DNA of 64,000 nt from Pseudozyma flocculosa PF-1 (lineage: Eukaryota > Basidiomycota > Ustilaginomycetes > Ustilaginales > Ustilaginaceae). The position numbers and the translations under genes are program-made. This document shows, one piece after another, positions 1 through 64,000 of this stretch. The stretch's first letter is position 1, and every line of letters begins with the position of its first letter. The stretch is from NCBI RefSeq assembly GCF_000417875.1, contig NW_006920869.1, forward strand, positions 551,759-615,758. Reading direction: 5' to 3'. The notes under the pieces are model-generated. The model was given only the letters and a program-made list of their open reading frames with translations, had not been told where the DNA came from and made no database searches.

Positions 1-380
1 GCGCCCGACACGCGACCGTAGCCCTGATGCGTGGCCACGGAGCGCTTGCGCGTCACCTTGACGCCGAGGGCGGCGGCTTCGGCGCGTCTCCTCCTCTCGG
101 AGCGCCTCTTTTTCTCATCCAGCCTCTGTGCTCCCCCGGCGAGCGTGTAGAGGCCGCCGCCGCCCTGACTGCCAGTGCGGCTGGAGAGCTGGTAGAGCTG
201 GTCGTGCTTGCGCTCCTGCACCAGCGCGCTGTTGCGGCCAAAGATGGCAGAGAAGCACACCGTGACGGCGCCGTGGAAGCAACGGTTGGTGAGGCGGACG
301 AGGTGGTCGATGAGCTCGGCGCCCTTGAGGAAGCCGCCTTCGAGAAAGTCCGAGATCGGACGCGAGCAGACCAGGCCCAT
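1..380 (-). CDS. Hypothetical protein, N-terminal part, possible N-myristoylated membrane protein
   Basis: The reading frame starts at an ATG (complement 380-378) in a good context (GAC before, G after) and stays open to the left edge, so only about 126 N-terminal residues are visible and the 3' end is missing. The protein begins MGLVCS: Gly2 with Ser6 matches the N-myristoylation consensus, and Cys5 could be palmitoylated, suggesting dual-lipid anchoring to a membrane (inference). Residues about 10-60 look like an amphipathic helical domain (FLEGG, ELIDHLVRLTNRCFHG), followed by a strongly basic stretch near residues 88-112. I do not recognise the family. The frame also stays open upstream of the ATG, so an earlier exon cannot be excluded, but the lipidation signal favours this start. 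Confidence 0.6.
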   Translation of the reverse strand, partial: MGLVCSRPISDFLEGGFLKGAELIDHLVRLTNRCFHGAVTVCFSAIFGRNSALVQERKHDQLYQLSSRTGSQGGGGLYTLAGGAQRLDEKKRRSERRRRAEAAALGVKVTRKRSVATHQGYGRVSG

Positions 381-1690
381 GTCGAGAAGGCAGATGGGCG
401 GGGGTGCAGGAGACGTCGGACAGGATGAGGAGGAGGAAACGTCGTCGGTCCGATTCGAGGTCGAAGGCGGGGACGGGGATGAGAGGGATGGGCAGGGCAA
501 GGCCCCGGTGGCAGGCGGATGGCGTGGTGGTCGGGGGAGGAAAGGCTACGGTCGGTCGAGTCGGCGGTCTTCCTGCGTCTATATGGCTGTACGAGAGGTG
601 ATAAGCAGGTGGACCGAGATTAGACTCGGGGCTGAGGACGGAGAGTTGGGAGTGCCGGGGCTCATGCAACGGCCGCCGGATGTAGAAGTACAGGAGCAGC
701 AGGGCAGGTTGGAGTGGTTTCGTGAGACCGGCGAGCAAAGGCCGTCGGAGGATTTCGTTAGTGTGTGTCGTGAGATCGTTATGGGGGCGTCGTGGCAGTC
801 TTGATGGTCTGTGGCGGGTGGCGGCGGGGATCGATCGGAGGAGGGAGGGGCAAGGTGAGTGTCGAAATCCGAAGGCGGGAGGGGAAGAGGAAGGCGGGGC
901 ACAGTGGGGAAGGTGAAGGGCGAGGACGTTGACGGTGACGGTGGTAGACGAAGCCAAGCAAAGGGACATGTAACTTTGAGAGGCCACAGGTGAGGGGCGA
1001 CCTCGGCCTCGACCTCGACCTCGACCTCGAGGACGGGCCAAGAGGAGGCGGGATGCGGGGCTGGGCAGGTCGATACGCCGCCCTTCAGTCGGAAACGTAG
1101 AACGCACGGCCAACACCGCACAGCACCGCATCGCACCACTTGTCGCGTTGACGCGGTCGGGACACGCCAACGAGGTCGAGAACGACGTTCGAGAAATCAG
1201 CTGAGTTTCGTCAAAGCTTCCGAGGGGCGGCCCATCTCGCACCACCGTCATCCTTGCTTCATCCTCTTCCATATGCATCCGCTCTGCAGGCACCGCCGGG
1301 TTGTGCCTGTTCGTCAGTGTGCGTCACCGCCGGGCTGCGGTAGTGTAAGTAGCAAGCGGGCTTCTCCGACGACGATGCCAGGCAGCAGACAGACACAGAG
1401 GTGGCGACATGTCGAAGCAAAGCAAGCCTGTCGGCATCGAAGTGTGGACGCCAAGCAAGCAGGACAGGCGGGCGAGCCTGGCTACTCGTGCAGACGCCAA
1501 TTTGGCGAGGAAAGGACCCCTGAGCGCCCCTGTCTTGAGATCAAGTCGAGGCTGAAGCGAGGCGGACAAGGAGGTCAGGGCCAGGGGGGGCGAGGCCTGC
1601 CTGGCCCGTGTTGGTGGCTCTCTAGGAACAAGCAAGAAAAGCAAGGGTCCACCGAGGAGCGTCTAGGCCTGGCCATGTGATGGGCAACCA

Positions 1691-1720
1691 GCAGGCAGGC
1701 AGGCAGGCAGGCAGGCAGGC
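1691..1720. repeat. GGCA tetranucleotide microsatellite
   Basis: About seven uninterrupted GGCA units in the intergenic stretch upstream of the leftmost gene. It is a likely length-variable site. Confidence 0.85.
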
Positions 1721-2236
1721 CAACCAAGGCCGCGGGATAGGAGCTCGATGCCAGGCGTCAAGGCGCAGGCAGGAAGCACACGTACGTACTTACGCCTACA
1801 GTGCTGCGTGCGTGAATCAGGCCATCGCGTATCCACCCACGCAGACGTCGACTCCTGGTCTGCCCTCGTCTCGTCAAGCAGGCTGCCAACGTTTCGTATC
1901 GCCTCGCCCGCATCTCACAACTCACATCGAGGCGACACGCTCGTCAGGCCAGAATAGCAGAGATGGGAATGGTCCGACGATGTCGGCGACAGTCGCATCA
2001 CAACACGCACGGCCTGGCCTAGCCTAGCCTACAGTAGCCTAGCCTAGGCTGCCTGCCTCTGTGCCTGCACTCGCGCACATCGACCTGCATGCCCAGGCCA
2101 TCATGCTCAGCCAACGCAACGCACACACGTCCGTCCTGCGGCGTAGATTCTGCTTTGAGCCCGAGCCATGGTCGCATCACACGCCCGTCACCAGCGCATA
2201 CACCAACTCGCCACCTCGTGTCATGCACAGAACGAG

Positions 2237-2263
2237 TCGCCGCCGCCGCCGCCGCCGCCGCCA
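2237..2263. repeat. CGC trinucleotide run
   Basis: About nine CGC/GCC units in non-coding DNA, just beyond the 3' end of the pseudouridine synthase/methyltransferase gene. Confidence 0.85.
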
Positions 2264-2380
2264 CCTCCTTCGCCCGCTTCTTCATCCGTCATCACCGACG
2301 ACTTGCATCGCCACAAATAGAGTCATGACCAGTGCCAGCTCGACGACAGCGCACGGCGGTGGATTGCTGCAGGTGCGGCC

Positions 2381-5300
2381 TCACGTCGCCACCTTGCGAA
2401 TACAGAAGACGTAGACGTGGTACCCAATCTCAATCTTGCGCAGCAGCTCCTTGCGCTGCGCGTCCAGGCTAGCCTGCCGGCTCACTCGTCCGTCCTCGTG
2501 CGCCTTGACCCATCGCAGCGCATCGCCGCCCGCAGCCGTGCCGGCGTCGTTGTCGTTGTCGTTGCCATCCGCCAGCCGCAGCTCCTCGCACACCAGCACC
2601 GACCCCTTCCGCCCTTTGCGGCAGGTCGTCTCGTACACCTTGAGCGCCCGCGACAACGTGCGCTGCTCGGCCGTAATCGCCACGACGCTCCCGCCTGTGC
2701 GCAGCACCGCCATCCAGCTCTCGATGAACCTGTGGTACAGCTTCGACAGCGACTGCGCCGACTTTTCCCGTCGACCCCACGGCAGATCCTGTGGTCATGG
2801 CAATGGCGACGGTAGTCTCCAGGGTCAGCTCGAGGCACAGCAAGGCCTGAAGAGAGAAGAGATCGCCACCGCCGTGCACTGCTCTACTCACCGTGACGAT
2901 GGCGTCGATACTGTTGGGCACGCCAACGAATTGCAGCAGGTCCTCGGTCTGCGTAGCGTCGACGTGCTGGATGCCGACCTTGACCATGGCGCCTTCGTCG
3001 TCGGCGCTGAAGCCGCTGACCTCGGCCATCTTCTGCGTCCGCTCAATCGTCTCGTGGTCAACGTCGCACCCCAGCACCTCGGCCTTGATCCCTCGGCTCT
3101 CGAGCGCGCTGGCCGCCTCAAAGACGATCGATCCGTGCCCGCAGCACGGCTCTAGCACCCGGAAGCGCTCCGGCCGCCGACTGGGCTCCACTTGTCGACC
3201 GTCCTCCTCGTACCGCTGCGGCACGGGCAGGGTGAGGCCTAGCGCCGCGGCCCGGTACAGCGCCATGGTCGTGCCGCCCACGATCATATCGCCTCGCTGC
3301 GCAGGCCGGCGCGGGTGCTGTTTGAACGGCTCGGGGAGGCAGAGGAGGAAGGAGAGATCTCCCTCGACCCTGGCTTCTGCAGACCCAGCCTGGGTCGAGT
3401 CGAGAGCCTTTTCGAACTCGTCGGCGATGCCAAAGCCTGGCGAAAACTTGAGCGTGACGTCGAGCAGCGGCTGTTCGAGATCCACCCTCCATTTCGGCGG
3501 CTCGCTGTCGTCCTTTTGCGGCTCTGATCCATTGAGCCAGCCCCACGCCAGGATGCCAACGTGGTTGCTGAGCGTCTGGGTCGTCATGCTCGGCAGCACA
3601 TACGTCGACCGGTCGACCGAGGCGCGGTAGCTCAGCTGCTCGGGCCGCAGCGACGTCTGACCCATGCTGGCCAGCTGGACGTCGAGCCATGTCTTGAACG
3701 CTTTGTCCCGCGCCTCGAGCGATGCATTCCAGGTGTCGTCGATGAGTCGGAGCAGCTCTTGCTCGGATGGCCAGGACGTGCTCGACTCGGACCGCGCGTC
3801 TTCTTTGCCGGCATCGCTCTCGCTCTGCGCGTCGGCGTCGTCGCCATGCTCCTCGGGCTCCACTGCTGCTGCTTGTGCCACCTTGGCCGCATCGTCCTTC
3901 TCGCGGAAGTCGACGTCATCCGCCACTCTTGGCCCCTCGACGACCTTGCCGTCCTTCTTGCGCGTACCACGCTTCTTCTTCTTATCCTTGCCAAAGTCTC
4001 GGCGTCGTTCGGCAGCCTTCTTCTGTGCCCTCCGGCTGTCGCCCGCGGCGAGGCGGTCCCGCTTGAGGTCCTCGTACAGCCTCTCCGGGAAGTCAGACGA
4101 CCCGGCTAGCAAGTACGCCGACTTGGCAACGCAAAGATCTCCGTCGAGATAGGCGCGCAGTGCCAGCGAAGCGTGCTCTGGATCGCCGAGTCGGACGTGG
4201 GCCGACTGCAAGCTTGTGCCGACAGAGGCCACGCCCGTCGTTGCGGGGTCGCGAGAGTGCCAACGAGCCGCCTGGCAATGGACCTGCTGCAGGATCTCAC
4301 GCTGCGCAAAGTCTTCGAAGCCCCGGAACACCTCAAAGACGAGCGAGGCGGCGAAGGACTGCGGCCGGGTCGCCAGTACTATAGCATCCGGAGTGTCCGA
4401 CGTGGCGGGAGGCGTCGCCTGGCGGCCGCTGCTGAGCGGAAGATCGATGAGCTGCGTTGCCCGGCCAATCTCGATGCCCCTCACTGCGGCCTCGAGCGGT
4501 TTCGGGGCAGCGAGTGCCGCTGCCTTGGCCTGGATGTCGGAGAAATTGGCGGCGTCCGTAGACGAGGATGGAGGCGGACCTGTCACCGGCCCCTGCGCGG
4601 CCGCAAGGTCCTTGGGGAGCGTCTTTTCGCCGTTGGTCGTCGAGCCCAGTCCCCTTTGCGGCACCGACCGCCAGTCGTCTCGCGCCCACCAAGGCAGGGC
4701 GTCCTCGAAGCTCCAGTCGTCGGACCAGTACTTGATGGCATGCAGGTAGATGTAGAGCTCCTCGGGCTCCGGATCGGGCAACAGCGGACTGCGAATGAGG
4801 AACAGGAAGAATGGGGCATGAAAGGTCAGCTATCCCCCACAAGTGCAGACGCAATCTCGGCCAGGCTCACATCTTGCATTCGGGGCAAAAGTCCGAAGAC
4901 TGCTCGCGGACTCGCTTCTGCCACGCCGTCTCGATATCCTGCGGCCGGTTGAAGCCCTTCGTCGGGACCTCTTCGCCTGCGTTGAGCTTCTCGAGCGCCC
5001 TCCGAAGGAGCGCCTCCGACGACGGCTTGCTGCTTTTGCCGTTGGGCCCAGGCACGTAGATGTCGGCGAGGCCCTCCTTCTCGTTGAGATCCTTGAAGAG
5101 CACCTCGTCCTTCCAGCGCGCCCAGTCCTCCTGGCCGTCCTTTTCCGACTTGATGGCGTGCACCACCTCCTCGACCTCTTTGAGGCCAATTTCGCCGCCC
5201 ACAGTCTTCCACTGATCCGGCACGACTTGAGAAAACTGGCTCGTGTCTACGCGCTGCCATACGTCGTGGCCGTAGATAGGGTCGTTGCAGATGGGGTGGC

Positions 5301-6186
5301 CGAGGTACTGGATGTGGACGCGGATCTGGTGCGTCCGGCCGGTGATGGGCCGGCCTGCGGGATGGATCGAGCAAGGACGAATGAAAGGGCGGGTCAGCAA
5401 TGGCGATCTTGGCGTCCCGCGCTGGAGCTTGCGAGGCAGCCGCGACTCACAGAAGACGACGCTCGAGTCGTCCTCGGCATCGTACGAGAGCCTGACAAAG
5501 ATGGTCTCGCAGTCCTTGCCCTTGGGGTGGACGATGTTGACGCCGCTCTGCCGGTCGATGGTGAGGATGGGCTCCTTGCACACCACCTCGCCCTCGGGGA
5601 ACTTGCCCCGCACGCGGCACACGTAGGCCTTGTTGACGAAGCCAGAGTGGAACTGGGCGCTGATGCGGGTCGCCGTCTCCTTTTTCGTGGCGCAGACCAT
5701 GATGCCGCTGGTGAGTCGGTCGAGGCGGTTGACGGTGTAGATGCGCGGGATTCCATGCTCGCTCTTAAGCAACTCGGTGAGGGTGTGCTTGTAGTAGCGG
5801 CCCGCGGCATGGACGGGGATGCTGCCGGGCTTGACAATGACGAGTATGCCGGCGTCGTCGTCGCGGTGGAGGATGCGGATGGGCTCGTCGGTGACGGGCG
5901 GCTCGTGACGGTGGACGTTGTTGCAGATGAGGTCGCCGTCCGAGATGATCTGCCTCGGATCGCCACGCTTGCCGTTGACGCTGCAGATGCCTTTGTGGAT
6001 GGCCCAGATGTAGTACTCCTTTGTGCGGTCGCGGAACTCGGTGGTGAAGATCTCGAGCAGCTCGCGGCCAAACCACCGCAGCTTGGCATATGTCTGGAAC
6101 TCGTACCAGTACGACGGCGTCTTGCGAAGGCCAGTCTTGCCGGCGGCGGCGGCGGCGCCACTGTCTTCGATGAACGGCTGCGACAT
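2381..6186 (-). CDS. Fusion of RluA-family RNA pseudouridine synthase and THUMP-type RNA methyltransferase
   Basis: Four exons join in frame: 6186-5451, 5354-4871, 4788-2892 and 2788-2381 (1174 aa). Residues 1 to about 450 form a Pus9/Rib2/RPUSD2-type synthase: an S4-like segment, the catalytic motif NRLDRLTSG (Asp near residue 154), RPITGRTHQIRVH rebuilt across intron 1, and the typical C-terminal block CPECKIPLLPDPEPEELY rebuilt across intron 2. Instead of stopping after WWARDDW, the frame runs on without a stop into a methyltransferase. This part has a Lys/Arg-rich linker, an AdoMet-binding loop VLEPCCGHGS near residue 950 and the motif TDLPWGRRE rebuilt across intron 3 (about 1039-1047), as in THUMPD2/THUMPD3-like m2G enzymes. 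The start is the first in-frame ATG (GCC ATG TCG). Both halves modify RNA, so a bifunctional tRNA or snRNA enzyme is inferred. The intron calls rest on frame and motif restoration. Confidence 0.85.
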
Positions 6187-8358
6187 GGCCCAATGCGACA
6201 GAGTAGCGAGGGCAGGAGGTGGCTGAACGCGGGGAAGATACCAAGGAGAGAGGCCGGGCAAGAAGGAAAGGCAGGCCAACCCAGGGTCTGCCGGCAAAGA
6301 CCCGGTGGTTCAGAGTTTCGGAAGCCGGAAGACGGCTGGCCACGCTCGAAAAATAAAATTGAGCTGGCCCAGGTTGCTCGGACCCGAGGCAGCTCCAAAA
6401 AGAATCAGAATCAGACGACCCGCGGCAAAGCACCAGGCCGTCCGCGCGGGAGCGACCGGAAAGCGCCATCCGGCGTTTGGGCCGAAGGTTTGCTGCGCGC
6501 CGGCCAACCCAGCTGCACAGCAACCACCGACCGCAGACCGACCGGGACCGCCGCTGCCAGGGCCAAGATGTTACCTACGTTGTGTGGACTGGCCCATGTC
6601 GATGGGGTCGACTTCTGTGGTCAAGACGTAGAAGAGTTCCTGTGTGAGCCGTGAGCGACGCCTGCTGTATCCCCGTCTTCGAGGCGGGCCGAGGTGGTGG
6701 CGGCGGCCATGCCTGCTGCTGGCCCCACACGTCAAAGATCAAGGCGCGGCGGAGGGCCATGCCAAAAAAGAAAGAGAAAAAAAATCTCCGCGGCCGGGAA
6801 AAGAGCCAGCGCAGCGCGCCTTCCTGCGGCAGAACGGAGATTTCTCGCTGCCTGACGTCGGCGCGAACCGTCGGGCACCGATCCGGTTTCGCTCGCTTGC
6901 TGCTCTGCAGGCGCGCAGTTGCTGGCTGCTGCTTGCTTTCTCGCTGCTCGCTGCCTCGAGGAAAGATTTCATGCACCCATGCAGGCTGATGTCCTGGCCT
7001 GGCCTCGTCGCCTCCCCCTCGATGCTGCGCTTTCGAGTCGTGCGTGCCCTGCTGACCTTGCGAGCGGGTTCACCGTCGAGCGGGCAGGCAGGCTGATCAG
7101 ACATGACGGATGCTTCCGCCCGCCAACGGTCGTTCCGATGGGGATGGCGGTGACGACGACGGAACCAGCCGGCCCCTGACTGCGCCAGTCGCGGGCCAAA
7201 AACCGGCGTGTTTGGCAGCGCATGGAGCGACGCAACATGCTGCAGTTGGCGTCGTGGTGCTGACAGCAGGTCAGCTGCCATACAGAGAAGGTGCGGGGAT
7301 GAGATCCGCAAGGCTCCCAACAGCAAGCAAGAAGGTGACCTGTAGGTAGCGCGGTTCTAGACCAAGACGGCGATAGGGGGCCGAGTCACGGCCGCCGGAT
7401 GGGCAAGGCCAGGCCAAGCCATAGGCAGACGGGGCACACGACGAGAGCCAAAAAGGTTGGGTTCGCCCGGGCTGCCCTCATGGCCCGGCCTGATGCTGGC
7501 CTGGCCACCACCATTCGGCCAAGAGGACAGAGATGCACGCCATATGCAAATCTCAGCTGGCGCGGGCCTTGGCCCTTCCCCCTCCCCGCAAAATCGTAAT
7601 CATGGGGGCAGGAGGCGGCTCCTGATTGAGCGGCGAGCGTGGCGGGCCAGCGATCCAAGAAGACTAGTACGTGTAGACGGTGCCGCCAGCGTCTCTGGCC
7701 ACGGTGGGTCAGGGGCAGACGAGTGCGGCGCAAAGCTCCTTGCCTTCGAGCCGAGAGAAGGCGCCGCCGTCGATAGAGGACGTAACGTGTGATCTTGAGC
7801 GGAGGAGGCTCTTCTGCTCTGCCCCGTCCTGCCCTGCCCTACCTCGGCCTGGGCCGCAGGCCTCCTCTTCTTCCCTCCTTCCTTCCATCAAACCATCACC
7901 TTCCCCACAACCCGGTCCTCTTCCCTGCGACTTCTGCCATCTGCTTGCATCCGTCGCATAACCCCGTCATCCCATACATACATAAGTGGGGCGTTTCGGC
8001 AGCCTTGTCCCTCCGCCCTAGCTGCACCATCTCCGTCTTGCTCTTCTCTGCACCATCTTCATAAACCTTCTTGACGGCCCGGTCTCCCGTCGCCCCGTCG
8101 CAACACGGAGCGCGTCTCCTTCCACCACCGGCAAGGTCGTAATCAAGCCAATCACAGGCCGAACGCTGACAGCGGGTACATCCCTCTCGCCAGCCGTTCC
8201 AGTTGCTCTATCGCACCGCGGAATCCCTGCGACCTCCCGGTACACCAACGTCGACATAAAAAGGCTCGACGCTCGGCGCGTTCGCCACTCAGCCACACGG
8301 ACCCCCTCCTTTTACCATCTCGATCACCGCCACCGCTGCTCTCTGACACTCGACCACC
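6187..8358. other. Divergent promoter region, 2.2 kb, no gene seen
   Basis: It separates the divergent starts of the pseudouridine synthase/methyltransferase gene and the amino-acid transporter. The last 500 bases before the transporter are CT-rich on the plus strand, typical of a fungal promoter. An A-rich run lies at about 6765-6785. No frame here shows a recognisable domain. Confidence 0.5.
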
Positions 8359-10255
8359 ATGTCTTCGACACCAGCGAGCATGAACGCGCGGGACCTATCG
8401 CCCACGAGGGACGGGTCCACCTCTGAAAAGGACAGGCTCGACCATGGCGTGACCGCCGGCGAGGTCGAGCCCAAGGGTGGCGACTCGATCAGCAGCTCGG
8501 GCGCGCCGAGGCAGACCATCTTCGGCGAGAAGAAGGAGCAGCACCGCAGCGAAGAGGACTACATGTACGAGAAGCAAAAGATCTCGGAGGGCGACCACAA
8601 GTTCCACAAGCTCGGGTGGATCAAGCTCACCGTCTGCCTGATTGTCGAGGCCATCGCCCTGGGCAGTCTCAGTCTGCCGAGCGCCTTTGCCACGCTCGGC
8701 ATGGTCGCCGGCACCCTCCTCAGCGTTGGCATGGGCCTCATCGCCATCTACACCAGCTATGTCGTCGGCCAGGTCAAGATCAAGTTCCCGCACGTCTCCC
8801 ACTACGCCGACGCTGGCAGGCTCCTCTTTGGCCGCTTCGGCTATGAGGTCGTCAGCGTCATGTTTGTGCTCCAGCTCGTCCTCCTCGTCGGCTCCCACTG
8901 CCTGACGGGCGCCATCGCCTTCCTCAACATCACCGACAACGCCATCTGCTCGCTCGTCTTTGCCCTCATCTCGGCCATCATCCTATACCTGATCGCCATC
9001 CCCCCGACCTTCTCCGAGCTCGCCATCCTCGGATACATTGACTTTGCCTCAATCATCATCGCCATCGGCATCACGATCATCGGCACCGGTGTCCAGGCGG
9101 GCAGCCAGGCCGGTGGCCTCTCTGCCGTCAACTGGTCCGCTTGGCCCAAGGAGGGCGTCACCTTTGCCGACGTGAGTGTGGCGCGGCACGGCGCGGCACG
9201 AGCGGAGCACCCCATCGCCGATGTCTCGAAAGCGCGCGACTGACATCGTCCCTCTGCCTTGTGATTCCGCACCCTCCACTTTTTCTCCCCTCTGCCAGGC
9301 CTGGCTCGCCATCACCAACATCGCCTTCGCCTACAGCTTCGCCGTGTGCCAGTTCTCGTTCATGGACGAGATGCACACGCCCAAGGACTACGTCAAGTCG
9401 ATTTGGGCCCTGGGCATCATTGAGATCTTCATCTACACGGTGACGGGCGCGCTCGTCTACGCCTTTGTCGGCGTCGACGTCAAGTCGCCCGCGCTCCTCT
9501 CGGCGGGCACGACGCTGTCCAAGGTGGCGTTCGGCATCGCGCTGCCCGTCATCTTCATCTCGGGCTCCATCAACACCACCGTCGCCGCGCGCTACATTCA
9601 CGGCCGCGTCTTTAAGAACTCGGTCATCCGCTACGTCAACACCAAGATGGGCTGGCTCACCTGGCTCGTTCTCATTTTCATCATCACCCGTGGGTAGCTC
9701 GACGAGCCTCCCCCTCTTCCCCTCGCAATCCGGGTCGACCCCCGCTGACCCCGCTGACCCCGCTGACCCCGCTGACCCCGCTGACCCCGCTGACCCCCAC
9801 CCCTTCTCCCCATCCCCAAACGCAACCAAACCGCAGTCATTGCCTGGATCATCAGCGAGGCGATTCCCTTCTTCTCGGCGTTGCTTGGACTCATGTCTGC
9901 GCTGTTTATCAGCGGTTTTACGTTCTATCTGCCGAGTCTGATGTGGTTCATGCTGATCAAGGAGGGCTCGTGGCGCTCGAAGCACAACCTGACGCTTTCG
10001 TTTGCCAACGGCGCCACGTTTGTCATTGGCATCGCCATCCTTGGCTGCGGCACGTATGCCTCGGTCAAGGACATCGTGAGTAGCCCGCTCCGGCTGGCAA
10101 CAGCTTGCCCGATTTGCAGCGCAACGGAATGCTGACTTGCCTTTTGCCATGCACCCGCCCCTGTCCTTCCCTGTGCCGCTGTTGCGACCCGACAGATCAA
10201 CCAGAACAACTCGGGCGACGTCCGAGGCTCGTTCACCTGCGCGCCGATTGCGTAG
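8359..10255 (+). CDS. Amino-acid transporter, AAAP (Aa_trans) family
   Basis: Four exons (8359-9171, 9299-9689, 9837-10075, 10196-10255) give 500 aa. After a hydrophilic N-terminus of about 85 residues, the protein has roughly eleven hydrophobic segments. The first carries the family-typical block LGSLSLPSAFATLG after IKLTVCLIVEAIA, matching fungal neutral amino-acid permeases of the N. crassa Mtr type and vacuolar AVT-like transporters. It should move amino acids across the plasma or vacuolar membrane in symport with protons. Which substrate and which membrane cannot be told. All introns are GT-AG; intron 2 (donor GTGGGT) contains a 9-bp tandem repeat. The start codon has an ACC ATG context behind a CT-rich leader. 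Confidence 0.9.
9744..9797. repeat. 9-bp minisatellite inside an intron (six GCTGACCCC units)
   Basis: Six perfect head-to-tail copies of GCTGACCCC lie within intron 2 of the amino-acid transporter gene. The unit is a multiple of three and the run is open in one frame (repeating Ala-Asp-Pro), so if the intron were retained it would read through as a repeat. Fusion to the flanking exons requires removing it. Confidence 0.95.
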
Positions 10256-10623
10256 GCGCTCGCACTCGAGAGCGATCCCTCCCTAGACGACCGTGAACGA
10301 CTGCTCCATGTGCTCCTAGACTAGTAATGCTCGACGATTGCAAAGATTGACTTTGAGATGCCGAAAGGGGACCCCAGCTTGCGATGCGGGCGCTGCTGAG
10401 CTGTGGCGTGGCGTTGGCGTCTGTGCAGCCCCCGCCTGCATGTCCCTCCCCACTTGTTTTTTTGAGAGTGGGCCCGCTCCAGGCCAAGCTGGACCCTGGC
10501 CTTGCTCGCTGCTTGGAAGCCGGGTGGCGAGCAAGTGGCGTCGGTCCATGGTGGCTCGCTCCTTCTCGATGACCACCACAGCCACTCCATCTACTGCACA
10601 CGATCGTCGCCATCTTCCTCACC
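10256..10623. other. Spacer between transporter and AlkB-like gene
   Basis: It holds the 3' flank of the transporter and the promoter of the AlkB-like gene. I see no TATA box or coding frame. Confidence 0.5.
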
Positions 10624-11769
10624 ATGCCACGCCCTAGCTTCGCTCCTGCTCCGCTCGCTGCTTTGAGCAGCGCCGATGCGCCGACCTCATACCAACCCAC
10701 CCTCTTTGAACTGCGCTTCGGCCCACGGCGGAACCGCAAGCCAACCCACGAGGCCAGCCCTCCAGACCGCCTCTCTCCATCTCGGAAACGAGTCAAGCTC
10801 GACGACACCGACAAGCAGAGCGAGGGAACCTCAAGCAGCTCCGATGCCTCGTACGACACGCCAACAGTGGCCCCGTTGAATGGCCATCGAGGACCGTTCC
10901 ACAGCATCACCCGACCCGCATTCTGCGATAGGTACCGCATCGAGGACCTACCGGGCGCCGACATCTTCTACCGTCCCGATTGGATCGACAGCAAGACGGC
11001 GGAACGGTGGAGGAGAGAGCTCGACGCCCTGCCGGACTGGTACCAGCCCAAACTCAAGGTCTACGGGCGCGAAATCACCCAGAGCCGAGAGATATGCGCC
11101 TACGCCACCGAGCCGGGTCTCGAGCTCAAATACAGGTGCGATGCTGCCGTCGCTGGTCTGCCTTTCAGCTACCCCCCACCGCTAACCTTAGCTTGTCCCT
11201 CCCTGCTCGCGCCGCCACCTGTGCGCCGCTCAGCGGTCATCCGGTCGAGATGCACGCTCCCTTCCCCCCACTGCTCAACCACATCGCCTCGCTCCTCTCG
11301 TCCGACGACTGCCTCGGCTCAGAGGTGCGCTTCAACCACTGCATGCTCAACCGCTACGACGACGGCAAGGTCTACATCGGCAAGCACTCGGACAACCGCG
11401 AGAACAAGGTCATTGTCACCGTCTCGCTCGGCGCGGATCGCAGCTGGATTATGGAACGCAAGCAGGACCGCCGTCGCAACACCCCCGCCGTTACCGCCAG
11501 CCAGCAAGGCCAAGGCGAGCAAGGCGAGAGGATCAAGAAGCGGTGGATCCTGCGCAACGGCAGCCTCCTCGTCATGCAGGGAGAGACGCAGAAGCTGTAC
11601 ACGCACGAGATCCCAAAGGAGCTCAAAACCACACAGCCTCGCATCGTGAGTCTCAACCCCCGGCGCTTAGATGCTGGCCACAGCGGCTGACTTGTCTGCG
11701 CCACTTCTCTCGATGGGAGTTTGCCTCGCCGCACAGAGCATCACATTCCGGCAGCTCGTCTATGAATGA
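10624..11769 (+). CDS. AlkB-like 2-oxoglutarate/Fe(II) dioxygenase (ALKBH2/3 type)
   Basis: Three exons (10624-11135, 11234-11645, 11737-11769) give 318 aa. A disordered, basic N-terminus of about 100 residues is followed by the AlkB fold. It includes LPDWYQPKLKVYGREITQSREICAY (substrate-recognition lid region), YSGHPV restored across intron 1, FNHCMLNRYDDGKVYIGKHSD with the His-x-Asp iron ligands, the distal His in LYTHEIPK, and the 2-oxoglutarate-binding arginines in PRISITFRQ restored across intron 2. Enzymes of this group oxidatively remove alkyl groups from N1-methyladenine and N3-methylcytosine in DNA or RNA. The intron 1 donor GTGCGA is weak, but it is the only site that restores the conserved YSG block. 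It is convergent with the AN1 zinc-finger gene, 124 bp apart. Confidence 0.9.
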
Positions 11770-11893
11770 ACGGATCGGATCGGAGAGGTATGCAAGATGG
11801 GAAGCACAGATGCCTTGTGGGTCTCTCCCCGTATGGCAGGAAGCGGGGGGAGGGGTATATGGTTGCGAGGCCCACAAGAACGGCGGCGCGCTC

Positions 11894-13186
11894 TCAGCAG
11901 ATGACGCAGTCCGAGTCCTTTTTGCCGCCAGAGCCGGTGTTGGAGATCTTGGCGAGCGAAGCCATCTCTTCGGCGAGCTTGGTCTCCTCGGACGACGTGA
12001 GGAGGCCCTTCTTTTGCCGCGCCTGCATCGCCTTGATGGCCGAGACTCGTTCCGCCTTGGCGCGTCTGCAGGAACGGGCGGGGAGGCGAGAGGAGGCGTG
12101 GATGTCAGATCAGATCGTCCCGACTGGACGGCCGAGTTGGGTGCGCCTTCTCGTCGTTAACCCCGCTGCGATGCAGCGCTCCCGGCCAATCATCCCCCTC
12201 GCGCCACAAGCCCACTCCGCGAGCACCCGGCAGCAAAAGTCTCGATTCCCGCAGCCCAGCAGCTGGACAAGCGAAATAGCAAGGACGCATCGAAGCCAGG
12301 GCCGATCGCCACTGGCGGCTTTAGGCGAGTCCAAAGACGGATTTGGGCACCCACTTGTCGGTCTTGTCAAATAGCTTGTTGGTGGTGGCCTTGTTGGCGA
12401 TGGCCGTCATCGGCGTGCGTTTAGGCTGCCCATCCGCGGCAGGCGGCGCGTCGGTCTTGGACCCGCTCTTTGTCAGGCCACCGAAGTTGGGCTTCGAGAC
12501 GGACGCCGTCATCTTCTTGAGGGCCGAGCTGCCTGCAGCGTCGGCCTTCTTTGGCGGTGGTGGCACCAGCCGGCTCGAAGATGAGGCCGGCGAGGGTGTA
12601 GAGCCGCAGCTGTGCTGAGCTGGAGCCCGATGCGATGGACAGAAGGACGCGCGGCATTGCGGGCACTGCAGATGTGAAGGCGAGGGGGAAGGTGGTATGT
12701 CAGCCAGATGGATACGAAACACGATCCGACAGCACGCGAGAGAGGACGAGCAGCGTCGCTCACCTGTATCGGCACCACCATGATCTTGGAGCACTTCTTG
12801 AAGCGGCACTCGTTTGGCTTCTTCTGCCGAGCGCCGCTCGAAGATGATGCCGCCGATGGACCCTTGCTGTCTGCCTTGATGTAGCCGTTGGAATCGAGAG
12901 CGGGGCAACGTCCTGCCGAGAGATGGCGGTCCATGGCGATGTTGGGATCCTCGTCCCTCTTCCATCCCTGGGGCGGCGAGTCGCAGAGCGGGCAGAGCGG
13001 GACGCGGTAGTCGCCGGTGCTGTCGTCGTGGACGGAGCAGCGATGCGCGGCAGGGCGGAAGTGGGCGCCGCAGTAGCTCTGGCGGCAGTCTGCGCAGCGG
13101 AAGGGGAGAAAGTCTTCGCGGTGGCACTCGTCGAGGGCGCACCGCTCGCCGATGAACATCATGGCGCCGGTGGATCGTTCCGGCAT
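11894..13186 (-). CDS. AN1-type zinc-finger protein (ZFAND2/Cuz1-like) with possible CaaX C-terminus
   Basis: Exons 13186-12764, 12665-12355 and 12065-11894 give 301 aa. Two AN1 fingers are present. The first, at about residues 16-50, has C-x4-C, C-x2-C-x4-C and the H-x5-H-x-C end. The second, at about 126-160, is split by intron 1, which falls just before its CPQC. Such proteins bind ubiquitin pathway and proteasome/Cdc48 components under proteotoxic or metal stress. If the last intron (12066-12354, donor GTGGGT) is removed, the protein ends in a Lys/Glu-rich helix and the tetrapeptide CVIC, a CaaX-like prenylation box. If it is retained, translation stops at 12321 after VPKSVFGLA (255 aa). 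The frame is open upstream to an ATG at 13636, but that part is low-complexity Pro/Ser and reads as 5' UTR. A TATAAAT (plus-strand reading) sits about 155 bp upstream. Confidence 0.85.
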
Positions 13187-13811
13187 GGCAGGCAATGGGG
13201 CGCAGGAGTGAGCAGGCGAGATGAGGAGAGAACTTGGAGGGTTAATGGGGAAACGTCGAGGCGATGGATGCGATGCTGATGCGGTGCAGTGAAAGGTAGC
13301 TGTAGCGGGCCGGGTCGAGAGCGTGATGGGGCCGCCGGGTATAAATGAGGTGTGCGTCGACAGGGGGGTATCCAATGGTGGCGTGCTGCGAGGAGAAGAA
13401 AGGGCTTGCGTGGCCGCTGAGTCGGGGGCTAGGGAGGAAGAATGAGGAAGCGGAGGGAAGGGTGAGGGGAGGAGGTGGTGGAAAAGGTTTGCGTGGCCTG
13501 CCAGGCCATGGAGTGGTCCAGGGTGGGCGGCCAGCCTCGACTGTGTCTTGGCGGTGCGAGGCTGAGCCCTGCGCTCGGGATTCGGCCGCGTGGCGCTTGT
13601 CGGCCGTCGTGGACCGACGCCTGCACCGACAGCCATCCTTTCGAAGCAAAGTGGAGGGGCAGCGCCGGCTTACGTAAAACGCAGCTCCCGCCTGGATGGC
13701 AGAGTCAGCCGCTGCGATGCCTTCCTTGGCTCCTCCTCGTCGTCGTCCTGCCCCCCCTAACCACGCTCCCGTCTTTCACCCATCCGCGACCCCCCGGCGC
13801 ACACAACCGAC
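13187..13811. other. Divergent promoter of the AN1 zinc-finger gene and RCF1
   Basis: It is the intergenic stretch between two divergent starts. TATAAAT on the plus strand at about 13340-13346 is the only core-promoter-like element I see. CT-rich tracts precede the RCF1 start. An open minus-strand frame covers it, but it is low in complexity and lacks domains. Confidence 0.5.
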
Positions 13812-14524
13812 ATGGCATCCTCACCCTCTTCCGACCTGGCATACGAGCAGCAGCCGGCGGGCGCATGGCAGGATGGCAACATCGTCCCCGCAGAGCGCCT
13901 CGAGTCGACCCGCGACAAGTTCTTTCGCAAGATGAAGGAGCAGCCCCTTGTCCCCATCGGTTCGTGATCCGTGTCGGTTGGGAGATGCCGCGGTTTTTCC
14001 CCTCCGTATTGAACCAGCTGCTACGTCTACCTCTCCTCACCCCCTCCTTGGCAGGCTCGTTGCTCACGTGCGGAGCTCTGATCGCCGCATCCAACCACCT
14101 GCGAAAGGGCAACCGCAACGAGTTTCAAAAGGCGCTGCGATGGCGAGTCGGCTTCCAGGGTCTCACCATCCTCGGCGCAGTGGCCGGCAGCCTGTACTAC
14201 AACCAGAAAGTCTCGACGCCCGCACCTCCTCCCGTCCCCTCGTCGTCCCCCGGGTCCGTCGCACCGGGCGTCGAGGACGCGGCAGGCGGCGCGGCGGCGC
14301 GGCAGACGAACCTGTGGCAGCAGATGCGCGCCGACGAGCGCGCCGCCAAGCAAAAGGCCGGGTTTAACGAGCGCCTCGACAAGGCAAAGGCGCGCGCCGA
14401 TAGGGACGAGGAAAAGGAGCTCGAAGAGGCGCTCCTAGGCAAGGAGGAGGACGTCGTCGTGCCACCACCAACAAAAGAGAGGAGCCGGCCCGTCATTGGC
14501 ATGGACGCGCGGAGGCAGGTTTGA
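13812..14524 (+). CDS. RCF1: Respiratory supercomplex factor 1 (HIG1 domain)
   Basis: Two exons (13812-13959, 14055-14524) give 205 aa. The HIG1 domain spans about residues 35-105: ERLESTRDKFFRKMKEQPLVPIGSL, then a hydrophobic segment, then QKALRWRVGFQ, which fits the Rcf1 signature Q-x3-R-x-R-x3-Q, then a second hydrophobic segment. Rcf1 sits in the mitochondrial inner membrane and supports cytochrome c oxidase assembly and III-IV supercomplexes. The C-terminal half is a charged coiled coil (KQKAGFNERLDKAKARADRDEE), as in fungal Rcf1 proteins. The intron has a GTTCGT donor and ends GGCAG; removal restores VPIGSLLTCG. It is convergent with the transcription-factor-like gene. Confidence 0.93.
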
Positions 14525-14747
14525 GATAGATAACAGGGGAGGACCATCCGGCGAGGGTCGCGCGCCGAAGGAACATCAGGACCGGCAGATCTCCTGCGCA
14601 GACAGCCAGCACCAGCACACCGTGCAGCAGAAAGAGGCTCCTAGAAAAGACGACTTGCAAGTTCACCATTACAGCCTGACCCTGTGCGTGACCGATGGAA
14701 TGCCCTAACATGATACAAGGTCCCTTCTACGCCCTCGATGCCGGCCC

Positions 14748-17700
14748 TCAGAAGACCTGCTGGAAGAAGCGCTCGAGGTCAAAGAGGATGGCGCGCGACC
14801 CCTGTTGGATCGTCGTCTTCGTGAGATCGTGGCCCTGCGCGAGCGTCGGCGGCACCGACTCGGCCTTGCCGGTCGATTCCTCCTCTCCGATCTCGTTCCG
14901 CGACCCTTGACCGCCATCCTTGCCAGCCTGGAGCGCCTCTGCTCTCCCCGGACCATCCGCACCGTCTTGCCCTTCCTCTGCATCGTCCCCGTCATCATCT
15001 CCGTCACCCTCTTCCTCCTCCAACACGAACGCATCGTCCCGGTACCGGCTCTGCGCGACGGCCCGGACGCAATCCGCAATCTCATGGAGGAATCCTCGAA
15101 CCAGAGGCTGGCACGACGATGCCCCACTGCCGTGATTCGCGGAGACAAAGACGACGTCGTGCAAATCCTCGAGGATATCGAGCGTGTCCAGGCCAATGTG
15201 GAGCGGCTGGTCGGGTCGAAGCGGCGGAGGGACGGTCGCCGCCGTCAATGCCGTCCCGAAGAAGCACGGAGACTTTGCCGTTGTCGCGGCGGCTGATCTC
15301 GACGACATCGATGTCGTCGCGACCGCAGCGGTGGCGGGCGACGAGACGATGAGACCGTGTCGCAGCGAGGCGCGCCAGAGGCGGCACCGGAAGACTTGTC
15401 GGATCAGCTCGAGCAGGATGCCGTCGCGGTGATTGAGCGCGGCGGGGCGGGTTGACGTCGCCTCTCCCGCCTCGTCGCCGCCGTGGAGCGAGAGCGAGGT
15501 GGCGTGCATCGACAGGTCCAGCAGCGAGTCGTCGATGCGTAGGGCCAGCGCACTATCGAGGCGCTGGCACGTCTCGGCCGCACAGCGACCCTGCCAGCAC
15601 TCGATCTCGCGCCAGGAAAAGCGGCTCGTCAAGATGCGGTGGAACGGCGCGAAGCCCAGGTCGATGAGCACGGCGAGCTGGTCGCGCATCGAGCCCTGTC
15701 CCTGGTCTGGTCCCTGCGTCGGCGCGCACATCGCCTCGTCTTCCGGAGCGGGCACCGCTTCCTCCTCCTCCTCGTCTTCGTCGGGCGGTGGCAGCTGGAG
15801 CGAGCCAGCCCGGGGCGTCATCTCCGAGATGGTGGCCGACGACCGGATCCACTCCATGATCGAGGCGCCGGCCGATCCGGGTGCAGTGAAACGCTGCGGC
15901 GTCGGCTGCAGCAACGGACGAGAGACTCGGCTTTGCCAGACGCTGGGGGATGGCATCGACTCCTTGGGTTCGGCGCTGAGCAGCGGCGGCGGTTGCACTG
16001 GCGATGCCTTCAACGGCGTCGACTTAGACGCGGGTGGAGACCGGGCGTCGGCAAGAGGCCTTGGGACGCGCAGCTGGGGCCGGTAGTCGTCTCTCTGCGA
16101 GGCCCACCAACGCTCGCATCGGACCAGGAGCGCCCACGTGCGTATCCGCCGCTCGCGCTCTTCGATGTCGATGCCGTGCGGCGTGGCGGTCGAGCGGTCA
16201 GCAACGAGCTTGCTGTCCTGACTCGTCGCCTCGTCGATGGCGAGCTTGTCGATGCCCAAGATCTTGGCCAGCGCCACGCTCTCCGCAAAGCGCAGGAAAC
16301 TGGCGTCCCTCCACGTCGAGCCAGCGGCCGGCCGCGTGGCGCTGTTGCTGTTCGCTTCCGCCTCTTCCAGGCACCACAGCGCCAGCGAGAGCAGCAAGGA
16401 CGTGAAGATTGAGGTGCAGCCGGGCTGCTGGCCGAACGAAGCCGTCCCCTCGGACAGCGATCGCGTCGAGAGCGTGTACGAGATGAGCGAGACGACCTGA
16501 TCCCTCTGGTCGGCTGTGAAGGCTCGCGCGTTGTCGTCGCTGAAGGACGGCAAGATCGGAGGTCGGAAGGGCACGTCGATGTCGAGCGAGTCCAGCAGCG
16601 ACCGCCTGTCCGTCTTGGGCGAAGTCATCTTGGCGACGGGTGCCGCTTTCGCCTCCTTGGCCACCTCGTCGTCGGCAGGCATCCTCGCTCCCAACAGGCC
16701 GAGGACCGACATGCTCAATGCCAGCGCGGCAAAGCTCGGATCCTGCTTCTGCCAGTTCTGCCCGATCTTGGGGTAGATGTAGGCTCTGGGGAAGATGCCG
16801 AAGCAGACGTCGCGGTAGAGGTGCTCAAAGAAGAGCGCTGTGCGCTGCGTCAGCAGCTGCGACGACAGCGGGTCTTCGCGCACCGGCGGCGTCTTGGACG
16901 AGCTCTGTATTGGCGGCGCCGGCGGCTCCATCTTGGTCTTTGCCGTCGTCGTCGTCGTTGTCGCCGCCGCGCAAGTCGCTGCGGCCGTGAAGCCTGCCTG
17001 TTGCGGCGGAGCGAACGCAGAGACTGAAGCCGACCGTGCTCCCCGCGAGGAGCGGCTGTCTATCTCGCGCTTGCTCTCGAGACCGGCTAGCAAGCTATGG
17101 ATCGAATCGGCGCTGCTGCGGTGGGCGCGATGCGATACCGTCGGGGCTCTTGGCCGGTTGTACGCCAGAGCGGGACGAGCCATCTCTTTTCCCCCCAGCT
17201 GATGGACGTGAGGCAGGCTGGCCAGGCCATTGGTGGCGAGCTCGGTGTGGGAGACCTTGAAGCGCTTGGCATCGTTGGTGGTGTCGGCGTGCTGATTCTC
17301 CGCCCTGAGCGTCCTAGTTTTCGAGCGCGGGCGCTTCGAGCTGCCCGAGGGGGTCAATGACGATTCTCTCGTGATCAGACCATTGGCAACGGCGGCGAGG
17401 TTGTACAGGTCCGTGGCTGTTGAGTACTTCTGCAAGTTGGAGGCGTTCGAAGCCGGCGTGTGAGCGGGGTCCTTGCGCGCGGATCGCACGAAGCCCGGAA
17501 AGACGTCAACCATGTCGTCGTGCCGTTGCTCGGGCGTAGGGATTCCCATGTCCGATGTGGGGAAGGTCGACGAGAGGGAGGGAAGTCGTCGCTGCTCCGA
17601 GTGCTGGGCCAGCGCGCTGGATTTGGCGGACCCGGACAGGAGCGGAGGCAGCGGCAGGTGCAGGTCGTGAAGTAGGGGCGTCCGGAAGCCGGCGGTGCTC

Positions 17701-17834
17701 TCGGTCGTGTAGCCCGAGAAGGTGCTGTCGAGGCTGCCGGAACGCGTCGACAGGTCGCCCAGGTGCTGCTGCTGTTTCTGTGTGTGCGGATATGGTGGAA
17801 GAGGTGCCAGCGAGCCACGCCGAGTCGAATACAT
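14748..17834 (-). CDS. Large protein with fungal-specific transcription factor (MHR-like) domain, no zinc cluster seen
   Basis: A single uninterrupted frame from ATG 17834 encodes 1028 aa. The first 300 residues are disordered (Ser/Pro/Gln-rich, with poly-Thr/Ala). From about residue 335 the helical pattern RTALFFEHLYRDVCFGIFPR, then AYIYPKIGQNWQKQDPSFAALAL, resembles the start of the fungal_trans middle homology region of Zn2Cys6 regulators, and EERERRIRTWALLVRCERWW resembles its conserved R-R-x-x-W-W segment. Acidic runs occur near residues 700 and 960. I find no CX2CX6C cluster in the frame or just upstream, so it may bind DNA through a partner or be a factor that lost its zinc cluster. 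Nuclear regulator is inference. Confidence 0.75.
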   Translation of the reverse strand: MYSTRRGSLAPLPPYPHTQKQQQHLGDLSTRSGSLDSTFSGYTTESTAGFRTPLLHDLHLPLPPLLSGSAKSSALAQHSEQRRLPSLSSTFPTSDMGIPTPEQRHDDMVDVFPGFVRSARKDPAHTPASNASNLQKYSTATDLYNLAAVANGLITRESSLTPSGSSKRPRSKTRTLRAENQHADTTNDAKRFKVSHTELATNGLASLPHVHQLGGKEMARPALAYNRPRAPTVSHRAHRSSADSIHSLLAGLESKREIDSRSSRGARSASVSAFAPPQQAGFTAAATCAAATTTTTTAKTKMEPPAPPIQSSSKTPPVREDPLSSQLLTQRTALFFEHLYRDVCFGIFPRAYIYPKIGQNWQKQDPSFAALALSMSVLGLLGARMPADDEVAKEAKAAPVAKMTSPKTDRRSLLDSLDIDVPFRPPILPSFSDDNARAFTADQRDQVVSLISYTLSTRSLSEGTASFGQQPGCTSIFTSLLLSLALWCLEEAEANSNSATRPAAGSTWRDASFLRFAESVALAKILGIDKLAIDEATSQDSKLVADRSTATPHGIDIEERERRIRTWALLVRCERWWASQRDDYRPQLRVPRPLADARSPPASKSTPLKASPVQPPPLLSAEPKESMPSPSVWQSRVSRPLLQPTPQRFTAPGSAGASIMEWIRSSATISEMTPRAGSLQLPPPDEDEEEEEAVPAPEDEAMCAPTQGPDQGQGSMRDQLAVLIDLGFAPFHRILTSRFSWREIECWQGRCAAETCQRLDSALALRIDDSLLDLSMHATSLSLHGGDEAGEATSTRPAALNHRDGILLELIRQVFRCRLWRASLRHGLIVSSPATAAVATTSMSSRSAAATTAKSPCFFGTALTAATVPPPLRPDQPLHIGLDTLDILEDLHDVVFVSANHGSGASSCQPLVRGFLHEIADCVRAVAQSRYRDDAFVLEEEEGDGDDDGDDAEEGQDGADGPGRAEALQAGKDGGQGSRNEIGEEESTGKAESVPPTLAQGHDLTKTTIQQGSRAILFDLERFFQQVF

Positions 17835-20800
17835 GACCGAGGTCAGCGGCTGATGATCGGGTGGCAGCCAGTCTACCTCTGCTCGATGTTTGGTCAGGTT
17901 TTGTTTCGACCCAGCGGTGCGTACGGGCGAGGACGAGCTCCGAGGCGGTGACGGAGAAGCAATGGACGTCGCTGCTGATGTCGTGATCGTGCTGGCCGCC
18001 AGCAGTCGTCGTGGTTTACGATGGCTCGGCGAGCCGGCAACCAGAGGCAGAGTCGAGATGTCCGATCCGATATGAACAATGTGCTCCCAAGATTACCGAA
18101 GGCGTGTGCAGAGCTTGTTGGCCCCGAGAGAGCGGCGGACCGATAAGAGCAAGTAGCGCGCTGCGAGCGTGTCGAGGCGATATGGTGGTTTGTGGTGGGA
18201 GCAGAGAGAAAAGGGATAGCGAACCTCGCTCGAGGCGATGGTGACGAGTCCAGAGCGGCTTAGTCGGTATACTTGACTGCAGGCAGCGACACCTGGAATG
18301 GCAGCAGCATCGAGAGGGAGGAAGCGGCAGAAGGTCGAGCGGGATGGGGCCTGACAAGTCGCCGGTCCCATGCCTACTGGCCAGGCCGGCTGTATGGGGG
18401 CCAAGACGCGCGCGGGGGGACGCGGCCGGAGAGGGAGGGATGGGCCGGATAAACGAGGGCTGCGGCGGTCAGGATTGCGGCGGGGCGGCGGACGGAGGCC
18501 AGGACCGGGGGAGCCGTTCTGCACGCTGCTCGTGGCTCCGTATGGCGTATCGAGCGGAGCGGGGAGCGGGGGGGAAAGCGAGGAACGGCAAAGGGCCGAG
18601 TTCGGTCGGTGGGGTCCGCGAGATGCTGCCCGCGACGAGGTGAGTGAGGGTTGGTGGTGCTTCCCCGTGCCTCGGCGTGGGGGGCGTGTGGTATGGTTCG
18701 CGATCTGATCCCCACTGCCCGACGGCAGCCGCTGTCCGGCGTCTTGAGCACCGGAATGGCCGGACAAGATGGGTCGGTTGCCTTGGACGACTCTCCATCC
18801 ATGGCCCACCGGCAACAAAGGAGCAGGTAGGAAGGCAGGCAGGCACAAGGCTTGGCATTCGAAGGTGCCGCGCCTTTTCCCTCATCTGCTGTCCTTCGCC
18901 CACGTTGTTGGTTGAAAGTCGAGCTGCCGCCGCCGGTTTCGCAGACGACAATTGGACGGCAAAAGACGGATAGCCAACAGCGCGAGGGTCGGCGAGTTGC
19001 TCTCCGGTGCGATGCCTGCATCGGGGCGAGACGAAGACAAGGCAAAGGTCGACGCCACCCTGTCGGCCACACGAGGATCAGGCGTCGGTTCAAGCGGCAA
19101 GTGTGTGAAGTGAGAACAGCGAGGGCCGGACCGCGACCTCCACGGGCCGCCGTCGGTGCACCGTCTCGCCGCGTCGTAGCCGTGTCGCTTTCGTCGGCGT
19201 CACTGTACTTTAATGGCACCCCATATGGTATATACGATGACTTGCAGCTGTGCCAATGTAGCTGCGGAGACCGCTTCGTACACAGGAGGAGGAGTGGGGT
19301 CCGGGGAAAGGTGGCGGGCAGAGTTTTGCCGCCCGGTGTGGAGAGCCAAGTTTGCCAGGGTCCGCGGGGACAGTTGCAACGCACGACACACCGCACCATC
19401 CCATGTGAAATCGAGCGGACGGACGGAGGGGCGGGCCGGTCAACATCGCTCCGTCCTTGTCGCGGGTCGCCGAGCGTCCTTTGTCGTCGTCGTCGTCGAC
19501 ATGGCGAGGGGACCCGGTTTGGCTGCCCGTCTCGCTGCAATTTCGGACCTCGTCGGGGCGCCGTGGAAAGCCCCGCCGCTCAGCCGCGTGCGCACCACCA
19601 TCCCGCCGCTTCATTCCGAACCGAGCCGACCCTGTTTGGCCCACTCTCCATCAATCTGCCGCCGCACTTCTTTTGATGGGGTCATCAGTCCGTCTCGTCC
19701 GCCCCCGGTACATTCAGTCAAAGCGGAGCCGTCGTGGAGCGGTCGAGGCCGTACAGTGCACAAATGCAAAAGATCGGCGGTGGTCTGATGAAGTTCAGCA
19801 ATGCTGCACGGAGTTGGCCGACACTAAGCGTGTAGAGGCACCGCTCAACATCACCGGCTAGGCCGTCTAGACCGCTGAGAATGATGCGACGCTGGGATCG
19901 CAACCAACAAGCGAACAAAGCTAGAGAAACTCGTTTGTTGCACTTCCGCCTCGACACCATCGCTTTGCTCGTGCCAGTGCAGGACGAAATACATAGCTTC
20001 GGACATCTTTGCTCGACCGCCGGAGCCAGAGGATGGCCTTGACCCACATGGTGCAAAGGAGGCCGCGGCGCTTTGCGCGCTTCATCGTCCTCGCTCGGCA
20101 TTCTTGTTCTTCGCGCTGCCTCTGAACCATCGAACCAGCTGGCCGTTGGGATCGCCTGGGCGATGCGGGAAACTTGGGCCAGTTCGACTCACGACGAATG
20201 CTGCCAGCAAGGGGCGAGCTCACCCGCACCGACACCGCGTGCTCTAACATATCCGTATTGCGACTGTAGTTGCTGCGCTGCTGTGGCCTCCGCGGCCGTG
20301 CGGCGCCGTCTGGCATGGCCTGATGACCTTTGCTTGGACAGACGCGAACGAGCAAGCGTCTTGTCTGCCAGGTCGCCGGTCGGGTGGGCTGTCAGATTTT
20401 CAGAGACGGCAGAGCCTCGGTCCCTCTTCGGCAGAGGCGGCGGCAAGCTCGGTGTCATGGGCCACGCCTTCGTTTGTCACCGACCTCGAGCAGCGACAAG
20501 AAGCGCACACGAGGTTCTGATTCGGTCCTGCTTCGTTCAACACCCGCTGTCAAAGCAGCTTGCCGGCAGGCCCGTCCGCTCGTTACTCAAGTCGGCGAGG
20601 GAATTGGCCGGGCTGCGTCTCGCAACCGCGCCTGTGTACAGTTCCTCCGTAATCGCCGCCGACGCCGGCGCCGCTGGAGCGCGTGTCACCACGTCTCGCC
20701 GAGACAACAGCATGGGCGTCAAACGCGGGGGCGGCGTGGGGAAATACAGACTTGCCTCGGCCCTTTTCTCGCGCCGCATCGACGTCTGTTCAAGCATCTC

Positions 20801-20887
20801 GTGCTGGGCAGGCCTGCGCATCGGTTCCGAGAGCAAGGCGCAGTGGTATGATACGTGGTAGACGGTCGCTTGCGCAAAGTGCGGCCG
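17835..20887. other. 3 kb gene-free stretch
   Basis: It lies upstream of the transcription-factor-like gene and downstream of the MFS transporter gene. Many open frames exist on both strands because of high GC, but all are Arg/Pro/Ser/Ala-rich without domains. I found no tRNA-like B box with matching stems by eye. It may hold a long regulatory leader for the regulator gene or an unannotated non-coding RNA; I cannot support either. Confidence 0.4.
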
Positions 20888-23479
20888 CTAGTGCGTGTAC
20901 AAGAAGTAGATGTTCTTGTTGTCGGTCATCTGCGCGAGGGGAGCAAGTGGCGGAGCGGAGGCACCAGGCTTCGTCAGCTCCCTCTTCGACAGACGGATGA
21001 AGCGAGGAGCGGCAGCGAGCTACTCACGTCGAGTTCGCCGTTGATCTTGTTCTTGAGCACCCGCTCTTCTTCCGAGACGCCCATGGCTCGCAGCACCTTG
21101 CGACGGCGGGCGTTGGCCCACACCAGGTAGACTAGCCATGCGAGGGTGAGTCTGCAAGAAGCGGACCGAGAGACCGGGACCACGTCAGTTGACGGCTTCG
21201 AGATGAGACGCCAGGCAGGACTCGGCCGGAAGTACGGCGCACTCACACGAACGTCAGGCCTAGCATGGCTGCCGTGACGATCAAGCCGGTCGTGTACTGC
21301 GGCGCCTCTTCGTCCCTGAAGGCCTGTGGCCCGATCATGTTCTGCCAGGCTCGCAGGTCGACATGAGGCAAAGTAGAAGGGGAAGAGGACGAGGCCGGCT
21401 TCAGTTCGACCTCGATCGACAACTCGCTTGCCGCAACGGTCCCCGGACAAGACTCACGCCAACGCAGTACCCGATAAACGTCGTAGTGCTGACGACGGAC
21501 TTCTTGGTGCGCCCGCCGATGATGCTGGGCATCAACGCCCAGGTGAGGAAGCCGTTGATGGAGAAGAGCACGCTCATCATATACACGCCGTACTTGATCC
21601 ACTTGTACGTCGCGTCCGTGGGCAGCAGCCCGGCCACGAGCACGGCGGCCAAGGTGGGCAGGACAGTGACGCTCATGAAGAAGAAACGTGTACCGGGGAA
21701 GTAATGGATCACAGCCTGTTGCCAAGAGTCACGAGACGGTGCACGGCCTTGGTCAGCTTCAACGTCGGGTCAGGAGCATTCCGGTGCAGCGTCCAACTTA
21801 CGATGCAGAAAAAGATGCTCAGGCACGACGTGGCGTAGAGGGGGAGCTGGTAGATGATGCTGTCGAGGTTGCTGAAGCCGAACGAGCTGAAGATGACGCT
21901 CTGGAACGTCGTCAGGCCGCCATTGGGGATGCAGCTGATGAGCGTGAGGAAGAAGAGGAAGCTGTCGTCGAAAAAGGCCAGCAGACATTGTCGAAGGCAG
22001 GCATCAGCGTGTTGCCAGAACCCGCCTGCCGGGACGCTACATGGGAGGCTTGTGTCAATGTGTTCGTGATGCTCACTATGTGTTAGGGTCCGTGAAGGCG
22101 TCCCAGACCTGATCCAACTTCCAGGCTTGCGTCTCGCCGCCTCCGGTACCGTTGTTGATGGTACGTGCATGGGCTGCCTTCTTCTCCCTGTCGTTGAGCC
22201 ACCACGCGGTCGAGGGGAGGCGTAAGAAGACGCATGCGATTAGACCGACAAAGATGGTGACGCCGCCGAGGAAGAGGTTGATGGTTCGCCTGCGTACATC
22301 GAGTAGGAGCAGCAGATGAGCAGTACGCTGATCAGTCGGTGCGACCTCAAAGCAAGGACGAGGAGCGAGGGGGAGCGGGAGCGTCAAGGGGACTTACCAA
22401 CCGCTCAGACCGCCCTGCTGCTCCGAATGCTTGCCCAAAAAGTAAATGACGACGGTCGTCCACAGCGAGAAGCCCGTGTTCTGCGGTCGAGATGCGAAGG
22501 AGGCCCGTTAGGCGTCGTGGCGGATCCGCTGCTGGATGGAATGCAAGTCGCCGCACACTCACCATGGCGAGGTACATCATCTGCCTGCTGTTCTGCTCCG
22601 AGGTCTTGTACCAGCTGCCGACGATGAGCATGAAGCCGGGTGTGATGCCGCCCTCCATCGCGCCGAGGAGGAAGCGCAGCGCCACTTTGATACGCGATGC
22701 GGTTTAGGCGGGCAAGGCGGAGGGGCCCAGAAATACGTCAATCGAGAACGCTTCGACAATCGATGCGAGGGCCTGTAACTGCTCACTCACTGAGGGAGGC
22801 AAAGTTCTGGCAAGCCGCTAGACACATGACGACACCGCCCCAGACCACGATGAGGATCGAGAGGAAGCGCGCGGCATTGACGCGCTGCATATAGTAGTTG
22901 AGCAGCGGCTGGGCGACGAGGTACCCGAGATAGCTGTTGTCGCCAGGCGAGGCGACGTGCTCTGGTCATCAGCGCTTCCAATCCTGCACAGGTCTCGTCG
23001 ACGACGGGTCGGCTCCCGCCGGCTAGCTCACAAGATGGTCGCGAGCCAGGAGAATTGATTGTCGGCGAGACTCGTATCTTCAGCCAGGTTGAAGAGGATG
23101 CCGGCGCTGAGCGAGATCTTGTCCGCGAACTGCATGCCGTAGATTGACATCATGAGCGGGAGCAGGTACCAGTCGATCTTGCGCTGCGATGCAAAGTCTC
23201 GAGAGCGCGAGGATGTCAGAGAGGAATCTGCAACACTACCGTGCTGCGGACTTCAACAGGCCGACTCACCAGCAACCGCTTGTCCTCCTCGGGCGTGATG
23301 AGCTCTTCGTCCTGGAGCACTCCCTGCACCTTTTCTGCCTGCTGTGAGTCCAACTGCGAGCCGAGTTCGGTCATACCGACGGATCCGCCCTGCTTTTCGC
23401 TGTCGAATGCATGTTTGCCCTGGCCTTCCGAGGGAGGACGGGAAAGAATCGCGTCCTGGTCCTGCTTCTCGCTGGACAT
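20888..23479 (-). CDS. MFS transporter, anion:cation symporter (allantoate permease/Dal5-like) family
   Basis: Eleven exons join with consistent phase: 23479-23270, 23183-23032, 22933-22791, 22684-22563, 22480-22398, 22289-22077, 21961-21802, 21715-21458, 21341-21247, 21151-21028 and 20929-20888 (533 aa). Family hallmarks include RKIDWYLLPLM after a hydrophilic N-terminus, MQFADKISLS, LRFLLGAMEGGITPG, LISCIPNGGLTTFQS, and the C-terminal block NGELDMTDNKNIYFLYTH. The Dal5/Tna1/Vht1 family imports allantoate, nicotinate, biotin, pantothenate or similar organic anions with protons through twelve membrane helices. The substrate cannot be read from sequence. The 42-nt last exon carries the conserved tail. 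The acceptor before exon 4 (CAAAG) is weak. It is by far the most intron-rich gene in the window. Confidence 0.9.
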
Positions 23480-24873
23480 GGTGGCGGTAGATGGCGTCGA
23501 GCGTCTCGAGAGTCAGGAGCGGACGGGTTGAACGAGGTAGGGAATCTGAAAGGTGGCTTGTCGAACTCGCAGGCGGTTGCATTTGGCGCCACGTCGTGGT
23601 CGTTATCGTGACGGTTGTATATGTGGAGAGGGAGAGAAGGTGACTCGTTGAGGTCCTCGAGGACACAGACAGCACCTGTCGCTCAGGATGTCGCGCGCTA
23701 GATGTGCATGGACGCAGACAGGCACAGAGGAGCGATACGGCGGGCAGAGGTCGGCCGGCCGTCGTGGGGAAGAGCGAGTTTTGCGCCGGGGTCACGCGAC
23801 GGCGGGGGAGGCCACGCGACCATGGTGCTGCAGAACGAGTGCACGATGCCGAAGGCTTGTTCTGAAGCCCTGCTCGGGTGAGTATGCGATGCGGCGTCCT
23901 GAATGGTCGTCCGTGGAGCGTTACAGTATCAGCACGCCGTCGGTCTTCCCCGCGCTGCAAGCTGGGCGAATCAGAGAGGGCCCTTGAAGGGATGCGGGCG
24001 GGTCAACGTGTGAACCGAGAGCGAGACTGTGCTGGCCTTTGGTCGGGCCAAGACCTTGTTGAAGCGGGCCGCCAGGTGCGTCGTGTGGCTTCACAGAAAC
24101 TCGCGACGGCAGTTCCTGCCAAAGGCCGGCAAAGACGAACGATGGGTGGAAGGGCGGTCACGATGCTGTCGAATGAGTCACCGCGCTCGCCACCAGTACT
24201 GTACTGTACAGTAGGTGAGTTGCTAGGTCGAGACGGCGGCGCAAGCGTGAGCGGCGGGGCGGCGTCGATCTTCTACATACTTACCTGATTTCGTGGGATG
24301 GCGGTCAATTCCGGGCGCCACCTGTCCCTCACCGCCGGCATCTTTGCTTTGGAATTCACCGCAAGCCCGGGGGTCCCTAGTTGCCGACCTTTTGACCGAG
24401 ATCCCGACTACTCGTACGCCTCTTGCGCTTCCTCGATAGCGGTACCGCTAGCTTCTGTCGTGGCAGCCCAGGCAGCAAGCCAAGACCCATCTGTCCATCT
24501 CCTGATACACTTCACAAAGACCCCAAACGACTGCAGACGGCCACGGCCACAGATCGAGATTCGGTCAGCGTCGTTGAGCAGAGTCGCTCGTCGTAGAGCG
24601 CGGTCACATTCGAGAGCACCCTTGATTTGGAGATGCTCGAGAACGGCTAGATGAGACCCTTTTTGGCAGCAGTCGATGTGTGCCGTGCATTGCCTGCCCA
24701 CCTCGTCGTCTGATGAAGAGCCAATAACCGTTGCTGGTCAAGCCGTCTTGGCACATATGTGCGACATCAGTTCTTCGCCCTCCGTTCCGGTCCCTTCGTT
24801 CGTGCCGCTGTTGCTGGCCAGCTCGCCTGGATTGGATGCTTTTGCTGTGCGAGATTGGTCTGTCGGCGCCCTC
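23480..24873. other. 1.4 kb spacer, MFS promoter and sulfurtransferase 3' flank
   Basis: No convincing coding frame. GTATAT at about 23617-23622 (140 bp upstream of the MFS start) is a weak TATA-like candidate. I see nothing else of note. Confidence 0.4.
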
Positions 24874-26472
24874 CTACTCGTCCGAGGGCGTCTTGTCGAT
24901 CGGCACGCCTTCGCTCTCCCTGCTCGCCCAGCCCGTCCAGCTCTGTGGGGTCCGAACGCGGGGTAGGTAAAGCGCCCAAGTCAGCGGATATCCAGCACGG
25001 CCTTGCAGACACCTCAACGTGATGGCGACAGATCAAATACTCGATCGGCAGCGTGCCGCTCTTTCTAGAGCCTTACGGCCGACACTCACCTCATCATAGA
25101 TGCTGCTCTGCACGCCAACCTCCTGGAGCGCGAGCCAGATGCACGCAGCCGTCATGCCGCTGCCGCACGTGTTGGTAGCCGACAGCTCGCCGCCGCTCGA
25201 GCCCTGTCGCAGCTTGTCGAGCGCTTCCATGCCGCCGGCCGCGTCGCTGAGCACCCTCCACAGCTCCACCTGATCCTTGAGCGTCGTGTACTTCTTCCCC
25301 GCCTCCTTGCTGCTGGTCTGGGTGTTGAGCAGCGTGGAAAAGGGGAGCGAGAGCGAGTGAGGAATGTGGCCTGACGACAGGCCGGCGCGGGGCTCCGGGT
25401 CTGTGCCGTCGAATCGTCCCTTTGGACGAGCGTCAAAGACCGTCTGGCCGCGTGCGCCCTGCCTAGCGTTGGCGACCATCTCCTCGAATGAGCGCACCAT
25501 GCCCTCAGTTAGGGTTGGCACCGGGTACTCGACCGGCTGATTGGGCGCGAGAGGATGCAGCGGTCAGCTTGCTGCGCTCTTGTGCTGCCAAAACGTCTTC
25601 AAGGGACGAGCGCTCACCGTAGTCTGCTCCTTGGCCGGGCCCTCCTCGACGGCAAAACCAGCGTCGATCCAGGCGGGCAGGCCGCCGTTGAGCACCGACA
25701 CCTTGGGGTGGCCGAAGGCCTGTGCGAAGAGTGCAACAAAGGGACCAGGATCAGCCGAACAGCTCTTTTGAGGTTGTCCAGAAAGCATCAGCTGCTCACC
25801 TTGAATGTGAAGGCCGTCCTTGGCGAAGAAAAGACGCTGCAATGACTCAAGACGACAGCGATGAAGGAATGTTAGCCGTGCACTGAAGGGCCCGCTACAT
25901 CATGATGTTGACGCAGAAGAACGTACCCATGTGTGTCCTGACGAAGACGAACGAGATGGGGTTAAGAGAGCGAGGACGAGGGGCCAAAAGCGAATCAGCA
26001 TTCCGGCAAGACGCGAAGAGCATGCCGGCACACGGACGCCTGCACTCACGTAAACGACGACGTGAGTGTCCTTCGAGATGCCGTGCTCTCCCGCGGCCTG
26101 TGCAAATACCTCTGCTGTGGGCATCATGTGCGGGAGGTTTCTGACGGTCTCGCCGGTGGTGGCGACCTTGTCCACGTCCCAGAATAGGGCTCCCGGAAGG
26201 CGTGGGCCGCGTTGGAACTCGTCGCGCGCGTTTCTCTGGACGTTTGGCATGAACCAAGTGGCATCGAGCACCCTCACTGCGTTGGAGGACGAGGCATCCT
26301 GGAGAAGCGGCGAGAGATACTTAGGCGATACCACGAGCGGCACCGGCGAGGGACGGACCGTGTTGCTCATGAGGCGGGTGCTGCTGGCGGCGGCGGCGGC
26401 GGCGGTGGATGTGCTGCTGGACAGGGTGGTTCGTGCTGTGCCGAGGTGCTTGAGAGCAGTTGCCGAGAGCAT
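24874..26472 (-). CDS. TUM1: 3-mercaptopyruvate/thiosulfate sulfurtransferase (two rhodanese domains)
   Basis: Six exons: 26472-26050, 25937-25927 (only 11 nt), 25836-25800, 25719-25618, 25536-25090 and 24942-24874 (362 aa). The N-terminal rhodanese domain (about residues 45-195) contains VLDATWFMPN, FWDVDKV, VVVYDTHGVFSSPRTAFTF and VLNGGLPAW. The C-terminal domain holds the catalytic loop CGSG in NTCGSGMTAA and ends YDESWTGWASRES. CGSG-x-T favours 3-mercaptopyruvate over thiosulfate. Relatives pass sulfur to Nfs1/Uba4 for tRNA thiolation and take part in cysteine catabolism. The first 34 residues look like a mitochondrial presequence, and Met35 (MSNTVRPSP) could start a cytosolic form. All introns are GT-AG, and the micro-exon is needed to restore YDTHG. 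Confidence 0.92.
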
Positions 26473-27031
26473 GATTGGTGAACAATTCGGGAATGTGTTC
26501 CGTATCAGTGAGTGTGGCAAGCAAACAGCGATGGTGGTGGTGGCAAAGGTGGGCGTGGTGAAGGCCAAGTTCAAAGCCGGCCTTCTTGTTGCTTGTCCTT
26601 CTTGGGCCGCTGCGCCGTGGTCCGAGCAGCGGCAGATGTGGAGGCAGGAAGCCCGCTCCGCCCGTGCCCGTCAACTTCTGCAAGGGTCTGTGCGTCAAAA
26701 CCAGCCAGGCCGACTTTTCCCGTGTGCCCGACCCATCCTCTCTGGCTGACGCGAGCAGAGTTTTGCCCCTCTCCCCGCGGCGACAACAGCCGCATCGACG
26801 ATTGATCGTTGGCGACCACCGTCGCAGCCAGGCCAGGTCAAGCCACACCCGTACCAGTTTCTCACCGAGCTAGGTCAAGTCACACCAGCTTCACACACAC
26901 ACAGGCTACCTGCAGTCTGCAGCCACGGACAGAGAGGCGGGTTGGGAAGACAGGTGCTAGATCCTGCATGCCACGAATGCCTTTTGATATCTTACATCGA
27001 GCAACTACGACGACAACGGGGCGCGCGACAC
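26473..27031. other. Spacer between two minus-strand genes
   Basis: It is the promoter of the sulfurtransferase gene and the 3' flank of the alcohol dehydrogenase gene. It contains ACAATTCGGG at about 26483-26492, a half-copy of the palindrome found in the quinate cluster, probably by chance. I see no gene. Confidence 0.4.
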
Positions 27032-28200
27032 CTAGTTCTTCTCAATGTCCTGCTCGAGGACAAAGCGGTAGCGGATGTCGTTGTCCTCGACGCGCTGCAC
27101 GGCCTTGGCGCAGTCCTTCATCGGGATCAGCTCAATCCACGGCTCGACGTTCTTCTCGGCGGCCAGCTTAAGCATCGCCAGCGCTTCAGTCTTGGAGCCA
27201 ATGTGCGACGAGCCGAGCAGACAGCCGTTGCCCGCCAGGTTCTGGATCCGGATCTTGAACACGTCCTCGGGCATTCCGACGGCGATCAGCTTGCCCTGCG
27301 TCTTGAGCGTCGAGAGGATGGCGGGCAGGTCGATGGCGTTGGACGAGGCGGTGTTGACAATCAGGTCAAAGGGGTCGTCCTTAAACTTGGTCGTCCAGTC
27401 GGGCTCCTCGGCCGTCGAGATAAACTGCGAGGCGCCCATCTTGAGCGCGTCCTCGCGCTTCTTGGGCGAGTGCGAGATGGCCACGACGTCCGCGCCGAGG
27501 GCCTTGGCAAAGAGGACGCCGCTGAGGGGGTGGACAAAGATGCATTCGATAGCGATGGAAAGGGTCAGCTTGGGAAGCGTCAAGGAGTGCGGCAACGGGC
27601 CACGGCAGCCACTCACAAGTGTCCGAGACCGCCGATGCCGACGATGCCGACCTTCTTGCCGGGACCAGCGCCGTTGCGGACGAGGGGCGAGTAGACGGTG
27701 AGACCGCCGCAGAGCATGGGTGCGGCGTGCTCCGACTTGATGCCCTCGGGGATGGGGAAGACAAACTGCTGGTGGGCGCGGATGGCGGTCGAGTAGCCGC
27801 CCTGGGCGATGCTGCCGTCGGGGTAGGTGGCGTTGTAGGTGTCGACGACGCCGCCCTTGCCGTCGCCGGTGCAGTAGTTTTCGTTGTCGTTCTTGCAGGG
27901 CCAGCACGACATGCAGGAGCCGACCTGCGCGCCTACTCCGACGCGGTCGCCGACCTTGATGTCCTTGACGTTCTTGCCGACCTTTGTGACGTGTCCGACA
28001 ATCTCGTGGCCGGGGACGACGGTCTTGACGTTGAGGGGGCCCCAGCCGCCCGAGATGGTGTGTACGTCGCTGCCGCAGACGCCGCAGTGGGTGATGGCGA
28101 TGTCGACGTCGTCATCCTGGGCCGTCTTGAGCTCGTACTCGTGGATCTTGAAGTCGGTCCAGTTCTTGGTGTCGCTGATGCCGTATCCCTTGGCGCTCAT
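27032..28200 (-). CDS. Zinc-dependent alcohol dehydrogenase, cinnamyl-alcohol/ADH6-like
   Basis: Two exons (28200-27617, 27521-27032) give 357 aa, the usual size for the medium-chain family. The catalytic-zinc ligands are visible in HCGVCGSD (Cys), GHEIVG (His-Glu) and the later Cys, and the structural zinc lobe in CMSCWPCKNDNENYC. The Rossmann motif GIGGLGHFG is split by the intron and restored in frame, followed by LFAKALGADVVAIS. ADH6/CAD-type enzymes reduce aromatic and branched aldehydes with NADPH; a Ser-His-Ser after the second strand (AISHSPKK) fits NADP preference. It is probably cytosolic, with no signal peptide. A TATAAG element lies about 145 bp upstream of the start. Confidence 0.93.
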
Positions 28201-28340
28201 GTTGGGCAGAGTGTGTCGTGCGGTGGTGGTTGAGTGGTTGTGCGAGAGTGTGTGAGGTTGGCAAAGAAGGGAAAGACGGAGATGATATGAAATGGGCGTG
28301 GGGAGGGGAGAGAGGGGCCACGGATGTCGTGTGCGAGGTT

Positions 28341-28346
28341 CTTATA
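28341..28346 (-). promoter_or_regulatory. TATA-like element of the alcohol dehydrogenase gene
   Basis: Reads TATAAG on the minus strand, about 145 bp upstream of the ATG, in an otherwise GC-rich region. Confidence 0.4.
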
Positions 28347-29604
28347 CCGAGGCGAGCGGCGGCCCAGTCCCAGCACGGCGGCGACGAGGTCAGCGGGGGG
28401 TGGAGGAGGCGGGGGGCCCCCAGCCAAGGGGACCAAGAGAGGCCCAGCCAAAGGCAGCACGGGCGGCAACAGCGTGGGCGCGCTGACGGAAGTTTCAGAA
28501 AGAGGCCCCAGCTCCCCGACCTGCTTGCTTCTTCTCGCTCCCCCGCGCACATCGGCCAAGCAAGGACAGGCAGGGAGGAGCTGCAGGCCAGCCAGCCAGC
28601 CAGCCACCCACCCGTCGTCGACGTGGGTGGAGCAGCCAGGCTCTGCGCACACCTTGGTTTGGCCCCTCTCCTCGCCGTCGTCGTCGCCGACGCAAAGCGA
28701 CTCTGCCAACGCCACACGTCTATCGACCACCAATAATCTGGACCAGCAGATCGACAGACCCCTTGACCGGCGACCACCGTCGTCATCATCCGCCTGGCCA
28801 CTCGCCTCGATACCCTAGCGAGCGAGCACCTGCATCCGAACGGGCCAACCACGCATCGTCCCGGCCTGGCCCAGGTGGTGGCCACGGCTGCCTTGCTTGG
28901 CTGCAGCGCCGCTTTGCCGGTGGTCAACAGAACATCGGATCGGCTGCAAAAACCGTCGGCGCAGGTCGACATCACCGCCGGCTACCTCCGCCAGGCGTGG
29001 ACCGATCACCCAAACTCGCCACAGAGGAATTGCAAATTGAAAGAGATAACCGGGCGGGGGAAGGCGACTCCCAATCGGCCATCGGGCAGATTACAAGATC
29101 GGGCACCCGTAGCCTTTGTCCGATTTGGCCGCCGGCTGCACGGCCGCCATCCGAGCCAGAAACGTGGACGGCGCGGTGCGGCGGCGTCGAGAACGTGCCC
29201 CTCCCAACGTCTCTCTTGCTTCTTCCTCGCAGCCGTCATCCTCCCGGCAACCGAGCTCCGCTTCGCCTCCATACGGTCGCCAGCGTAGGTATCGGATCCA
29301 TGGCGCACGCCATCATGCGACCTCACGATGGCTTTCAATCAGCGCAATCAGGCGCCGTGCCGAAGCATCGGTCCGATGCGTTGCCGGAGCCGTGAGATGG
29401 TGCCGCCACCCTGCTGCACTTCAAAAGGGGTGCCTGGCCCGACCATGCCTCTCTCTCGGCTACGAGCCGGCACCATGGCGGAACCTTCGCATTGATCGAC
29501 TTCCATCGGAGCGATATGGCATCTTCTCGTCCTGACTTGCGGCCCTCGACCGCGCGTCCTTCGAGAGCAGCCCATGAAAAGGCAATCGACAAACCGTGAG
29601 AGGC

Positions 29605-29611
29605 TATATAA
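29605..29611 (+). promoter_or_regulatory. TATA box of the secreted esterase-like gene
   Basis: TATATAA lies 94 bp upstream of the ATG, followed by a CT-rich leader and a CACC ATG start context. Confidence 0.6.
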
Positions 29612-29704
29612 CCATGAGCTTCTTCAGGTCTCTTGGGCCATGGTCCTCGCCGTATACGCTCGTTGCTCCCTCTCTACCATCCCCTTCATCGCCTCTCGCT
29701 CACC

Positions 29705-31252
29705 ATGCATTTCACGAGGGCCCTGTCTGTGCTGCCCCTGGCGGCGCTGGCTACTTCGGCCGCCATCTGCAAGCGCGCCATCGACCCTTCGTCGTTCAAG
29801 AGCGAAGGCCTGGTCGCCATCGGACGCTTCCCCGCCGACCTGCGCGACAGCAACGGCGAGACGCTCGGCGGTCTGGGATCGGCAGCCGGTCTGGTGCCTG
29901 GCAAGTTCCAGCGCAGGGGCAGCCGCTACTCGGGCTCCTTCTACCTCCAGCCGGACCGTGGGTACAATGTCGATGCCACCATCGACTACGCCGCTCGCCA
30001 CCACCGCTTCGACTTTGAGTTCGAGGAGTACACTGGCAGCGACGACCTCGCCTTCTCGGATGCCATCAAACGCTTCGACCTCGAGTACAAGGAGACGCTC
30101 ATCTACCACGAGTTAACCCAGGGACAGAGGCAGACGACCGGCCTCAACCCCGCCATCGTCAGGCAAGGCGGTCTGACGGGCACCGAGGCCAATGCCGCCC
30201 CGCTCGGCGCCGCCAACGGCCAGATCGACGCAAGCAAGCAGAAGATCTCGGTCGACGCCGAGGGCTTCGTCGCCAACCCGGACGGCACCTTCTGGGTGTC
30301 GGACGAGTACGGGCCGTACATCTACAAGCTCGCCGCCGACGGCACCCTGCTCGCCTACATCCCCCCTCCTGCCGCTGCGGTGCCGCGCATCGGCGGACAG
30401 GTCAACTTCACCGCCGAGACCGACCCTGATACGGGACGCGCCGCCAACCAGGGCCTTGAGGGCCTGTCGATCTCGTTTGACGGCAACACGCTCTACTCGA
30501 TCCTGCAGGGCGGTACGATCCAGGATGGCGGCAAGGGGGCAAAGTACCTGCGCCTGTTCGAGTACGACGTCTCGGCGCTGTCGAGCGTCACGGCCTTTTC
30601 GGCCTCGGCGGCCAACCCGGGCGAGCGCGCCAAGCTGGTGGGCGAGTACGTGGTCGAGGTGCCCACGTCCAAGAAGGGCAAGGCCCGCGGCGTGTCGGAG
30701 CTCATCTACTTTGGACCCAAGACGCTCGGCCTGCTGGTGCGCGACGGCAACGGCTTCGGCGACAGCGAGACGGACGCGAGCTACAAGCACGTCGACGTGA
30801 TTGACCTTTCGTCGGCCACCAACCTCGCCAACAACGCCAAGTACGACTCGGCCACGGGTGCCGTTGCGCCCGGCGGCAAGCTGGCCGCGGGCATCCAGAC
30901 GGCCGGCTACTATCCGCTCATCGACTTCCTCGCCGACCTGCCCCGCTTCGGCATGCACGCCCAGGCCGAGCCGGTGGACGACACCCTGGTCGCCGCCAAG
31001 CTCGAGTCGCTCATCCTCCTCCCCACGCTCCCGCCCGCACCCACCGCAAACGCGCGCAGCTTCGATGCCGACGAGTACTTTATCGTCTCGTTCAGCGACA
31101 ACGACTTCCAGACCAAGAACGGATTCATGCGCGCCCTCGGAGCCTACTCGGCCGCCTACCCTGTCGACGTCCAGACTCAGGCCTTTGTTTTCAAGGTCAA
31201 GCTGCCCGGCGTGGACAGGAAGGCGCTCCTGGCCCACCTCGGGCTGCAGTAA
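29705..31252 (+). CDS. Secreted protein with esterase-like activity of phytase domain
   Basis: One intron-free frame of 515 aa. The start at 29705 gives a clear signal peptide (MHFTRALSVLPLAALATSAA) followed by a Lys-Arg pair that could be a kexin site. The rest matches the phytase-like esterase domain architecture: VAIGRFPADLRDSNGETLGGLGSA, EGFVANPDGTFWVSDEYGP with acidic residues expected to bind metal in a beta-propeller, ANQGLEGLSISFDG, and a repeated D/G-rich blade pattern through the C-terminus (VSFSDNDFQTKNG). Homologues are extracellular and annotated as phytase-like or phosphodiesterase-like, but the substrate is seldom shown. It is convergent with the secreted PhoD phosphatase, 313 bp apart, which suggests a shared role in obtaining phosphate (inference). 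Confidence 0.85.
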   Translation: MHFTRALSVLPLAALATSAAICKRAIDPSSFKSEGLVAIGRFPADLRDSNGETLGGLGSAAGLVPGKFQRRGSRYSGSFYLQPDRGYNVDATIDYAARHHRFDFEFEEYTGSDDLAFSDAIKRFDLEYKETLIYHELTQGQRQTTGLNPAIVRQGGLTGTEANAAPLGAANGQIDASKQKISVDAEGFVANPDGTFWVSDEYGPYIYKLAADGTLLAYIPPPAAAVPRIGGQVNFTAETDPDTGRAANQGLEGLSISFDGNTLYSILQGGTIQDGGKGAKYLRLFEYDVSALSSVTAFSASAANPGERAKLVGEYVVEVPTSKKGKARGVSELIYFGPKTLGLLVRDGNGFGDSETDASYKHVDVIDLSSATNLANNAKYDSATGAVAPGGKLAAGIQTAGYYPLIDFLADLPRFGMHAQAEPVDDTLVAAKLESLILLPTLPPAPTANARSFDADEYFIVSFSDNDFQTKNGFMRALGAYSAAYPVDVQTQAFVFKVKLPGVDRKALLAHLGLQ

Positions 31253-31565
31253 ACAGTCAGAGTCGAGGGAACGCATCGCCGAGGTGAAAGTAGAGCGCGC
31301 GCTTTTGAAATCAAAAGAGTCGTCGAAGTGCATGCCTGACGAAGGACGAGGGTCCTCTGAGAACGGAGAGTGCGGCATAACGTAGACTCGAGACGACACA
31401 CGGGCAGGGAGAGGATATCAAAGTAACTCGATCATGGGGGAGTTCCTGGATTGCATGCTACCTCTCAGGCGGACGCGCGCGCACGCGCCTAGGCGAACCA
31501 GCACATCATCTATGGACCTACAACCCCTTCGTACTCGTTCGTGAGTGGCACATGCCCCCAGCCGT
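31253..31565. other. Short convergent spacer
   Basis: It contains the 3' flanks of the esterase-like and PhoD genes. I see no repeat or gene. Confidence 0.5.
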
Positions 31566-33515
31566 TCAGGCAAAGGCGGTGCCGTTCCACTTCTGCTTGG
31601 CATAGTCGACGACCTTGCTCTGCAGCGCGCCGCCCTTGGGCGCCTGGCCGCCGTTGATGGGGCGGGTGAGCTTGTTGGCGCCCTTCTTGACGTTGAACGA
31701 GGCGAGGACGATTTCGTCCGAGTTGGGCATCGTGTTGTTGACGATGCCGTAGAAGTAGGCGTTGGCCTCGCGCTTGGTCACCTCGAGCTCAAAGTAACCG
31801 CGGTACTGGCCGTCGGCGAACTTGAGCGCCGGGTTGATCGAGACGAGCTTGGCGGCGGCGGCCGTGTACTGGGCCGGGGTGAGCTTCTGGCCGTACGACG
31901 ACGGCGACGAGACGGCGGTGCCGGCGAACTCGACGGCGATCGAGCCGCGACCGCTCTCCGGGTCGTAGGCCGACGTGTTGTTGACGTACTCCTCGTAGAT
32001 CGTGTCCGACACCCACGCCGCGTGCGAGTCGCCGGCGAGCAGGATCGTGTCGTCGATCTTGTTCTTGGTGAGCGTGTCAAAGAAGCGGCGGCGGTTGGCA
32101 TTGTAGCCGTCCCACGAGTCGCGGTTGACGGGGAACGTGGGCTGGCCGTACGAGGTCGGGTTGACGATGATCTGCTGCCCGACAATCTTCCACGTGGCGC
32201 CGCGCTGCTTGCTCTTGATGAGGTTGTCGTAGAACCACTTCTCCTGCTTGCCGCCCATCAGGCTGCGCGCCGTGTCGTTCGAGACGGCCGTGATGGCATC
32301 CGTGTTCCAGTAGACGTCGGTGATGTCGCGGTCAAAGTTGCGCGTGTCGAGCAGGAAGAGGTCGGCGAGCTTGCCGTAGTGGAACTGGCGCCAGATGCGG
32401 AGCGAGTCGGTGGTGTCGACCTGGCGGATGGGCATCCACTCGAAATAGGCCTTGACGGCGGCCAGCTTGCGCTCGGTGAAGCGCACACCCTCGACCTCGC
32501 CGCTGGCCGTGTTGTTGCCGTCGGCCGTGCCGTGGTTGTAGGCGTTGTCGGCCACCTCGTGGTCGTCCCAGACGAGGAACCACGCCTTGCTGGCGTGGAG
32601 CGCCTGCAGGCTCTTGTCCTCGCGGTACGAGGCGTAGCGCTGGCGGTAGTCGTCGAGCGTCACAATCTCGTGGTTGGGGCGCGGAACGCGGTTGAGGGCG
32701 GTGCCGTTGCCGTACGTGTTCTGGCCGGGCACCTTGACGCCGTCGCCGCGCGCCTCGTAGATGTAGTCGCCCACGTGGACGGCGTAGTCGGTCGCCTCGC
32801 GGTCGCTGGCGTGCTGGTAGGCGTTGAAGTAACCGAAGGGCAAGTTGGAGCACGAGAAGACGGCGAGGCGCAGCTTGTCGACGTGGGCGTCGTCGGCCTC
32901 GGGGATCGTCTTGAAGCTGCCGGTCTGCGAGACCTGGGACTTGTCGTGGCAGGCCTGGAAGCGGTACCAGTACTGGGTCTTGGGCTTGAGGCCGGTGGTC
33001 TCGACCTTGAAGCTGTAGTCGACCTCGGACGTGGTCCAGGCGTAGTTGGTGTCGACGACGCTGGCGGCCGACCAGTCGTCGGGCTTGGTCGAGGTCTGGT
33101 AGCGCAGGCAGATGGGCTTGTCGGTCTCCTCGGCCGCGACCGGGTGGGTCCAGAGGATGGCCGAGTCGTCGTAGGGGTCGCCCGAGGCCACGTTGTAGGG
33201 GAACGAGACCTTGCCGCGGTAGGCGGCCTTGCCGTCGCTGCCCCACTCGCCGTCGTAGTCGGCGGCGAGCTGGTCGGCGGGGTTGTAGCCGCCCTTGCCG
33301 CGCGCGCGGATGCGCAGGGTGCGCTGCTCGTCGAGGTGGCGCTTGCGGATGTTGCGGCCAATGTGGCCGACGTCGTGGGCGAGGTCACGGCTGAACTGGA
33401 TGCGCGAGGGCGAGCGGTAGGCAATGTTGCGCTCCAGCTGAGGCAGCGCCGACACCGAGACGGCCACCGCCGAGAGGAGCGCGAGGAAGGGGAGGGTGAA
33501 AGTGAGGCCCTGCAT
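31566..33515 (-). CDS. phoD: Secreted alkaline phosphatase/phosphodiesterase D (PhoD)
   Basis: One intron-free frame of 649 aa. The start at 33515 gives a hydrophobic signal peptide (MQGLTFTLPFLALLSAVAVS). The PhoD N-terminal beta domain (about residues 95-210) contains FPYNVASGDPYDDSAILWTH. The metallophosphatase domain follows with FSCSNLPFGYFNAY, HVGDYIYE, WDDHEVADNAYNHG and AGDSHAAW, the classic PhoD metal-binding motifs. PhoD enzymes hydrolyse phosphomonoesters and diesters outside the cell using Fe3+/Ca2+. Several N-x-T/S sites fit a glycosylated secreted protein. Long antisense open frames here are compositional shadows. A TATA-like ATAAAAG lies about 115 bp upstream. Confidence 0.95.
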   Translation of the reverse strand: MQGLTFTLPFLALLSAVAVSVSALPQLERNIAYRSPSRIQFSRDLAHDVGHIGRNIRKRHLDEQRTLRIRARGKGGYNPADQLAADYDGEWGSDGKAAYRGKVSFPYNVASGDPYDDSAILWTHPVAAEETDKPICLRYQTSTKPDDWSAASVVDTNYAWTTSEVDYSFKVETTGLKPKTQYWYRFQACHDKSQVSQTGSFKTIPEADDAHVDKLRLAVFSCSNLPFGYFNAYQHASDREATDYAVHVGDYIYEARGDGVKVPGQNTYGNGTALNRVPRPNHEIVTLDDYRQRYASYREDKSLQALHASKAWFLVWDDHEVADNAYNHGTADGNNTASGEVEGVRFTERKLAAVKAYFEWMPIRQVDTTDSLRIWRQFHYGKLADLFLLDTRNFDRDITDVYWNTDAITAVSNDTARSLMGGKQEKWFYDNLIKSKQRGATWKIVGQQIIVNPTSYGQPTFPVNRDSWDGYNANRRRFFDTLTKNKIDDTILLAGDSHAAWVSDTIYEEYVNNTSAYDPESGRGSIAVEFAGTAVSSPSSYGQKLTPAQYTAAAAKLVSINPALKFADGQYRGYFELEVTKREANAYFYGIVNNTMPNSDEIVLASFNVKKGANKLTRPINGGQAPKGGALQSKVVDYAKQKWNGTAFA

Positions 33516-33627
33516 CGTGAGACGACGGCCGGGGCAGTGAGGGGCAAGGGTCGGAGGAGGGGTAGACGTTGGGTTGAGGACAAGAGACGGGGAGCAGACG
33601 AGTCTGGAAAGCGCCAAGGTGGCGGAG

Positions 33628-33637
33628 CCTTTTATCC
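33628..33637 (-). promoter_or_regulatory. TATA-like element of the PhoD gene
   Basis: Reads GGATAAAAGG on the minus strand, about 115 bp upstream of the PhoD start. Confidence 0.4.
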
Positions 33638-34281
33638 TCGTCGAGAGGAGGCTGTGGATGCGATGCTCTTCTTCCCGACCAGGGGTCGCCCCAATAATCT
33701 CGCTAAGGCGACGAGGACCACGAGCAGTGGTGGCACGGTACCCTAGCCTGAGTCAAGGGTCGAGGCTAAAGGCTAGGCAGAGAGAGCCCCGCAAGAGCAG
33801 GCGAGGTGCCTGGAAGTGCGGCGATACGGTGTCCGTCGATGAGAGGCCAAAGGCAGGGCCATGGCGGCGCAGAACTTCCGAGGGATCGTCCAGCTTGAGC
33901 TTCGCTTGGCTTTGACGGCGAGAGGGGGCGTACACCATCCTCGATTCAGCAGCACCTACGGACGTCGGCTACCCGAGACCACCTCTGGTGCCCCCCTCTC
34001 GCCTGCGCGGTGAGGACCTCGACGGGTCGAGGAACGTTGCCATCGGCCGTGCAGGCACGAGGAGCCGTCTTGTCCCGTCGATGGCGGCGGATGGCCTCGA
34101 TTCGACCCGGCGCTGGTTGGCAGGCAGCATCCTCGCTCTACAGGACAGCCGCCGGAGCGGGCAGGCCATGCCCTTCCCCCACCCCACGAGGAGGCCAGAT
34201 GGAGTGGGGGCGTCCCGGATGCTCGAGCGTTGAGGGAAACCACGAGGTCGACGGACCAATGGCAGCGTCGTCGATTGACAA

Positions 34282-34282
<1 letters not shown>

Positions 34283-34321
<39 letters not shown>
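34283..34321. repeat. CTG/CAG trinucleotide microsatellite
   Basis: About 12 perfect CTG units in intergenic DNA. No supported gene reads through it. Confidence 0.95.
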
Positions 34322-34739
34322 GCCGCCGACGATCCCAGGGCGATCCCTACGATGCTTTGAAAGCAGTGGCAGGACAGATGCTGAAACGTGCCAGGGCAAA
34401 ATGTCGCGACGCTGCCTGGCCCGTCGAGATGGACGATGGAACGTGGACCATCTCGCTTGTCACCTCTGCATATCCCCGAGCTCAGCGCGCAGAACAACGA
34501 ACAAAAGGCGGCCTGGCAGCGGGCCTTTACGCCTCAGAGGCACACACATGCCCATCAATCAGGAATAGCTTAGGAACAACAGCGCCCAACGTAGGCGAGC
34601 ATCACGGAAGCTGCGGTTCCGCTCAGTCGGTCCCTCAGAGCCCCACCACGGCCCGACAACGGCCGATGGTGCGGTCCTCTCCCATCCTCAATCGGACAAG
34701 AGGCCCATCGTCTTCGACCATCCCGATCCAACGCTCTTC

Positions 34740-35784
34740 TTAGATGACCACGGTGCCGGTGATGCAGTTGGCCACTTGTCCTCCAACCCAGATCTTTGCC
34801 GTTCCAGCACCACTATCACCGCCACCCTGCGCCTCCTCAGTGACAATCGAGATGCGACCCCTTCGACCAATAGCGGTACCTTGCGAGTTGACATAGGACT
34901 TCGACGGCGCCTGACCCGTGGCGTGCAACCACATCGCGATGCCGGCGCTGCGAGAACGGGGAGCGAGACATTTTCGGCCCGTTAGCACTCGTTGCAGTCA
35001 ACGACCTTAGCCGGCAGGATGTCGAGGGTCCTGGGACTCACTTCAGCGATCCGGTCACGGGATCCTCAGGGACGCCTTCGGCGAACGCGAATCCCCTCAC
35101 TTCGTACGCCACCTCTTCACCATGCTCGTTGCGTCCGCCTGGGTACGGTCCAACGAGGCCGACGTCGAGATCGCCACACTTCTCCTTGTCCCTGACCGTG
35201 ACGCTCTTGACCGTCTGGGCGTCCTTGAGGCGGAGGCAGAACCACTGGGGACCATTGACGATCCACTTTGCCTCGAGCACGTCGGTGCTCGGGTCGAGGC
35301 CAAACGTATGGCAGGCCCGAGCCACCGTGTCAGCGTCGACGGGCTCGAACCGAGTGAGGGGCGGCGCGACAAAGCTGATCGTCCCGTCGGTCGGTGCGAT
35401 GCGCAGCTCGACCAGACCAATCTGGCACTGCTGCACCACCTTGCCGCCCGTCTTGTCCAGCAGCGCAGAGGCGGCCTGCTGGCCGATCTGGTCGAGGAAG
35501 ACCCGGCAGCTGCCCACCGTCGGGTGCCCGGCAAACGGCAGCTCCTGGGTCGTCGTAAAGATACGCAGCTGGTAGTGCGCCGATGCGTCGGTCGGAGGCA
35601 GCAGGAACGTCGTCTCGGACAGGTTGGTCCACACTGCGAATCGCTGCATCTCTTCCGTCGTCGGCGGCGCGGGTGCAGACGCAGAGTCCGACGACGTGAG
35701 GCAGTTGACCACCGCCACCGGGTTGCCCAGGTACGGCGTCGAGGTGAAGACGTCGACCTGCTGGAACGGGTATGTCTGCGGCAT
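34740..35784 (-). CDS. PhzF-family isomerase/epimerase (YHI9-like)
   Basis: Two exons (35784-35042, 34947-34740) give 316 aa. Family blocks are clear: FQQVDVFTSTPYLGNPVAVV at the N-terminus, FAVWTNLSETTFLLPP with the catalytic Glu (SET), LPFAGHPTVGS, and in the second half PEDPVTGSLN-AGIAMWL, which is split by the intron exactly after SLN and restored in frame. PhzF proteins are diaminopimelate-epimerase-fold enzymes; bacterial PhzF isomerises dihydro-hydroxyanthranilate, while the fungal YHI9 group has no firmly known substrate. No targeting signal, so probably cytosolic. No biosynthetic neighbours suggest a pathway. Confidence 0.93.
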
Positions 35785-36099
35785 GGTCTTAGTTGTTGAG
35801 AGATGGAATGTGTGGTGGCGATGTTGTTGTCGAAGAAAGAGAGAGTGCGAGAGGGGGTGAGGAAATATGGGGGTGGCTCGTGCTGCTCCTCTTGTAAAGC
35901 CCTCCACCATGGTTGACTCTGCTCCGAGTCACGGCTTCGGGCGGTCCTCATAAAGCCGAAACCGTTCCCGAAGCGTCTCGCCGGGTCGTTGCGGCTGACT
36001 GCATGGTATTCTCAGCACCAGGAGCCAGTCGGCCTCCGTATGACTCGCTGCTGCGACTATGTACAAACGTGACGATGACGGAAGGGGACCGCGGCCAGC
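35785..36099. other. Short spacer, PhzF promoter
   Basis: It lies between the PhzF start and the 3' end of the next minus-strand gene. I see no TATA box or repeat. Confidence 0.5.
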
Positions 36100-38051
36100 C
36101 TACTTTTCGGCCCAGCCCTGCGGAATACTGCACTTGGCCACGCCCCTCTCGTCGTAGGCGCCCGCGACAATGACGAAGCCCCTCTCGTGGTCCACGGCCA
36201 TGGCTGTCGGAACAGTGGGCAGGAACGTCTTGCCCTTCTCGACATCGTCGCCCGTGCTCGACTCGAGCTCGGCCTCGGTCTCGGCGCGCTGCCTGAACAC
36301 GGGCGACGTGTAGAACTCCTTCTTGGTAAAGTAGCCGTTCCGTTTGAGGCGCTCCAGCTTCTCCGTGTCCCACGGGTGCAGCGGCGTGCCAGCCACGGGC
36401 CGGTAGAGGAATGTGGTCTGGTCGATCTGCGATGCGGGGCGTGGCGGTGCGCTGCTGAACTCGCCGGCAGCCGGCTGGCTGCGGTGGCGTGTCGAACCCA
36501 GCTGGCGTCGCTGCTCGTTGCGTCGGTGCTCGATCCAGGCCTCTGTCGCCAGCGTGTCTGGCGTGCCCGCCGTCCATACACGGCCGATGGCGTCGACGGC
36601 AAGGGCGCGGAGCGGGAAAGACATCGGCTTCTTCCAGAAGCTGACAAACGAGGGCGTGTACGTGTTGATCAGCCGTTTAACGGTGCCCTCCTTGTCGGCG
36701 TTGACCTCGTGAGGCGTGATGCCGAAGCTGATGCCGCGCACCCAGTGTTGCTCCCACTCGCTGAAGCCGGCTCGGTTGGTGTCGACGCGCGACAGGAAGA
36801 GCGAGCTGGCCGACGAGTTCGATGCACCGCGCTCGCCATTGGCATCCCACGCCTGGATCAAGGGCGGCAACCCCGTCCAGGCATCGACCCGGCCGCCGTC
36901 CATGCGCACGGGGACCGTCTGCGAGACCGAGGCGTGGTGCAGCCAGACGCGCTCCGCGGGGCCATCCATGTCCTTGAGCTGGCTCGGCTGCAGCAACGCG
37001 CGCACGTAGTCCATGTACGAGGTGAAGACGGCCGACGAGGCCCGGCCATCGTCGGTCGCCAGCTGGTTCGCGGTCGGAAGCGAGGTCATAAAGAAGCTGG
37101 GGATGCGGATGTGGCGTCGTGCGGATTCGGCGTCGCTGAGCTTCTCGTCGGCATCGCTGTCGGCAGTAGGCGGAGAAAGCCGGGGAATGCTGGCAGAGTG
37201 CTGCTCGTCGAAGACGGCGATGCGGAACGGGTTGATCTCGATGGTGGGTGTCCTCTCTTCATCATCTATTCCCATGAGCTGCTCGCCCTCGATGCGCTTG
37301 ATCCAGCGCAGGACCGTATTGTCTCGACCGCCGACGCCATCGAGGTCGTGGACAAAGACGTCGATGACGCCAGATTTGCGGGGGCGCGGGTGATTGGCGA
37401 CCAGCACGACCACTGCGGGCACCTCGATCGATTCGCTCTCGTTGGCGGCGCGCAGGTTGTCGGGGAGGTAGTAGGGGTGAGGCACGGTGACGGCCAGACC
37501 GAGAGGGTGAAAGGAGGTGTGCAGGTCGGCGGGTGCCTGCTCTTCGGCGCTGGGAGGCGGGAAGGAGATGAACATCTGGCGCGGGTGCCTGCTCTTTGTC
37601 GTGTCCCACGCCCAGATGGCACCGACGCCCTGCTGGCCAGGTTGCGCCCCGACCAGGTCATCGTCCCATATCCCGGCACGGGCGTCCCAGGTCAGCCTGG
37701 AAGGGTCGCAGCTAAAGTAGGCCATGCCTGACTGGCGGTGGAGGGTGACATCGTCGCAGTAGCTTGCCTCTGCAGGCGTGGCGGGCGTGCGGATGTCGCG
37801 GGCGAAGATTGAGTGGCAGGAGTCGAGGTTGAGGCTGGTGAGTGTATCTGCACTGGCGGCTTTGCCGCTTGCCTGACGCCCGTGGAGCTTGAGGTGATCC
37901 TGATCTGCGGAAGGGCGATGGAAATGGGGTCAGCATTGTATTGGCGCCGCCAGAGTCCGGAGGCAGGGGAGCTGGTCGCCTCACAAGGATGGTAGGTGAG
38001 GGCGCCAAAGAGGATGGCCGAGACGGCCGAGATGATGGAAGGGACGAGCAT
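36100..38051 (-). CDS. Membrane-anchored paraoxonase/SMP-30-like beta-propeller protein
   Basis: Two exons (38051-37985, 37904-36100) give 623 aa. The 67-nt first exon encodes MLVPSIISAVSAILFGALTY, an uncleaved signal anchor, and joins in frame across a 79-bp intron to a lumenal or extracellular domain. This starts with the pattern seen in fungal arylesterase/paraoxonase relatives (NLDSCHSIFARDIRTPATP, then GMAYFSCDPSR). Later blocks, VTVPHPYYLPDNL, GVIDVFVHDLDG, NPFRIAVFDEQH, GISFGITPH and MAVDHERGFVIVAGAYDERG, look like calcium-dependent six-blade propeller strands. Paraoxonases hydrolyse lactones and esters. Catalytic activity is not certain because the calcium ligands cannot be aligned by eye. 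The first exon is easily missed, since the second has its own internal ATG at 37725. Confidence 0.7.
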
Positions 38052-38676
38052 CTCGATGGAGGGATGCTGCGAAGCTCCCGTGATGAGATGTCGGCAAGGG
38101 AGCGACGGCGATGGCGGTGGTGGCGGGACGGTAGGGTCGAGAAAGATGAGGGTGAACGCATGGCGCGAAGGACGTCGGAAGGGCAGCCGCCGGCTCGCTG
38201 GGCGGAGCGAGCTCTAAACCCTGGCCTGGCCCATGCGCCATCTTTTCGGCCGTCATCCGCCCGACCGACGGCGTTGCCCCCACCGGCTCGGTCGCGTGGG
38301 GCAGCCCGAGAGTGGGGGGCAGGCCGGGCAGAACGGGGCAGGGCCGGCCAATTGGCTTGACCAAGAGCCGGATTTCGGAGAAGAGCGAGGTGCGGGGTCC
38401 AATCAAAGAGGCGGCCAGGCCAAGCACGGCGCATTTTCCGGGCCTTTTTCCGCCCACCCGCCCGCTGGCTTCTTGCTTTGGCTGGCTTGCAAGCTTTCCC
38501 CGGCCAACCCGCTGCACCGGATCCCCTCGTCCGTCGACTCTTCTTGGCAGTCCGGCGCCCTTCCGGCAGCTGCGTTCCGCTGGGCCCCATCTCCTCTTTC
38601 CAGCACCACCATCACCATCCTTGCCTCTCTTTCCCGTCGTGTCGCCGTGCCGCTGTGTCTAAGGGGAATCGCCAGC
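38052..38676. other. Divergent promoter of the paraoxonase-like and PsuG-PfkB genes
   Basis: GC-rich intergenic DNA with no clear TATA box and a CT-rich leader before the plus-strand gene. I see no gene. Confidence 0.5.
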
Positions 38677-41231
38677 ATGTTCCGTCCAAGCGCTCGAATC
38701 TTCCGCCAGGCGGCCACCGCGACAACGGCAGCAGCTCCCCTCCGACGAGCACCGCACCCCTCCCTCCACCTCTCCAGCGCAGTTGCAAAGGCCCTCTCGC
38801 CCACCGCTCCGCATCCTCTTGTCGCTCTCGAGTCGACCATCATCACCCATGGCCTGCCCTACCCGTACAACCTCGACGTCGCCCTCGAGCTAGAGGCCGT
38901 CGTCCGCGACAACGGCGCCGTGCCCGCAACCATTGCGCTGCTCGACGGAAGGCCGCTCGTAGGCCTCGAGGACGCAGACCTCCAGCGACTTGCAAAGTGC
39001 GCAGAGGACCCGGCAAAGAATACGGCCATCAAGGCAAGCAGGAGGGACATCAGCCACGTCCTCGCAAAGGGTCAGGGAGCCGTAGGCGGAACCACCGTCA
39101 GCGGCACCATGGTCCTGGCCCACATGGCTGGCATCGAGATCTTTGCGACTGGCGGCATCGGTGGTGTCCACCGCGGCGGAGAGGCTTGTGAGTTCCGACG
39201 CGACGCAGCACAGAGCCGGATCCCACGATGACGCTGGCATTGACTCTGATGATCGCTGCCCTGCTTCTCCTCACTGCCCGCCGCCAGCGCTCGATGTCTC
39301 GGCCGACCTCACAGAGCTGGGCCGCACGCCCGTCTCGGTCTTCTGCTCCGGCCCCAAATCGATTCTCGACATCCCGCGCACGCTCGAGGTCCTCGAGACC
39401 AACGGCGTCTCGGTCCAGACCTTCAACCCGTCGGGCGAGTTCCCAGCGTTCTACACCTCGTCTTCGGGCCTCCACGTTCCCTACGTCGGCAGCACGTCGC
39501 AGGCGGCCGCTTCGATCCTGATCAACTCTCAGCTCGCGCTGGGCAGTGGACAGGTATTTGGCGTGCCGATTCCGTCGTCGTTCGAGGCCGTTGGCAACGA
39601 GATTCAGAAGAATGTCGAGATCGCCGTTCGCGAGTCGGTCGAGCAGGGCATCGACAGGCGCGGCAAGGAGGCCACGCCCTGGCTGCTCAAGCGCCTCGCC
39701 CAGCTGATCCCCGAGAGCAAGGAGAGCAACCGGGCGCTCGTCGTCAACAACGCCAAGGTGGCGGCCCAGGTGGCGGCCGAGATGGAGCGCATGCGCGCCG
39801 ACTTTGAGATGGGACGGAACACCTACAGCTTCGGCGGCGTCAGCGGCAGCGTGAGTGGTCAGTAGACTGCACGATCCTCGCGCGCCGACGGTAACGGAAG
39901 GATACGCAAAATAGACAGGGGAACCCTCAATGAATTCAATCTTGCCTTGCCTTGCCTTGCCTTGCCTTGCCTCGCCCTGCCCTGCCCTGCCCCACCTCGG
40001 ACAGTCTGAAGCTTCGGCTGGCAGCGGCATCATGATCTTTGGCGCGGCGGCCATCGACGTGACGTCGCAAGCCTCCTCGTCAAGCTCGCACACGCAGCGC
40101 GCCGCGACGACCTACCCGGGTCGAGTTGGCGTCTCTCTGGGCGGAGTATCGCGCAACGTGGCCGAAGCGGTGCACAAGGTCCTGGCATCGCCCGCGTTGC
40201 CGTCTTCGAGCCGAGCGGCGGTCAAACTCGTCTCGCCGCGGGGCGACGATGCGTTTGGCAGTCTACTCGAGGGAGGGATGAAGGAGCTGGGGATGCGCAC
40301 CGATGGGCTCTTTGTGGTCCGCGATAGGGACGAGAGGACGGCGGTGTGCAGCCTCACGCTCGATGATCAGGGGGACCTGATGAGCGGCGTGGCGGACATG
40401 GATATCGGTACGAGGTACCTCGTCCCCACTTCATCTGCGGCGCATGGGGACAAGGAGCGCGAGGTGGTCGAGTACCTCACGGCGAACCGGCCTCGCATCG
40501 TCGCATTCGACGGCAACCTCGGATCGACTCAGATCCACCGCCTACTGTCCGGAATCGAGGAGTACAACAGCCGGAGCAGCAGCCCGTCGTTTCCATCTAT
40601 CACGACAGTGTTTGAACCCACCAGCCTGGCAAAGTCGACGACGGTCCTCGACGCCCTTTCCCGCCTCTCGTCGCCGGACTCGTCCTCGGCACCTTTGGTG
40701 GGGATCGCGACGCCCAACGTCCTCGAACTGTCCCACATGCATCGGCGCGCCCTCTCGCTCGGTCTCTTTGCACCTCCGACGCAGGAAGACATTGAAGTGA
40801 CGAGCCAGATGCGCTCCTACCTCGCCCTACCAGCCTTCATCACGGCCGAGGTGCTGGACCAGGCCATGTCGTTCCTTTCCTCCTCGCTCTTCAACACCCT
40901 CCTCGTCAAGTTCGGATCCAAGGGTGTCCTCTCCCTCTCCAGGGCAAACGGGATCGTCAACGTCAAGCACCACGTCGCCACCAAGCTCCCGACCTCGGCT
41001 GGCCTCAACACGACGGGCGCGGGCGACAGCTTCGCGGGCGGCGTCATCGCTGGGCTGCACACCATCCTCGCCCAGCGTGCATCGGCGAGCATCGAGACGC
41101 TGACCGAACAGGACCTCGACAAGGTCGTCCTCCTCGGCCAGATGACGGCCGCCCGGAGCCTCGTCTCCCCCAACGCCATCGGATCGCAGCTCGACACCCT
41201 CATCGCAAAGGCTGGGCTCGTCGATGCTTAG
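38677..41231 (+). CDS. Bifunctional pseudouridine-5'-phosphate glycosidase / PfkB sugar kinase
   Basis: Three exons (38677-39187, 39288-39850, 40005-41231) give 766 aa. Residues 1-35 resemble a mitochondrial presequence ([20 protein letters not shown]). Residues 45-358 form the PsuG (IndA) domain: [42 protein letters not shown], and [18 protein letters not shown] restored across intron 1. Residues 359-766 form a PfkB kinase: [25 protein letters not shown], and the ATP/anion-hole signature [12 protein letters not shown]. The kinase would phosphorylate pseudouridine and the glycosidase would split pseudouridine-5'-phosphate to uracil and ribose-5-phosphate. Intron 2 sits at the domain junction, and reading through it gives an immediate stop, so naive calling would split this into two genes. 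Confidence 0.95.
39941..39990. repeat. CTTGC/CCTGC pentanucleotide repeat forming an intron's pyrimidine tract
   Basis: About six CTTGC units grade into CCTGC-like units directly upstream of the acceptor CGGACAG of intron 2 in the PsuG-PfkB gene. The repeat probably serves as the polypyrimidine tract. Confidence 0.9.
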
Positions 41232-41611
41232 AAGGTCGCGTACATGCTCGAGAAAGGAACAAGAAGTGCTCGAGGAAGGACAAGAAATGTTCGTGAGGAT
41301 ACGGATACAAGTGTTCGAGGTGCTGCGGAGGTGACCGGGGGTATGTGGTGATACAATGACGACGAAGAAGAGAGCGAGCCGGGTCGCGAGGGCGACAATG
41401 ATGACGATGACGATGACGATGACGACGAGGCCAACGACGACAAGCTAGACGGTGCGACGGGAGAAGGGTGCAAGACATGGCGCTGAGATATTGTCCGGGT
41501 CGTTCGACCCTACGAGCAAGGCGATGGCGAGGAGGGGAGACAGAGAGAGGCCCACGGCGATGTCGGGTCGTTGCCCTGATGATCGGACCGAGCGGGGCGG
41601 CGCCCCGTGCT
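41232..41611. other. Convergent spacer with small repeats
   Basis: It holds the 3' flanks of PsuG-PfkB and the first dehydroshikimate-dehydratase-like gene. GCTCGAG-A-AGGA-CAAGAA and related units recur at 41245-41290, and a GATGAC run lies at about 41398-41430. Confidence 0.5.
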
Positions 41612-42943
41612 TCACTTGAAGACCGACTCGACCAGCTTGTCGAGGCCGTCGCGGGCCCTCCTGGCGTGCTGCACGGGCACCTCGGCGCCGGTGTCCAAGA
41701 GGCTGCTGTTGAACACCTCGATGCTCCAAGGGCCTCGATACCCGGCCCACTTGACGGCGGCCGTCATAAACTCGTCCACGGGAAGAAATGCGCCGAGGTG
41801 CTCCTCGCCGGGGAAGAGGCGGTTGCCGCGCGACCAGATCATCCTCGCCGGCCTCGGCTCGTCGTCGTTGGGCGAAGGTGGCAGCGGCTTTTGCATCCTT
41901 CTGGCGTCACCGATCTGGAGGAAGAAGATCCTCTCGGCGGGAACGTGGCCGATGTCCTTGAGCGAGGCCATCAGGTCGCCGTAGGGGTCCGCCGTCTCGA
42001 CGATGCCGGTGGGGGAGCAGGGATCGGCATACTGCCTTCCCAACGTGTTGAACGAGTCGAGGATGAGGCCGAGGTTGGCGCGGTCCGCGGCCTGCACCGC
42101 CTCCCAGGCCTGCGACCAAAGGTCGACGTGGGCGCCCCACGAGAGCGCCTCGTACCCGACGCGGATCGGCTGGGGTCCGCCGTGGATGGTGACGACGGTT
42201 CCAAAGGCCGTGGCGAGGTCGGCCAGCTCGGCGAGGTCGCGACCGATGCAGCCGATATCGCCCGTCGTCTTGGGAGCCGGCTGGTTGTTGGAGCAGATGA
42301 GCAGCAGGTCGGTGCCCAGCGCATTCATGACCTCGAAGCGCGAGCGGGCCCTCTGGAAGGCGAGGCGGCGGTCTTCGGGGCACGTCCAGCCTTCAAAGTC
42401 CCTCAGCGGCTGGAGGCTGTAGATGGCCAGGCCGAGCGACTCGCAGAGGCGGCGGACATGGCGAGCCGCGGCCAGCTCCAAGGCAGCGTCGGTGGCGCTG
42501 CAGGTGCCGTGGGCGTTGAAAGTCATGGGCAGACCATCAGAGCCGACGAGGAGGCTGCCGTCGTCCTTGAGGGCACGCAGGTGGTCATCGCGGCCGTCTT
42601 CGGACGAGGCCGAGAAGGCCGTCGAAGAGGAGGAGGACGAGGCCGAGGAGAGCGAGCGAGTATAAGTGGCAAGGTCCATGGGGTGGACGACCTTCTTGGG
42701 CGCGCCAGGGGGGCTGTCGGGAGGGGTCATGGAGGGGCAAGGGGCGCCGCCCTTTCCCTCGAGGATGCGCTGGAACTCCTCGGACCTGGCAAAGGCGTCG
42801 AGGTCGTCCTGAAACAGCTCCACGCCGTCGAAGCCGGCCGAAGCGATGGCACGGAGCTTGTCAAGAAGGGAGTGGCCAGCCGTGTTGGCGCCGACCGAGT
42901 GGGAGAAGACGGAGTAAAGGGGACGGCTGGCTGGCGAAGACAT
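41612..42943 (-). CDS. 3-dehydroshikimate dehydratase-like TIM-barrel protein, paralogue 1
   Basis: One intron-free frame of 443 aa from ATG 42943. It matches the sugar-phosphate isomerase/epimerase-type TIM barrel of fungal dehydroshikimate dehydratases: SVGANTAGHSLLDKLRAIAS, GFDGVELFQDDL with an acidic strand end, ALGTDLLLICSNN, VTIHGGPQPIRVGYEALSWG, LGLILDSFNTLG, IFFLQIGDARRM with the Asp expected to bind metal, and NRLFPGEEHLG. These enzymes convert 3-dehydroshikimate to protocatechuate. Blocks LQIGDAR and RLFPGE are shared with the cluster copy at 62-63 kb. Compared with that copy it has an inserted Ser/Pro-rich loop near residues 70-115. It lies outside the cluster and lacks the cluster palindrome, so its role may differ. 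Confidence 0.85.
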   Translation of the reverse strand: MSSPASRPLYSVFSHSVGANTAGHSLLDKLRAIASAGFDGVELFQDDLDAFARSEEFQRILEGKGGAPCPSMTPPDSPPGAPKKVVHPMDLATYTRSLSSASSSSSSTAFSASSEDGRDDHLRALKDDGSLLVGSDGLPMTFNAHGTCSATDAALELAAARHVRRLCESLGLAIYSLQPLRDFEGWTCPEDRRLAFQRARSRFEVMNALGTDLLLICSNNQPAPKTTGDIGCIGRDLAELADLATAFGTVVTIHGGPQPIRVGYEALSWGAHVDLWSQAWEAVQAADRANLGLILDSFNTLGRQYADPCSPTGIVETADPYGDLMASLKDIGHVPAERIFFLQIGDARRMQKPLPPSPNDDEPRPARMIWSRGNRLFPGEEHLGAFLPVDEFMTAAVKWAGYRGPWSIEVFNSSLLDTGAEVPVQHARRARDGLDKLVESVFK

Positions 42944-43102
42944 GACGGACTCCGGATCGGAAGCAGGAGGGCGGGCGAAGACAGTGCGACACGGTTCCCT
43001 ATAGGCTCAGAGGCAGACGGCGGTAGAGTAGGGGAAGAGCTGGAACAGACGACGGGGATGGGGGATGGTGAGGTCGACAACGGTGAGGGCGAGGGGGCAT
43101 GC

Positions 43103-43109
43103 ATATATA
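43103..43109 (-). promoter_or_regulatory. TATA box of dehydroshikimate-dehydratase-like paralogue 1
   Basis: TATATAT on the minus strand, about 160 bp upstream of the ATG. Confidence 0.55.
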
Positions 43110-44188
43110 CCTCCCCAAGGCCCACGGAGACTCGAGGGGGACATCTGCCTTCCACGGCTGCCTGGCATCTGGAAGGGATCCTTGGCCGGGTCGTTCTGGC
43201 TGTGCCGCTCTGGCTGTGTCGCAGACATGCATGAGCATCGCCCTCGCCGTGACATCTTCCAAGGAGGCAGCGAGCAGAGAAGGGGGAGGTGTCGACCGTC
43301 GAGGCGCCAGCAGACGGTCAGGGTCAGACCTGACCGCCGGCAGTGTTTGGGCGCAATCAGGGCGTGGAAAGACATCTCCGACGCTGGGCCCCTGGCGACG
43401 TACGGCTATCAGTCACCAGCATGCCACGGCAGCTCCTGATCGTCCCCAGCAGGCAGGGAGCACCGGCTAGGGCGATCCTATCCGCAGGGTTTCTGCGGCG
43501 ACGATAGCCCGACCCGGAGACTGCACATAACTACTGGCTCTGCTCTTCAATGGCGGCGCGCGCTGTGATCAAGCAGAAAGAAGGACCCCATCGACTCGAT
43601 CCACCACGCGGACGGGCATGCGTAGCGTTCTTTCTGGATCTTTGCTTCGCTCCCGCTGCAGCTGCGTGTTGGCCGTCCAAGTGCATGCCTCGCGCCCCGA
43701 AGATCGACCGACTTGGACGGGGTTCGCCGCCTCGCCTCATCCGAGACAAGCAAAGCTTAGCTTCTATTCAGATACAGCTGCTGGGCAGCATTTGTGCCGT
43801 GAGACGCCGGCCCCAGCCTGACCGTGACCGCCGCAGGGACATGGCTTTGGCCGACGGCACGGCCCGTCACCGAGCTTCGACGTACGATGGATATGCTAGA
43901 GGTCGGGACGTCGGTCCGAGAGGGATCGGGGTCCCGGACCATCCGGACAAGATACGGATACGGTGTTGCTCTCGAGCTTATCCAACAGGGGCTGCTTGGC
44001 AGCATGAAAGACGCTGCCAGACAGGGGACCACGCACGTCAAGCTGCGGACCGGCCACGCATGCAGAGGAGGCGGTGGGCAGGAGGAAAGGTGCTTCTCCT
44101 CCTGTCTCTGGCTGCTGACGTCCAGACCGCAGGCTCGCAAACTTGTCAGCCGTCAAGGCAGTACGTACGTGTGCGCGAGAGCTGGCGC

Positions 44189-44221
44189 CGCACCGCACCG
44201 CACCGCACCACACCGCACCGG
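44189..44221. repeat. CACCG pentanucleotide repeat
   Basis: About six units (one imperfect) of CACCG in the intergenic stretch. Confidence 0.85.
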
Positions 44222-45107
44222 CGTCGGGGTCGCGTGGATGCTGTGGACTGCCAGCCTAGCTGTACCCTGGAAACTTGAGACGTGCCTTCCGCCGTCGGCC
44301 TCCGGCCCGTGGGCCCTCCTGGCTGACGTCGAGGGGCCAAGACCAGCGGCGAGACACGCCTGCCTCTGATAAGGCACCGATGCTGAGCCGCTACCGGGCC
44401 AGCGGGCCATGCACGCTTGATTCACGTTCAAGAAGGTCAAGCTTGCTTTCCTGCCTAGCCACCGAACGGTGTCTCAGCGTTCGAGCTCCCCTGAGAAAAA
44501 GTCTGAGGCAGAAGCAAGCAGCAAGAAGCTCGACGGACTCTGCAGATCTCTTTGCGACGTCGTACGTACGCTGCGTTTATCCTAGCCGGAAGCTCAGCAT
44601 GGCGTACAGTCACCCCGGACGGCCCGTCCGAGCCCCTCTGCTCGATCACGACATGTACGAGAGCGGTGCAGCCTGGCCTTGACGCGGGCATCGCCGAGAG
44701 GTGGCTGGACTTCAAGCAAAGAGGATGCCATGATGGCGCGCCAGTCCAGAACCTGGTGTGCAGCCCAAGCCGGATGTTGGAAAAATTCGACAGGCAGGAG
44801 CGAGGGGGTTCGGCCCCTTCCCGAAGCAAGCGGGTTCGGACTCGTACTGCCGAAGCCGCACCTGCAGCAGGATGAGTCCGCGCCCACGTCCGAAATCCGA
44901 AGCAAAAGCGCTGGCCTTGCCTGGCCTGGCCTGGCTGCGCGCGAGCAAAGGGGCAGGCGATGGTCCTCCACCTTTGGGCTGGCGGGCTGAGCTCCAGTCG
45001 AGCGAGCACGGCCGTGCGTCTCGACCGATCCAACCTTGCAATCACCACCTCACCATCACCACCCTCTCCACTGCTGCTCGCTCAACTCATTGCTTCCCTC
45101 TCTCGAA

Positions 45108-47120
45108 ATGGCACGAGGCGGAAGCAGCATTTGGGCCGACCAGCTCGGTCAGCTGCTCGGGCTAGGTGAGCTCGATGCGGCGGCAAAGGAGGTGAAGAAG
45201 CCGCGCGGGAATGGACGTCGCTGACACCCCCATCAATACTGGCCACGATGACAACCCCTCTTTCTTTCCCCGACAGACAAGGAGACTGTCACATCTCAGG
45301 TGCTGCCTTTCCTCGATTCGTTCGATGACCGCCAGGCTCTCCGATCTCATCTCGAGGGTCTGCTCGGCACGGGCGATGCCAAGTCCAAGACCTTCATCTC
45401 CAGCTTTACCGATTCGCGCTTCCCCGCCCCCGCACCCTCGCCGACTCCAGCACCCAAGCAAGCCGAAACGCGACCGCCCACCTCCTTCCCTGGCAAGCCA
45501 GCTGGCAAGGGTAAGAAGAGCCTCGGTGCTCGTGCCGGTATCGGGAAACCGCTGCCGCCAAGGCAGATCGACAACCATGACCAGAGGATGGAGGAGCTGA
45601 GCGCCGCCTTCGGAGGTATGGGCACCGTCTACATGAAGAAGAGGGAAGACGACCTGGACATGCTTGGCTACAAGGGCAAGGGCAAGGGCACCGGCAGCAA
45701 GGGCGCGTCGCCCGCCAGAACTCCCGTTTCAGAAGCGCAGACGCCATCGAAGCCAGCGACTCCCGAGCCTCCGTCGCTCAGCTCTTCCATGCGGCAGGCC
45801 GTAAAGGAAGCCACGGCTCCGCCAAAGCAATCTCCATCACAGTCGTCCACGACGGGAGCTCAGTCGCAAGGCTCGACCCTAAAGCCTCCCAAACCGATCG
45901 AGAGCCACCCGCCCACGGCTGAGATGCTCGCCATCGATGCTGTGATCCAGGAGCTGACATCCGATGACGGCGTGGGCTCCACGTCGAGAGATAAGATACG
46001 ACACAAGCGGTGCTTCTGCCAAGGTAAGACAGCGCTCGAAGATCTAGCCAGCTTGCTCGCACTTACGCTAATCTCTTGCATCTCTCTCCTCGCTCTGCCA
46101 GGCCGGGAGCACTCGCTCGCGCCAAACGTCCCCATCTGCTACTCGTGCGGCCTCGTCATCTGCTCGGCGCTTTTTCCGAGCCCCCTTTCACCGCTCTCGG
46201 GCTGCCCATCATGCGCCGCATCTCCGCTTCTATCATCGTCGGCACGCGGGGATCTGATTGCCAAGCTGGCAGCCGAGAGGGAGGAGCTGGTCGAGCAGCA
46301 GAGGATCCACATCGAGATGATGCGAGAGCAGAAGAAGCTGAACAAGGAGAAGCGCAAAGAGGAGCAATCGATGTTCCCGCAGCTCGGCGAGGCCAGCTTG
46401 TCGGCACCGTCGCCCTCGCACATCCCCGCCATCGGCAAGCACGGGGGTATGGCCCGCGCCAAGACGCTGGCTCAGGATGCACAGCGCACCGCCAAGGTGC
46501 TCAGTCTTAACATGAAGACGCACAAGCTCACTGTGCCCAAGAAACCCAAGGTCAAGGCGCCCAAGACGGAGGCTGCGGGCTCTGGTGCAGCAGCAAAGGT
46601 CGTCGAGGCTCCAGAGGAGGCAGAAACCGAGACGCCGGAAGACATCTACACCGCCCTCGATGGATCTGCCCTCGTGATCGATCCGGACGACGACGGGTTC
46701 GCGATGCACTTCCCCATGGTCAAGAGCGTCGGCGCCACCGGAACGTCCAACGGCTTCAATGGAACCCACGACTCGAAGGCTCGGGGCGGAGAGGGTGCCC
46801 TGCGCTGGTCCAACCGCACACTGCTCGAAGGCCAGAGGCTCGATCGCGATGAGTATCAAGGGGATGAACCTGCTCGCCTTCGATATATGGCGGCCGACGA
46901 GCGAGCCGCCCTCTTCCCAGATACAGGCGAGGATGGCGAAGAGGATGACAGCGGGGACCACAGCCAGGTGCCCGGCAGCGGCGGTAGCTCGACGACGACG
47001 CCCAAGGGCAAAGCAGCCGAAGCCCGTAACAAGGCGGTGCCGGGATCTGCGACGCCCGCCGCTACCAACGACGGCAACCGGAGGAAGAAGAAGAAGGGAG
47101 CCAAGGGTGGAGGGCCATGA
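45108..47120 (+). CDS. TRIP4/Rqt4-like protein with C2HC5 zinc finger
   Basis: Three exons (45108-45165, 45277-46023, 46102-47120) give 607 aa. Residues 1-60 form a short helical N-terminal domain (WADQLGQLLGL, then QVLPFLDSFDDRQALRSHLEGLLG). A low-complexity linker leads to the zf-C2HC5 domain at about residues 262-310: CFCQGREHSLAPNVPICYSCGLVIC, then GCPSC, restored across intron 2. A coiled coil follows (REELVEQQRIHIEMMREQKK), with conserved TRIP4-like segments after it and a Lys-rich tail. TRIP4 is part of the ASC-1 complex and yeast Rqt4 of the RQT complex, which splits collided ribosomes in quality control; that role is inferred here. The 58-nt first exon sits close to the promoter. Confidence 0.9.
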
Positions 47121-47481
47121 GCCATGAGCCAAGACCGTCTGCGTGCTCCATGTCCCCCTGCTGATGCCAATTTGATTGAGACCACGCTGGGTGATCGGAC
47201 CGTGCAGGCGCTGCGAGCGAAAATTTGCCCGGGGCTGCGCTGCTGGCCTGCGTCGGGCGAAATTCCACCTTTTCCTTCTCGTTCTTCTTCGCGCCGGCGC
47301 AGGCTGGCGGCGTGGCGCAGCGCGGCGCTCCTTGCCCTGGGATAAAGGCCTGGACCAGCCGTTCCCCCCTCCTCTCCACCATCACTCATCCCTTTGCATC
47401 CGTCGCATCATCCTTTGCCCGGCGCCGCTCCTTAATTTCCCCTCTCGACCTCCCGCACCGCCCCGCCACACGCTCACAAAC
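47121..47481. other. Promoter of the nucleolar FKBP gene
   Basis: Tandem spacer with CT-rich sequence before the FKBP start. A GGGATAAAGG element lies at about 47338-47347, a weak TATA-like candidate. Confidence 0.45.
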
Positions 47482-48813
47482 ATGGCTCAGCCGATTGGAT
47501 TCTTCGGCCTCCGACTGACGCCCGGCGAGGCGCACCAGATGGAGGTGACGCGCGACTTCCGCATCACGCAGGTGGCCTTCGCCGACGAGGCCAAGGACGG
47601 CGCCAAGGCGCTGGTCAAGGTGACCTACACCTCGTTCCCGGACAGCTACGACGACGAGGAGGACGAGGAGGACGACGAGAAGTCGCTGCCGGAGCCCGAG
47701 GAGAAGACCTACACCCTCTGCACGTTGGTCGCCGGCAGGACCGACCAGGAGCGTGTCGACGTGCACTTCTCCGAGGAGGAGATCGTCGGTTTCTCGGTCA
47801 CTGGCGATGTCCCCGTCGACCTCGTCGGCAACTACATCGCCCCGCCCAGCTTCTACGACCAGGAGCCCGACTCGGACGACGAGTACGACTCCGAGGACAT
47901 GGACAGCGACGAGGACGACTTTGACATGGCCGAGATGGACGAGGACGACGAGGAGGCCGAGGATGCCGACCGCTTTGAGGAGATCGTAGACTCGACCCCG
48001 GCCAAGAAGGAGGCCAAGAAAGCCATCGAGGCCGCCGCCGCCGATGCGACCGCCTCTGCCCAGAAGAAGCGCGCCGCCTCCGAGATCGACAGCCCCGTCA
48101 CGACGCTCTCCAAGAACCAGCAGAAGAGGCTCAAGAAGGCCGAGACGGCCTCGGCCGCCTCGACGCCCACCAAGAAGTCGGACGCGGCCTCTGCCGCCGC
48201 CTCGCCCGCTACCGCCTCGGCCAAGAAGGAGAAGGTCACCGAGACCAAGGCCGAGGTTACCAAGACGGCCAAGGACGGCAAGGCCAAGACCGAGACGGCC
48301 GCCAAGAAGACTGTCGAGAAGCCCTCTGGCCAGAAGGTGAATTGAGCTGCCCTGCCCTCGTCGCCTCTCCCCTTGCCTCGCTCTGCGCCCTTATTCTGCA
48401 TGCCCCCTGTCCCCACCTCCCTTGACACTGACACCTCGCGCTCCCCCATCTCATTTCGCTCGGCTCCTCGGCAGCTCTCCAAGACCAAGCTCCCCTCTGG
48501 CCTGGTCATTGAGGAGAAGAAGGCGGGTGAGGGACCGCAGGCCAAGGCCGGCATGAAGGTGGGCATGCGCTACGTGGGCAAGCTCGAGAACGGCAAGGTG
48601 TTTGACCAGTGCGTCAAGGGCAAGCCCTTTTCGTTCAAGCTGGGCCGCGGCGAGGTCATCAAGGGCTGGGACGAGGGCGTCAAGGGCATGCAGGTCGGCT
48701 CCGAACGCCGCCTCACCTGCCCGCCCAAGCTCGCCTACGGCAACCAGAAGATCCCCGGCATCCCCCCCAACTCGACCCTCATCTTTGACGTCAAGCTCGT
48801 CGAGATGAAGTAG
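47482..48813 (+). CDS. Nucleolar FKBP-type peptidyl-prolyl isomerase (Fpr3/Fpr4-like)
   Basis: Two exons (47482-48336, 48475-48813) give 397 aa. The N-terminal nucleoplasmin-like domain (residues about 1-115, [20 protein letters not shown]) is followed by acidic tracts at about 60-75 and 130-165, then a Lys/Ala-rich basic segment. The C-terminal FKBP domain (residues about 290-397) contains [60 protein letters not shown], with the usual rapamycin/FK506-pocket residues. Fpr3/Fpr4 act as histone chaperones and proline isomerases in the nucleolus. The intron has a GTGAAT donor. Without splicing, translation stops two codons later, just before the catalytic domain, so retention would give a chaperone-only protein. 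Confidence 0.93.
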
Positions 48814-49003
48814 TCGAGCTAGACCGCAGACGATGGCCCTAGCCGTTCTCCCTTCCCCTCGTCATCTATCACGCTACCCCTCAGCCTCGACTCTTTTGCT
48901 CCATAGTCATATCAGCATGCTTCCCATCCGAACCCTCCATGCCGTTCCCGTCAGCGTCGCACGCGCAACAACATCGAAGCTGCGAGGAGATCGTTTGCTG
49001 ATG

Positions 49004-49030
49004 TGTTAATTGGCTCAGCACGGCCAGGTA
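49004..49030 (+). repeat. 27-bp direct repeat, copy 1
   Basis: Starts TGTTAATTGGCTCAGC and ends GGCCAGGTA. It matches copy 2 at 24 of 27 positions by eye. Confidence 0.8.
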
Positions 49031-49193
49031 CGATGGCTCTCCTTGTCTAATTGTACAGATGAGGTGGGACAGGGCGGCGAGAGCGACGTGGTAGTACAGG
49101 GGCAAGCAAACGACGGAAGATGGAACGATGCTACGAGGGGGAGCGGAACCGGGACCGGGAAGAGGAGAGGAGGGGCGGGGCGGATCGCTGAAG

Positions 49194-49220
49194 TGTTAAA
49201 TGGCTCAGCGCGGCCTGGTA
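49194..49220 (+). repeat. 27-bp direct repeat, copy 2
   Basis: Starts TGTTAAATGGCTCAGC and ends GGCCTGGTA. It is spaced exactly 190 bp from copy 1 in the convergent 3' region. Confidence 0.8.
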
Positions 49221-49508
49221 TTACACGGAAAAGACTTGCTGCGGTTTGCGGTTGCTGTCTGCAAAGGGAGAGGGAGAGAGAGAGAGAAATGCTGGGAGGC
49301 GGAGCGCATGGTGCGCCGGGTATGTTGTGTGGAATGTGCCGCATCCAGTGTTAAGGGCAGGATGCCGTGCCGTATCGTTCCCTTGTCGTTTGTTGTGCCT
49401 TTTGAAAAAATAGAGTCGAGGGATCAGGAAGCAGAGACTGGAGCGAGGCCCGTTGTTGGCGGACAGGGCGGACTGAACGCCTACAGTGTCGGGCGCCGAT
49501 TGGTCGCC

Positions 49509-51509
49509 TCAACGCTTGAGGCCGATGCGGTGGAGAATCTCGCTGCGAACCAGCTCCTTCTCGCGGGCCGCACCGCCGCCCATGACGCTGGCGTTTTCGA
49601 CGGCCCGTCGGACGAGGTAGGGCATGACCAGCTTCAGCGGGCCGTAGGGCACGTACTTGAGCACGATATGGGGGCCGGCGCCTCCCGAGTCGGGGTCGAA
49701 GGCGGCCTGCATCCGCGCCGTCAGTGCCGAAGCCATGCCGTACAGCTGGGCAAAGAAGATGCGGCCACGAATCGACTCCTGGAGCTGCAGGTTGACCAGC
49801 GGCAAGGGCTCTCCGCTGCTCTCGGCGGCGGCGGCGAGACTAGCGTCGGGCTTGGCCATGCCGAGCTCGACCATCTTGCGCGTCACCTTGAGCGCCGACT
49901 GGGTGTTGTGGCTGGCAAAGATGACGGCGAGCCGGGGCGCGGCGCCGCTCTGCTTGCCCTTTTCGATGTCGCGGTGGATCTCCTCGGCGAGCCGGACGGC
50001 GCATCCGTCAAAGCACCGGTCGGTGAGGTCCTTGGTCGGCCAGACGGGGCTCTTCCAGCCCACGTACTCGGGCGGCGCGGCCTTGCTCTTGGTGGCGACG
50101 GGCACGGGCGGCGTGTCGACGCTCTTGTTGGACCAGGTGGCGTTCTCGATGTCCATGTACGCGCCGCGGACCAGCTTGACGCCGAGCGTATAGCCGTTGA
50201 GCCGGGCGCGCTCGAGCGATGCGGCGAGGTGGGAGGGGGTGCGTCGGAGGTAGGCCTGGAAGGTATTGTAGATGAGCGGGCCAGTGACGCGGTTGGCCGC
50301 TGAGGCGCCGTCCTTTGGCTTGCCAACGGGGCGGTTGAACTCGGCGGCGATGGCCTCATACATGGCATCAATGGCCGGCTGGTACCAGCTGTACTCGGCA
50401 TCGACGGCGATGCGGACGTTGCCGTGCTTCTGCGCTCGCAGGGCCACCTCGCGCAGAGCCTGCCAGAGCTCCTTGAGGGCCTCGACGTCCTCGGGCTTCA
50501 GCGCAGCGACCGGAATTGCCAGGGCGCCGCAGGGTCCGGAGGCGTTGATCGACGCTGGCGGCGAAGGCTCCGGAGGCGAGCTGAACCACTCTCGCGGGAC
50601 AATGGCCGCCGAGGCTCGCTCCAGGACGGACGAGTCGTACAGCAGGCCAGAGAGCTTGATGGCAACAAAGGTGCTGCCTGATCGGTCCGGACGAGCGGCC
50701 AGCTGCTTGGCCTCGGCCTCATCGGCGGCGCCAAAGGTCGAAGGCAGAGCGGAGAAATCCGCGGCCACGTCGACGCTGTGCAGCAGCTCGTCGACAAACG
50801 GCCGGTGGATGGCCGAACTGCGGCCGGTGCCGGCCTTGCCCGATGTCGACGACGAGTGGTCGTCGCCGTTGCCCTGCGCGCCGTCCTTTGTGACCTCGAC
50901 AGAATAGACGAGGAGCGAGCCCAGACCATCCCTCGAGAGGTCAGAGAGGACGGGGAGCGAGCCCTCTGCCGAGTCGTCGCTCACAAAGCACCGGAAAAAA
51001 GTGCGTCGAGCGAACCACTCGGTGATGGGCCATACAAAGGGCAGGCTGGTGCTGGCGCTCCAGTCGATGAGGGCCGGCCCAGCGTTGACGATCCAGGGAA
51101 ACGAGCAGATGGTGAAGACGACGTAGCTGTTGATCAGCCTTGAGAGCGAGTGGTTGCGCAGCGGCCGGTGGGGCTGGTAGGACTCGTCCTCGCGAGCGAC
51201 CTCTTGAGCGTGCGACTCGGCGATGCGGGTTGCGCTGTCGTCGAGGAAGAGGACGCCTCGGCCCTCGCGGGCGAGGAGCGTGTCGATCGCCAGCAGCGCA
51301 AGTGAGACGCTGCCTACCGTCGTGCCATAGCGAAGCAGGTTGTGGGTGCGCGTCGAGCCGGCGCCGCCGCTGCTGCCGCTGCTGCTGGACCGCGCCGACG
51401 AGGAAAGGGCGCGGCTAGGCAGGCGACTGCCAAGGCGCATGCATTGCCTTGGTGACTGGCGGAAAGCGAGAGACAATGGAAGCCGGGATGCTGCGTAAGG
51501 ACTGGCCAT
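49509..51509 (-). CDS. PUT1: Mitochondrial proline dehydrogenase
   Basis: An intron-free frame of 666 aa from ATG 51509. The N-terminus is a basic presequence (MASPYAASRLPLSLAFRQSP) followed by a hydrophobic segment near residue 65 that may anchor to the inner membrane. The FAD-binding barrel shows VAIKLSGLLYD, VRIAVDAEYSWYQPA, YNTFQAYLRRTP, LGVKLVRGAYMDIE, FASHNTQSALKVTRKM, GRIFFAQLYGMAS and YVPYGPLKLVMPYLVRRAVENA, all typical of PRODH. The enzyme oxidises proline to pyrroline-5-carboxylate and feeds electrons to quinone. It is longer than yeast Put1 because of Ser-rich loops near 240-260 and 330. A second in-frame ATG at 51635 would add 42 residues; the shorter form has the better presequence. 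Confidence 0.95.
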   Translation of the reverse strand: MASPYAASRLPLSLAFRQSPRQCMRLGSRLPSRALSSSARSSSSGSSGGAGSTRTHNLLRYGTTVGSVSLALLAIDTLLAREGRGVLFLDDSATRIAESHAQEVAREDESYQPHRPLRNHSLSRLINSYVVFTICSFPWIVNAGPALIDWSASTSLPFVWPITEWFARRTFFRCFVSDDSAEGSLPVLSDLSRDGLGSLLVYSVEVTKDGAQGNGDDHSSSTSGKAGTGRSSAIHRPFVDELLHSVDVAADFSALPSTFGAADEAEAKQLAARPDRSGSTFVAIKLSGLLYDSSVLERASAAIVPREWFSSPPEPSPPASINASGPCGALAIPVAALKPEDVEALKELWQALREVALRAQKHGNVRIAVDAEYSWYQPAIDAMYEAIAAEFNRPVGKPKDGASAANRVTGPLIYNTFQAYLRRTPSHLAASLERARLNGYTLGVKLVRGAYMDIENATWSNKSVDTPPVPVATKSKAAPPEYVGWKSPVWPTKDLTDRCFDGCAVRLAEEIHRDIEKGKQSGAAPRLAVIFASHNTQSALKVTRKMVELGMAKPDASLAAAAESSGEPLPLVNLQLQESIRGRIFFAQLYGMASALTARMQAAFDPDSGGAGPHIVLKYVPYGPLKLVMPYLVRRAVENASVMGGGAAREKELVRSEILHRIGLKR

Positions 51510-52301
51510 ATCGATACTGCTGCTGCTGTTGCGATTGTGGTTGAATGAGGGACGGGTGGAAGAGCAAGGCCGTCGTTTCGATGACAACCGAGTGAGCAGG
51601 GCGACGAGATGGGAGAGGGAAACAGACGTCTGCATAGACTCACCTGGAGGCGGGGCTCCTCGATTGAGGGGAAGATGGTGGGCGACGACAAAGAGGGGCC
51701 GAGCCAGGCCGACGACGCCGGGACGTGAGAGCAAGCCCTTTGAGCGCTGCTCGGAGGAACATCGGCCATCGTAGAGGCAGGCAGGCAGGCAGACCAGCAA
51801 GGCTTAGGGAGCGGGTCGGGCCGTCCCGCCTCTGCGGCCATGCTCCGGCGCCATGCATGTGCCAGGCCTACCAGGCCGCCAGAACATCGCCCGGCTGCGA
51901 GTCACGCGGGCGGGACGGGGCCGCGGGTGATTTGTTCGGCTTCGTCTTCGGCCTCGGCTTTTCCCCGAAGTGGGCGAGGCAGAGGATTGCGCGGCGAAAA
52001 CGACGAGCGGGCTCGGGGAAAAGTAGAGCTGCAGACCGCGTGAGTCGAACGACGACCTTTGGCTCTGATCCCTCATCCGGGTCTGTCTCCCGGCCGAAAG
52101 TTGATGTGGAGGTCTAGGAAGCCGGGCAGGTTGTGCGGGCTGTCAGCACGCGAAGAACTTGGTTGATTTGGTCTGGTCTGCGCTGCCTCTTGGCCGCCTC
52201 GCTTCCCTTTGTCCATCTTCGTTCTCGTCGTCGCCTCGACCCTGGTCAGCACACCTCGTTCGGCACACCATGGCGGCCGTATCCGACACTTGAAAACTGC
52301 C
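51510..52301. other. Divergent promoter of PUT1 and the RNase III-like gene
   Basis: It holds the upstream regions of two predicted mitochondrial proteins. A short GGCA run lies at about 51777-51792. I see no TATA box. Confidence 0.5.
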
Positions 52302-54611
52302 ATGCTCAAAGGACCCCCCTCCATGTCGACCGTGAGCAGGGCGCTCGTGGCAAGGCCGGCTCGAGCCTGGCTTGCCCCTCTGGTCCGACATGGCTCGACG
52401 GCCGGCTACTTGGCACACGCTGCGGCCACCTACTCGATCGCCTATCCATCTTCGAGGTCAGTGCACACCACAGGGGCGAGGCGAGACCATGCCGGCAGCA
52501 AACACACCTCAAAGCGCCCCACCCGCGTCAAAGACACCAAGCACAAGCACAAGCACAAGCCTAAGCACTCGGACCGCACGCATCGCACCACGTCCCAGAG
52601 CCGTCGAGACCGGACCACCGCCAAGCGCGTCCTTCTTAGCGAGCGCATGCAGAAAGAAGCACGCACCGTCCTAAGGCGGATCGATCGCGATGCCGACCGA
52701 GCAGCAGAGTTGCAACAGATACCCACAGAATCCGTCTTCAAGAGATCCTCCGCCACCAGAGTCAAGGATTTTCTCGCCGCCCGAAGCCAGCGTAAGCGCG
52801 GGTCGGGGTTCGGCAACTCAGCACAGAAGACGACAAACGATGAGGGCAAAGCTCAGTCTTCAACGTCAGCGCCCTCAGCATCACTGGCGCCAGACTCGCA
52901 GCAGACGGCAGCAGCGGCTTCGACGCGCTCCCCCCCGACAGCGACACAGGCGCAACCACAAGTGACCGACAACCCGGCGTCTCAGATGGGAGCCACACAG
53001 CCCAACACGAGTATCAGCGGCGCCTTGGGGCGGATCTTTGCTGCTGCAAAGGAGAGGCTGGCGGGAGCACTGCTGGGTGGACAGATGCCAACGCCGCTGA
53101 CGCCCCCACCGGAGGCGGAATCTACGCCGGCACAGATCGAAAAGGCGCGGCAAGAAGCCGAAGCGGCCGCGTTTGCTGCTTTGTCCAAGACCGAGCGCCT
53201 CGAGTCGCAGGCGCGCATCATCACGCAGGCCATTCGACGAGCGCGCGAGAGGGGCAGCGCCGAGGACGAAGAGACCTTCTTCCACCCTTTCCCAGACGCC
53301 AGCGCGCCCGCCGACTTCGAGGGCCAGGACTACATCTGGCTCTCACTCGGTCCCGACCCAGAAAACTGGGCGCGCAACGTGCCACCTGTTAAGGATCGCT
53401 GGCTCGAGACGCTCAGCCTCGGCCTGACCAAGAGCATCGTGGTGGACAAGGAGGGCGAAGAGGCGTACGAGGACGACTTCCTCGACAGCCTGGTCGACGA
53501 CTACGACCTCGAGGACCACGAGCGCCTCGAGCAGCTCGGAGACTCGATCGTCAACATGAGCGCCCGCCTGCTCGCCTACCAAAACTACCCAGACGTCAAC
53601 GAGGGGACGCTGACGAGGCTGAGCAACTACCCAACGCAGAACAACATCCTCGGCATCCTCTTCCGCGAGTCGGGGCTTGCTCAGAGGCGCCATGCGTTGA
53701 AAAACGAGCTCAAACAGCTGACGCAGGGAACAGCCGCGGCCACGACAGACGCCGACTCCTCTGTCGATGACGGACCTCGCCGGCCCGTCGCAGAGGACCC
53801 TCACCGCGTCACCATCCAGAAGCTCGACGACACGGTCGATAACAGCATCACGCGCGGCCTGGTCAAGAAGGACGCCGATGTCTTTGAGGCCTACGTGGCG
53901 GCCATCTTTCTCTCGCATGATTGCGACTTCAAGCTGGTTCACGACTGGCTCTCGGAGCTGTTCCGCCCGTTCCAGGAGCAGGCCTTCCGCTTCATGGTGC
54001 AGCGCAGCGAGAGCATCGCCCGCCTCAACCAGGCCATCGCAGACCGGGCCGCCGCATCACCGGGCCTCGAGGTCGCCGATACCGGCGGACAGGAGCAGGA
54101 GCAGCATCTGCCACCGTCGCGCAACGGCCGCTTCGGCCTAAAGGGCATCTACGCCGCCTCGATGGACCCGACCATGACTTTTGGCACAGTCAAGGCGAGC
54201 TACAACGTACCCACGTTCAAGCCCGTTGCGGGCCTCGGCAGCACGGGTCGCAGCGGTTCGGCGCAGGACAGCGGGAGCGGCTTCATCACCGACGAGTTCC
54301 TCACGGTGGCGGCGCGGGCCCGTCGGCTGAGAGAAGAGCGTCTGACCGAGGAGGCGCGGCTGCGCGACGAGGAAGAGCTGATGAAGCAGGGCTGGTTTAA
54401 GCGGGGATTCCTCAACCTGCGGCAGGGCTTCAACAAGCTCGTGCTGGGTCAGGAAGAGGAGAGGCGGAGCAAGGAAGAGGTCCTCGCGCAGGCCAGGACC
54501 ATCTACGGCAGGGGTTCGACGGGACGCGAGGCGCTGCGGATCGCGGCTACCGAGCAGGAGAAGAAGGCCGCGGCCAAGAAGAAGAAGGCGGCCGCCAGGG
54601 TGCAGCGGTAG
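52302..54611 (+). CDS. Mitochondrial RNase III-domain protein
   Basis: An intron-free frame of 769 aa from the first in-frame ATG (52302; MLKGPPSMSTVSRALVARPARAWL), with an alternative at 52323. The N-terminus is a basic presequence. Residues about 70-340 are low-complexity, starting with a Lys/His run (KHKHKHKPKH). The RNase III domain follows: RWLETLSLGLTKSI, EDHERLEQLGDSIVNMSARL (the signature helix), then a loop insertion, then KKDADVFEAYVAAIFLSHD. The acids equivalent to E. coli Glu38, Glu41, Asp45, Asp114 and Glu117 are all present, unlike in the inactive ribosomal relatives such as mL44. The C-terminus is a charged coiled coil, and no clear dsRBD is seen. Either a mitoribosomal protein or an active mitochondrial RNA-processing enzyme is possible. 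Confidence 0.8.
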   Translation: MLKGPPSMSTVSRALVARPARAWLAPLVRHGSTAGYLAHAAATYSIAYPSSRSVHTTGARRDHAGSKHTSKRPTRVKDTKHKHKHKPKHSDRTHRTTSQSRRDRTTAKRVLLSERMQKEARTVLRRIDRDADRAAELQQIPTESVFKRSSATRVKDFLAARSQRKRGSGFGNSAQKTTNDEGKAQSSTSAPSASLAPDSQQTAAAASTRSPPTATQAQPQVTDNPASQMGATQPNTSISGALGRIFAAAKERLAGALLGGQMPTPLTPPPEAESTPAQIEKARQEAEAAAFAALSKTERLESQARIITQAIRRARERGSAEDEETFFHPFPDASAPADFEGQDYIWLSLGPDPENWARNVPPVKDRWLETLSLGLTKSIVVDKEGEEAYEDDFLDSLVDDYDLEDHERLEQLGDSIVNMSARLLAYQNYPDVNEGTLTRLSNYPTQNNILGILFRESGLAQRRHALKNELKQLTQGTAAATTDADSSVDDGPRRPVAEDPHRVTIQKLDDTVDNSITRGLVKKDADVFEAYVAAIFLSHDCDFKLVHDWLSELFRPFQEQAFRFMVQRSESIARLNQAIADRAAASPGLEVADTGGQEQEQHLPPSRNGRFGLKGIYAASMDPTMTFGTVKASYNVPTFKPVAGLGSTGRSGSAQDSGSGFITDEFLTVAARARRLREERLTEEARLRDEEELMKQGWFKRGFLNLRQGFNKLVLGQEEERRSKEEVLAQARTIYGRGSTGREALRIAATEQEKKAAAKKKKAAARVQR

Positions 54612-54969
54612 CCGGCGTGCGAGCAGAGAGGAAGGGCCTTGTTGTCGTTGTGATCCTTTCATAGATATGCAACCACCTAGACGATGCATCCAAGTCCGAG
54701 TTGTGATCCTTGAACCTGCTCCCGCAGAACCATGCCCGATGCGGATTCTCGTGTAGTCGGCCACCTCCGATCCTGCCGAGGCCGAATTCGGAGGCGCTTC
54801 CGACCCTGCACCTTTTCCTCCTACCTCCACTGGACCGCCGCTCGCTCCCTCTTGCACGCTGCTCTGTTCCAGCAATCCCGCTATCCTCTTGTTCAATCCC
54901 CCTTCGACGTCGGATCTACGCCGTGGCTGCCTGATACATGGCAGCAGCCTCCGTGCCTTGCCATCGAGG
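54612..54969. other. Promoter of the quinate-cluster regulator
   Basis: It holds one perfect CCGAATTCGG palindrome, nearby CCGA/TCGG half-sites, and a long CT-rich leader before the start. Confidence 0.6.
54782..54791. promoter_or_regulatory. CCGAATTCGG palindrome, upstream of the cluster regulator
   Basis: A perfect 10-bp palindrome, CCG-N4-CGG with an AATT core, 179 bp upstream of the regulator ATG. CCG/CGG triplet pairs are the usual contacts of Zn2Cys6 factors, so autoregulation is inferred. Confidence 0.65.
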
Positions 54970-57832
54970 ATGATCGATCCGGCCGACGGCAGCGCCGGCA
55001 CGTCCGCGGTAGGAGCCACGCTTGCTGCCCCATCGTCGCCGTCCGCCTCCGATAGCCCACATCGGCGCACCAAAGCCAAGTCCTGCCGCGAATGCATCAG
55101 GCTCAAGCTCAGATGCTCGAGAGGACCAAACTGGCCGTGCGCTAGATGTGTCCAGCGCGGCACGGCCGACATCTGTCCCGAAGGCCAGCTTGCCACCCGT
55201 CCCTACAAGCGTGCAAGGTAGGTCTCAAGACAGCAGCCTCTCCATCGCCTTAGCGGCTGACAGCTTACTTCCCTCTTTGCAACATCGGTACATACGTGCG
55301 CAACAACACAGAACCAGCAACGGCGCCAACGGCGCACGCCAAGGCACGCATCGGGCCAACAGCGAAGCCCACGGCAACGCCACGATTCGCGGCATCGATC
55401 CGCCCTCAACTGCGCGCGACCCGCTGCAAACTCCGGCCCCTTCACAGCCATCATCGAGGCTCGCTTTCGAGCACAGCCCGCGCGATCCCCTTCCGGCCCG
55501 TTCGCGGCCAAGCCGGCCTCCCGAGAGCGGCTTCGAGGCGTCTGCTGAGCTTGAACAAGGGACTCTCCAGCTCGGCCGAGCAGGAAGGTCGCGATGGGTC
55601 GGAGCCCACGGTCATTCCTTTGCCTTGGCTCAAGACGATGAGCGCGAGAGCCTCTACTCGCGGGCCACATCGCCAATCGAGTCACAGAGACGCTCGCTCA
55701 GCGCGCTTGCCTCGACCGCCGAACTTGCGGCCGAACAACGAGGGGATCGAAACAGGCCAGAGGCGACAGGAGGCTCACCACCAGCCGATGAGGTCGACAT
55801 CCTTGCTGCAATACTTCGTCGACCGGCCGTCTTCATACCAACACCTGGCATCCGCTCGCCCTTCTCCGACCGGATGATCGTCGGCGAGCTTTCGCGCTTC
55901 CTACCGCCCGTCGCGCAGGCTCGCCGCGCCTTCCACGTCTACATCTGGAACGTGAGCTGGATGTACGATCCTGTCCAGCGGCTCGCAGACCTCTGGGACG
56001 ACTTCTACGCGGAGCCGCTGACATCGGCTAGCGCCGAGGACGCTGAGGTTATCGGACGGATCAGCACTCGTCCATCGACCTCAGACGGCGCCAAGCACCC
56101 GCACCGCCTGGCGCTACTGTTTAGCGTGCTCTCGCTCGGCGTGCTTTTTGATGTGCTGCCGGGCGCCGGAGCCGGGCGCGCAGAGGAGCTCTATCAGTGC
56201 TCGTGGGCCGCTCTGTCCTTGTCGAGCCTGAACGATTCAAACACCCTCGAGAATGTCCAGACGATCCACCTCATCGTGAGTACCAGTTTCACGTCGCTGC
56301 GCGCCAGGCATTGGCTGACGCTTCTGCTCGCAACGCTCGATCCACGTCGCTCAGGGTCAGTACCTGTGCAATGTCAAGAATGGCCGGAATGCCGAATCTC
56401 TCACCCCGTTACTGGGCTCCGCGGCGCGATCAGCCATTGCCATGGGCCTGCATCGCGAAGCGCAGGCTTGGAACCTGCCGCCACATCAGCTCGAGGAGCG
56501 GCGACGAGCCTTTTGGGAGCTCTACGCGTGCGATGCCTTCCGCTCTCTGGCCTACGGTCGACCGTGCAACCTACAAGATCACCACGTCAATGCCTCGTTC
56601 CCGGAGCATCGCCCCAGCAAGCGGCTTGCCGATCACTTCCACACGCTCAAGTTCCACGTTGTCAGGATCCTCAACCGCAGCCTGGATTCATGCCACGGCC
56701 GCCCCGACGTCGACTATTCGACGGTACTGGCCTTTGACAAGGAGCTTCGGGACCTGTGGGCCAGGATCCCGCCTGCTCTCGGCACGCAGAGCTGGACGTC
56801 GGTGCCGGACTCGGACCTGGAGCGCGTCTCTCGCGACCTCGACGATGCTGTTGGCCTACGCGAGATGCACCGGCAGCTCCAGGCGCATACGCTCGCCGCC
56901 AACATCCACCAGACCTTGCTACACCTCCATCGGACCTGGTTTCTACGAGCGCTGCAATCTGGGCAGGATGCCTTCCAGTCCGCTTACGTACGCTCCGTGG
57001 TGGCGGTCTCGGAGAGCAGTCGCACGCTGATCAGCATTGGCTCCAGCATCTACCACAAGGCGAGGAGCGTCAGCCTGCGCTGGAACTTTTTCTGGCAGCA
57101 CGTCTTCAACGCTGGCATCTGCCAGTGTCTGCACGTGCTCTACTTGCCTCATGGCATCACGAGCCTCAGTGCATGGGAGGATGTCGGCAAGGCGGTGAGC
57201 CTGCTGCAGCAGGTGCGTTCGGGCAAGGGCGATGGCATCTGGGCGGGCAAGATCGATCTCCTCGAGAGGATGAAAGCCAAGTCAGCCGAAAGCCTCAAGA
57301 ATGGGCCGCCCGCGACGGTACGAAGAGGGTCCGAGGGCGGTGCTCACCCTGTACTTGATCAACAGCTCAGGTTAGTCGGGGCGACCCTGAGCGTCGACCA
57401 GCGCAGGGATGGCAGGCAAGCGGACGGTGTCGAGGGTGCTTCCACCCCAGAGTCGCGAGGGACTCGCGACGACGCACACGGTCTCGAGTCGCATGGGCAG
57501 CATCAACCCGCCGGCGCAGAGCCCGGCCCCACATCTCGCCGCCGGGGCGGCGAGATGGACTGCCTTCCGACATCCATGGCTCGGCTTGATACGGCCATGG
57601 ACGAGGGCTGGCGCATCCAATCGCCTCGTCAAGAGCTCGCGCCTCTACCGTTTGCCGCGCTGCTGGATGCACAGCCCGCTCAGCCCCTTGGTGGCGGCAC
57701 GTCTCAGCTGCTGGATTGGAGCACGTTCGATGGCGGCTTGCTCTTGACCGAGATGCTGCAGGATGGGTGCGAGCCCGACGCTCGCTTCTGGGAGCAATTC
57801 TTTGGTGCTGCAGCAGCAGCGCAGCCAAACGG

Positions 57833-57869
<37 letters not shown>

Positions 57870-57947
57870 GAGCAGGCTTCAGGGCAGTTGTCCCTCTTCG
57901 ACCTAGGTCTTGGAACGGGGAACGATGGCATGGCTGCTTTGCCGTGA
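54970..57947 (+). CDS. Zn2Cys6 transcription factor, likely regulator of the quinate cluster
   Basis: Three exons (54970-55217, 55312-56275, 56355-57947) give 934 aa. The zinc cluster at about residues 38-66 reads C-x2-C-x6-C-x7-C-x2-C-x8-C (CRECIRLKLRC, then WPCARC), preceded by basic residues. A fungal_trans domain spans about 290-620: FSDRMIVGELSRFL, LALLFSVLSLGVLFDVL, YLCNVKNGRNAESLTPLLGSAARSAIAMGLHRE and RRAFWELYACDAFRSLAYGRP. The last two join across intron 2. A C-terminal polyglutamine run and acidic/hydrophobic blocks (LLDWSTFDGGLLLTEML) look like an activation domain. It opens the cluster and faces the dehydrogenase gene. It is not of the AROM-derived QUTA/QA-1F type, so if it controls the cluster it is a different regulator. 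A further small intron near 57319-57369 cannot be excluded. Confidence 0.88.
57834..57869 (+). repeat. Polyglutamine-coding CAG run
   Basis: Twelve consecutive Gln codons (mostly CAG) in the C-terminal activation region of the Zn2Cys6 factor. It is a likely length-variable site. Confidence 0.95.
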
Positions 57948-58033
57948 TGGACACGGTCGGCTCATGTTCCTACGATCCGGTGTCCCGGCACATGAAAGTG
58001 CGGGCCGCAGCAGTTTTGTCGTGGGCGAGCCGA

Positions 58034-58048
58034 CTCCGACATTCGGAG
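58034..58048. promoter_or_regulatory. CTCCGACATTCGGAG inverted repeat
   Basis: Six-base arms CTCCGA and TCGGAG are perfect inverted repeats around CAT, giving a CCG-N5-CGG version of the cluster element, about 315 bp upstream of the dehydrogenase start. Confidence 0.5.
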
Positions 58049-58056
58049 TAACCCTT

Positions 58057-58064
58057 GAATTCGG
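58057..58064. promoter_or_regulatory. Degenerate cluster palindrome (TTGAATTCGG)
   Basis: Matches 8 of 10 positions of CCGAATTCGG counting the two bases before it. It lies nine bases after the inverted repeat at 58034. Confidence 0.4.
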
Positions 58065-58193
58065 ATGTGCACCGAAAACGGAGCAGAAGTGACCGGTGCC
58101 CTTCGAACGCACCTCCCGGCCCAATCGGAAGCAGCACCGTCGGCCCTTTTGTCCTGTCGTTGTCCGGCAATGCCGGAAGACCAGCTCCATCAT

Positions 58194-58203
58194 CCGAATT
58201 GGG
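58194..58203. promoter_or_regulatory. Degenerate cluster palindrome (CCGAATTGGG)
   Basis: Matches 9 of 10 positions of CCGAATTCGG, about 160 bp upstream of the dehydrogenase start. Confidence 0.45.
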
Positions 58204-58359
58204 GATGGCAGGACGGTCAATTGGTCGGCGACAGGAGATTGAGAAGCTGAAGCTCGCAGTCGGTCCACTAAAGTCGCCGACCCCTAAGACCACGCCTCAT
58301 CGACTCGGTCCATCTTCGACCACGACCATCACCTTCAAGACCGTCCCGAGCATCACACC

Positions 58360-59459
58360 ATGTCACATCAGCAGTATTCGCCCGCGCTGACGGCAGCGAC
58401 GACATCGGCGACGGCGCCAGCTCGGCGCACCTACCTCTTCGGTGCGGGCATCGGGTCTTCACTCTCGCCTGCCTTCCACAACGCTTGCTACCGCGCCCGC
58501 GGACTGGATTGGACCCTCTCCCGGCTCGACTCGACCGATATGCCTGCCTTCCTCGAGCGCGTGTACGCAGACGACTTTGGCGGAAGCGCCGTGACCATGC
58601 CGCACAAGTCAGCCATCCTCACCCATGCGGATCACGTCGAGCAGCAGGCCAAGCTGATCGGCGCGGCCAACACCATCTTCTTTCGGACGGATGCTGATGG
58701 CCAGCGCAGATTGGTGGCTACGAATGTGAGTGCCTGCGGGCATTCTCGTTGCTCTACTGCAGAGCGTCATCGTGTGCTGACTCTTCTCTCACCCCTTGCC
58801 CTACTTTGAGACGATAGACGGACGTCGCTGGAATCCGTGACTCGATTCTCACCTCGCTTCCTGCATCGTCACGACCCACCGCGTCGGGCGCCGAATCGAG
58901 CTCGCACATTGGTCTCGTCGTCGGCGGCGGCGGAACGACCCGCACCGCAGTCTACACCCTTCGATACGAACTGCACTGCTCCGACATCTACATCGTCAAC
59001 CGCATCGACGACGAGGCTTCGGCCATCATCGATGACTTTGCCTCGCAGGGCGTGACGGGTATCCACCAGCTCAAAACACCCGCCGACGTCGCACAGCTGC
59101 GGGCCGTGCCACGCTTCATTGTCAATGCTGTGCCTTCCTTCGAGCCACAGACGGACGGCGAAAAGCTGGCTCGCGCCACGCTGACCGCAGTGTTGGAGAG
59201 AGGGCAGGCGCAGGGCCCAGACGGCGAAAGGGTGGTGCTAGAGATGTGCTACTTCCCGCACACGTGGACCACGGTCTGTCAAATGGCGCAAGATAATGGC
59301 TGGGAGGTGATCCAGGGCATGGAGGCCATGTACCACCAGGCGGTGGCGCAGCAGCTGCTGTGGATTCCTGAGACGGGAGGGGTCGATCTGCTGGCTGTCG
59401 GACGAAGAGGAGCCGAGGAGGAGATCGAGCGTAGAGCACAAGGGCTGGCGCCCCTATAG
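58360..59459 (+). CDS. qutB: Quinate/shikimate dehydrogenase
   Basis: Two exons (58360-58725, 58818-59459) give 335 aa, close to ascomycete quinate dehydrogenases. The substrate-binding domain shows GSSLSPAFHNA (residues 32-42), VTMPHK with the catalytic Lys at 83, and GAANTI (101-106). NTDVAGIRDS (from 122) is restored across the intron. The nucleotide-binding loop is GGGGTTRTA at 158-166, followed by IVNRID. The enzyme oxidises quinate (or shikimate) to 3-dehydroquinate (or 3-dehydroshikimate), the entry step of the pathway. An AROM-derived repressor shares this fold, but here the catalytic Lys and nucleotide loop look intact. It lies downstream of the regulator and is convergent with qutG, 62 bp apart. 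Confidence 0.88.
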
Positions 59460-59521
59460 CCCGTGCACCAGCGAGTGCGTCCGTTCATCGCGGCTGCTGT
59501 ATGTAGGTACTTCCTCTGACT

Positions 59522-60846
59522 CTACTCTGCATAGGTGACTCCCTCCCTGTTGTAGTCGAGACCGCCCTGGTCCAGCGCCTTCCACACGCCCCTCGCAACT
59601 CTGCGCTGAGCCTCCTTGGCCGTCTCGCCCGTCTTGTCGTTGTCGCAGCAAGGCCTGATGCAGAGAAAGCGCCTCGCTCCCAACGACGCGGCGGGAACAT
59701 CTTCGTTGGCGTCCCAGAACCTCGACCCAGGTGGTGGTGCGTTGGCGTCGGTGGCCATGCCGCCCGCTTCGTAGAGGATGGCGAGACCGGCGCAGACATC
59801 CCACTCCCAGCACCCTCCTTCCCAGAACACGTCGACGGAACCGGAGGCGCAGTAAGCCAAATCGAGCGCCGCGCTGCCCAGACTGCGGATACCATGCACC
59901 TGCACTCCTCCGCCCTTCCGTCCTCCCTGTCCGTTGTCGATACCGCTGCGGGACGATGCCAGATTGAGAAAAGTGTTCGCCTTTCGCATCAGGTTGCCTT
60001 CTGGCGAAGGTCGACGATCTTTACCCCATTCCGAAGCGACCAGCAGTCCGGATGGCGCCGTCTCGGAAAGAAGACGTAGTGGCGACAGAGGAAGACGAAG
60101 CGGCCTCGGATTATCGCCGAGGTCGTCTTGCGCCTCCGGTCCGGTCGATGGCGAACGCCGTAGCCCGTGCGCATGTCGCTGCAGCCAGGACAAGGTATGC
60201 GTCGTCGGGTTATCGGTGCGAGGAAAAGATTGGAACGCTCCAAGACCTTGACAGGAGGACCACAGCGTGCCCCTCGATGCCCGTACGTCAAATCCGCCGA
60301 GCAGAGGAGCGTAGATGGCGCCGACAACGGGATGTTTGTTGATCGTCAATCCAATCGAGATGCAAATGAGCGGAAAGAGGTGCACGTAGTTGACGGTTCC
60401 ATCCAGCGGGTCAACGATCCACGTCGGCTCCTGTTGCGGCGACGGGGCAGGCGGCAAGCTGAAGCTATGAGGTCTGCCTCTTTCTCACGGCAGTAAAGAC
60501 CGGGATCAAGGCCATCAGGCTCACTCACATCGCCCAGCTCGAACTTCTTGCTGCCGCCCGCAGCATATGTCTCCTCGGCCAGGATACGGTGCTCTGGGAA
60601 TCGTCGCTTGATCTCGCCGATGATGAAGTTCTCGACGGCGATGTCAGTGTCGGTCACGACGTCGACGCTTGAGTCCTTGTCCTTGATATTGAGAGCTGCC
60701 GTGTTGTCCGTCGACGAGGGAAGAGACGTGGTGGGAGAGGGAGGGCAATATCCGGCCTGAGCGCGTGTGAATGCGCTCTGGCATAGCAATGCGCCTGCTC
60801 GCACCGCCAGATCGGTCGCGAAGTCGTGATACTGCTCCAGTGACAT
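59522..60846 (-). CDS. qutG: Inositol-monophosphatase-family protein, QutG/QA-X-like
   Basis: Two exons (60846-60529, 60430-59522) give 408 aa. Metal-binding motifs of the family are visible: the Glu pair in HRILAEETYA, WIVDPLDGTVNYVH at about residues 110-123, and WDVCAGLAILYEAGG near 315-330. GSAALDLAYCASGSVDVFWE lies between. QutG in A. nidulans and QA-X in N. crassa are cluster members whose role is unknown; they resemble inositol monophosphatase but are not required for the three known steps. The protein is about 70 residues longer than those, with an Arg/Pro-rich insert around 170-260. It shares a divergent promoter with the dehydroquinase gene, which holds a perfect cluster palindrome. 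Confidence 0.9.
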
Positions 60847-61236
60847 GCTGTCGGCGAAAGGGACGGAGATGGAGGACGGGGTTAAGGAGTGAAGTCCAGA
60901 GGAAGGCACGGGCCTTGAGCGCCTACGATTTCAGCCGTCGGTGCCGAGGAGACCGATGGCTTGAAGCCAGATGGTCTCGGGAGGCTCGGAAGCCGAGGAA
61001 TTGACCGACCGCCACAGGTCAAGAACGACCTCCGATGACCTCGCTGCCGCTTCTCCGAATCTGCCATCGTCCCGAATTCGGTGGCGGACCCTAGCGTGGC
61101 GGCGATTGTGTAGACAGCTCGTCATTGTCGAAGTCAGGAAGATTGGTCACAGTGGTTGGGTCGGGACCAAGGCATCCCCGGACGTCTTAATAGCCCGGAT
61201 GAAGAGACAAAGCGGGGCCACACGCTATCCACGACC
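60847..61236. other. Divergent promoter of qutG and qutE
   Basis: Contains the perfect palindrome at 61072 and several CCGA/TCGG half-sites, such as TCTCCGAATC about 20 bp before it. Confidence 0.6.
61072..61081. promoter_or_regulatory. CCGAATTCGG palindrome in the qutG/qutE divergent promoter
   Basis: Perfect 10-bp palindrome, 165 bp from the qutE ATG and 226 bp from the qutG ATG. Its position would allow control of both genes. Confidence 0.7.
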
Positions 61237-61927
61237 ATGACGGCTTCCCCTGTCAAAGGCAGTATCCTGCTCATCAATGGCCCTAATCTCAATCTCCTCG
61301 GGACGAGAGAACCTGACAAGTGAGTCGCGACACTTCAGACATACCCCCTTTCGCCGCTCCGATGGGCCTTGACGCCTCCTTTCGCGCAGGTACGGTACCA
61401 CAACCCTAGCAGAGGTTGAGGCCCACGCCCAATCGCAGTGCCAGGCAGCTGGCGCCGGATGTCAATCCTATCAATCAAACCACGAAGGCGCAATCGTGGA
61501 CCGGATTCACGCCGCAAGGATCGACGGTACGACAAAGACGATCGTCATCAATGCCGGCGCCTACACCCACACCAGCGTAGCCATCCGAGACGCTTTGGTC
61601 GGCGTCGGCTTGCCATTTGTCGAGGTCCACGTGAGTTCATCTCCCCGCTAGAGAACTGTACTTGCGGACGGAGGCAACCTCGACTGATGTTGGGAAGATG
61701 CTCACGACAGATCACGAACGTCCACGCAAGAGAAGCGTTCAGGCACCACTCATACCTCTCTGACAAGGCAGCAGGCGTCGTCGTAGGCCTTGGGACCTTG
61801 TGAGTGCCAGCGATGGGACGTCCGTCGATGAATTCGCCCCCGCTGACACGTTGGCACGGCTCTGCATGGTCGGAACAGCGGCTATACGGCGGCCATCGAC
61901 TTTTGCCTCCGCTCTTTCATGTCGTAG
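61237..61927 (+). CDS. qutE: Catabolic type II 3-dehydroquinase
   Basis: Four exons (61237-61319, 61390-61630, 61711-61799, 61879-61927) give 153 aa, the same size as A. nidulans QutE. Type II signatures are complete: [21 protein letters not shown] with the catalytic Tyr at 29 restored across intron 1, [32 protein letters not shown], and [19 protein letters not shown] with the active-site His, restored across intron 2. The final exon adds [13 protein letters not shown]. The enzyme forms a dodecamer and dehydrates 3-dehydroquinate to 3-dehydroshikimate. Three introns in 460 coding bases is high for this window. It is convergent with the dehydratase gene, 76 bp apart. Confidence 0.97.
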
Positions 61928-62003
61928 CTAGCTAGACGAGGCGACGACTTGATTAGCGCTTTGCAAAGTAAGCCGTCGCGCAAAGGTAGTCTACATTCTC
62001 GCG

Positions 62004-63152
62004 CTACTCCTGCATCGCCTCGATGAACTCGTCGTGGCCCTTTCGACATCTGCACGCTGCCTGCGCCGGGAACGCCGCATCGTCCGTGAAAGTGTCGGCG
62101 TTGAAGTACTCGGCGCTGACCCAGCCTCTCCAGCCGCAGTCCTGCAGTATCACCTGGGCGATCCTCTGTGCCGGCATGTATCCTTCGCCGGGAAAGAGGC
62201 GGTGCATGCGCGCCCAGCACATCTTGACGTTGGCGTGCTGGGACGCATCGAAGATGTCGCTCTCCTCGCTCAGAGGCGGGTCCATCTTTCTGGCGTCGCC
62301 GAGCTGCATGAAGAAGATCTTGCTTCGATTGGCCGCATTGGCAGGGCCCTCGAACGTGTCGCGAAGCTTGGTCAGCGTCGCCTCGACGGCCTCGTCCGCA
62401 CCGACATGTTTGCCGTCGACCGACGTCGGGTCAGCGTAGATGGCGCCGAGGATCTGGAAAGTATCCATGACGATGCCAAAGTTGGGACGGTCGACTCTTT
62501 GGACCTGTCGCCAAGCCTGCTCCCATGTTGTCGTGCAGTGCCCGAAGCACATCGCTTCGTAAGCCCAAAACTTGGGTCTCGGCCAGCGCAGTCCCATGTC
62601 GGCAAGGATCGTCAGGTCTTCAACGATCCTCGACTCGTCATTCGAGACGAAAGGACCGCCGAACATTGCCGAGGCGACCTGGATCATATCCGTTCCGAGC
62701 AAGTCGGCGAGCGTGAACCACATTGGTACCTCTGCGAGCCGTTCGTCCCGCCTCGAGGTTGGCAGTAGTCCCGGATAGTGCAGGAACGGCTCGAGACAGA
62801 TGATTTGTAGCGAGGCGGCTTCGCACCTGGCTCGGACTGATCGAGCCGCCGCGTAGAGCTGTTCCGCGCAAGGTGCGACGGCGGAATCGAGGCTGAAGAG
62901 GCGACGCGCTTCGTTCTGAAGGCACTCGAAGTGGATCTCGATGCCGTGGTATCCCGCTTCCCTCAAAGCCGCGATCTTGGCTTCGAGACCGTGCCGTGCT
63001 GCATGCCGTCCTAGGGAGGCCGACATCATTGCCTGCGGGAGCTTGTTTATCGGCGTCGAGTCCGGGAGGAGATAAGGGCAGACGAGTCTTCGCAGCGGAG
63101 GCAATGGAATGGTAGTCTTGTGCCTGGGTACCTGAGAGGACTGGTCGGCCAT
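62004..63152 (-). CDS. qutC: 3-dehydroshikimate dehydratase
   Basis: An intron-free frame; from ATG 63152 it encodes 382 aa, and an in-frame ATG at 63230 would give 408. The TIM-barrel order matches fungal dehydroshikimate dehydratases (QA-4/QutC): NKLPQAMMSASLGRHAARHG, EAGYHGIEIHFECL, LADLLGTDMIQVASAMFGG, RPKFWAYEAMCFG, NFGIVMDTFQILG, IFFMQLGDARKM, HRLFPGEGYMP and WRGWVSAEYFNAD, with acidic strand ends expected to bind a divalent metal. The enzyme makes protocatechuate, linking quinate to the beta-ketoadipate pathway. A perfect cluster palindrome lies 640 bp upstream, with several AATTCGGAC/ATCGGACG half-sites at 63440-63550. A paralogue lies at 41.6-42.9 kb. Confidence 0.9.
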   Translation of the reverse strand: MADQSSQVPRHKTTIPLPPLRRLVCPYLLPDSTPINKLPQAMMSASLGRHAARHGLEAKIAALREAGYHGIEIHFECLQNEARRLFSLDSAVAPCAEQLYAAARSVRARCEAASLQIICLEPFLHYPGLLPTSRRDERLAEVPMWFTLADLLGTDMIQVASAMFGGPFVSNDESRIVEDLTILADMGLRWPRPKFWAYEAMCFGHCTTTWEQAWRQVQRVDRPNFGIVMDTFQILGAIYADPTSVDGKHVGADEAVEATLTKLRDTFEGPANAANRSKIFFMQLGDARKMDPPLSEESDIFDASQHANVKMCWARMHRLFPGEGYMPAQRIAQVILQDCGWRGWVSAEYFNADTFTDDAAFPAQAACRCRKGHDEFIEAMQE

Positions 63153-64000
63153 TGAGCGCGCCTTGTTAGTTCGAATGAAAGCCTCATTGCACAGCCTTGA
63201 GGAGGCGTGGGAGAGACCGAGGGTCGACATGTCGGGCGCTTGACTGCGGAATGACAAGGTTTCGCGGGGGAGAGATGATGGTGGGCGCAACGAGGTGTGA
63301 TCTCAAGCTGTCGCTGTCCAAGGCCGTCACAGCTTGTCGTACGTCGAACGACTTTATGGCAACGCAGTAGAGAGCAAGTCAGCCACCCTGCTGGGAACGA
63401 TTGACGTACGTGACGTCTACCTGTGGGCACACGGGAGCTTGGCTGTCATGTTTCGGACCGGACATGACAGGGTGCCGAACGACATCCGAACGTTGCATGG
63501 ATCGGACGTCGTCAATCGGACGCCGAGTTGTCAATTCGGACGTCGGCAAAGCGCATGGCTGGTCGGCCAATTGTTGTAGCCGACCCCACATACCCGTCCG
63601 CTCTTCAGCCCAGGGGGTTTGGCCGTCCCTCGTTTGCCGAATGCCCGCTCCCGCCACGCCGCGCGATGTCCCGTCGAGAGCCGTTGAAGGGTGAAAATCT
63701 TTGCTCCCGCCACGACGTCGCTCCAAAGCAGCATTTGCTCGAGCACTGCCGGGACCGCTGTTCCTCGAGAGCAACTTCAAGTGCCCTACTGTCCGAATTC
63801 GGCATCATCCGTCCGCGTCGCGGGTGACTCGTCCTGTGGGGAAGAAGGGCCTGTCCTCGAACCTCGCCCTCGAGCCTCTCTACCATCATCGTCCCCCTCT
63901 TCCCCGCCTCCTTCCCCGCATCGCGTGGCATCAGCCCTTCCCCTTCTCCCCTGGACTCCACGGTATCCGCGAGCTACACAAGCTGGAGCTTCAGCCGCAC
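63153..64000. other. Promoter of the dehydratase gene and right edge of window
   Basis: It holds a dense run of TCGGAC-type half-sites (about 63450-63545) and a perfect palindrome at 63793. No gene is supported. A plus-strand gene starting beyond 64000 could share this promoter. Confidence 0.5.
63793..63802. promoter_or_regulatory. CCGAATTCGG palindrome upstream of the dehydratase gene
   Basis: A perfect 10-bp palindrome 641 bp upstream of the dehydratase ATG and 200 bp from the window edge. It might instead serve a divergent gene to the right. Confidence 0.6.

Follow-up and report, generated by a model that had tools for sequence, protein, structure and literature searches.

Does the predicted quinate cluster of Pseudozyma flocculosa PF-1 carry a promoter element of its own, and which protein would read it? 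The qa/qut cluster is a standard example of how eukaryotes control gene clusters, and its Q-system components serve as expression tools. The window (the whole 64,000-nucleotide stretch of DNA that was analysed) contains the gene of a putative regulator of 934 aa (gene model at 54970..57947, + strand, with introns 55218-55311 and 56276-56354), followed by qutB (quinate dehydrogenase, PFL1_00209; 58360..59460, +, intron 58726-58817), qutG (inositol-monophosphatase family; 59522..60846, -, with an approximate intron near 60430-60528), qutE (class II dehydroquinase; 61238..61927, +, later introns probably 61631-61710 and 61800-61878, preceded by a first intron) and qutC (dehydroshikimate dehydratase, a xylose-isomerase-like TIM barrel; 62007..63155, -). 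The permease gene qutD has its ATG at window coordinate 64138, just past the window end. According to Pfam domains and homologues, the predicted dehydrogenase, dehydroquinase, dehydroshikimate dehydratase and permease thus adjoin one another, as expected of a quinate cluster.

A sequence-only reading of this DNA had proposed the palindrome CCGAATTCGG as the shared mark of the cluster promoters. Its three perfect copies are indeed at 54782, 61072 and 63793, with no other in the whole 64 kb. The first (54782..54791, with half-site ATTCGGA at 54786, +) precedes the proposed start codon of the regulator by 188 bp; the second (61072..61081) lies in the promoter between the divergent qutG and qutE, with 226 bp to the ATG of the former and 166 bp to that of the latter; the third (63793..63802, half-site at 63792, -) is upstream of qutC as had been claimed, within a divergent promoter common to qutC and qutD (638 and 345 bp to the respective ATGs). 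The perfect palindrome is absent before qutB, where the two near-copies reported earlier were found again: GAATTCGG at 58057 (58057..58065, +; half-site AATTCGGA at 58058, without a CCG partner) and CCGAATTGGG at 58194, one mismatch off the palindrome (58193..58203, with half-site AATTCGGA, -). The same promoter has a perfect CCG-N5-CGG repeat (CTCCGA-CAT-TCGGAG, 58034..58048; half-site ATTCGGA at 58041, +), described before as inverted; its CGG pair is in fact everted.

Genome-wide (23.05 Mb) there are 20 perfect copies of CCGAATTCGG, as compared to 2 for the backward-read control, giving an expectation of 0.056 per 64 kb (in line with the well-under-one figure proposed before) and P ~5e-4 for 3 of the 20 falling within 9 kb by chance. 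With 20 perfect copies (and 496 places with at most one mismatch; backward control 235), a unique palindrome is not the whole story. The suggested genome-wide promoter check did not favour CCGAATTCGG either: using a rough codon score, 7 of the 17 remaining copies fall in segments scored coding and 10 outside coding, so that the perfect copies away from the cluster are not promoter-specific. The palindrome is also a classic EcoRI linker; a cloning artefact was rejected, since the 12-base flanks on both sides differ among all 20 places and half-sites outside palindromes are enriched too.

The palindrome consists of two overlapping half-sites, and counting all words in the four intergenic regions of the cluster (2,143 bp) put the half-site, ATTCGGA, first, with 7 copies spread over all four regions against 0.09 expected from its 941 genome copies (both strands). 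The best 6-, 7- and 8-mers are all parts of this one element, including ATTCGG (12 versus 0.71 expected) and AATTCGGA (5 versus 0.05 expected; 169 copies in the genome, both strands). The idea of a shared promoter element holds for each of the four intergenic regions in this cluster of six genes, with ATTCGGA rather than the palindrome as the enriched unit. The seven ATTCGGA copies from 54612 to 64137 all lie in intergenic DNA, as do 12 of the 14 ATTCGG/CCGAAT copies in the cluster; the genes, qutD included, have no ATTCGGA. The nearest copies beyond the cluster are at 22422 and 66347 (the latter inside the long open frame of the next gene), and of the 91 copies on this contig (C1), 7 fall within the 9.1 kb of the cluster, with at most 3 per stretch elsewhere. 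The looser WTCGGA occurs 14 times in the intergenic regions versus 1.96 expected from noncoding background, and 6 times across the five in-window genes (7,383 bp). The divergent promoters add a lone ATTCGGA (61054..61060, -) between qutG and qutE, and five closely packed [A/T]TCGGA half-sites at 63452..63541 (63452 +, 63485 -, 63501 +, 63515 + and 63535 +, the fifth within AATTCGGA at 63533) between qutC and qutD. We considered a fixed half-site spacing (17-18 bp seemed recurrent) and rejected it, as same-strand spacings scatter over 11, 14, 15, 17, 18, 20, 23, 31, 34 and 40. The geometry of CCG/CGG pairs, put forward earlier as the promoter mark, did not hold up as the signal, CCG-N4-CGG showing no clear excess in the cluster (4 versus 2.33 expected, compared to 7 versus about 0.09 for ATTCGGA).

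A striking palindrome picked post hoc from a 64-kb window could be a product of chance, and the choice is wide (1,024 palindromic 10-mers). Allowing at most one mismatch, CCGAATTCGG has 6 places in the window versus a shuffle mean of 2.91, and 8 out of 100 shuffles reach at least 6, so this looser pattern is not unusual. We compared the cluster with 64 control sets, scoring only words that had at least 3 copies and were not of low complexity, and leaving out 7 of 23 background stretches that had too few noncoding intervals. The top word of the cluster outranks those of all the sets (9e-12), with the best control at 1.5e-10 (arising through a local repeat) and another at 3e-9 (a word in three pieces); these control values show that naive P values overstate the case. 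The control sets are no longer than the cluster set (1,702-2,111 bp for the eight best listed). In 18 of 64 control sets some word occurs in each of the four pieces, and the best control among words of this kind is 2.8e-6. Scanning 941 random points for 7 within any 9.1 kb gives P 0.0016. Against chance, the half-sites apart from the palindromes (58041, 58059, 61054 and 63534) are co-enriched, with half-sites in all four regions and the genes free of them, and among the 96 palindromic 10-mers that occur in 83.7 kb only CCGAATTCGG has three copies inside 9.1 kb. We consider chance improbable as the explanation.

Much less probable still is a core-promoter or structural feature of the region (nucleosome-related or AT-rich) that is no regulator site. 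The cluster's intergenic DNA is slightly A+T-richer (GC 0.595-0.605, versus 0.60-0.65 for most of the window), and over the genome TCGG-type words outnumber the same words read backward (ATTCGGA 941 versus 362, palindrome 20 versus 2), so part of the abundance reflects a general sequence bias. Composition nevertheless fails to reproduce the count: 500 dinucleotide shuffles of the intergenic regions gave a mean of 0.34 ATTCGGA and a maximum of 3, compared to 7 in the real sequence, and WTCGGA is about seven times as dense in the cluster intergenic DNA as in the noncoding background.

The element may also be real but recognized by a different protein, such as the P. flocculosa counterpart of Leu3/LeuB or a general carbon regulator, which we regard as unlikely, if slightly less so than chance. 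LeuB of A. fumigatus, a Zn2Cys6 protein, is reported to bind CCGN4CGG in EMSA and SPR (PMC6221358), and 17 palindromes lie elsewhere in the genome, some of them preceding segments that encode catalase, fatty-acid elongase or Zn-cluster domains. On the other side, the enriched word is not the general CCG-N4-CGG but a half-site that is asymmetric and flanked by AATT. Two branched-chain target genes were inspected: the KARI stretch (3,501 bp) has 4 CCGN4CGG, no AATT core, no ATTCGGA and 3 WTCGGA, and the LeuA-type stretch (4,001 bp) has 8 CCGN4CGG, no AATT core and no ATTCGGA. Together with the absence of branched-chain genes from the 20 segments that were scanned next to ten of the other 17 palindromes, this weakens the case for Leu3/LeuB.

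The Pfam scan of the same 20 segments, which flank the 10 palindromes outside coding segments, showed nothing like quinate catabolism, and two intradiol-dioxygenase loci (3.4 kb each) contain no ATTCGGA. Among the first 100 of the 169 AATTCGGA places, a trio on contig C5 and a pair on C2 were considered as regulon members and dropped, as inspection by eye linked none of the neighboring frames to aromatics. A wider regulon beyond the cluster is thus unsupported at the dioxygenase loci, the C5 and C2 groups and the neighborhoods of the ten scanned palindromes.

The favoured candidate reader is encoded next door. Exon 1 of the regulator has cysteines at 39, 42, 49, 57, 60 and 69 (C-X2-C-X6-C-X7-C-X2-C-X8-C), fitting the Zn2Cys6 motif CX2CX6CX5-9CX2CX6-8C described near the N terminus of such proteins (PMC5082525). 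The Pfam Zn_clus model gave no match to this motif, and AlphaFold predicted exon 1 poorly (mean pLDDT 57). The protein further contains a Fungal_trans domain (PF04082; 69.5 bits, cut-off 23) and a C-terminal poly-Q, and has no close paralogue. The same cysteines are found in 4 of 8 retrieved relatives (P0001, P0003, P0004 and P0007), this region not being shown in the other 4 predicted proteins. Names and equally long contigs point to a probable linkage of the regulator with qutB and qutC in Thecaphora (T. frezii tags 007830, 007829 and 007826, respectively) and likewise in Jaminaea. Tilletiaria has qutB and qutC relatives, with the regulator not among the matches listed, and Microstroma has a regulator relative, with qutB/qutC not among the matches listed. 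A search of viral contigs with the regulator alignment found no relatives' DNA.

We therefore favour, at a probability of roughly 65%, a pathway-specific cis-element with core AATTCGGA, for which the adjacent Zn2Cys6 protein is the most likely binder. This reading builds on the element's position, enrichment and restriction to cluster intergenic DNA, on gene content and on the single dehydroquinase-I gene (AROM); from these we infer binding, dimer mode, inducer and direction of regulation. The half-site (in looser form ATTCGGA/WTCGGA) would act singly, in loose groups, or as the overlapping everted pair CCGAATTCGG, on which the regulator would probably sit as a dimer (CGG half-sites outward, 4 bp apart, as in the LeuB/Leu3 geometry), assisted elsewhere by neighboring half-sites. 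In the presence of quinate it would switch on qutB, qutG/qutE and qutC/qutD, and the copy upstream of its own gene points to autoregulation.

The Leu3/LeuB site CCGN4CGG (PMC6221358) has the same geometry as CCGAATTCGG, with outward CGG triplets 4 bp apart; the present element differs in its AATT core, its enriched single half-sites and its catabolic cluster. The Zn2Cys6 protein Pho7 of fission yeast is reported to recognize TCG(G/C)(A/T)xxTTxAA, an extended site that starts with TCGGA instead of pairing two CGG triplets (PMC5559640); here the recurrent extension is upstream (AATTCGGA) and pairs occur as well. Likened by description, Rss1 of the related fungus Ustilago maydis is a Zn2Cys6 regulator of salicylate sensing and aromatic catabolism that responds to salicylate (PMC5082525), quinate being the presumed inducer here. 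A literature search, with most subscription journals outside its coverage, returned no quinate-cluster element in basidiomycetes among the matches listed.

The Neurospora/Aspergillus qa/qut clusters, as described in PMC12610400, share with this one the dehydrogenase, dehydroquinase, dehydratase, permease, qutG and a Zn2Cys6 gene. The QA-1F/QUTA element is of another type (patterns given in PMC3114802), as the sequence-only reading had held: the 16-mer GGRTAARYRYTTATCC is absent from the cluster promoters, with none near the cluster among the listed genome places at up to 2 mismatches (9 on one strand and 13 on the other, compared to 7 and 8 for the backward control), and its closest match inside the cluster (3 mismatches, at 56058) is in the regulator coding region. 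The regulator also seems, judging from sequence, to be a protein other than the well-known mould regulator of the quinate pathway: a partial, approximate QA-1F query that may contain wrong letters matched 6 genome places (lowest E 2.1e-7), all of them away from the regulator. Fungal_trans does not separate it from QUTA, since QA-1F, in an approximate sequence, likewise has this domain. The QUTR/QA-1S repressor is described as having shikimate-kinase, dehydroquinase I and shikimate-dehydrogenase domains (PMC10512348). Our repressor search used PF01487 and PF00275 (PF01202 and PF08501 were left out); each has one genome match, the two being neighbors on contig C7 in a 1,828 aa frame taken as AROM, and with the sole dehydroquinase-I match in AROM, no QUTR-type repressor was seen in the genome. 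Tentatively, and at somewhat less than even odds, the quinate cluster of Ustilaginomycotina would be wired apart from the ascomycete QUTA/QUTR circuit, by a self-regulating, inducer-sensing Zn2Cys6 protein of another subfamily, without an AROM-derived repressor, acting on a new 8-bp half-site, AATTCGGA, single or in an overlapping everted pair. If so, element and regulator could give an orthogonal expression switch, and the same enzymes under another regulator and element, with no visible AROM-derived repressor, would represent a clean rewiring around a conserved pathway.

The cluster comprises six quinate genes in the order regulator (+), qutB (+), qutG (-), qutE (+), qutC (-) and qutD (+), whose products match the Pfam families Fungal_trans, shikimate-dehydrogenase N domain, inositol monophosphatase, class II dehydroquinase, TIM-barrel dehydratase and sugar transporter, respectively (the names qutB to qutG are borrowed from ascomycete genes, and the activities are predicted; the qutB protein shares 100% identity with PFL1_00209 of Pseudozyma flocculosa PF-1). 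Since the preceding gene, which has a ribonuclease III domain and is directed towards the regulator, has its stop at 54611, and qutD starts at 64138, just past the window end, the intergenic DNA of the cluster falls into four regions (54612-54969, 57948-58359, 60847-61237 and 63156-64137; 2,143 bp in total).

The perfect palindromic 10-mer CCGAATTCGG, which the sequence-only reading had proposed as a mark of the cluster promoters, is indeed found at 54782, 61072 and 63793 and nowhere else in the window (C1:551759-615758 of the 23.05-Mb, 33-contig genome), and the near-copies described in the qutB promoter are present. Given the start of qutD, the site at 63793 lies in a divergent promoter common to qutC and qutD. 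There are 20 perfect copies genome-wide, so that 0.056 are expected per 64 kb, and the probability of three of 20 random points falling inside 9,011 bp anywhere in the genome is 5.5e-4. Of the other 17 copies, a home-made codon log-odds score, approximate only, places 7 in stretches rated as coding; the remaining 10 fall elsewhere. With one mismatch allowed, the genome has 496 sites and the window 6 (vs 2.91 in shuffles), so the loose palindrome is nothing special. One perfect copy is upstream of a catalase gene (locus L010), where TCCCGAA is found 7 times in three noncoding pieces.

We counted all words in the intergenic DNA against a 242.5 kb background, which is conservative for the 8-bp half-site AATTCGGA and its ATTCGGA word because 17 of its 19 pieces were picked for holding the palindrome. 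The top 6-mer, 7-mer and 8-mer are ATTCGG (12 vs 0.71 expected), ATTCGGA (7 vs 0.09, in all four regions) and AATTCGGA (5 vs 0.05); expectations from genome counts are 0.0875 for ATTCGGA and 0.016 for AATTCGGA. On both strands, the genome contains 941 ATTCGGA (362 for the backward-read control) and 169 AATTCGGA (38 for the control). None of the seven ATTCGGA lies in a cluster gene, the nearest outside the cluster are at 22422 and 66347, and no other 9.1-kb stretch of contig C1, whose 91 copies were all located, has more than 3. The looser form WTCGGA (W = A/T) occurs 14 times in the intergenic regions (2, 4, 2 and 6, in order), as compared to 1.96 expected from noncoding background alone, while the five genes within the window (7,383 bp) contain 6; five copies are packed into 90 bp of the qutC-qutD region, towards qutC. 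The CCG/CGG pair geometry, which had been put forward as the signal, shows no clear enrichment (CCG-N4-CGG, 4 vs 2.33 expected in the cluster), and the palindrome is therefore best seen as two overlapping half-sites. A second word, GTCAATT/AATTGAC, is found once each at 58216, 60999 and 63530, in three cluster intergenic regions (0.03 expected in total), and may be a variant or a partner site. Elsewhere, a mostly noncoding part of the window (~28300-29650) has up to 6 WTCGGA per kb, and G000:C2:1333293-1333416 (locus L027) has two oppositely oriented AATTCGGA separated by 116 bp; they lie between two frames, and one of these frames resembles a replication factor, judged by eye.

The nominal Poisson values, near 1e-11, overstate significance, as the best control word, a two-piece repeat, reaches 1.5e-10, and the best among words in at least three pieces 3e-9. 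The controls were 64 sets of noncoding pieces from 16 stretches (seven further stretches were excluded for having too few noncoding intervals), and the best cluster word ranks first of the 65 sets including the cluster. Words present in all four pieces are found in 18 of the 64 control sets (best 2.8e-6). When 941 points are scattered at random, 7 fall in some 9.1 kb with P 0.0016, and 500 dinucleotide shuffles of the four regions contain 0.34 ATTCGGA on average (largest 3).

Most likely, the regulator would bind AATTCGGA half-sites, putatively occupying the everted pair as a dimer and making looser contacts at other half-sites, and would activate the cluster on quinate (putative inducer and direction). 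With a site 188 bp ahead of its own start codon, the regulator may also control its own expression. Exon 1 of the regulator encodes C-X2-C-X6-C-X7-C-X2-C-X8-C, and a Fungal_trans region is also present. A poly-glutamine run (CAG repeats, 57834-57866) at its C terminus is a possible activation region, perhaps variable in length.

The genome has no close paralogue of the regulator (the next-best hits are pieces of 26-42% identity). Scoring 7,995 candidates gave eight relatives, the named ones from Jaminaea, Thecaphora and Microstroma. Equal-sized contigs carry the regulator, qutB and qutC relatives in T. frezii (tags 007830, 007829 and 007826) and in Jaminaea, which has a second qutB-like protein on another contig, and a contig size of 6,339 bases is common to one regulator relative and one qutC relative; from equal size we infer the same contig. 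Among the relatives listed, Tilletiaria has qutB and qutC and no regulator, and Microstroma a regulator and no qutB or qutC, which speaks against a strict regulator-enzyme link. Among the relatives listed for qutC (E up to 1e-3) and qutB (E up to 1e-30), the names Thecaphora, Jaminaea and Tilletiaria appear and none from Ustilago or Sporisorium; many smuts may have lost the cluster. A U. maydis gene is annotated as related to a quinate transporter (PMC5082525).

As far as tested, the cluster does not appear to be run by the ascomycete circuit. The 16-mer of the activator QA-1F is absent from the cluster promoters, consistent with the earlier view that the element differs from it, and a search with an approximate QA-1F query matched other genes in the genome, the regulator not among them. 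QUTR-type repressors have shikimate-kinase, dehydroquinase I and shikimate-dehydrogenase domains (PMC10512348); in this genome dehydroquinase I and EPSP have a single match each, side by side within a 1,828-aa open frame of C7 that we read as AROM. QA-1F and the cluster regulator are alike in having Fungal_trans. For the proposed binding by the cluster regulator there are two analogies: LeuB shows that CCGN4CGG can serve as a Zn2Cys6 target (PMC6221358), and Pho7 that an extended TCGGA-type site is readable without a CGG pair (PMC5559640). The main rival is that a counterpart of LeuB controls the cluster instead; two branched-chain gene stretches contain 12 CCGN4CGG in all, none with an AATT core, and no ATTCGGA.
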